Program-made: the position numbers and the translations under genes
DNA from: Embleya scabrispora DSM 41855
Lineage (GTDB): Bacteria > Actinomycetota > Actinomycetes > Streptomycetales > Streptomycetaceae
Reading direction: 5' to 3'
NCBI RefSeq assembly: GCF_000372745.1
Contig: NZ_KB889723.1
Location: forward strand, 1 to 35,587
Length of the DNA stretch: 35,587 bases
Notes under the pieces: model-generated
Database searches by the model: none
Told to the model about the DNA's origin: nothing
What the model saw: the letters and a program-made list of their open reading frames with translations, nothing else
Part shown: positions 1-35,587 of the stretch, piece by piece
Layout: each line of letters begins with the position of its first letter
Numbering within the stretch: position 1 is the stretch's first letter

Positions 1-34
1 CAGCGAGCGCGGGGGGACGAAGTCGCGGGAGCAG

Positions 35-126
35 CGTTGCTTTTTGTTGGGCGCCTTCGGCGCCGGCTCGCGAGGCACCGCCTTTTTCTCTCCCCCGCTT
101 CGCTCCTCCGAGAAAAAGGCGGCCCC
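35..126. repeat. Structured dispersed repeat, left copy (two hairpins)
   Basis: This 92-nt segment recurs near-identically at 35498-35587 in the same orientation. Hairpin A is GGCGCC-TTC-GGCGCC at about 51-65. It is followed by the 8-bp palindrome CTCGCGAG at 67-74, then hairpin B with perfect 13-bp arms, CCGCCTTTTTCTC and GAGAAAAAGGCGG, at about 79-123. The loop of B contains CCGCTTCGCTCC. Relative to the right copy, every substitution or deletion is in a stem and has its partner changed too, so both copies keep perfect pairing. No coding potential is convincing here. The element could be a REP/MITE-like sequence, a structured RNA or a DNA hairpin site; the sequence does not decide. Confidence 0.85.
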
Positions 127-133
127 TCGCTCG

Positions 134-174
134 GGACTTCGTGTCCCTCCGCTTCGCTCCGGGTCACGAAGTCC
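134..174. repeat. Hairpin C next to the left structured repeat
   Basis: Perfect 10-bp arms GGACTTCGTG (134-143) and CACGAAGTCC (165-174) enclose a 21-nt loop. The loop carries CCGCTTCGCTCC, the same sequence found in the loop of hairpin B in the neighbouring repeat. It may be a diverged extra unit of the same family. Whether the right-hand copy also has it cannot be seen, because the window ends there. Confidence 0.75.
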
Positions 175-197
175 AAGTTTGCGGCTCCGCCGCTCTC

Positions 198-210
198 CGC
201 GCTTCGCGCG
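198..210. repeat. Small hairpin D, TTC tip
   Basis: CGCGC-TTC-GCGCG forms a 5-bp stem with a TTC loop, the same tip as hairpin A. It continues the run of hairpins that fills the non-coding stretch downstream of pdxH. Confidence 0.55.
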
Positions 211-220
211 TCGATCACTT

Positions 221-240
221 GGGTGGGCGGGGGTCGGGGG
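221..240 (+). other. G-quadruplex-type G-tract
   Basis: Four runs of three to five G separated by one or two bases occur on the + strand, fitting the usual G-quadruplex pattern. It lies between the hairpin array and the 3' end of pdxH. A similar tract lies near the other end of the window at 35296-35333. Folding is inferred from pattern only. Confidence 0.5.
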
Positions 241-263
241 CGCTGACGCGCCGGGGGGTGGCG
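236..263. repeat. Short repeat shared with 35225-35251
   Basis: The 28-bp string beginning GGGGGCGCTGACG and ending GGGGGGTGGCG recurs at 35225-35251 with only two small differences and in the same orientation. In both places it is the gene-proximal edge of the non-coding flank, so the two flanks share more than the hairpin element. The rest of 1-291 holds no gene I can support. Confidence 0.65.
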
Positions 264-291
264 AGGGGTCGGGCGGATCGGGGGGACGTGC

Positions 292-948
292 TCACGGGCT
301 CAAGCGCTGGACCCGCCATGGCGTGCCCTCGCCGCCTTCGCGCAGGTAGTGCAGTCGGTCGTGCATCCGGTTCTCCCGCCCCTGCCAGAACTCCACCGCG
401 TCCGGCCGGACCCGAAAGCCGCCCCAGAACTCCGGCACCGGAATATCGTCGATGTCCGCGAACCCGGCGGCGGCCTGCGCGTAACGCTTCTCCAACTGCT
501 CCCGCCCGGTCACCACGCTGGACTGCTCACTGGCCCAGGCCCCGATCCGCGAGCCGCGCGGCCGGGAGCGGAAGTACTCGGCGGTGACCTCGCGCGACAC
601 CCGTTCGGCGGATCCGCTCACGATCACCTGGCGCGCGAGCGCGTGCCACGGGAAGAGCAGGCTCACCGCCGGGTTCGCGGCCATTTCGACGCCCTTGCGC
701 GAGCCGTAGTTCGTATAGAAGACGAAGCCGTGCTCGTCGAACTCCTTGAGCAACACCGTGCGCGTGCTCGGCCTGCCGTCCGGCGTCGCGGTCGCGACGA
801 CCATCGCGTTCGGCTCGGGCAGCTCGGCCGCGGCCACCTCGGCCAGCCACGCGGCGAACAACGGGAAGGGGGTCGGCGGCAACGCGCCGACGTCGATGCC
901 TTCGCCTCGGTACTGCCGGCGCATGGCGGCAAGCTCGGTGAACTCCAC
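292..948 (-). CDS. pdxH: Pyridoxamine 5'-phosphate oxidase
   Basis: FMN enzyme that oxidises pyridoxamine or pyridoxine 5'-phosphate to pyridoxal 5'-phosphate, the last step of vitamin B6 synthesis and salvage in the cytoplasm. The protein shows the family order: [11 protein letters not shown] near the start, [24 protein letters not shown] in the FMN/substrate fold, [16 protein letters not shown], then [12 protein letters not shown] and [16 protein letters not shown]. The C-terminal RMHDRLHY matches the family RLHDR substrate motif. The frame is open to an ATG at 1050, but the extra 34 residues look unlike the family. I prefer the GTG at 948, giving about 218 residues; the ATG at 924 is also possible. 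None has a strong ribosome-binding site. It is divergent from the citrate synthase gene. Confidence 0.93.
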
Positions 949-1074
949 GGACAACGAGTACCACTCGGTGCGCGCCGCCGGCACGATCACCCCCGACCCG
1001 ATGACCCCGGGGCGACCGAACCGGGCCGGTTTGTGCCGGACCTCACTCACTCGGACGGGTTCCGGCGTAGGTCG

Positions 1075-1094
1075 TCTCGATATCGAGAGATATC
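1075..1094. promoter_or_regulatory. Overlapping palindromes, candidate operator
   Basis: TCTCGATATCGAGA at 1075-1088 is a perfect 14-bp palindrome. A second GATATC begins 10 bp after the first (1079-1084 and 1089-1094), one helical turn apart. The site is AT-rich for this genome and lies between divergent pdxH and the citrate synthase gene, so it could control either. I do not know the cognate regulator. Confidence 0.55.
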
Positions 1095-1315
1095 CTGACC
1101 GACGGACTTCGATCGGCCCATACCTTCAGGCGAGGCACCATCCCGGCCTCGCCCGGACCGAGCGGAACACCTCCCCGAATCACCGGCGGACCCCAGGTGC
1201 GGAGCATGATCGGCACCATGCGCCCCGGCCTTGTTCGGGGGAAGACACGGTGTGGTAGTGCGGGGTATGAAGGACCCGGCCACAAGTCAGTCGAGATCGC
1301 ATGAGGAGCCGCCTG

Positions 1316-2428
1316 ATGTCCGAGTTCGTACCCGGGCTCGAAGGAGTCATAGCGTTCGAGACGGAGATCGCCGAACCCGACAAGGAGGGTGGCGCGCTCC
1401 GGTACCGAGGTGTGGACATCGAGGACCTCGTCGGCCACGTCTCGTTCGGCAACGTCTGGGGCCTGTTGGTGGATGGGGCGTTCAACCCCGGCCTGCCGCC
1501 GGCCGAACCGTTTCCGATCCCGATCCATTCGGGCGATGTCCGCGTGGACGTGCAGAGCGCGCTGGCCATGCTCGCTCCGGTGTGGGGTCTGAAACCGCTG
1601 CACGACATCGACGACACCCAGGCGCGGGACGACCTCGCCCGGGCCGCCGTGATGGCGCTGTCGTACGTCGCCCAGTCGGCCCGCGGCCTGGAGAAGCCGA
1701 TGGTGCCGCAGAGCGAGATCGACAAGGCGCAGACCATCGTCGAGCGCTTCATGATCCGCTGGCGCGGCGAGCCGGATCCGCAGCACGTCAAGGCGGTCGA
1801 CGCCTACTGGACGTCGGCGGCCGAGCACGGCATGAACGCCTCGACGTTCACCGCGCGCGTGATCGCGGGCACCGGCGCCGACGTCGCGGCGTGTCTGTCC
1901 GGCGCGGTCGGCGCGATGTCCGGCCCGCTGCACGGTGGCGCGCCCTCGCGCGTGCTGCACATGATCGAGGAGATCGAGCGCACCGGCGACGCCACGGCGT
2001 ACGTCAAGGGCGTCCTCGATCGCGGCGAGCGCCTGATGGGCTTCGGTCACCGGGTCTACCGTGCCGAGGACCCCCGCGCGCGCGTGTTGCGGCGCACGGC
2101 CAAGGAGCTGGGGGCGCCCCGCTACGAGGTGGCCGCGGCACTGGAGAAGGCGGCGCTGGAGGAGCTCCAGGCTCGGCGCCCGGACCGGATCCTGGCCACC
2201 AACGTGGAGTTCTGGGCCGCGGTGATGCTGGACTTCGCCGAGGTTCCGGCCCACATGTTCACCTCGATGTTCACCTGCGCCCGGACCGCCGGGTGGAGTG
2301 CGCACATCCTGGAGCACAAGCGCACCTCGCGCCTGGTCCGCCCGGCCGCCCTGTACGTCGGCCCGGGCACCCGCCCGATCACCGAGGTCCCGGGCTACGA
2401 CGACACGGTCCGCAACCTGAAGCACTGA
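1316..2428 (+). CDS. citA: Citrate synthase, type II-like (CitA)
   Basis: Condenses acetyl-CoA with oxaloacetate to citrate at entry to the TCA cycle, or acts as the closely related 2-methylcitrate synthase. The family landmarks are visible: an N-terminal LEGVIAFETEIAEPDKEGGALRYRG-type segment, the catalytic His in SGPLHGGAP, the second His in MGFGHRVYRAEDPRA, and the Asp in AVMLDFAEVP followed by MFTCARTAGWSAHILE. The length, about 370 residues, is normal for the short bacterial form. The frame opens at 1301, but GAGGAG at 1303-1308 is correctly spaced for the ATG at 1316, and MSEFVPGLEGV is a typical start. Streptomycetes carry several paralogues, so which physiological role this copy has is inference. 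Confidence 0.93.
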   Translation: MSEFVPGLEGVIAFETEIAEPDKEGGALRYRGVDIEDLVGHVSFGNVWGLLVDGAFNPGLPPAEPFPIPIHSGDVRVDVQSALAMLAPVWGLKPLHDIDDTQARDDLARAAVMALSYVAQSARGLEKPMVPQSEIDKAQTIVERFMIRWRGEPDPQHVKAVDAYWTSAAEHGMNASTFTARVIAGTGADVAACLSGAVGAMSGPLHGGAPSRVLHMIEEIERTGDATAYVKGVLDRGERLMGFGHRVYRAEDPRARVLRRTAKELGAPRYEVAAALEKAALEELQARRPDRILATNVEFWAAVMLDFAEVPAHMFTSMFTCARTAGWSAHILEHKRTSRLVRPAALYVGPGTRPITEVPGYDDTVRNLKH

Positions 2429-2458
2429 ACGTCTCGACGCTTCGTTCTCGACGCTCGT

Positions 2459-2495
2459 CCGGAGCCCCGTTCCCCACAAGGGTGCGGGGTTCCGG
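2459..2495. terminator. Bidirectional terminator hairpin
   Basis: Arms CCGGAGCCCCG (2459-2469) and CGGGGTTCCGG (2485-2495) pair over 11 bp with one G-U, and CCCC/GGG can extend the stem inside the loop. It lies between the convergent citrate synthase and FhuF-like genes, so it can serve both. There is no U-run, as is usual in high-GC actinobacteria. Confidence 0.75.
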
Positions 2496-2523
2496 CATGT
2501 CCGGCGCGGGTTTCGGGATCGGG

Positions 2524-3372
2524 TCAGGCGCGGCCCTCCAGGATGGCCACCTGGCGCGCGTCGTCGGCACGGGGGCAGGTGCCGCACAGGGCGTTCGGGT
2601 CGAGGGTGTACCACAGGCAGCACACGCTCTGGGTGCGGTTGCAGTGGGTGCGGCCCTCGGTGCCGCGCAGGGTGCGAAAGCCCGCGGCGCGCTTGAAGCG
2701 GCCGGTGTCCCCGGGGAGCAGCTCGCCGAGTTCGCGGACCGCGCGCTCGCCCTCGGCCGCGCCGAGCATGCGGCCGAGATACCAGACGGCGCTCACCAAC
2801 TCGTCCGCCACCATCCCCCACAACACCCGTTCGCCCCGGCGCAGGTGTGACCGGAACGCGCCGAGCAACGGCTCCAGGTGCTCGGACACCGCGCGCAGCA
2901 GCTCGGCCCGCAGGGCGGCCTCGTCGGCCACCACCCGCGCGCCGACCGCGCCCGCGTCCGGGTCGTCGGGCAGGCACGCGAAGGTGCCCGAGGTGACCGT
3001 GAAGGACCGGCTGGACCGTTCGGACCCGAGGTCGATCCACACGTCGGCCAGGCCCACCAGCGGAACGCGGCGGTTCAGGAACCAGGGCCCGGCGAGCATC
3101 AGGCACGCGTACCACGCGTAGCCGTGCAGGGCCCACATCGCGATCGCGTCGGCACGCGGTTCGACGTCGAGTGTGGTGGTGATCCGCTGCCGCTCGGCGG
3201 CCAGTGCGCCGGCGATCGCGTCGGGGTCGCTCGCCAGTCGCGAGGCGTGCAGCAGGTCCGCTCCCGGGCGCCCGGGCTCGACCGCGATCAGCGGGCACGC
3301 GGCACCGAGCGCACGGAAGGTCTCCGCGAACGCGGGGCACGGTACGGGCCGCCGAAGATCAAGCAACGTCAT
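2524..3372 (-). CDS. FhuF-like ferric-siderophore reductase, [2Fe-2S]
   Basis: Predicted cytoplasmic reductase that releases iron from imported ferric siderophores. The decisive signature is at the C terminus: CC, ten residues, C, two residues, C (from CCLWYTLDPNALCGTC), the exact cysteine spacing of the FhuF [2Fe-2S] site. A central segment on FNRRVPLVGL-type sequence, WALHGYAWYACLMLAGPWF, also fits the family. The frame extends to 3417, but the ATG at 3372 (MTLLDLRRPVP) is the sensible start and gives 282 residues. Six bases upstream of that ATG is a TACCTT -10-like box embedded in an iron box (3378-3396), so a leaderless, iron-repressed transcript is likely. No siderophore biosynthesis or transport genes are adjacent. 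Confidence 0.85.
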   Translation of the reverse strand: MTLLDLRRPVPCPAFAETFRALGAACPLIAVEPGRPGADLLHASRLASDPDAIAGALAAERQRITTTLDVEPRADAIAMWALHGYAWYACLMLAGPWFLNRRVPLVGLADVWIDLGSERSSRSFTVTSGTFACLPDDPDAGAVGARVVADEAALRAELLRAVSEHLEPLLGAFRSHLRRGERVLWGMVADELVSAVWYLGRMLGAAEGERAVRELGELLPGDTGRFKRAAGFRTLRGTEGRTHCNRTQSVCCLWYTLDPNALCGTCPRADDARQVAILEGRA

Positions 3373-3377
3373 GATCC

Positions 3378-3396
3378 GAAGGTAAGGCTTGCCTAA
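3378..3396 (-). promoter_or_regulatory. DmdR/IdeR-type iron box
   Basis: Read on the minus strand the site is TTAGGCAAGCCTTACCTTC, close to the actinobacterial iron-box consensus TTAGGTTAGGCTAACCTAA. It ends only 5 nt from the ATG of the FhuF-like gene and covers the presumed -10 element, so Fe-bound DmdR/IdeR would block the promoter directly. Confidence 0.85.
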
Positions 3397-3500
3397 CCCG
3401 GTGTCCACAAGGCACACCGGAGAGTGCGATCACCCGTCGCGGCCGCTCCGCCGGCACGGCCGTCGGCCCGGTCCGCGGGCTGCGGCGGGCGGAGAAGCCA

Positions 3501-3506
3501 TAGGGT
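3501..3506 (+). promoter_or_regulatory. Leaderless -10 box (TAGGGT)
   Basis: TAGGGT lies 8 nt before the ATG at 3515. This is the spacing expected when transcription starts at or next to the start codon. No good Shine-Dalgarno lies in the normal window. Confidence 0.5.
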
Positions 3507-3514
3507 CGGTCGTC

Positions 3515-4462
3515 ATGGATACCGCCACGCCCGAACTGACCTACGGCGACATCAGGAACGCCGCCGAGCGCATCGTGGGCCAGACCCAACCGGTCACCAT
3601 GATGCCGATCCACCCGTCGCCGCACGTGTGGCTCGCGTTGGAGTACATCCAGCACACCGGGTCGTTCAAGGCACGTGGTGCCGCGAACTTCACCACCGCG
3701 CACATCGAGGCGGGCACCATGCCCGAGGCCGGCGTGGTGATCGCCTCCGGCGGCAACGCGGGCCTGGCGTGCGCGTGGGCGGCGCGCGGCGCGGGGGTGC
3801 GCTCGACGGTGTTCCTGCCGGAGACCGCGCCGCGGATCAAGGTGGAGCGGCTGCGTACGTACGGCGCCGACGTGCTGCTGGTGGGCCGCGAGTACGCGGA
3901 CGCGCTGGACGCGTCCCGGCGGTTCGCCGAGGAGACCGGGGCACTGTTGTCGCACGCGTACGACAACCCGCTGATCGCGGCGGGCGCGGGCACGCTGGTG
4001 CCGGAGATGCTCGCGGGCGTGCCCGGGAAGCTGGACACGGTCATCGTCTCGGTCGGGGGCGGCGGCCTGTTCGCGGGCGTGGCGACCGCCGCCGAGGAAC
4101 ACGGGATCCGCACGGTCGCGGTCGAACCGGAACACTGCCGCGCGCTCAACGCCGCACTCGAGGCGGGCGAGGTGGTGGACGTGGCGACCGACTCGATCGC
4201 CGCCGACTCCCTGGGCGCGCGCCGGGTCTCCGCCACGGCCCTGGCCACGGCGCAGCGCACCGGCGCGTTCTCGGTCCTGGTCCCCGACAAGGCCATCGTC
4301 GAGTCCCGCCAGGCCCTGTGGGACAACTTCCGCATCGTCGTCGAACACGCCGCCGCCACAGCCCTGGCCGCCCTCTCCACCGGCGCGTACGCGCCTGCCC
4401 AGGGTGAAAAGGTCGCGGTGATACTGTGCGGCGCCAACACCGACCCGGGCGATCTGGTCTGA
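3515..4462 (+). CDS. PLP-dependent serine/threonine dehydratase family enzyme
   Basis: Fold-type II PLP enzyme, probably a serine/threonine dehydratase (deaminase) acting on hydroxy amino acids. The PLP lysine is K52 in HTGSFKARGA. The phosphate-binding and substrate loop is SGGNAG at 78-83, and the glycine-rich loop VSVGGGGLFAG follows in the second half. At 315 residues it matches catabolic single-domain dehydratases and lacks the C-terminal ACT-like regulatory domain of IlvA. The frame is open upstream to 3389, but the ATG at 3515 fits the family N terminus and has a TANNNT box 8 nt before it. It could instead be a threo-3-hydroxyaspartate dehydratase or a related lyase; exact substrate is not decided by sequence. 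It converges on the P-type ATPase gene. Confidence 0.85.
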   Translation: MDTATPELTYGDIRNAAERIVGQTQPVTMMPIHPSPHVWLALEYIQHTGSFKARGAANFTTAHIEAGTMPEAGVVIASGGNAGLACAWAARGAGVRSTVFLPETAPRIKVERLRTYGADVLLVGREYADALDASRRFAEETGALLSHAYDNPLIAAGAGTLVPEMLAGVPGKLDTVIVSVGGGGLFAGVATAAEEHGIRTVAVEPEHCRALNAALEAGEVVDVATDSIAADSLGARRVSATALATAQRTGAFSVLVPDKAIVESRQALWDNFRIVVEHAAATALAALSTGAYAPAQGEKVAVILCGANTDPGDLV

Positions 4463-4583
4463 GCGAAGGGTCGAGATCAAGGCCGCCCGGCGGGTCGATC
4501 CGCTCGTGGTGTCGGTTCGACCTCGAAACACGGGGACCGGCACGGCCGTTCACGATGGTCGAAAGGCCCCGATCGGCAGGGCT

Positions 4584-6923
4584 TCACCTTCCCTCGGCGT
4601 CCTTGTGTTCGATCCCGCCGGAGATGCGCCAACCGAGTTCGAGGAGGGCGGCGGCCGCCAGGGCGATGCCGACCGCGGTGCCGTTGTTGCCCTGATGTTG
4701 GGGGTAGAGGGCGAAGAAGTCGGCCACGAGGGGAACGTAGAGCGCGATCAGGAAGGCCGCCGCCATGGCCGCGATCAGGGCGATCTTCCACCACGTGTAG
4801 GGGCGGGCGACGATCGCCAGGATCCAGGTCGCGACGAGGAACAGGGTGATCACGGCGGTCGTGCGGTCCTGGTCGAGGTTCGAGCCGTGGTTGAGGTGGG
4901 CGAGCCAGTAGGACAGGAACGTGGCCAGGGCGGCGACCACGCCACCGGGGATCGCGAAGCGCAGCACGCGCGGTACGAAGCCGGAGCGGGCCCGTTCGGC
5001 GTTCGGGGCGAGGGCGAGGAAGAAGGCCGGTACGCCGATGGTGAGCGAGCCGATCAGGGTGAGGTGGCGGGGCAGGAACGGGAAGACCACGCCCGCGACG
5101 CCGGTGAGCAGCGAAAGCAGCAGCGCGTACACGGTCTTGACCAGGAACAGGTTCGCCACCCGCTCGATGTTGCCGATCACCCGGCGGCCCTCGGCCACCA
5201 CCGAGGGCAGCGTGGCGAAGCTGTTGTCCAAAAGCACGATCTGCGCGACCGCACGGCTCGCGCCGCTGCCCGAGCCCATCGCGACGCCGATGTCGGCGTC
5301 CTTGAGCGCGAGCACGTCGTTGACGCCGTCGCCGGTCATCGCGACCGTGTGGCCGCGCGCCTGGAGGGCCGCGACCATCGCCCGCTTCTGCTGCGGGGTG
5401 ACCCGGCCGAAGACGGTGTTGTCCTGGAGCGCCTGCCCGAGTTCGGCCCGGTCCTCGGGCAACCGGCGTGCGTCCACCGCGTGTTCGGCGCCCGCGAGGC
5501 CGAGCTTGGCGGCCACCGCGCCGACCGCGAGCGCGTTGTCGCCGGAGACCACCTTGGTCGCCACGTCCTGGCTCGCGAAGTAGCGCAGCGTGGCCCCGGC
5601 GTCCGGGCGCAGCCGCTGTTGCAGCACCACCAGCGCGGCGGGGTGGGCCCGCCCGCCCGCCTCGTCGGTCAGCCCGTCCGCGGTCGCCAGCAGGAGCACC
5701 CGCAGCCCCTGCCCGCCCAGTTCGTCCACCGGGGCGAGTACGGGGTGGCCCTCGGGGAGCAGTACGTCCGGCGCGCCGAGCAACCAGGTCCCGCGCCCGG
5801 CGAAGCTCGCGCCGCTCCATTTGCGGGCCGAGGAGAACGCGGCGACGTCGGTAACCGGCCAGTCCGGCGGCGCGGGGTAGGCGTCCACGATCGCCTGGAG
5901 GCTCGCGTTCGGCCGTGCGTCGGAGGTGCCCAGCGCGCCCAGGGCCGCGTCGATCGGCAGCGTGTCGTCGAGCGGGCGCACCTCGGCCACGTCCATGCCG
6001 CCCTCGGTGAGGGTGCCGGTCTTGTCCAGGCAGACCACGTCGACCCGGGCCAGGCCCTCGATCGCGGGCAGTTCCTGGACCAGGCACTGCCTGCGACCCA
6101 GCCGGACCACGCCGACCGCGAACGCGACCGAGGTGAGCAGCATCAGGCCCTCGGGCACCATGGTGACCAGGCCCGCGACCATGCCGCGCAGCGCGTTGGG
6201 CAGGCCGTCGTGGGTGCGGAGCTGACTGATGATCAGGAGGATGCCCACCGGGATCATCAACCAGGTCACGTAGGTGAGGATCCGATCCAGGCCCCGGCGC
6301 AGTTCCGAGTCGACCAGGGAGAATCGGCCGGCCTCCTCGGCGAGCCGGGCGGCGTACGCGTCGCGGCCGACCTTGGCCGCCCGGAAGGCGCCGTTGCCGG
6401 CGGCCACGAAGCTGCCGGACATCACCCGGTCGCCGACCTTCTTGTGGACCGGATCGGTCTCGCCGGTGAGCAGCGACTCGTCGAGTTCCAGTGCGTCCGC
6501 CTCGACCACCACACCGTCCACCAAGACCTGCTCGCCCGCGCCGAGTTCGCATACGTCGTCCAAAACCAGATCGCGTGCGGACAACTCGGCGGTGTGCCCG
6601 TCCCGGCGCACCCGCGGCTTGGCCTCGCCGACCACCGCCAGTGCGTCCAGGGTGCGCTTGGCACGCAATTCCTGGATGATGCCGATCGCCGTGTTGGCCA
6701 CGATGACCAGGCCGAACAGGCCGTCCTGGATCGGGCCGACGATCAGGATCACCACGAACAGGGTGCCGATGATCGCGTTGAACCTGGTGAAGACGTTGCC
6801 CCGGACGATCGCCGAGGTACTGCGGCTGGACCGGGCCGGCACGTCGTTGACACGGCCGTCCGCGACGCGTTCGGCGACCTCGGTGGTGGTCAGCCCGGTG
6901 ATGGCGGCGGGGGCTTCGATCAT
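4584..6923 (-). CDS. ctpE: P-type cation ATPase, CtpE-like (probable Ca2+)
   Basis: Membrane ion pump of 779 residues closely resembling mycobacterial CtpE, which is reported to import calcium. Motifs in order: an N-terminal NDVPARSSRSTSAIVRGNVFTRFNA-type region, TGET at 153-156 (actuator), PEGL at 257-260 in the ion-binding transmembrane helix, the phosphorylation site DKTGT at 300-304, and GDGVND at 531-536 (hinge). Helices cluster near 45-90, 215-275 and in the C-terminal third. There is no N-terminal heavy-metal domain and no CPC motif, which argues against a copper/zinc pump. The ATG at 6923 has TAGCTT 6 nt upstream, a leaderless arrangement. The calcium assignment rests on similarity to CtpE, not on a residue I can prove diagnostic. 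Confidence 0.9.
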   Translation of the reverse strand: MIEAPAAITGLTTTEVAERVADGRVNDVPARSSRSTSAIVRGNVFTRFNAIIGTLFVVILIVGPIQDGLFGLVIVANTAIGIIQELRAKRTLDALAVVGEAKPRVRRDGHTAELSARDLVLDDVCELGAGEQVLVDGVVVEADALELDESLLTGETDPVHKKVGDRVMSGSFVAAGNGAFRAAKVGRDAYAARLAEEAGRFSLVDSELRRGLDRILTYVTWLMIPVGILLIISQLRTHDGLPNALRGMVAGLVTMVPEGLMLLTSVAFAVGVVRLGRRQCLVQELPAIEGLARVDVVCLDKTGTLTEGGMDVAEVRPLDDTLPIDAALGALGTSDARPNASLQAIVDAYPAPPDWPVTDVAAFSSARKWSGASFAGRGTWLLGAPDVLLPEGHPVLAPVDELGGQGLRVLLLATADGLTDEAGGRAHPAALVVLQQRLRPDAGATLRYFASQDVATKVVSGDNALAVGAVAAKLGLAGAEHAVDARRLPEDRAELGQALQDNTVFGRVTPQQKRAMVAALQARGHTVAMTGDGVNDVLALKDADIGVAMGSGSGASRAVAQIVLLDNSFATLPSVVAEGRRVIGNIERVANLFLVKTVYALLLSLLTGVAGVVFPFLPRHLTLIGSLTIGVPAFFLALAPNAERARSGFVPRVLRFAIPGGVVAALATFLSYWLAHLNHGSNLDQDRTTAVITLFLVATWILAIVARPYTWWKIALIAAMAAAFLIALYVPLVADFFALYPQHQGNNGTAVGIALAAAALLELGWRISGGIEHKDAEGR

Positions 6924-6929
6924 GCCCTG

Positions 6930-6935
6930 AAGCTA
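6930..6935 (-). promoter_or_regulatory. Leaderless -10 box (TAGCTT)
   Basis: TAGCTT on the minus strand is separated by 6 nt from the ATG of the P-type ATPase gene. No Shine-Dalgarno is present between them. Confidence 0.5.
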
Positions 6936-7132
6936 CGTCAGCGAATGTCGGATTTTGCGGCCATTCGTCATCCGTCGCGAGGATTGCTCACGTCGTGTGG
7001 CCGACAAGGCTTCGGGGTCGGTTCGCAATGTCGAGTTCAGGTGCCGACGGCCGGGTGCCGCGTTCTGGTTGTCGACGTCGCATGTCGCGTGCCGGGCCTC
7101 GGACGCCGAGCACCGATCGCCCGCCGCCCGGC

Positions 7133-7891
7133 TCAGTCCTCGTCGGCGCTTTGCAGTCGGCGGCAGTACCAGAGCCCGAACAGGCCCAGACCCGAACCGG
7201 CCAGCGCACACCACGGCCACCAGCCCCGGTCGTCGTCCGCGAGCGTGTCGCGCATCAACCACGCGACCACGAACAGCGCGAACCAGATCAGGCTGCCGAC
7301 GGCGACGAGCCTGATGATGTTGCCCTCGTGCGGAGGCGGCGCGGGGCGCATGCCGGTGTCCGCGTCGCGGACCTCGGAGGGTCGGCGCTCGTCGGCCTCG
7401 CCCGGCTCCTCGACGACGGCGGCGAATTCGGCGGTCCCGCCCATGAGCGCCGGATCTGTGGCCGGGTCGTAGGCGCTCGCGCCATGGCCCGTCGCGGAAT
7501 GCGCCTCGGACGGGTACTCCTCGGACTCGCCCGGCGCCGGCTGAGCCGTATACCCACCCGACTCGTACTCGGCCGGTTCGTACCGGGTCTGGGCCGGCTC
7601 GTAGTCGGTCGACGGATATTCCGTCTGCGCGTAATCCGCCTGCGCGTATTCCGCCTGCCCGTAGTCCGCCTGCGCGTAATCGGCTTGCGGATACGTCTCC
7701 GCCCCGTACGCCGAGTATTCGCCGCTGCCGTACGCGCTCACGTCGTACTCGCCGCTGCCCTGGGAGCCCGCGTCGTACGCGTCCTCGACGGGACCCGACG
7801 CCGGGTCCGCGGACGCGGCCGGGTGCGGTGCGCCCGTATCGTCCGGATCCGGCGAGGTGCGCCGTCGTTTCCCGCTCCCGTGCCTGCTCAC
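7133..7891 (-). CDS. DUF2530 membrane protein with tyrosine-rich N-terminal repeat
   Basis: The C-terminal about 70 residues match the actinobacterial DUF2530 type: IIRLVAVGSLIWFALFVVAWL as a first membrane helix and WWPWCALAGSGLGLFGLWYCRR as a second, ending in an acidic tail. The N-terminal 180 residues are hydrophilic, acidic and full of tyrosine, with five-residue units such as QADYA, QADYG, QAEYA and QTEYP in tandem, probably disordered and cytoplasmic. No function is known to me. The open frame runs to an ATG at 7987, but the GTG at 7891 has TAGCCT 7 nt before it, so I choose that start (252 residues). The 209 bp between this gene and the upstream-lying ATPase start hold only a weak CTCGG/CCGAG hairpin near 7098-7110. 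Confidence 0.75.
   Translation of the reverse strand: MSRHGSGKRRRTSPDPDDTGAPHPAASADPASGPVEDAYDAGSQGSGEYDVSAYGSGEYSAYGAETYPQADYAQADYGQAEYAQADYAQTEYPSTDYEPAQTRYEPAEYESGGYTAQPAPGESEEYPSEAHSATGHGASAYDPATDPALMGGTAEFAAVVEEPGEADERRPSEVRDADTGMRPAPPPHEGNIIRLVAVGSLIWFALFVVAWLMRDTLADDDRGWWPWCALAGSGLGLFGLWYCRRLQSADED
7616..7687 (-). repeat. 15-bp imperfect tandem repeat inside the DUF2530 gene
   Basis: About five 15-bp units encode Q-A-D/E-Y-x pentapeptides. The units differ mostly at synonymous or conservative positions, indicating an in-frame expansion that keeps the Gln/Ala/acidic/Tyr pattern. Confidence 0.7.
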
Positions 7892-7898
7892 GCAACCT

Positions 7899-7904
7899 AG
7901 GCTA
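7899..7904 (-). promoter_or_regulatory. Leaderless -10 box (TAGCCT)
   Basis: TAGCCT on the minus strand is 7 nt from the GTG at 7891. It is the main reason for preferring that start over the upstream ATG. Confidence 0.45.
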
Positions 7905-8070
7905 CTTGGCCGTCCACGCCGGTCCCGCGCGCGTCCCGACGAACAAGCGGAGGTACCGGTTCCCGTTTTCGGCGTGGCGTCTGGCACCCTTTTGAGGGTC
8001 TCCCGGTACTTCGTCCCATCGTGCCGTGTGCGTGTCTTGACTACCCGTTCCCACGCTTCGAGGATTTCGC

Positions 8071-9525
8071 ATGTCCCCCCAGGCCGCCGCCGCGACCGAC
8101 CCCGAGGTCCGCACCATGCCGAGGAGCGGTCTCGACCGTTTCTTCAAGATCTCCGAGCGCGGTTCGTCGCCGCTGCGCGAGATACGCGGTGGGCTCGCCA
8201 CCTTCTTCGCGATGGCCTACATCATCGTGCTGAACCCCATCATCCTCGGCTCCGCGCACGACAAGTTCGACCACCAGCTCTCCCAGCCGCAGCTGGTCAC
8301 CGCCACCGTTCTGGTCGCCGCGGTGATGACCATCCTGATGGGCCTGGTCGGCAACATGCCGCTCGCGCTGGCCGCCGGGCTGGGGATCAATGCGATGGTC
8401 GCGTTCCAGATCGCGCCGCAGACCACGTGGGACGAGGCGATGGGCCTGGTCGTGCTGGAGGGCATCGGCCTGTTGATCCTGGCCGCCACCGGGCTGCGCG
8501 AGGCGATCATGAACGCCATCCCGCTGGTGCTCAAGCAGGCGATCGGGGTCGGCATCGGCCTGTTCGTGACCCTGGTCGGCCTGGTCAGCGCGGGTGTGGT
8601 GACCAGGGTGCCGGACAAGGTGAACTCCACCGTGCCGGTCGCGCTGGGCAGTGGCGGCACGCTCCAGGGTTGGCCGGCCGTGGTCTTCTGCTTCGGCCTG
8701 GTGCTCACGTTCGTACTGGTGGTTCGCAAGGTGCCGGGCGCGATCCTGATCGGCATGGTCGCCTCGACCGTGCTCGCGGTGATCGTGCACCACACGGCCG
8801 GCCTGGACCGGGCGGCCTGGGGGCTGACCGCGCCCGAGGCGAACGGTGTCGTGGACACTCCCGACTTCGGGTTGATCGGCGACGTGGACCTGTTCGGCGC
8901 GTTCGGCCGGGTCGGCTTCATCACCGCGTCGCTGCTGATCTTCACGCTGCTGCTGTCGAACTTCTTCGACGGCATGGGCACCATCATCGGGGTCAGCCGC
9001 GAGGCCGGATTGCTCGACGAACAGGGCAAGGTGCCGAACCTGGGCCGCATCCTCACCGTCGAGTCGGTCGGCGCGATCGCCGGCGGTGGCGCCTCGGCTT
9101 CCTCCAACACGGTCTTCGTCGAATCCACGGCGGGCGTCGGCGAAGGGGCCCGGACCGGGCTCGCCAACCTGGTCACCGGCGGCCTGTTCGCGCTCGCGCT
9201 GCTGTTCACACCCCTGGCGAAGCTGGTGCCCGCGCAGGCCGCCACGCCCGCGCTGGTCGTGGTCGGCGCGTTGATGATGACGCAGATCAAGCACATCGAG
9301 TGGGACGACATGACGGTCGCCGCGCCGGCCTTCGTGACGATCGTGCTGATGCCGTTCACGTACAGCATCACCACCGGGATCGGCGCGGGCTTCATCCTGT
9401 ACGTGGTGCTGCGCACCGCGGTCGGCAAGGCCCGGGAGATCCCGGTACTGCTGTGGATCGTGTCCGCGCTGTTCGTGGTGCACTTCGCGATCGACCCGAT
9501 CGAGCAGGTGCTGGGCGTCAAGTAG
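8071..9525 (+). CDS. NCS2 family purine permease (AzgA/PbuG-like)
   Basis: Polytopic uptake transporter for purine bases, most likely hypoxanthine, guanine or adenine by proton symport. The 484 residues contain about a dozen hydrophobic helices. Landmarks are LREIRGGLATFFAMAYIIVLNPIIL near the N terminus, GNMPLALAAGLGINAMVAF, the FFDGMGTIIGVSREAGLLDE segment typical of the AzgA branch, and ESVGAIAGGGASASSNTVFVES with the family Ser/Ala-rich loop. GAGGA at 8060-8064 is well placed for the ATG at 8071. No purine riboswitch core is recognisable in the 179-bp leader between this gene and the divergent DUF2530 gene. Substrate choice is inferred from the family. Confidence 0.88.
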   Translation: MSPQAAAATDPEVRTMPRSGLDRFFKISERGSSPLREIRGGLATFFAMAYIIVLNPIILGSAHDKFDHQLSQPQLVTATVLVAAVMTILMGLVGNMPLALAAGLGINAMVAFQIAPQTTWDEAMGLVVLEGIGLLILAATGLREAIMNAIPLVLKQAIGVGIGLFVTLVGLVSAGVVTRVPDKVNSTVPVALGSGGTLQGWPAVVFCFGLVLTFVLVVRKVPGAILIGMVASTVLAVIVHHTAGLDRAAWGLTAPEANGVVDTPDFGLIGDVDLFGAFGRVGFITASLLIFTLLLSNFFDGMGTIIGVSREAGLLDEQGKVPNLGRILTVESVGAIAGGGASASSNTVFVESTAGVGEGARTGLANLVTGGLFALALLFTPLAKLVPAQAATPALVVVGALMMTQIKHIEWDDMTVAAPAFVTIVLMPFTYSITTGIGAGFILYVVLRTAVGKAREIPVLLWIVSALFVVHFAIDPIEQVLGVK

Positions 9526-9616
9526 CGCCGAGTCCGCCCGCCGGCGCGGACCGCCGATGGACACCGGGTCACCGTCAGAGGTGCGGGTCTCCATCGAGCC
9601 CAGGCCCACCGGTGGT

Positions 9617-9634
9617 CCCGGGAATATCCCCGGG
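9617..9634 (+). terminator. GC hairpin after the purine permease gene
   Basis: CCCGGG, a 6-nt AATATC spacer and CCCGGG form a hairpin about 90 bp after the permease stop, preceded by the palindrome CCACCGGTGG near 9606-9615. It probably separates the permease from the MarR gene. Confidence 0.45.
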
Positions 9635-9650
9635 CCGCAAATCATTGGAA

Positions 9651-9679
9651 GTTAGCGAGAGTAAAGAGTTAAGCTAAAC
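9651..9679. promoter_or_regulatory. Inverted repeat, probable MarR autoregulatory operator
   Basis: GTTAGC (9651-9656) and GCTAAAC (9673-9679) are inverted arms in a conspicuously AT-rich patch. The site overlaps the TAAGCT box of the MarR gene just downstream, the position expected for self-repression. The regulator-site link is inference. Confidence 0.55.
9670..9675 (+). promoter_or_regulatory. Leaderless -10 box (TAAGCT)
   Basis: TAAGCT lies 7 nt before the GTG at 9683 and within the inverted repeat. No Shine-Dalgarno is present. Confidence 0.5.
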
Positions 9680-9682
9680 AAC

Positions 9683-10114
9683 GTGTCCCCGTCCGAACCC
9701 GACCGTGCCACGGTGGCTGCCCTCCGTGCCTCGGTGCTGAAGCTCTCCCGCCGCCTGCGCAATCAGCGGGCCGACGAGACGCTGAGCCCCACCCAGCTCT
9801 CGGTGCTGACCGTGCTCGTCGTGCGCGGCGCCATGACTCCGGGCGAACTCGCCCGGCAGGAAAAGGTGCAGCCGCCGTCGATGACGCGCGTGATCGCCGG
9901 CCTGGAGGAGCGCGGCCTGGTGCGGCGCGAGCCGCACGCCGACGACCGCAGGCAGGTCGTGGTCTCCGCGACCGAGCCCGCCGCCGCCGTGGTGGAGGAG
10001 AACCGCAGGCTGGGCAACGCCTGGCTGGCGGAACACCTGTCCCGGCTCACGCCCGAGGAGAACGAGGCGTTGCGTGCGGCCCTGCCGGTGCTGGAGAAGC
10101 TGGCGCAGGCGTAG
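9683..10114 (+). CDS. MarR family transcriptional regulator
   Basis: Winged-helix dimeric repressor of 143 residues, normal for the family. An N-terminal dimerisation helix (VAALRASVLKLSRRLRNQ) is followed by LSPTQLSVLTVLVVRGAMTPGELARQEKVQPPSMTRVIAGLEERGLVRR, the helix-turn-helix with its recognition helix, then the wing HADDRRQVVVSAT and a C-terminal dimerisation helix. The gene starts with GTG preceded by a leaderless-type box inside an inverted repeat. The MFS exporter gene begins 87 bp downstream in the same direction, a common regulator/efflux pairing. The inducing ligand is unknown. Confidence 0.92.
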   Translation: MSPSEPDRATVAALRASVLKLSRRLRNQRADETLSPTQLSVLTVLVVRGAMTPGELARQEKVQPPSMTRVIAGLEERGLVRREPHADDRRQVVVSATEPAAAVVEENRRLGNAWLAEHLSRLTPEENEALRAALPVLEKLAQA

Positions 10115-10154
10115 CAGTCGGGCGCGCGCCCCGCGTCGCGGTTCGGTTCAGGGA

Positions 10155-10168
10155 CGGATGTTCATCCG
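10155..10168. promoter_or_regulatory. Inverted repeat before the MFS gene
   Basis: CGGATG-TT-CATCCG forms 6-bp arms in the 87-bp gap between marR-like and MFS genes. It may be an operator or an mRNA hairpin; it does not resemble the arms upstream of the MarR gene. Confidence 0.35.
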
Positions 10169-10201
10169 GCCTCGGCCGACCGTACGACGAAAGGGGAGCC
10201 C

Positions 10202-11506
10202 GTGGCGGCGACAGCCGGCACCTTCTCATCACTACGAAACCGCAACTTTCGGCTGTTTGCCGCCGGGCAGACGGTGTCCAACACGGGCACCTGGATGCAA
10301 CGCATCGCACAGGACTGGCTCGTACTCAAGCTCACCGGCAGCGCGACCGCGCTCGGAGTGACCACCGGTCTGCAGTTTCTGCCCATGCTGTTGTTCGGCC
10401 TGTGGGGCGGCGTGATCGCCGACCGCTACCGCAAGCGCCTGCTGTTGATCGGTACGCAGACCGTGATGGGTCTGCTCGCCGCCGTGATGGCGGTTCTGGT
10501 GTTGAGCGATGCCGTCCAGGTGTGGCACGTGTGGCTGCTCGCGTTCGGCCTCGGCATGGCCACCGCGGTGGACAACCCCGCGCGGCAGGCGTTCGTGATC
10601 GAGATGGTCGGCCGCAAGGACCTGGCCAACGCGGTCAGCCTGAACTCGGCCAACTTCCAGCTCGCCCGGATCGTCGGCCCCGCGGTCGGCGGCCTGCTGA
10701 TCACCGCGATCGGCACCGGCTGGGTGTTCGCGGTCAACGCGGTGTCCTACATCGCGGTGCTGCTCGGCCTGTTGGCCATGCGCGAGTCCGAACTGCGCAC
10801 GATGCCGGTGGTGCCACGCGAGAAGGGCCAACTGCGCGAGGGACTGCGCTATGTGCGCGGCCGTCCCGACCTGCTCGTGGCGATCGCCCTGGTCGGCTTC
10901 ATCGGCACCTTCGGCTACAACTTCGCGGTCACCCTCGCGACCTTCTCCAACGACGTCTTCCACGCCGGACCAGGCTCGTTCGGGCTGCTCAACACGGTGT
11001 TCGCGGTCGGCTCGCTCGCGGGTGCCCTGTTCGCGGCCAAGCGCGGCCGGACCCGGCTGCGGGTGCTGGTCGGCGCCGCGATCGCGTTCGGGCTGCTGGA
11101 GACGATCGCCGCGCTGATGCCCGGTTACTGGAGCTTCGCGCTGCTGCTCGTGCCGATCGGGATCGCCGGGTTGACCTTCAACACGGCGGCGAACTCGACC
11201 GTGCAGCTCGGCAGCGACCCGGCGATGCGCGGTCGGGTGATGGGCATCTACATGCTCGTGTTCATGGGCGGCACCCCGCTCGGCGGCCCGCTGACGGGGT
11301 GGCTCGCGGAGAGCTTCGGACCGCGTACCGGGTTGCTCGTGGGTGGCCTGATCTCGTTGGCCGCGGCGCTCGTGGTCGGCGCGCTGCTCGCCCGGCACGC
11401 CGGAATCCGGCTGCGGCCGGGCACGGTCGTGCGCGCGATGCGGCCGGCGGCGCCCGCCGTCTCGGCGACACGGTCCGAATTCGGTAATCCTGTGGTCAAG
11501 ATCTGA
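10202..11506 (+). CDS. MFS transporter, probable drug exporter
   Basis: Major facilitator protein of 434 residues with about 12 predicted helices, resembling the DHA3/enterobactin-exporter type group. The N-terminal FSSLRNRNFRLFAAGQTVSNTGTWMQRIAQDWLVL is characteristic. The loop between helices 2 and 3 reads GGVIADRYRKRLLL, the family's GxxxDRxxRR-type motif, and DNPARQAFVIEMV in the first half is also typical of this group. AGGGGAG at 10192-10198 is well placed for the GTG at 10202. It follows a MarR regulator gene, which suggests inducible efflux of a toxic compound. The substrate is unknown. The stop codon overlaps a tight palindrome at 11503-11517. Confidence 0.88.
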   Translation: MAATAGTFSSLRNRNFRLFAAGQTVSNTGTWMQRIAQDWLVLKLTGSATALGVTTGLQFLPMLLFGLWGGVIADRYRKRLLLIGTQTVMGLLAAVMAVLVLSDAVQVWHVWLLAFGLGMATAVDNPARQAFVIEMVGRKDLANAVSLNSANFQLARIVGPAVGGLLITAIGTGWVFAVNAVSYIAVLLGLLAMRESELRTMPVVPREKGQLREGLRYVRGRPDLLVAIALVGFIGTFGYNFAVTLATFSNDVFHAGPGSFGLLNTVFAVGSLAGALFAAKRGRTRLRVLVGAAIAFGLLETIAALMPGYWSFALLLVPIGIAGLTFNTAANSTVQLGSDPAMRGRVMGIYMLVFMGGTPLGGPLTGWLAESFGPRTGLLVGGLISLAAALVVGALLARHAGIRLRPGTVVRAMRPAAPAVSATRSEFGNPVVKI

Positions 11507-11528
11507 CACAGTGTCAGCACAGATGTGC
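11503..11528. promoter_or_regulatory. Two adjacent palindromes in the MFS / DinB gap
   Basis: CTGACAC-A-GTGTCAG (11503-11517) overlaps the MFS stop codon and is followed immediately by GCACA-GA-TGTGC (11517-11528). TTGACG at 11542-11547 may be a -35 element. The arrangement looks like a double operator for the downstream gene, though the first palindrome could also act as a short hairpin. Confidence 0.45.
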
Positions 11529-11614
11529 GGCACACCTTTTCTTGACGTGGGATTCACGCCCAGGGGTGACGCAGGCCATCGACACGTCACCCGAAACGCT
11601 GGAATCCTTGACGA

Positions 11615-12394
11615 ATGGACTACGTGCGGTTCCAGCACCTGTTCCAGGCGGAGGGTCTCCGCTTGGGCCAGGCGGCCGTCACGGACATGGACGCGCCGGT
11701 ACCGTCCTGTCCCGGTTGGACGGTCGCCGACGTCGTACGACATTCCGTGCTCATGTACACCGGCGCTGCCGGGCAATTGCGCCCGGAGCACCGCCCGGCC
11801 GGGGGCGACGCGCTCCCGGTCGCGGCCGGCGCGACCAAGGGGGATCTGCTCGACACCTACACCCGGGCGCACACGGCGCTCGTGACCGAGATGGCCCGGC
11901 GGGACCCGCTCGACCCGATCGAGGGCGGGGACCTCGACCCCGGCGTCGCGGAGGGCGTGGACGGCGACGGGCCCGATCCGGGCACCGCCGGCTTCCTCTT
12001 CCGCCGGATGGCGCGCGAGGCCGCGGTGCACCGCGCCGACATCGAGATGGCCGTCGGCACCCCGGGCCCGCTGGACGCCCAGCAGGCCCTGGACGGCATC
12101 GACGAGGTGCTGGGCGTACTGCTCCCGGCGCACTACGACGGCAGCGCGCGCGACGGCGCGAGCGGGCGCACGATCGGCGTGCACAGCAACCGGCACCACT
12201 GGCGGCTGACCATGCAGCGCTCCGGCGTGACCATGTCCCGGGACCGGGGGTTCGCGGACGCGGCCGTCAGCGGCGAGCCCGCCGAACTGTTGCTCTACCT
12301 GTGGGGCCGACGCCCCGGCACGGTCGTCTCGCAAACCGGCGACCGCACGGTGCTCGCCGCCTTCCGCCGCCGCCTGGCGGCCTCGATGGTGTGA
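11615..12394 (+). CDS. Maleylpyruvate isomerase-type, mycothiol-dependent DinB-fold protein
   Basis: 259 residues of the actinobacterial maleylpyruvate isomerase family (DinB-like four-helix bundle at the N terminus, SCP2-like C-terminal domain). The N terminus has the expected AAVTDMDAPVPSCPGWTVADVVRHSVLMYTG segment with a probable metal-binding His (VVRH). A second conserved cluster is MAREAAVHRADIEMAVG with another His. Members of this family use mycothiol as a thiol cofactor, but most are uncharacterised and true maleylpyruvate isomerase activity should not be assumed. The ATG at 11615 is the first in frame, and its ribosome-binding site is weak. Two palindromes lie upstream. Confidence 0.82.
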   Translation: MDYVRFQHLFQAEGLRLGQAAVTDMDAPVPSCPGWTVADVVRHSVLMYTGAAGQLRPEHRPAGGDALPVAAGATKGDLLDTYTRAHTALVTEMARRDPLDPIEGGDLDPGVAEGVDGDGPDPGTAGFLFRRMAREAAVHRADIEMAVGTPGPLDAQQALDGIDEVLGVLLPAHYDGSARDGASGRTIGVHSNRHHWRLTMQRSGVTMSRDRGFADAAVSGEPAELLLYLWGRRPGTVVSQTGDRTVLAAFRRRLAASMV

Positions 12395-12444
12395 CCCGCG
12401 AGCGCGGGCGCCCGGCCGGAATTCGACCGCGCGCCCGCGCCGCG

Positions 12445-12450
12445 TAGGCT
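12445..12450 (+). promoter_or_regulatory. Leaderless -10 box (TAGGCT)
   Basis: TAGGCT lies 7 nt before the GTG of the 28-codon ORF at 12458, which supports that small gene being expressed. Confidence 0.45.
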
Positions 12451-12457
12451 CTGGGGC

Positions 12458-12544
12458 GTGAATCCCCGCACCAGAACCCGCGTCGTCACGGCCACCCTGG
12501 CCCTCCTGCTCATCGCCGTGATCATCGGCGCCTTGATGCGTTAG
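12458..12544 (+). CDS. 28-residue single-helix membrane peptide
   Basis: A GTG-initiated ORF encodes a basic N terminus (VNPRTRTR) followed by one strongly hydrophobic helix (ATLALLLIAVIIGALM) and a terminal Arg. That is a complete small membrane protein with positive-inside topology. A TAGGCT box sits 7 nt upstream. It has no recognised domain. It is too short to be certain, but the hydrophobic pattern and promoter position are unlikely to be chance together. It lies 63 bp after the DinB-fold gene and could be co-transcribed with it. Confidence 0.5.
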   Translation: MNPRTRTRVVTATLALLLIAVIIGALMR

Positions 12545-12638
12545 AGCCGAAACCGGCACCCGGCACCCGGCCCGACCTCGGGGCCGGCGCGCGAGCCCGG
12601 CGGAGCGTGGGCCGGCGCGCGGACGCCGCGATGCCGGG

Positions 12639-13385
12639 TCAGTGCGGATTGCCCGCCGAGCGGGCCGCGACGACCCGGTCCGCGGCGATCCGCACCAACG
12701 CGGCGTTGCCCGGGACCCGGCGGCCGTCCGGGTCCAGCAGGGTGTCCTCCAGGCCGATCCGGGTGTCCAGACCGGCCGCGATCGCCGCGTCCAGGACCGG
12801 CCACGCGGACTCGTCGGCGCCGTGCAACAGGCGCGGCACCGCGATGTCGTGCCGGTCGAGCACGGCCAGGATGCGTCCCGCCTCGTCCAAGGCGTCCCCC
12901 GGGTCGGCGAGTTCGACCTCGATCAGGATCCGGGTGCACACCGCGGCCAGGTCCCGCTCGACCAGCAGTTCCGCGTCGGCCTCGGTCCACACTCCCGCCT
13001 CGACCCCCACCCCCAGGTGCGCGAGCGCGTACGCGAGGTCGACCGAGCCCTCCTCGGACAGGTTGACCGACGCCAGGTCGGGCAAGACCGTCCAGGCGCG
13101 CACCGCGGCCAGCCGGGCGGCGGCGTCCGCCTCGATCCAGGCGCCCGTGCTCACCCCGATCGGCACGCCCGGCGCCGCACCGCGAATCGCCCGGACCACC
13201 GGCGTGATCACCTCCGGCGCCAAACTCTCCCGGCCGCCGCGACCGCGCGGGTGCACGTGCACGATGGACGCGCCCGCGGCCGCCGCGGCTCGGCTGTCCG
13301 CGGCGATCTGCGCCGGTGTCAGCGGGAGCGCCGGGTGCTCCTCGGGGCGCCGCGTGCCGTTCAGACATGCCTTGATCAGTGTCAT
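12639..13385 (-). CDS. BKACE family beta-keto acid cleavage enzyme (DUF849)
   Basis: TIM-barrel zinc enzyme family that cleaves beta-keto acids with acetyl-CoA, the prototype being 3-keto-5-aminohexanoate cleavage enzyme of lysine fermentation. The N terminus MTLIKACLNGTR is typical. The zinc-binding HVH lies at residues 43-45 (VHVHPRG), and the conserved acidic residue in RIGLEDT is near 213. At 248 residues it is somewhat shorter than the usual 270-300, with losses in the middle. The frame extends to 13499, but the ATG at 13385 has GGAG six bases upstream and fits the family start. The substrate is unknown and no pathway neighbours help. It is divergent from the beta-propeller-like gene. 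Confidence 0.82.
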   Translation of the reverse strand: MTLIKACLNGTRRPEEHPALPLTPAQIAADSRAAAAAGASIVHVHPRGRGGRESLAPEVITPVVRAIRGAAPGVPIGVSTGAWIEADAAARLAAVRAWTVLPDLASVNLSEEGSVDLAYALAHLGVGVEAGVWTEADAELLVERDLAAVCTRILIEVELADPGDALDEAGRILAVLDRHDIAVPRLLHGADESAWPVLDAAIAAGLDTRIGLEDTLLDPDGRRVPGNAALVRIAADRVVAARSAGNPH

Positions 13386-13540
13386 GGAAGACTCCGAATG
13401 CCGACGCCCACGAACTCCCATCCCATCCCCGATGCATGGCAAACCGCAATGCATTCGGCCCACCTGTCGCAAAGTGGTCCCCGACTCGACGGCGATCAAG
13501 GTCGGGCCGGCAGGCTGGACCCCATGACAGGACGGGACGG

Positions 13541-14596
13541 GTGAAGCGGGTGGGACGGGGTCGGATGCGCGGCTTCGGCGCCCTGACGGCGGCCGTGGCC
13601 CTGGTGGTTGCGGTACCGGCGTCGGCGGTGGCCGATGCGGACGTGTTGTTCACCATCAAGGACGAGCGGATCACCGAGTCCAGCGGCCTGGTCGCCAGTG
13701 CGCTGCACCCGGACGTCTACTGGACGCACAACGACAGCTCGGACGCGCCCAAGGTCTACGCGATCGGCAAGGACGGCACCACCAAGGCGACCATCACGCT
13801 GGCCGGTGTGGACGCGCGGGACTGGGAAGCGATCACGATCGGCAAGGACGACTCGGGCAAACCGGCGGTCTTCGTCGGCGACATCGGCGACAACCTGCAC
13901 GGCAAGTGGCCCGAGGTGTGGATCTACCGCTTCGCCGAGCCCGCGACGCTCGCCGACGCGACGGTCAAGGCGACCAAGTTCCGGGTGAAGTACGACAACG
14001 GCCCGCGTGACGCCGAGGCGCTGCTGATGGATCCGCGCACGAACAAGCTGTACATCGCGAGCAAGGAGGCCGAGGGCGGCCTGTACGAGCAGCCCGAGCA
14101 GCTCTCCCCGACCGGAATCAACACGTTCAAGCGGATCGCCGCCGGCGGCTCGACGGTGACCGACGGCGCGTTCGCGCCCGACGGCTCGCGGTTCGTACTG
14201 CGCGGCTACTTCTCCGCCACCGTGTTCGCCGCGCCCGGCAAGGAGTTGGCCGGGGTCGACGTGCCGATCCAGCGCCAGGGCGAGTCGGTCGCGTGGAGTC
14301 GCGACGGCAAGGAGTTGCTGTTCGGCAGCGAGGGCAAGGGCAGCCAGGTCCGCCGGGTCGAGCTCAAGGGCGACAACCGCCCGGACCTGGTGCGCAACGC
14401 ACCCGGCGGCGGCAAGTCCGAATCCGGGTCGGACGGCGGCGGTGCCGCGGGCTCGACCACGTCCGCCGGCGACGAGAGCGACGGCGAGTCGGTCACGGAC
14501 CGGGCGAAGACCTACGGCCCGGGGCTGCTGGCCGTGGTCGGCCTGGTGGTGCTCTTCTTCGCGTACCGCCGGCTGGGCGGCCGGAACAGGAGCTGA
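13541..14596 (+). CDS. Exported beta-propeller-like protein with C-terminal membrane anchor
   Basis: 351 residues. A basic start (VKRVGRGRMRG) and hydrophobic stretch (FGALTAAVALVVAVPASAVA) form a signal peptide with an Ala-x-Ala type cleavage site. The mature part has repeated short beta motifs such as ESSGLVASALHPDVYWTHNDS, VFVGDIGDNLHGKWPEVWIYRF and DGAFAPDGSRFVLRGY that resemble propeller blades, although I recognise no named family. A Gly/Ser-rich linker near 290-315 precedes one helix (PGLLAVVGLVVLFFAYRRL) with a basic tail, so the protein should be anchored on the outer face. The GTG at 13541 is preceded by GGACGG; an in-frame ATG lies at 13565. Function unknown. Confidence 0.75.
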   Translation: MKRVGRGRMRGFGALTAAVALVVAVPASAVADADVLFTIKDERITESSGLVASALHPDVYWTHNDSSDAPKVYAIGKDGTTKATITLAGVDARDWEAITIGKDDSGKPAVFVGDIGDNLHGKWPEVWIYRFAEPATLADATVKATKFRVKYDNGPRDAEALLMDPRTNKLYIASKEAEGGLYEQPEQLSPTGINTFKRIAAGGSTVTDGAFAPDGSRFVLRGYFSATVFAAPGKELAGVDVPIQRQGESVAWSRDGKELLFGSEGKGSQVRRVELKGDNRPDLVRNAPGGGKSESGSDGGGAAGSTTSAGDESDGESVTDRAKTYGPGLLAVVGLVVLFFAYRRLGGRNRS

Positions 14597-14640
14597 TCGA
14601 CAACGGAGGGACCGTCGACGACCCCGGCGCCAAAGGCCGA

Positions 14641-14681
14641 GGGCCGCCACCCGGGACCGGGTCGGTCCGGGGCGGCGGCCC
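14641..14681. terminator. Bidirectional terminator hairpin
   Basis: GGGCCGCC (14641-14648) and GGCGGCCC (14674-14681) pair perfectly, and the loop contains further CCCGG/CCGGG complementarity. It sits between the convergent propeller-like gene and serC. Confidence 0.7.
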
Positions 14682-14705
14682 ATCGGGTGCCGCGAACGCG
14701 ATCAG

Positions 14706-18899
<4,194 letters not shown>

Positions 18900-18957
18900 G
18901 ACCGTCGTACTCCGAGCGCGCGATCGGGGATCCGTGGAAGACGGACCTTGCCGGCGA

Positions 18958-19668
18958 TCAGATCGGCGCGTCGTCGGTCGGCGACGGCGCGGCGCACGGA
19001 CGCAAAACCATGAGCGAGTCTTCCGAGGTCGCCACCATGGCAAAGGGGAACCGGTCGAGTTCGAGACAGAGTGCGACGTCATCGGGATGGACTCCCTGGC
19101 GCACCCCCTCCGCCAGTTCGGCGGCGGCGCGCGACGCGGCAGCGCGGCGGAGGAACTCGGTGGCATCCGTCTCGGCCTCGGTAGCCCTGCGAGCGATGTA
19201 CTGAGCGCACGCCAGGTCTTCGTCGGCCCGTCCGTCGTCGCCGGTGACCACGAACGTGACGCTGTCACTCCCGCGTGTCCGCAAGAGCCGAGCCGTCGCC
19301 TCCGCCACCACGAAACCGGCGCACAGCACCAGCGGCGCCTCCTTGACCGCAAGGGCGCCGACCGTGCCTGCCGTGGTCTTCTGCACCACGGTCCGTCCAC
19401 CGAGGTCGATGGACCGCAGCAGGCCCGGCGAGTTGACGGCATCGAACCCGGGCGCCGGCGGACCGTCCTTGAGCGTCACCCAATCCGGGTGGCGGACCTT
19501 GAGTGCCAGGGCTTCGGCCGGCGACTCGGCGAGAACGATCTCTTTCGCCCCCTGGGCAAAAGCCCAGGCGGCCACGGTGAAAGCACGCATGACGTCGACC
19601 ACGACCGCCACGGGCGGGGCTTCGCCCAGGTCGGCGATACCAAGGAAACGAGCGTCCATTCCGGTCAT
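18958..19668 (-). CDS. ComB-like 2-phosphosulfolactate phosphatase family protein
   Basis: 236 residues of the ComB fold. The Mg-binding N-terminal motif [18 protein letters not shown] corresponds to the family VDVLRATT region. [10 protein letters not shown] and [15 protein letters not shown], a conserved phosphate-binding stretch, are also present. In archaea ComB removes phosphate from 2-phosphosulfolactate in coenzyme M synthesis. Actinobacteria do not make coenzyme M, so the real substrate here is probably another phosphate ester. The ATG at 19668 ([10 protein letters not shown]) is used; MDARFLG at 19659 is equally possible. There is no clear Shine-Dalgarno at either. Confidence 0.8.
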
Positions 19669-19970
19669 GATGGCGCAGGCTCGACCCGAGGCGCCCGGAG
19701 AGCGACAGGCGTCACATCACCGGTCTCGGAAGGCGGGACCTCCGGCTGCCCGCGTCGCGAAAGCCGTCCGTGACGACACGCGTTCGTCCGGTCCCCGGAG
19801 CGCCACGCCCGCCCGGGCACCGACGCCGTCGCCGCACACGTCGCCGGCCTCGTGCACGGTGCCCCTCGTACGGCGGTCCGACCGTGGCCGCCGTAAAGGC
19901 ACGTCCCCTGCGCACGACTCGGGTTCACCGAGCCGCCCGAGCCCGCGTGGGACCGGGCGGCCCGCCCGGC
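19669..19970. other. Intergenic, no gene supported
   Basis: About 300 bp between the ComB-like start and the 3' end of the sacsin-like gene. Open frames here are GC-driven and show no family resemblance. It contains the terminator hairpin at 19933-19960; nothing else stands out. Confidence 0.6.
19933..19960 (-). terminator. Terminator of the sacsin-like gene
   Basis: CCGCCCG (19933-19939) pairs with CGGGCGG (19954-19960), with a further CCC/GGG pairing possible in the loop. It lies 11 bp beyond the stop codon of the minus-strand gene ending at 19971. Confidence 0.6.
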
Positions 19971-22900
19971 TCACACCCCGTCGAAGTCGCGTTCCGTCGC
20001 GAAGTGGTCCGCGTTCTCGGGGTGGGTGAGGAGTTGTTCGACCTCGAAGCGGCGGTGCCACTCGCCCGCCGCCCAGGCCAGACCGCGGGCGACGCCCTCG
20101 AACGTGGTGGCGTGCACCTGGCCGTCGATGTAGCGCCAGTCCGCGTCGAGTTCGCTCTCGTTCGGACCGGAGACGATCAGCTCCTCGTGCTCGTAGTACT
20201 CCTTCGGCGCGTCCGGCATCGCGGCCAGCACGTCGTCGGGCACCTCGTGCAACGTGCCCTCGGAGAGCACCTTGCCCGGGATCGTCTCGGACAGCAGCGG
20301 TACGTCGAGCAGGTCGGCCAGCGCCTCCGCGCGGTCCGGGCGCACCGGCAGCACCACGTGCGCCGCGTCGTCGGCGACCAGCGCCGCCAGGTCCGGCGCG
20401 TCGCCCACCAGCGCGTCCGCCACGTCGGCGACGGTCATCCGCCCGCCCGAGACGCCGCGCAGTTCGGTCGGCGCGGACAACCGCTCCGGTGCGACGTCGG
20501 CGAGCGCGGTGTACAGCGCCCGCAGTTGATCGCGCGTCACGGGCCGCTCCGGGTCCGCCAGGCGCTCCAGGAGCTCGTCCGGGCCGTCCGGGTCGGCCAG
20601 CAGCGCCGGGAGCGTCGTACGCACGCCCAGGGCGGTCAGGAAGACCGGGTCCAGGCTCGCCCGGACCTCGTCGTAGAGCCCGTGCAGCAGCCGGTCCCCG
20701 TCGGCGGCGAGCAGACCGGCCGGCCGCCGGCCGTCCAGCACCGGATGCCCGCGCAGCCACCACGCCGTGTACGAGGGCACCCGCGCCCTGCCGCCGTCCG
20801 GCAGCAGGACGTGCGCCGGCTCGATCACCGCGGTGCGCAGCGGCGGCGTGGCGATCACCTCGAGCGCCTCGTCCCACGCGTCGTCCGCGACCAGGTCCAG
20901 GTCGCGCACCGCCAGGAAGGTCGCCAGCACCGGCGGTACGCCCTGGTCCGGCATGTGGTCGAGCACGTCGTCGAGCCAGTCGTCCTCGGCGTCCAGGTCG
21001 TGGTCGCAGCCGTCGTGGTCGAGCACCACGTCGTCCTCCTGGACCAGGCCGAACGTGCCGAGCACGCCGACCGCCTCCAGCACGTCCTCGCCCCAGCGCT
21101 CGACCAGATCCGCGTAGACGATGCCGAGCGCGTCCGGCTCGACCACCGCGGCGATCCGGCTGCCGGGCAGCATCAGTTCGCCTGCGGGTACCGCGTCGCC
21201 GTCCACGTCCGGCAGCAGCAGCGCGGACAGCCAGGGCTCGTCGCCGGGGCCGATCCGGGCGGCCCGGACCAGCTCCAGGATCGCGTCGGCGATGTCGTCG
21301 CCGTCCTCGCTCTCGGCGACCGCCGCGCGCACCGCCGGGTCCGCGAGCACCGCCCGCGGGGTGGCCCGGACCGCGCCCAGCCGCTCCAGAAGCGGGTGGG
21401 TCGCCTCCGGGTGGGCGACCCGCAGCCGCAGCACGTCGAGCGCGGCCAGGTCGGGGCTGTCCGGGCAGGGCAGCAGGATCCCGCGCGGCCCGCGCACGAT
21501 CCGGCCGTCCGCGAGCGGCACCGGCAGCGCGCCCAGCGCGTCCCGGGCCGCCGGATCGAACGCGTCGTACAGGGCCCGCCACCAGGCCGGCTCCCGGTCC
21601 ATGCCGGCCAACTGGTCGACCACCTCGGCCAGCGGCAACCGGCGCACGCCCAGCACCCGCAGCGCCGCACTGCGGTCCAGTCCGGCGGGCAGCAGCCCGG
21701 CCACCACCGGCGCGAGCGCGTCGACCAGGCCCGGGCTCGCGGTCTCGATCAGCACCGCGTCGCGCGGACGCAGCAGGTCGCGGTCGCGCGCGGCGGTGCC
21801 GCGGTCGAGCAGCAGCGCGTCCGGGTCGTCCGGCTCGGCCTCGGACGCGGGCGCGGCGGCGGGCAGGAACGCGGTGTCGGCGAGTCGGGCCAGCACCCGC
21901 TGCCGCAGCAGGCCGTCCAGTTCGCCCTCGGCGGTGGGTCCGGGCACCAGGCTCAGGATGCCGGTCGTGCTGGTCGGCCAGGTGCCCAGCAGCGTGGCGT
22001 ACGTCTCGGCGGCGCGCTCGATCAGGAAGTCGCGCAGCGGGCCGGGGGCGGTGTGCCGGCGGGTGGGGTCGAGCGGGAAGGACGCGACGAGCAGCGCGGG
22101 CAGCCCGAGCGGCTCGTCCGTGGGCGTGGGGGCGTGCACCACGGGCCGTACGCTCGGCCGGCGCGGCTGGTCGGCGGCGTCCAGCGGCACGGCCCACAGC
22201 ACCGACCACGCGGCCCGGCGGCGCTCCTCGGTGGGCCGGTCGGCGAGCAGCTCGGGCTCCAGAGCGCCGCCGTCCTCGCCGACCCGCCAGCGGGTCCGCA
22301 CGCCGTTGTCGGTCACCACGAGGGCGCCGCCGTCGGCCCGGCAGGTCAGCGTACGCACGCCGTCCGCGGTCTCGATCACGATCTCGCCGATCCGGCGCAG
22401 GGTGAGCAGCAGCGCGTCGTCGATCTCGGCGAGCAGCCGGGCGGCCAGGTCCGCCGCGGCGCCGTCGCGCAGCGGCAGCACGACGCAGGTGTCGTAGTCC
22501 TCGGGCGGGGTGCCCTCGGCGGGCATCGGCAGCCGCAGCACCGGCACCCCGCCGTCGCGGCGGGCCAGTTCGTCGGTCAGTTGGGCGTTGCCCCGGGCCA
22601 CCTCGGCGGTCAGGTCGCGGGCCTCCTGAAGGGACCAGCGCACGCCACCGGTACGCGAGAGCACACACGGCTCGTCGGTGACCGCGAGCACCGCGGCGAA
22701 GCCGACGCCGAACCGGCCGACCGCCTCGGGCCCGTCGTCGCGCTTGGCGGAGGCACGCAGCGTGGACAGTGCCTCGACGCCCTGGGCGTGCAGCGGGTCG
22801 CCGGTGTTGGCCGCGACCAGGACGCCGTCGCGCAGGGTCAGCTTGAGCCGCCCCGTGACGCCCGCCCGGGCCGCCGCGTCGGCGGCGTTCTGCGCGAGCT

Positions 22901-23045
22901 CGACCACCAGGCGGTCGCGATAGCCGCCGAGGGCGAGTTCCTCCTCGGCGTTCGCGTCCTCCCGGAAACGCGCGGGCGACGCCGCCCACGCGTCCAGTAC
23001 GGCTCGCCGAAGCGAAGCGGTGCCAAAGCGGTCCTCGATGCCCAT
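19971..23045 (-). CDS. Large sacsin/Hsp90-like ATPase-domain protein
   Basis: A 1024-residue protein with a GHKL-type ATPase domain at the N terminus. The N-box is visible in VVELAQNAADAAA (E49, N53, D56), and the lid glycine motif is GRFGVGFAAVL at 110-120. The second nucleotide motif reads ANTGDP (79-84), with Asn where most GHKL proteins have the adenine-contacting Asp. The remaining about 800 residues are Ala/Leu/Asp-rich, with no named domain, ending HPENADHFATERDFDGV. Homologous sacsin-N-terminal-like proteins occur in streptomycetes next to DUF3027 genes, but no function is established. The ATG at 23045 has GAGGGACGG about 14 nt upstream; a TAGGGT box near 23083-23088 may be the promoter. 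It is the largest gene in the window. Confidence 0.82.
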   Translation of the reverse strand: MGIEDRFGTASLRRAVLDAWAASPARFREDANAEEELALGGYRDRLVVELAQNAADAAARAGVTGRLKLTLRDGVLVAANTGDPLHAQGVEALSTLRASAKRDDGPEAVGRFGVGFAAVLAVTDEPCVLSRTGGVRWSLQEARDLTAEVARGNAQLTDELARRDGGVPVLRLPMPAEGTPPEDYDTCVVLPLRDGAAADLAARLLAEIDDALLLTLRRIGEIVIETADGVRTLTCRADGGALVVTDNGVRTRWRVGEDGGALEPELLADRPTEERRRAAWSVLWAVPLDAADQPRRPSVRPVVHAPTPTDEPLGLPALLVASFPLDPTRRHTAPGPLRDFLIERAAETYATLLGTWPTSTTGILSLVPGPTAEGELDGLLRQRVLARLADTAFLPAAAPASEAEPDDPDALLLDRGTAARDRDLLRPRDAVLIETASPGLVDALAPVVAGLLPAGLDRSAALRVLGVRRLPLAEVVDQLAGMDREPAWWRALYDAFDPAARDALGALPVPLADGRIVRGPRGILLPCPDSPDLAALDVLRLRVAHPEATHPLLERLGAVRATPRAVLADPAVRAAVAESEDGDDIADAILELVRAARIGPGDEPWLSALLLPDVDGDAVPAGELMLPGSRIAAVVEPDALGIVYADLVERWGEDVLEAVGVLGTFGLVQEDDVVLDHDGCDHDLDAEDDWLDDVLDHMPDQGVPPVLATFLAVRDLDLVADDAWDEALEVIATPPLRTAVIEPAHVLLPDGGRARVPSYTAWWLRGHPVLDGRRPAGLLAADGDRLLHGLYDEVRASLDPVFLTALGVRTTLPALLADPDGPDELLERLADPERPVTRDQLRALYTALADVAPERLSAPTELRGVSGGRMTVADVADALVGDAPDLAALVADDAAHVVLPVRPDRAEALADLLDVPLLSETIPGKVLSEGTLHEVPDDVLAAMPDAPKEYYEHEELIVSGPNESELDADWRYIDGQVHATTFEGVARGLAWAAGEWHRRFEVEQLLTHPENADHFATERDFDGV

Positions 23046-23365
23046 GCCGTGCGCCGTCCCTCGTTCGCGGATGTGGCCGGAACCCTATTGCGTTTCCGGG
23101 CACACGGCTTCCCGGCGATCCCACCGCGTGGACGGCGGTGGATCGACTCGCCCGAAACCCACCCGAACAACTACCCCCGATCCCCCGGTGGGACCCGAGA
23201 ACAGGGGAAGTGCGCACGCTCGCCGACCCGAGCCCGAAACGACCCGGGTCCGAAACGACCCGAAGCCGCCACGGATCGGTGGCGGCTTCGGCATGTCGGT
23301 CGGATGGGCGGGGTCGAGGACGTCGGGCGTGTCGCGCGAGGTCGCGCACACGTGCACGGGATCGA
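23046..23365. other. Intergenic, promoter and terminator only
   Basis: Holds the likely promoter of the sacsin-like gene, the terminator of the DUF3027 gene (23260-23291) and two copies of CGAAACGACCCG near 23236-23262. No gene is supported. Confidence 0.6.
23260..23291 (-). terminator. Strong hairpin terminator of the DUF3027 gene
   Basis: Perfect 13-bp arms CCGAAGCCGCCAC (23260-23272) and GTGGCGGCTTCGG (23279-23291) enclose a 6-nt loop, 75 bp after the stop codon. It is the best terminator in the window. Confidence 0.85.
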
Positions 23366-24208
23366 TCAGGAATGGCCCAGTTGGTCCTCGCCGGGCTGCA
23401 TGCCGTCCTCGTCCACCGGACTCTCGACCGGGCGGATCCGCACGGTCTCGATCCGGTACTCGTCCAGGGACAGCTCGGCGGCGGGTGTCGCGGCGGGCAT
23501 GACCGCCGCTTCCGAGTGGCCACCGCAGCCGTAGGCGAGCGAGACCATCCGGCCGTCGGCGGGCGAGTACTCGTTGGCGCACACTCCGAACGCCTGTCCG
23601 AGCGGGCCGCCGACCTTGACCAGGAAGCCACAACTCGTGCAGTGCGCCGGGGCGGCCTGGGCCATCGGCGTGGCTCCGCCGAAGTGCTCGTCCCAGCGGT
23701 CTGCGGCCAGATCGCGGCCGACCGGCGACAGCACGCGGGCGCGTCCCTGTCCCAGTTCGAGCGCGACCGCCTTGGGACCGAACGCGATCGGTTCGGTCAA
23801 TTCCTCCTCTGTCTCGTCCGCTCCGGTGTAACCGAATTCGAGACGGGGGTCGTCGGCGTCGGTGGGCAACAGGTCGCCCACGCCGAGGTCGCCGGGACGA
23901 AGGCGCTCGTTCCACGGCACCCAGGCAGGCGCGAGCAGCGCCTCGGGTCCCGGGACGAGGACGGTTTCGTCCACGGTCACCAGCTTGGCGCGGGGGGCAC
24001 GGGCAACGGTCACCGCCCACCGCCAACCGTGGTAGGCGGACTCGCGGCACGCGAACAGGTGGGTGACCAGGCGATCACCATCCACCTGAACACCCAGATG
24101 CTCGCCGACGGAGTCCTGACCTGCGGCTTCCTCGGCGGCAGCGAAGGCAAGATCAACCGCCTCGGCGCAGAGGCGGTCCGGGGTTCGACTACGGGTCGCG
24201 GCACTCAC
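23366..24208 (-). CDS. DUF3027 protein with probable zinc ribbon
   Basis: 280 residues of the actinobacterial DUF3027 type. The N-terminal half contains HLFACRESAYHGWRWAVTVARAPRAKLVTVDETVLVPG and LLAPAWVPWNERLRPGDLGVGDLLPT, the family core. The C-terminal part has a Cys/His set in HCTSCG (C190, C193), FGVCANE (C210) and YGCGGH (C228, H231) that could bind one zinc ion. Function is unknown; nucleic-acid binding would be a guess. The GTG at 24208 is the start in frame. It has no clear Shine-Dalgarno, and GAGAG-TGATT-CTCTC lies directly upstream. It is the neighbour of the sacsin-like gene in the same direction but is separated from it by a strong terminator. Confidence 0.85.
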   Translation of the reverse strand: MSAATRSRTPDRLCAEAVDLAFAAAEEAAGQDSVGEHLGVQVDGDRLVTHLFACRESAYHGWRWAVTVARAPRAKLVTVDETVLVPGPEALLAPAWVPWNERLRPGDLGVGDLLPTDADDPRLEFGYTGADETEEELTEPIAFGPKAVALELGQGRARVLSPVGRDLAADRWDEHFGGATPMAQAAPAHCTSCGFLVKVGGPLGQAFGVCANEYSPADGRMVSLAYGCGGHSEAAVMPAATPAAELSLDEYRIETVRIRPVESPVDEDGMQPGEDQLGHS

Positions 24209-24223
24209 GAGAGTGATTCTCTC
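24209..24223. promoter_or_regulatory. Inverted repeat at the DUF3027 start codon
   Basis: GAGAG-TGATT-CTCTC abuts the GTG start of the minus-strand gene. Its position allows it to act as an operator or as an mRNA hairpin affecting initiation. Confidence 0.35.
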
Positions 24224-24351
24224 TCACGCGTCGAAGGTCTCCACCGCCGATACCCTCAAAACACGTCCGATTCCCGAACGGGCGCGCGGAGCGAGCCCTT
24301 CCTGGCGTGTCGCGACCGCATCATCCGAGGGAGCGAGGGCAGGATCCCGGC

Positions 24352-25920
24352 GTGGCAGCCTCCAAGACCACCACCGCATCACGGCGCACCATTCGTGCGC
24401 CCGGCCCGACCCGTGGGTCGTACGCCAAGAACCGAGGCCCGGCGCGTCGCGCGCTGGGCGGGCTCGGCGGACTGTTCACCGGCGGCTTCGGCAAACTACG
24501 CGGCGCGGCCCGGGCCAAGGGGGCCGGAGAGAGCGGCCTCGCCAAGCTGATCGAGCTGCATCTGATCAACAACGCGGGCGACGCGCTGGTGACCATGGCC
24601 CTGGCCACGACCGTGTTCTTCTCGGTCCCCACCGGCGAGGCGCGCGACCGGGTCGCGATGTACCTGCTGATCACGCTCGCCCCGTTCGCGCTGCTCGCCC
24701 CGGTGCTCGGCCCGATCCTGGACCGGATGCGCCGCGGTCGCCGCGTCGCGATGGCGGTGGCGATGCTGGTCCGGGTGGGGCTGTGCTGGCTGATGGCCGG
24801 CTCGGTCGAGAACGGCGGGCTCGAACTGTATCCGGCGGCGTTCGGCGTCCTGGTCTCCTCGAAGGTGTACGGGGTCAGCCGCAGCGCGGTGGTGCCCCGG
24901 CTCCAACCGCGCTCGGTCTCGCTGGTCAAGGCGAACTCGCGGATCACCCTGTTCGGCCTGATCGGCACGATGGGCGCGGCACCGGTCGCCGGCGGCCTGA
25001 AGTACGCGTTCGGTACGCCGGGGATCCTGTACGGCGCGTGTGTCGTGTTCACCTTCGGCGCGGTCCTGGCGCTCACACTGCCCGCCAAGGTCGACTCGGC
25101 CGAGGGTGAGGACCGGGCCTCCTTCACCGCCGAGGCGCCCGGTGTCGAACACAAGCGCAAGGTCTCGCTGACCAAGCTGCGGGCCGGCCGGGACGGGGGC
25201 ACGACCGAGACGCCGGCCGAGGCTCCGGGCGAGGCGTCGATCGAGGGCGAGGTCGGCACGCGCGGCGGGCGCGAGCCCGGTCGCAAGCCGGTTCGGGTCA
25301 AGACCTCACGGCGGTTGCGCAGCGTGGGTCCGTCCGTGGTCCAGGCGTTGTGGGCGAACGCGGCGATGCGCGGTTTCTCCGGATTCCTGATCATGTTCCT
25401 CGGCTTCCTGATGCGCCAGCACCCGATCGCCGACCTGTCCGCGACCCAGGCCACCATCGCGGTGGTGATCGCGGCCGCGGTCGGCAACGCGGTCGGCACC
25501 GGGCTCGGCGCCTGGCTCAAGTCGCGCGCGCCGGAGGCGATCATCGTCGGCGTGCTCCTGGTGTCCGCGGCCTGCGCGGCCTGGGCGGCGGTGATGTACA
25601 GCCTGGTCACCGTGCTCGCGGTGGCCGCGGTCGCCGGTCTCGCGCAGGCGCTGGGCAAGCTCTCCCTGGACGCGATGATCCAGCGCGACATCCCCGAAGC
25701 GGTGCGCACCTCCGCCTTCGCCCGCACCGAGACCGCGCTCCAGGTGGCGTGGGTGATCGGCGGCGCCGTCGGCATCGCACTGCCGCTGAACGGCACGCTG
25801 GGGATGAGTGTGGCGGCCGGCGTGCTCACGCTGGCGCTGGTGGTCGTGGGCCGCAAACTGACGACTCGCCGGGCGCGTCGCAAGCGGTCCCCCGGTATCC
25901 GGCTGCGGGCCGCCCGGTAA
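24352..25920 (+). CDS. MFS-type multi-pass membrane protein
   Basis: 522 residues. A basic, Gly-rich N terminus (residues 1-60) precedes about 12 helices split by a charged cytoplasmic loop of roughly 75 residues in the middle (near 260-330). LHLINNAGDALVTMALATTVFFSVP, LAPFALLAPVLGPILDRMRRGRRVAMA and SSKVYGVSRSAVVPRLQP are typical of the actinobacterial MFS group found beside DUF3027 genes. The GxLxDRxRRGRR-like loop after helix 2 supports the MFS assignment. The start GTG at 24352 has AGGA 8 nt upstream; the frame also opens at 24307. The substrate is unknown. It is divergent from the DUF3027 gene and leads the lipoprotein-mqnB-mqnD run. Confidence 0.8.
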   Translation: MAASKTTTASRRTIRAPGPTRGSYAKNRGPARRALGGLGGLFTGGFGKLRGAARAKGAGESGLAKLIELHLINNAGDALVTMALATTVFFSVPTGEARDRVAMYLLITLAPFALLAPVLGPILDRMRRGRRVAMAVAMLVRVGLCWLMAGSVENGGLELYPAAFGVLVSSKVYGVSRSAVVPRLQPRSVSLVKANSRITLFGLIGTMGAAPVAGGLKYAFGTPGILYGACVVFTFGAVLALTLPAKVDSAEGEDRASFTAEAPGVEHKRKVSLTKLRAGRDGGTTETPAEAPGEASIEGEVGTRGGREPGRKPVRVKTSRRLRSVGPSVVQALWANAAMRGFSGFLIMFLGFLMRQHPIADLSATQATIAVVIAAAVGNAVGTGLGAWLKSRAPEAIIVGVLLVSAACAAWAAVMYSLVTVLAVAAVAGLAQALGKLSLDAMIQRDIPEAVRTSAFARTETALQVAWVIGGAVGIALPLNGTLGMSVAAGVLTLALVVVGRKLTTRRARRKRSPGIRLRAAR

Positions 25921-25923
25921 TCT
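25918..25923 (+). promoter_or_regulatory. Leaderless -10 box (TAATCT)
   Basis: TAATCT overlaps the MFS stop codon and is 7 nt before the ATG at 25931. It would give the lipoprotein-mqnB-mqnD run its own promoter. Confidence 0.5.
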
Positions 25924-25930
25924 TCCGATC

Positions 25931-26389
25931 ATGAAGACTCGCCGCCCTGCCGCGCTCGCCGGCGCCGCCGTCCTGGGCGCGCTCGCCCTGACGGGTTGCA
26001 ACATCGACAAGCCCACCCCGTTGGTGACCCTGGTCAGTGGGAGTACGTCGGTCCACTCCGAGGCCGAGTGCTACAAGGACGACGGCACCATCGACGAAGC
26101 CAAGGTCGAGGGCTGCCTGAACGAGACCAAGGTCAAGACGATCTCGGTAGACGAGGGCAACAGCTTCTCGGTCGGTGTGGACAGGAAGATCGCCGACTCC
26201 GGTTGGCTGCTGCTGTTCGACGGCAAGCCGCAGACCCAGTCGGTGATCAAGTCCACGTACTACTCCGACATTCGGCTCAAGTACGGGTCGCCGGAGAAGG
26301 GCGACGAGCCGATCGTGGTCCAGGTCGTGCAGCCCGACGGCGAAAAGGGTTATCGGGGCATCTGGTCGTTCAAGGTCAAGAAGAAGTAG
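25931..26389 (+). CDS. DUF2771-type lipoprotein
   Basis: 152 residues. A signal peptide with basic start (MKTRRPAAL), hydrophobic core and lipobox LTGC (Cys23) marks an exported lipoprotein. The mature domain, with DKPTPLVTLVSGSTSVHSEAECYKDDG, a second Cys in VEGCLNETK, KTISVDEGNSFSVGVDRKIADSGWLL and the end GIWSFKVKKK, follows the DUF2771 pattern. The two mature cysteines may form a disulfide. Function unknown. A TANNNT box precedes its ATG by 7 nt, and its stop is only 3 bp from mqnB, so it is likely co-transcribed with the menaquinone genes. Confidence 0.82.
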   Translation: MKTRRPAALAGAAVLGALALTGCNIDKPTPLVTLVSGSTSVHSEAECYKDDGTIDEAKVEGCLNETKVKTISVDEGNSFSVGVDRKIADSGWLLLFDGKPQTQSVIKSTYYSDIRLKYGSPEKGDEPIVVQVVQPDGEKGYRGIWSFKVKKK

Positions 26390-26392
26390 CCC

Positions 26393-27043
26393 TTGCCCAC
26401 CCTGGTGATCACCGCCGTGGCCGCCGAGCGTGATGCCGTGCTCGGCGGTTCGCGTTCGTGGCGAACGCCCGGCCCGGACGTGCTCGCCGTCGGCGCGGGC
26501 CCGGCCGCCTCCGCTGCCGGAGCCGCCGCGGCGCTCGCGCGGGGTGACTACGACCTGGTGATCAACGCCGGGATCGGCGGCGGCTTCCCGGGCCTGGCGC
26601 CGGTCGGCTCGACGGTGCTGGCCACCCGCGTGGTGGCCGCCGACCTGGGCGCGCAGACCGCCGACGGGTTCGTGCCGATCGAGGAGCTGGGCTTCGGAAC
26701 GAGCGCGTTCGAGGCCGACCCGCGACTGGTCGCCCGAGTCGGTGACGCGCTGCGCGCGGCCGGCGTCCCGCTCGCCACCGGCCCCGCGCTCACCGTGTCC
26801 ACCGTGACCGGCACCGCCGCGCGTGCCGCCGAGTTGGCCGAGTGGCACCCGGGTGCCGCGGTCGAGGGCATGGAGGGCTTCGGAGTGGCCACCGCCGCCG
26901 CCGCGTTCGGGGTGCCGATGCTCGAACTGCGCACCATCTCCAACGCCGTGGGCCCGCGCGACCGGGCGGCGTGGCGCATCCCCGACGCGCTGCGCGCACT
27001 CGCCTCGGCCTTCGCCGCACTCGAAGGGAGCCCGACCCGATGA
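26393..27043 (+). CDS. mqnB: Futalosine hydrolase
   Basis: Cleaves futalosine to dehypoxanthine futalosine and hypoxanthine in the alternative menaquinone pathway. 216 residues with the nucleoside-phosphorylase-like fold: TLVITAVAAERDAVL at the start, INAGIGGGFPG (glycine-rich base/ribose loop), and EGMEGFGVATAAAAFGVPMLELRTISNAVGPRDRAAWRI, with the EGME nucleoside-binding motif. The start is TTG at 26393, 3 bp after the preceding stop, without a strong Shine-Dalgarno, suggesting translational coupling. Its TGA overlaps the ATG of mqnD. In Streptomyces coelicolor the same two genes are adjacent (SCO4327, SCO4326). Confidence 0.93.
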   Translation: MPTLVITAVAAERDAVLGGSRSWRTPGPDVLAVGAGPAASAAGAAAALARGDYDLVINAGIGGGFPGLAPVGSTVLATRVVAADLGAQTADGFVPIEELGFGTSAFEADPRLVARVGDALRAAGVPLATGPALTVSTVTGTAARAAELAEWHPGAAVEGMEGFGVATAAAAFGVPMLELRTISNAVGPRDRAAWRIPDALRALASAFAALEGSPTR

Positions 27044-27876
27044 CCCTGTCGCTGGCCTACTCGCCGTGCCCGAACGACACGTTCGTCTTCCACGCGTGGA
27101 CGCACGGCCTGCTCGCGGACGCACCGCCCGTACAGGTGCGCTACGCCGACATCGACATCACCAACGGCCTGGCCGAGCGCGGCGAACTGGACCTGCTGAA
27201 GGTCTCCTACGCGGCGTTGCCGTGGGTCCTGGACGAGTACGCGCTGCTGCCCTGCGGCGGCGCGCTCGGCCGCGGTTGCGGCCCACTCGTGCTGAGCCTG
27301 GGCGCGAGCACGCCCGCGGCGCTGGCGGGCAAGGTGGTCGCGGTACCGAGCGAACGCTCCACCGCCTACCTGCTGTTCCGGCTGTGGGCGGCGCGCCACG
27401 TGCCCGGCGGCGTCGGCGAGATCCGGGTCCTGCCGTTCGACGAGATCATGCCCGCGGTGCGCGACGGCGTCGTGGACGCCGGCCTGGTGATCCACGAGGC
27501 GCGCTTCACCTACGGGCGTTACGGGCTGACCTGCCTGGCCGACATGGGCGACTGGTGGGAGTCGGACACCGGGCTGCCGATCCCGCTCGGCGCGATCATC
27601 GCCAAGCGCTCGCTGGACCTGCCCGCCCTGGCCGCGGCCGCCCGCGCGTCCGTCGAGCACGCGTGGGCGAATCCGGCGGCGTCGCGCGCCTACGTCCTCG
27701 AACACGCCCAGGAGATGGACCCGGCGGTCGCCGACCGGCACATCGCCCTGTACGTCAACGAGTTCACCCGAGACCTGGGCGAGGCCGGCCACGCGGCGGT
27801 CACCCACCTGCTCACCCGCGCCGCCGCCGAGGGCCTGGTCCCACCGGTCCCGGCGGACGCCCTCGAACTCCCCTAG
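27040..27876 (+). CDS. mqnD: 1,4-dihydroxy-6-naphthoate synthase
   Basis: Converts cyclic dehypoxanthinylfutalosine to 1,4-dihydroxy-6-naphthoate in the futalosine route to menaquinone. 278 residues of the periplasmic-binding-protein-like MqnA/MqnD fold. The N terminus SLAYSPCPNDTFVFHAWTHGL is diagnostic for MqnD. DIDITNGLAERGELDLLKVSYAALPWVLDEYALLPCGGALGRGCGPLVL follows, then GVVDAGLVIHEARFTYG. GAAGGGAG lies 9-16 nt before the ATG at 27040, which overlaps the mqnB stop as ATGA. MqnA, MqnC and MqnE are not in this window. It is followed by a hairpin at 27902. Confidence 0.93.
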   Translation: MTLSLAYSPCPNDTFVFHAWTHGLLADAPPVQVRYADIDITNGLAERGELDLLKVSYAALPWVLDEYALLPCGGALGRGCGPLVLSLGASTPAALAGKVVAVPSERSTAYLLFRLWAARHVPGGVGEIRVLPFDEIMPAVRDGVVDAGLVIHEARFTYGRYGLTCLADMGDWWESDTGLPIPLGAIIAKRSLDLPALAAAARASVEHAWANPAASRAYVLEHAQEMDPAVADRHIALYVNEFTRDLGEAGHAAVTHLLTRAAAEGLVPPVPADALELP

Positions 27877-27901
27877 CGCGACGGCCGCACGGACCGAAAA
27901 C

Positions 27902-27930
27902 GCCGGGCGGACCGCCAAAGCCCGCCCGGC
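27902..27930 (+). terminator. Terminator hairpin after mqnD
   Basis: GCCGGGCGG (27902-27910) pairs perfectly with CCGCCCGGC (27922-27930) around an 11-nt loop, 26 bp after the mqnD stop. It separates the run from the convergent cold-shock gene. Confidence 0.75.
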
Positions 27931-27937
27931 ACAATTC

Positions 27938-27960
27938 AGCCCGTCCGGCGCTTGAGGACA
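27938..27960. repeat. Streptomyces-type intergenic repeat, copy 1
   Basis: AGCCCGTCCGGCGCTTGAGG plus ACA matches a short intergenic repeat that is frequent in streptomycete genomes. A second copy starts 27 bp later. Confidence 0.7.
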
Positions 27961-27964
27961 GGTC

Positions 27965-27986
27965 GGCCCGTCCGGCGTTCGAGGAC
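27965..27986. repeat. Streptomyces-type intergenic repeat, copy 2
   Basis: GGCCCGTCCGGCGTTCGAGG plus AC differs from the first copy at only three positions and lies in the same orientation, between mqnD and the cold-shock gene. Confidence 0.7.
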
Positions 27987-28036
27987 ACCGCGCAGGCCGC
28001 AAGGCCAAGCGCACCGACGCCACGCGAACAAGCGCG

Positions 28037-28420
28037 TCACGTGTCCAACTCGTCGGCGACGGCCCGCAGGAGTTCGGCGACCTTCGTGGTCGCGCGCTTG
28101 TCGGGGTAGCGGCCGCGTTCGAGCGTCTTGTCGACGCCTTCGAGGACCTTGAGCAGGTCCTGGATGATCGAACTCATCTCGTCGGGCTTCTTGCGGCTCG
28201 CGGCGACGACGGAGGGACGCGGGTCCAGGACGCGGAGCGAGAGGGCCTGTTCGCCCCGTCGCCCCTCGACGATGCCGAACTCGACCCGGGTGCCCGGCTT
28301 GAGCGTGTCCAGGCCCTGCGGCAGCGCCGACGCGTGCACGAACACGTCGCCTCCGTCGTCCCGGGACAAAAACCCGAAGCCCTTCTCGGTGTCGAACCAC
28401 TTGACCTTGCCGGTGGGCAC
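28037..28420 (-). CDS. Cold-shock domain protein with C-terminal extension
   Basis: 127 residues, about twice the length of a canonical Csp. Residues 1-66 are the cold-shock domain: [15 protein letters not shown] with RNP1 (KGFGFL) near 13-18, and DVFVHAS as RNP2 near 25-31. It then continues through [15 protein letters not shown]. The extra 60 residues are charged, predicted helical and end ADELDT; their role is unknown. It should bind single-stranded nucleic acid. The frame is open to 28636, but the GTG at 28420 has GAGG at a good distance and matches the Csp N terminus. The 5' leader of about 140 bp may hold regulatory RNA structure, which I cannot resolve. Confidence 0.88.
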
Positions 28421-28611
28421 GGGAGACCTCGATCGTGTCGGGACGGCTTCGTCGGGACTTTTACGAGCATTTACCAGGCTGGGCGGGGCGCACACATCGA
28501 ATCCGAGCAGGAACGCGTAGTGACCCCGTTCGCTCGTCCAGGCTAATGGTCGCGTTCCCGGCCGGACATGGGGATCCCGCCCCGGGCGCGTCGGGGCCGG
28601 ATCGGGGCATC

Positions 28612-28617
28612 TACCCT
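28612..28617 (+). promoter_or_regulatory. Leaderless -10 box (TACCCT)
   Basis: TACCCT lies 6 nt before the GTG at 28624, with no Shine-Dalgarno between. Confidence 0.45.
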
Positions 28618-28623
28618 GGGCGT

Positions 28624-28860
28624 GTGTACAACGCATCCGCAGGCCCCGGCGATCGGCTCGTCCGCATCGGCGCGGTGCTCTTCGCCATCGGAACGATCGC
28701 CACGCTCGCCACCGTCACACCGCTGCTGATCGGCGCCGACGCGCTGCCGACGGCGGTCTACCTGCTCAGTGCGCTGATGCCGGTCGGCTTCGCGGTGGCC
28801 GCCGTCGGCCTGTTCAAATCGGCCCGCAGCAGGCGCCGCCCGGTACCGAAGGCGCTCTGA
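28624..28860 (+). CDS. Small two-helix membrane protein
   Basis: 78 residues from the GTG at 28624. Two hydrophobic helices, [24 protein letters not shown] and [22 protein letters not shown], are joined by a short loop (ADALP) and followed by a basic tail ([14 protein letters not shown]), giving a hairpin topology with a cytoplasmic C terminus. I recognise no named family. The gene is divergent from the cold-shock gene and has a TACCCT box at leaderless spacing. The longer in-frame reading upstream (to 28435) is unlikely because it is hydrophilic and covers the promoter region. Confidence 0.7.
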
Positions 28861-28927
28861 CACCGCGCCACACCCAGGCCCTGTCCGGTGGAACTCGGCG
28901 GGTCCACCGGGTTCGACGGGACAGGAC

Positions 28928-30364
28928 CTAGCGGTACGACTCGGGGTCGGCCAGGAGTTCGTTCATCGAGCCCTCGCGGTAGCCGAGCGGGTCCACCTCG
29001 ACGCTCGCGAAGCCGGCCTCGCGGACCGCCGCCAGGGCCGGTGCGTGACCGGCCACGGCGGCGCCGAGCGCGGCGTCCACCTCGATCCGCGCGAACTGCC
29101 CCAGGTCGCGCACGCGCAGGTTGCGGACCGGGATCCCGTCCCGGGCCAGGACCGCGCGCAACGCGGTCTCGGCCCGCTCCACCCGGGCCAGCCGAGCCGG
29201 GGTGATCGCCACTCCGAAGGCGACCCGGCTGGACAGGCACGCCGCGGCCGGCTTGTCCCAGGTCGCCAACCCCCAGGTCCGGCTGATCGCGCGCACCTGA
29301 GCCTTGGTCAGGCCCGCGTCCAACAGCGGGGTGACGGCCCCCGCCTCGGCCGCCGCGGCGATCCCCGGCCGAAAGCCCGCACGCGCGTCGTCCGCGTTGG
29401 TGCCGGTGGCCAGGTGCGCCGTCCCCGCCGCCCGCGCCACCGGCGCGAGCACCGCCATCAACTCCGTCTTGCAGAACCGGCACCGGTCGCCGTTGTTCGC
29501 GCGGTACCCCTCGCGAGCCATCTCGTCGCTGGGCACCAGTTCGTGACGCACCTTCAGGTCCGCCGCGAAGGCCCGCGCGGCGTCGCGTTCGGCGGCCGGC
29601 AGGCTCGGCGAGTCGGTGGTCAGCGCGAGCACGTTGGCCGCGCCCAGTGTGCGTACCGCCGCGGCCAACAGGAAGGCCGAGTCCGCGCCGCCGGAGAAGG
29701 CCACCGCGACACTGCCCAGACCGCGCAGCCGCTCCCGCAGATCCGCGAGCCGCAGATCGGCGACGTGCGCGTCCAACCACGCGGGAAACTCGGTCAGATC
29801 GGCGAGTACCACGTCGGCGCCGGCCGCGCGCAGGTCCTCGGCGGAGATCGGTCCGGTCGCCACCCCGACCGCGATGGCGCCCGCGGCGCGGGCTCCGATC
29901 AGGTCGCCGAGATGGTCGCCGACATACACGCTCGCCCCCGCCGCGCGCAGGGCCGCGCCCTTGTGTTCGCCCCACAGGTCACCGACCAGGTGGTCCACGG
30001 CCAGGTCCAGATGATCCAGATGCAGGCGCGCGTTGGGCTCGTGCTTGCCGGTCACCACCATCGTGCGGCCACCGTGTCGGTGCACCGCGGTGAGCGCCTC
30101 ACGGGCGCCGGGCAGCACGTCCGTGCCGAGCACGGCATGGTCCGGATACAGCTCGCGATAGCGCGCGGTCACGGCGGTGACCTCGTCCGCCGGGAACCAG
30201 TTCGCGACCTCGGTCTCCAGCGGCGGCCCGAGTCGGGAGACGACCAGTGCGATGTCGACCGGGACACCGGTCTCCTCGGCGAGCACGGACCACGCCGCCC
30301 CGATGCCGGGGCGGGAATCGACAAGCGTCATGTCCAAGTCGAAACCAACCATGAGGGCATTCAC
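28928..30364 (-). CDS. HAD hydrolase fused to LarE-like sulfur transferase
   Basis: 478 residues in one frame. Residues 1-205 are a HAD phosphatase, like phosphoglycolate phosphatase: FDLDMTLVDS with catalytic D9 and D11, MVVTGKHE (motif II), K135 and VYVGDHLGDLIGA (motif IV). Residues 206-478 are LarE-like: the PP-loop AFSGGADSAF (224-229), GDRCRFCKTEL and WDKPAAACLSSRV. LarE donates sulfur to the pincer cofactor of lactate racemase. C376 corresponds to the sacrificial Cys of Lactobacillus LarE, while C295 and C298 add the CxxC found in [4Fe-4S]-type LarE proteins. The GTG at 30364 has TAGGCT 6 nt before it. No larA, larB or larC lies nearby, so the thiolated target is unknown. Confidence 0.85.
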   Translation of the reverse strand: MNALMVGFDLDMTLVDSRPGIGAAWSVLAEETGVPVDIALVVSRLGPPLETEVANWFPADEVTAVTARYRELYPDHAVLGTDVLPGAREALTAVHRHGGRTMVVTGKHEPNARLHLDHLDLAVDHLVGDLWGEHKGAALRAAGASVYVGDHLGDLIGARAAGAIAVGVATGPISAEDLRAAGADVVLADLTEFPAWLDAHVADLRLADLRERLRGLGSVAVAFSGGADSAFLLAAAVRTLGAANVLALTTDSPSLPAAERDAARAFAADLKVRHELVPSDEMAREGYRANNGDRCRFCKTELMAVLAPVARAAGTAHLATGTNADDARAGFRPGIAAAAEAGAVTPLLDAGLTKAQVRAISRTWGLATWDKPAAACLSSRVAFGVAITPARLARVERAETALRAVLARDGIPVRNLRVRDLGQFARIEVDAALGAAVAGHAPALAAVREAGFASVEVDPLGYREGSMNELLADPESYR

Positions 30365-30370
30365 CCGTTC

Positions 30371-30376
30371 AGCCTA
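30371..30376 (-). promoter_or_regulatory. Leaderless -10 box (TAGGCT)
   Basis: TAGGCT on the minus strand is 6 nt from the GTG of the HAD-LarE fusion. Confidence 0.5.
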
Positions 30377-30650
30377 CGACGCGGTGCGTGCCGAACCGAT
30401 GTCCGAATGCGGGCGATGCCGTGAACTGCGTATTCGTTGATCGTTTCGGCCTGTTCGTGTCAAGGGCGCATTCGATGCACTTTTCGCCACCGAGGGGCGC
30501 GCAGCCCGCGCACGGCCGGCCTCGATCCGGAGCGGCCCGCTCCCCCGACCCGCCGGGTCGGCCGCGCGGTCGACCCCTAAGGGGCGGTCATCCGCGAGGG
30601 GTAGCACCGCAGGCGTCCTGATGCTGACGCGCCCGATATGTCGATCCACG

Positions 30651-30656
30651 TAGCGT
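30651..30656 (+). promoter_or_regulatory. Leaderless -10 box (TAGCGT)
   Basis: TAGCGT is 7 nt before the ATG at 30664. GAGGA just before that ATG is too close to act as a normal Shine-Dalgarno. Confidence 0.4.
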
Positions 30657-30663
30657 CGAGGAC

Positions 30664-30873
30664 ATGAGCACGATGACGCATCTCCCCGCCCCCCGATCGC
30701 TGCGGGTGCCGACGCTGCGCGACTCCTCCCCCACCGGGATCCCCTTCACCGACCTGGTCCGCGCCCGGCTGCGCCGGCCCGCCCACATCACCGCGACGCT
30801 CGCGCGCGGCACGTGGGTGTTCACCGGTACCGCCGTTCGGGTCACGCTGCTCGGTCGGCACGCCGTCCCGTGA
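30664..30873 (+). CDS. Small basic hypothetical protein
   Basis: 69 residues, Arg-rich (LRVPTLRD, LVRARLRRP) with a moderately hydrophobic C-terminal half (THITATLARGTWVFTGTAVRVTLLG-like). No domain is recognised. It is supported by a TAGCGT box 7 nt before the ATG and by its position directly in front of the VanZ-like gene, from which it is separated by 6 bp. Low GC-shadow risk because the opposite strand has no gene here, but the evidence remains modest. Confidence 0.5.
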   Translation: MSTMTHLPAPRSLRVPTLRDSSPTGIPFTDLVRARLRRPAHITATLARGTWVFTGTAVRVTLLGRHAVP

Positions 30874-30879
30874 CCCCGC

Positions 30880-31536
30880 ATGGTCCGACTGCGCGCGGGC
30901 AGACGCCCGCTCAGGCAGCCGAACCGACAGTCGGGGGTGAACACGGTGGACCCGGTGGACCCGCTCGGCACCGAGGGCGCGCGGCACACGACCGCTGCCG
31001 ATCCCGCGGCGCGGCCCGAGCCGACCCGCTCACGCGGCGCCCGCGTGTTGCGCTCCGTCGCGATCGGACTCGGCGTACTGGCCCTGGTCGCGTTCGCGCT
31101 CGTACTGGCCCGGGTGACGTTCACCCCACAGCCCGAGTCGCAGGACCTGGTCACCGGGAACACCGACCCGGGCAGCTCGATCCGGTCCTACCTGGACCGC
31201 CCCGAAGTCCGGGACGCGGTCCGGCAGATCGGCGGCAACCTGGTGCTGTGCACACCGCTGGGCGTGTTGCTCCCGGTGGTCTCGGCCCGACTGCGCGGCC
31301 CGCTCCGAATCCTGCTCGCCGTCGGCGTGCTGATGCTCGTGGTCGAGGCGGTGCAGGGCTGGTTCATCGTCGGCCGCGCGTTCGACATCGACGACGTGAT
31401 CCTGAACGCGACCGGCGCGTTCCTCGCCTACGTCTTCCTCGGCCGGCACCTAGCCGCCCGGGTCCACCCCCGCCGCACTCCATGGTGGCGGCGGGAGCGG
31501 ACCACGAAGGCACTCGAGGAGCGCCCCACGGAGTGA
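30880..31536 (+). CDS. VanZ-like family membrane protein
   Basis: 218 residues from the ATG at 30880, or about 199 from the GTG at 30937; I cannot decide between them. After a hydrophilic N terminus come helices SVAIGLGVLALVAFALVLARV, the pair around IGGNLVLCTPLGVLLPVV and LRILLAVGVLMLVVEAVQGWFIVGRAFDIDDVILNATGAFLAYVFLG. The segment with GNLVLCTPLG, the conserved Glu and Gln in VEAVQ, and FDIDDVILNATGAFLAY is the VanZ signature. VanZ gives low-level teicoplanin resistance in enterococci; most actinobacterial members are of unknown function, so no resistance role is claimed. It converges on the XPB gene with 20 bp between stops and no hairpin. Confidence 0.82.
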   Translation: MVRLRAGRRPLRQPNRQSGVNTVDPVDPLGTEGARHTTAADPAARPEPTRSRGARVLRSVAIGLGVLALVAFALVLARVTFTPQPESQDLVTGNTDPGSSIRSYLDRPEVRDAVRQIGGNLVLCTPLGVLLPVVSARLRGPLRILLAVGVLMLVVEAVQGWFIVGRAFDIDDVILNATGAFLAYVFLGRHLAARVHPRRTPWWRRERTTKALEERPTE

Positions 31537-31556
31537 CCGAACGCCCCGGCTCCCGG

Positions 31557-33203
31557 TTACTTCTGCTTGTCCAGGTCGTCGGAGTCGACGATCCGGTACG
31601 CGTAGCCCTGTTCGGCGAGGAACCGTTGCCGATGTGCGGCGAAGTCCTGGTCGATGGTGTCGCGCGCGACCACCGAGTAGAAGCGCGCGCCCCGGCCGTC
31701 GGCCTTGGGCCGAAGCACCCGACCGAGCCGCTGGGCCTCCTCCTGCCGCGAGCCGAACGAGCCGGACACCTGGATGGCCACCGTCGCGTCCGGCAGGTCG
31801 ATCGAGAAGTTCGCCACCTTGCTGACCACGAGCGCCTGCACCGCGCCGGTGCGGAACGCGTCGAACAGCCGCTCGCGTTCCTTGTTGGTGGTCTCGCCCT
31901 TGATCACCGGCGCGTTCAACACCTCGCCCAACTCGTCGAGTTGGTCGATGTACTGCCCGATGATCAGGGTCTGTTCGCCGCGGTGCTGCTCGACCAGTTC
32001 CTTGACCACGCGGGTCTTGGTCGCGGTGGTCGCGCAGAAGCGGTACCGCTCCTCGGGTTCGGCGGTCGCGTAGGCCAGCCGCTCGGTGTCGGTCAATGTC
32101 ACCCGGACCTCGACGCAGTCGGCCGGCGCGATGTATCCCTGGTTCTCGATCTCCTTCCACGGCGCGTCGTAGCGCTTGGGACCGATCAACGAGAACACGT
32201 CGCCTTCGCGACCGTCCTCGCGCACGAGCGTCGCGGTCAGGCCGAGCCGGCGCCTGGCCTGAAGGTCGGCGGTGAACCGAAAGATGGGGGCGGGCAGCAG
32301 GTGGACCTCGTCGTACACGATCAGGCCCCAGTCCCGGGAGTCGAACAGCTCCAGGTGCGGGTAGACACCCTTTCGGCGCGTGGTCACCACCTGGTAGGTG
32401 GCGATGGTGACCGGCCGGATCTCCTTGCGGGTACCGCTGTACTCGCCGATCTCGTCCTCGGTCAGCGAGGTGCGCTTGACCAGCTCGGACTTCCACTGCC
32501 GGGCCGAGACCGTGTTGGTGACCAGGATCAGCGTGGTCGCCTTCGCGGTCGCCATCGCCGCCGCGCCGACCAGCGTCTTGCCCGCGCCACACGGCAGCAC
32601 GACCACGCCCGAGCCGCCGTGCCAGAAGCCCTCGACCGCTTCCTGCTGGTACGGGCGCAGCCCCCAGCCGTCCTCGGCCAGTTCGATGGGGTGCGCCTCG
32701 CCGTCCACGTAGCCCGCGAAGTCCTCCGCCGGCCAGCCGAGCTTGAGCAGCACCTGCTTGATCTGGCCACGCTCGGAGGGGTGCACCACCACGGTGTCCG
32801 GATCCACCCGGACACCCACCAGCGGCATCATCTTCTTGCTGCGCAGCACCTCCTCCAACACCGCACGGTCGGTGCTGGTCAGCACCAGGCCGTGAGTGGG
32901 GTGCTTGGACAGCTGGAGCCGGCCGTAGCGGCCCATCGTCTCGGCGACGTCCACGAGCAACGCGTTGGGTACCGGGTACCGCGAGTAGCGCAGCAGCACG
33001 TCCACGACCTGCTCGGCGTCGTGGCCCGCGGCACGCGCGTTCCACAGGCCCAGCGGGGTCAGCCGGTAGGTGTGCACATGCTCCGGGGCGCGCTCGAGCT
33101 CGGCGAACGGAGCGATCGCCCGACGGCAGTCGGCGGACGCCTCGTGCCCCACCTCGAGGAGCAGGGTTTTGTCGGACTGGACGATCAGCGGGCCATCGGG
33201 CAC
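31557..33203 (-). CDS. XPB-type DNA repair helicase
   Basis: Superfamily 2 3'-5' helicase of 548 residues, the bacterial XPB/Rad25 form seen in mycobacteria and streptomycetes. The N terminus (DGPLIVQSDKTLLLEV, then CRRAIAPFAELERAPEHVHTYRLTPLGLWNARAAGHD) is the actinobacterial XPB N-terminal domain. Motifs: LRPYQQEAV (Q-like), LPCGAGKTL (Walker A), YDEVHLL (DEVH), LTATLVRED (motif III, with the adjacent RED motif), SKVANFSIDLPDA and SGSFGSRQEEAQRLGRVLRP (motif VI). GGAAAGG 7 nt before the GTG at 33203 favours this start over the ATG at 33221 and the frame opening at 33284. The role in excision repair is known for XPB generally, less clear in bacteria. Confidence 0.92.
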   Translation of the reverse strand: MPDGPLIVQSDKTLLLEVGHEASADCRRAIAPFAELERAPEHVHTYRLTPLGLWNARAAGHDAEQVVDVLLRYSRYPVPNALLVDVAETMGRYGRLQLSKHPTHGLVLTSTDRAVLEEVLRSKKMMPLVGVRVDPDTVVVHPSERGQIKQVLLKLGWPAEDFAGYVDGEAHPIELAEDGWGLRPYQQEAVEGFWHGGSGVVVLPCGAGKTLVGAAAMATAKATTLILVTNTVSARQWKSELVKRTSLTEDEIGEYSGTRKEIRPVTIATYQVVTTRRKGVYPHLELFDSRDWGLIVYDEVHLLPAPIFRFTADLQARRRLGLTATLVREDGREGDVFSLIGPKRYDAPWKEIENQGYIAPADCVEVRVTLTDTERLAYATAEPEERYRFCATTATKTRVVKELVEQHRGEQTLIIGQYIDQLDELGEVLNAPVIKGETTNKERERLFDAFRTGAVQALVVSKVANFSIDLPDATVAIQVSGSFGSRQEEAQRLGRVLRPKADGRGARFYSVVARDTIDQDFAAHRQRFLAEQGYAYRIVDSDDLDKQK

Positions 33204-33380
33204 GGGCCAACCTTTCCGCATGGTGGAGGGGACGGGACCAACAAGTCTCAACCATCCGCGTGGCGGCCGTGTTCCGAAAACCATTTGTCATCGGCAGGAG
33301 CAGGCTTCAGGGGCACTACTGCCCAGGGAGGAGCGCCAGACCCATCCTTACGGAGGAACACACAAACCGGCCCGTCTACC

Positions 33381-33386
33381 TACCCT
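33381..33386 (+). promoter_or_regulatory. Leaderless -10 box (TACCCT)
   Basis: TACCCT is 9 nt before the ATG at 33396, at the upper end of the spacing expected for a leaderless transcript. Confidence 0.4.
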
Positions 33387-33395
33387 GGATACTTG

Positions 33396-34382
33396 ATGGC
33401 GCAACAAAAGTCGTCGGCCTCCGACGATCGGGTTCCCCGTCCCGATCGCACCGCCGCCGAGACCCCCGAGCAGGCCGGCGAACCGACTGGTCCCGCCGTG
33501 TCCACGCGTGCCCTGACCCGGGACTACGGCGGTGGCACCGGAATCTTCGGCATCGACCTGACGGTGCCGCGCGGCTGCGTCTACGGCCTGGTGGGGCCGA
33601 ACGGTGCGGGCAAGACCACGCTGTTGTCGATCATGGGCGGCACTCGTCGATCGGATTTCGGCGAGGTGCTCTTCGGTGTCGACCGGCGTCGTGTGGCGGT
33701 GTCCACGGACGTGCCCGAATTCGAACCGTGGCTGACCGCGTCCGAGGTGGTCGAACTGGCCGGAAACCTCGTCGATCGACGGCTGCCCCGGGAGAAGATC
33801 AAGGTCGCGCTGCATCGCACCGGCCTGTCCGGCTGCGCCGATCGCAAGGCCGGCTCGCTCTCCCGCGGCATGACGCTGCGGCTGGGCCTGGCCGCCGCCC
33901 TGGTGGCCGACCCCGAACTGCTCATCCTGGACGAGCCCACCTCCGCGCTGGACCCGCGCGGTCGGGCCGACGTGCTCGACCTGGTGGCGAGCCTGCGCGA
34001 ACACACCACGGTGGTCTTCTCCAGCCACATCCTGGCCGACGTGCAGCGGGTCTGCGATCAGGTGGGCGTGATGCGCGCGGGCCGGCTGCTCTACCAGGGG
34101 TCGACCGCCGAGCTGGTGGACACGCACATGCGGCCGAGCTGGCTGGTCCGGGTGCGCGGCGGCGGCACCGACCTGCTGCGCGCGTTCGCCGCGGAGAACT
34201 GGGTCGCGCGCGTGTCGTCGCTGCGGCCCGGGCTGTTCCGGGTCGAGGCCCGATCGCTGGAGGCCGGTGAGCGGCACCTCGCCGAGGTGCTCAGCCGCAG
34301 CTCGGCCCGGGTGGTCTCGGTCGCGCCCGAGGAGTCGGACCTGGAGGCGGCATTCCTGTCCATCACCGGTGGTCCGCGATGA
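33396..34382 (+). CDS. ABC transporter ATP-binding protein
   Basis: 328 residues. After a hydrophilic 35-residue N terminus comes an ABC ATPase: Walker A GPNGAGKTT at 67-75, the Q-loop region, a signature written LSRGM in place of LSGGQ, Walker B LLILDEPTSALDP, and the switch His in SSHILADV. The C-terminal 90 residues are an extra regulatory-like domain ending LEAAFLSITGG, as in ABC-2 type exporters. The start is the ATG at 33396; a very long upstream frame to 30813 is a GC artefact across the XPB gene. The gene overlaps its permease by ATGA. Likely an export or immunity transporter; substrate unknown. Confidence 0.88.
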   Translation: MAQQKSSASDDRVPRPDRTAAETPEQAGEPTGPAVSTRALTRDYGGGTGIFGIDLTVPRGCVYGLVGPNGAGKTTLLSIMGGTRRSDFGEVLFGVDRRRVAVSTDVPEFEPWLTASEVVELAGNLVDRRLPREKIKVALHRTGLSGCADRKAGSLSRGMTLRLGLAAALVADPELLILDEPTSALDPRGRADVLDLVASLREHTTVVFSSHILADVQRVCDQVGVMRAGRLLYQGSTAELVDTHMRPSWLVRVRGGGTDLLRAFAAENWVARVSSLRPGLFRVEARSLEAGERHLAEVLSRSSARVVSVAPEESDLEAAFLSITGGPR

Positions 34383-35224
34383 CCCGATCCGGCGCCGTGC
34401 AGGCGCCCGCGTCGACCCAGCCGACCGCGCCCGCGACCGTGGCCCGCGTCGAGCGGGTGCCGCGCGGGCCGCGCCGACTGGGACTGTGGCGCCTGGAGTG
34501 GCTGCGGCTGGTGCGCACCCGGCGGTGGCTGCTGCTCCTGGTGGCCTATCCGGGCGTGGGCCTGATCGGCCCGGTGTTCGCCAGGCACCGGGACCGGATC
34601 GTCGAGGCGCTGCACATCGACGCGGTGGCACCGGCGGGCGGGATGCGGGCGGACAGCGGGATGGCGGTGTTCACGTACACCGTCGGCCAGGTCAGCGTCC
34701 TGGTCGGGCTCGCACTGATGGCGAGCGCCCTGGCGGTCGACCATCGCCCCGGACTGGCCGCCTTCCATCGCACCCGGATGCGCCGCCCGCGCGATCTGGT
34801 GCTGCCCCGATACACGGTGACCACGGCGGCGGTCGCGCTGGCCTACCTGCTGGGCAGCCTGATCGCGTGGGCTCAGGTGCACTGGATGTTCGGCCCGCTG
34901 CCGGCCGAAGCCGTCTTCTACGGGTCGCTCTACGGGATCGTGGGCGTGGTGCTCGAACTCAGCGTGGTCGCCGCGATGGCCGCGTTCCTGCGCCGACCCG
35001 TGGCGATCTTCGGCGCGACCCTGGTCAGCTTCGTGCTGATGCCGCTCGCGGCGTTGTGGCGCCCGGTGCAGGGCTGGTTGCCGTCCCAGCTGTTCAACTC
35101 CCAGGTGGACCTGCTGCGCGGGCACACGCCCGACGAGTTCGGCGACAACCTCGCGCTGTCCCTGGTCATGTCCGCACTGTGCGTGTGGCTCGCGGTGTGG
35201 CGGATCGGGCGTCGGGAGATGTGA
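34379..35224 (+). CDS. ABC transporter permease
   Basis: 281 residues, start ATG overlapping the ATPase stop. A basic N terminus leads into about six helices: WLLLLVAYPGVGLIGPVF, FTYTVGQVSVLVGLALMASALAV, TVTTAAVALAYLLGSLIAWAQV, SLYGIVGVVLELSVVAAMAAFL, FGATLVSFVLMPLAALW and LALSLVMSALCVWLAVWRI. This fits the membrane half of an ABC-2 type exporter. Sequence identity to a named transporter is not recognised. The two genes make one operon and end the coding part of the window. Confidence 0.85.
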   Translation: MTRSGAVQAPASTQPTAPATVARVERVPRGPRRLGLWRLEWLRLVRTRRWLLLLVAYPGVGLIGPVFARHRDRIVEALHIDAVAPAGGMRADSGMAVFTYTVGQVSVLVGLALMASALAVDHRPGLAAFHRTRMRRPRDLVLPRYTVTTAAVALAYLLGSLIAWAQVHWMFGPLPAEAVFYGSLYGIVGVVLELSVVAAMAAFLRRPVAIFGATLVSFVLMPLAALWRPVQGWLPSQLFNSQVDLLRGHTPDEFGDNLALSLVMSALCVWLAVWRIGRREM

Positions 35225-35251
35225 GGGGGCGCTGACGGGCGGGGGGTGGCG
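35225..35251. repeat. Short repeat shared with 236-263
   Basis: GGGGGCGCTGACG followed by GGCGGGGGGTGGCG mirrors the left-flank string with one substitution and one missing base. It begins immediately after the permease stop codon. Confidence 0.65.
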
Positions 35252-35420
35252 TGCGGGGGTGGCGCACTATCCGACGCCCCTCCTGCGGGGGCCGTGGGGT
35301 TGGTAGGGCGGGGTCGGGGGTGTGGGGGCGGGGAGCGGAGACGGGGGTGTGGGGGGCGGGGCGAGGGCGAGCGCGGGGAACGGGACGGGGCCGAGACGCG
35401 GGCACCACGAACAGGGCGGG
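35252..35420. other. G-rich non-coding stretch
   Basis: Strand-asymmetric sequence, rich in G on the + strand, with a G-quadruplex-type tract at 35296-35333. The minus-strand open frames here encode low-complexity Arg/Pro/Ala sequence and have no family signature, so I call no gene. Confidence 0.6.
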
Positions 35421-35499
35421 CGCGGTCGCAGGCACGGCGAGCAGAGCGAGCGCGGTCGCAGGCACGGCGAGCAGAGCGGGCGCGGTCGCAGGCACGGCG
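35421..35499. repeat. 30-bp tandem repeats
   Basis: CGCGGTCGCAGGCACGGCGA plus GCAGAGCGAG repeats at 35421-35450 and 35451-35480 with one difference. A 19-bp partial third unit runs into the hairpin element. A degenerate unit may precede at 35401-35420. There are no spacers, so this is not a CRISPR array. Confidence 0.8.
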
Positions 35500-35587
35500 T
35501 TGCTTTTTGTTGGGCGACTTCGTCGCCGGCTCGCGAGGCACCGCTTTTTCTTTCCCCCGCTTCGCTCCTCCAAGAAAAAGCGGCCCC
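35498..35587. repeat. Structured dispersed repeat, right copy (two hairpins)
   Basis: Same orientation and layout as 35-126. Hairpin A is GGCGAC-TTC-GTCGCC, hairpin B has arms CCGCTTTTTCTT and AAGAAAAAGCGG, and the loop sequence is identical. Compared with the left copy, C-G became A-T in hairpin A, C-G became T-A at the top of hairpin B, and one C-G pair was lost from the base of B. All other positions are identical. The window ends at the last shared base, so the element may continue. Confidence 0.85.

Follow-up and report, generated by a model that had tools for sequence, protein, structure and literature searches.

A dispersed six-hairpin repeat of Embleya with the signature of a fold kept on one strand

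The window analysed here, a stretch of 35,587 nucleotides from Embleya scabrispora DSM 41855, carries two copies of an intergenic repeat of about 210 bp whose relatives are dispersed through genomes of the genus Embleya. A complete copy is a row of six hairpins, the stems of which have changed in a compensated manner and have tolerated, almost exclusively, those departures from Watson-Crick pairing that read as G.U or purine.purine on the minus strand. The repeat is a real, well-supported new family and belongs to a known kind, the small structured intergenic repeats. On balance, and with moderate confidence, the minus strand of this dispersed Embleya repeat is read as being transcribed and as forming a block of RNA hairpins at transcript 3' ends. 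The main rival is that the hairpins form in single-stranded DNA and are read by a putative protein.

Two copies in the window and the architecture of the element

The first-pass annotation had aligned positions 35-126 (92 nt) with 35498-35587 (90 nt) and reported six differences that fall into three facing pairs. Direct reading of the letters gave the same result: hairpin A of the two copies differs by c/a and g/t, and hairpin B differs by c/t and g/a at its tip and by the loss of one C together with its facing G. The repeat indeed lies at 35-126, but this span holds only the 5' part of an element of ~210 bp that continues to position 252 (Table 1); nucleotides 35-43 are upstream sequence that is also present at many other copies and stands outside the element. 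Both copies are likewise genuine, but the family is far larger than a pair, as the first 200 nucleotides of the window gave 44 BLAST matches in the window's genome.

The window is the entire contig C162 of a draft genome of 11.39 Mb in 190 contigs. Both ends of the contig fall inside repeat copies, the second copy being cut by the contig end. Forty of the 44 matches lie no more than about 360 bases from a contig end, which places the repeat among the things that break this assembly; copies at both ends of one contig are expected from breakage at a many-copy repeat. Many of the draft genome's contig ends are explained in this way.

The element was defined from an alignment of 76 distinct near-complete copies, two of which contain N; six printed duplicates and all partial copies were omitted. 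At one gene pair in two genomes the element begins directly after a stop codon, fixing its 5' edge at TTGTTGGGC (window position 44). The conserved 3' end is GCGCTGACGCGCC (window position 252).

Table 1. Features of the window that concern the repeat (positions in the window)
Feature	Positions	Strand	Description
Complete element, copy 1	44..252	- (folding strand)	Hairpins A-F; from alignment of 76 distinct full copies
Hairpin A	50..64	-	Minus-strand loop GAA; 394/395 cells Watson-Crick in 76 copies
Hairpin B	70..130	-	Long stem, arms of 21 here; inner GC-GAA-GC mini-hairpin
Hairpin C	134..174	-	14 positions per arm; inner GC-GAA-GC mini-hairpin
Hairpin D	181..193	-	Minus-strand loop GGA; 370/370 cells paired in 74/76 copies
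Hairpin E	198..210	-	Minus-strand loop GAA or GCA; 376/380 cells paired
Hairpin F	239..252	-	Minus-strand loop GTCA; 3' edge of the element; 380/380 cells paired
Copy 2	35507..35587	-	Hairpin A and most of B only; cut off by contig end
Tandem array	35397..35499	.	30-bp unit, 3.4 units; adjoins 5' side of copy 2
Neighbouring gene	292..990	-	Stop codon facing the element's 3' side; codon-model gene call

The end hairpins A and F are alike, and each is self-palindromic. Among the parsed hairpins A, D, E and F, 301 of 302 have a minus-strand loop of the form G-N-A or G-NN-A, counted with parsing patterns that accepted only loops like those seen. A, E and F were parsed in every copy; the unparsed cases are B and C in L100 and D in L131 and L133, two copies of genome G003 with a different hairpin at the D position, the loop of which is not of the G-N-A kind. 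The middle base of the E loop is variable (52 and 24 copies). Hairpin D never varies and gives no covariation evidence for this reason. In the two full G003 copies the inner mini-hairpin of C has changed from GC-TTC-GC to AC-TTC-GT.

Several copies depart from this plan. L095:2336 is an apparent recombinant with three broken pairs. Hairpin A alone is tandemly repeated beside other parts of the element in L110 (upstream of 2008) and in L022 (G000 contig C2, near 139442-139544), where it seems to be modular.

Compensated changes and strand asymmetry

Two of the three changed pairs noticed in the window lie in hairpin B and the third, c/g to a/t, in hairpin A. Across the family, 8 of 20 pairs in hairpin B and 8 of 13 in hairpin C have changes on both sides. 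For a formal comparison, collapsing the B+C pieces that were identical or contained N left 57, from which L012, wrongly parsed to 52 bases, was then dropped. In the resulting 56 distinct sequences the covariation score is 0.277, compared with 0.134 +/- 0.005 for shuffled alignments and at most 0.086 when the partners are slid against each other; 17 of the 37 B+C pairs have varied in both partners, and standard pairs make up 96% of the cells. Of the five measures in this test, the only unexceptional one is the count of further pair types, 35, which 69 of 500 shuffles also attain. An alignment fold prediction that was supplied with no structure returned 34 pairs, of which 15 have changed in both partners. 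The copies are related and p-values are therefore nominal. The compensated pattern is not due to chance, and by covariation and stem-cell counts the fold looks selected, as the first-pass annotation had proposed.

Compensated changes can be pictured without selection on a fold if DNA template switching within palindromes (quasipalindrome correction) copies one arm onto the other. Changes occur as adjacent blocks on both arms of hairpin C, and the two arms of hairpin B are equal in all 75 parsed copies (20/20 in 59, 21/21 in 14 and 19/19 in 2), as such copying would produce. In L041 (1996-2208, G000 contig C158) both arms of hairpin B are intact and all 19 bases of its loop are inverted, which points to an inversion or a template switch inside the palindrome. 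This mechanism treats the two strands alike, however, and the strands of the element are far from alike.

Among the stem cells of the 76 full copies, 3767 are Watson-Crick and one contains N. The wobble cells comprise 143 A.C on the plus strand, equivalent to G.U on the minus strand, versus 5 G.T on the plus strand; the mismatch cells comprise 170 pyrimidine.pyrimidine on the plus strand, equivalent to purine.purine on the minus strand, versus a single purine.purine on the plus strand. Cell counts tally inherited changes many times. Counted by position and genome, the ratios are 21 to 5 for wobbles and 16 to 1 for mismatches, and counted by position alone the wobbles are only 11 to 5 and the mismatches 8 to 1. 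Fourteen hairpins outside the 76-copy set, most of them from the same genomes and with L055, a chance match outside the genus, excluded, gave 17 versus 2 wobbles and 17 versus 0 mismatches. The excess of A.C is present in each of the four genomes (13/2, 25/1, 100/2 and 5/0). The RNA minimum free energy is lower for the minus strand in 57 of 74 copies.

Ratios of 143 to 5 and 170 to 1 are not what a strand-blind process would give. Template switching also fails to predict mismatches kept at one place, and in hairpin C, where a purine.purine mismatch recurs on the minus strand, the pyrimidine.pyrimidine cell of the plus strand sits at pair 4 in 72 of 75 copies. We consider template switching as the source of the compensation very unlikely. 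Judged by the cell counts, the fold is maintained on the minus strand. Uncompensated stem changes in further copies, which the first-pass annotation had named as evidence against a selected fold, do occur on the plus strand only, where the minus strand has G.U.

A second process that needs no function is one-directional deamination in an inert selfish repeat: G to A on the plus strand alone would yield A.C cells, and a genus-wide spread without a known role would suit a selfish element. Deamination is a transition and cannot alone yield the 170 pyrimidine.pyrimidine cells; moreover, the loops have retained their terminal G and A, and the A.C excess recurs in all four genomes when stem cells are counted. 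An inert repeat marked by deamination is accordingly held to be improbable, at the same low level as template switching.

Neighbouring genes and the proposed role

The repeat is intergenic. At 63 loci, a few of which lack any called gene, no called gene is overlapped by more than 30 bp, which upholds the earlier remark that no coding frame explains it. Neighbouring genes were called with a home-made codon model. Of 34 genes that lie within 300 bp on the 3' side, 29 face the element with their stop codon; without a limit on distance the figure is 36 of 50, and the other 14 point away. With shared genes collapsed, by hand from the locus pairs that share them, the counts are 21 of 25 and 27 of 39. 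On the 5' side, the stop faces the element in 29 of 45 cases within 300 bp and 45 of 87 at any distance. By these gene calls the element has a side bias. The copy in Embleya sp. NBC_00888, which those counts do not include, agrees: a gene 199 bp away faces it with its stop. Where copies form tail-to-tail doublets, the neighbour on the 3' side is a second copy of the element.

Copy 1 follows the pattern, with 35 bp between the BLAST match at 44-257 and the gene listed in Table 1, which we take to be pdxH-like. The stretches beside the same gene in G001, G002 and G003 contain no element; the Ms_IGR-5 sRNA (RF02471) is found downstream of that gene instead (L158 457-695, L159 478-716 and L160 843-1080).

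Since the stop of the 3'-side gene faces the element, read-through RNA from that gene would be the minus strand, and the strand transcribed in this way would be the strand that keeps the pairs. The wobble and purine-mismatch asymmetry and the neighbour-gene asymmetry thus agree, and the functional strand may be readable from sequence alone; the family is unusual for this clear strand signature. Strand evidence and gene context together favour an RNA in 3' untranslated regions over other readings. In the proposed mechanism, transcription of the gene at the 3' side of the element would run on into the element and yield minus-strand RNA as a 3' untranslated region, which would fold into a string of very stable hairpins. 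The hairpin row may then stop transcription without a U-tail, block 3'-to-5' decay, or do both, and a near-palindromic element could also act from the opposite side. We infer all three of transcription, action on RNA 3' ends and spread as a unit.

The element does not have the form of a canonical intrinsic terminator. No U-tract directly follows any of the six hairpins, and the long T/A runs lie within stem B. A consensus scan of positions 1..1300 found two weak terminator-like sites, both inside the element, with 0.8 expected. The element resembles the U-less (I-shaped) terminators of GC-rich bacteria, with strong GC hairpins past stop codons, and at one convergent gene pair, X/Y, it occupies a site that in a relative carries one perfect hairpin. 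U-less terminators are single-locus hairpins and do not form a six-hairpin repeat family. In the Streptomyces griseus Term-seq study, structured 3' ends without a terminator motif are assigned to U-less terminators or Rho-dependent ends (PMC8914203).

The pair X/Y allows a direct comparison. The element directly follows the stop of X in G001 and G002. The 82 bp between the two genes in G000 contain a 15-bp perfect hairpin and no element, and in G003 X is present and followed by other DNA. By this comparison, the element at this pair stands in place of an ordinary hairpin. A far-reaching extension of the preferred reading would be that a genus-wide RNA module took over 3'-end formation at many core-chromosome genes and replaced their terminators, with a dedicated protein reading GCGAAGC hairpins and purine.purine pairs, and that it spread outside the known transposase classes. 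We regard this extended version as unlikely. With this family one can ask directly whether selection acts on small intergenic repeats of GC-rich actinobacteria in their capacity as 3'-end RNA.

In single-stranded DNA, too, G.T and purine.purine pairs are tolerated and GNA loops, a known ultra-stable mini-hairpin motif of DNA, are formed, so the strand signature does not prove an RNA. The corresponding rival holds that the repeat is non-autonomous mobile DNA, that minus-strand single-stranded hairpins are recognition sites of a trans-acting recombinase or replication protein, and that the bias to gene ends reflects tolerated insertions. The G-N-A and G-NN-A loops, almost without exception on the minus strand, and the similarity of the end hairpins A and F would fit such sites. 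The non-random orientation relative to genes argues against it; further evidence on both sides comes from the distribution of the copies.

Distribution, spread and relation to known systems

Dozens of copies are found in the genus. BLAST matches, fragments included, number 42 in G000, 29 in G001, 50 in G002 and 23 in G003, and G002, the most contiguous genus genome, has 55 motif copies. NBC_00888 is a fifth genome with a single copy seen, 92% identical. A 25-base core pattern compared with 84,980 species, a set that may omit the window's own genome, matched 17 stretches in two genomes only, 15 in Embleya hyalina NBRC 13850 and 2 in Streptomyces sp. SID3343, both of which belong to the window's genus by the taxonomy used in the genome search. 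A covariance model of hairpins C and B matched 4 of 249 family genomes, all in Embleya, and none of the 245 outside the genus, with 16 candidates scored per genome. A DNA search of 196 genomes outside the genus (4 candidates scored per genome) gave nothing but weak matches, none longer than 58 bases, in 12 of them. Within the searches made, the repeat appears restricted to the genus Embleya.

The Embleya genome has been described as a linear chromosome of 7.1 Mb plus a secondary one (PMC13152386); the words 'palindrom', 'hairpin' and 'intergenic' are absent from the main text of that paper. No paper on this repeat was found in the open literature, a scope outside which most subscription journals fall. 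In G002, 29 of 33 sites are on the 7.0-Mb contig C1, and 25 of those 29 lie in its middle 1.5-5.5 Mb, limits that were picked once the positions were known; the other contigs have few sites. The copies may serve as markers for Embleya chromosome structure. A plasmid- or phage-borne repeat was considered and rejected: no phage record matched, and the one plasmid record is a 5.73-Mb Embleya replicon (NZ_CP108785), which has the element at one place only.

Orthologous sites are occupied in some species and empty in others. Eight locus groups share the 3'-side gene, one spanning G000, G002 and G003 (L016, L091 and L131) and another G000, G001 and G002 (L032, L092 and L114). At site L086 the element is present in G002; G001 has arrays, the 3' end of the element and a run of Ns, and the genes are separated by 119 bp in G000 and about 60 bp in G003, both without the element. 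The repeat has thus been kept for long at some sites and is absent at others, and its sequence is species-specific: the hairpin A motif of G000 has 39 matches in G000 versus 1, 1 and 2 in the other genomes.

Many copies occur in pairs. G002 has 12 two-copy '+-' sites, and the array site, which holds nine copies, also starts '+-', giving 13 tail-to-tail pairs (L078, L082-L084, L087, L089, L090, L094-L096, L098, L099 and L104); no head-to-head pair is found among the G002 doublets. The spacer of 114-150 bp looks homologous by eye in 13 of 13, and the doublets apparently spread as composites of about 540 bp.

Copy number, species-specific variants, doublets, the array and empty orthologous sites all fit mobile DNA. 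The search for machinery covered the Y1, Y2 and reverse transcriptase families. The Y1 (HUH) transposase domain PF01797 was detected in none of the four genus genomes, while 5 of 14 control genomes were positive. Spread driven by a reverse transcriptase was rejected as well, as G002 and G003, with many copies, gave no match; G000 gave two and G001 one. No IS91-type Y2 transposase was matched, in a search whose positive control was equally silent. At the clean site X/Y, neither a terminal inverted repeat nor a target duplication was seen by eye, and the element-free relative has 82 other bases there. Mobile single-stranded DNA hairpins are possible but rather unlikely, and an RNA hairpin block at transcript 3' ends is the reading preferred here.

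The first-pass annotation had left open a structured RNA, a protein-bound DNA hairpin or a new REP/MITE-like family. A new repeat family it is, but the REP/RAYT type is disfavoured. REPs are imperfect palindromes of 20-40 bp with a conserved GTAG-type 5' tag. Like REP and BIME sequences mobilized with RAYT, the Embleya copies are imperfect intergenic palindromes, and their inverted pairs with a conserved spacer are BIME-like; unlike them, the unit is about 210 bp, starts with TTGTTGGGC in place of a REP-type tag and short palindrome, and occurs in four genomes that all lack a Y1 match. Rfam 15 gave no match in the window at the gathering score (best 21.5 bits against a gathering score of 90), and the window contains no tRNA or tmRNA.

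Streptomyces telomere hairpins and the d(GCGNAGC) mini-hairpin likewise have, on a single DNA strand, GNA loops and purine.purine pairs. The Embleya element has both, but its copies lie along the chromosome, mostly in the middle 4 Mb of G002 C1.

In size (about 100-200 bp), dispersal and stable stem-loops the element is like ERIC/RU-1, NEMIS/Correia and related small mobile intergenic repeats, which are transcribed with their neighbours and, in tested cases, act on mRNA (PMC2229807). Such repeats carry terminal inverted repeats, a target duplication, often TA ends and one long 5'-3' stem. The Embleya element is a row of six separate hairpins with no such ends seen. Also comparable are the CcrM-associated intergenic repeats (CIR) of Caulobacter, which consist of separate hairpin arms with a linker between them, lie outside genes and are likewise listed as lacking a terminal inverted repeat (PMC2229807). 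CIR differ in occurring in other taxa and in having two arms and a GANTC site at a loop.

Many copies, including the second one of the window, have tandem arrays of ~30-bp units on their 5' side; the units differ by site, as judged, apart from copy 2 and one further locus, by eye. The array units often contain a GTCGYGA-like core.
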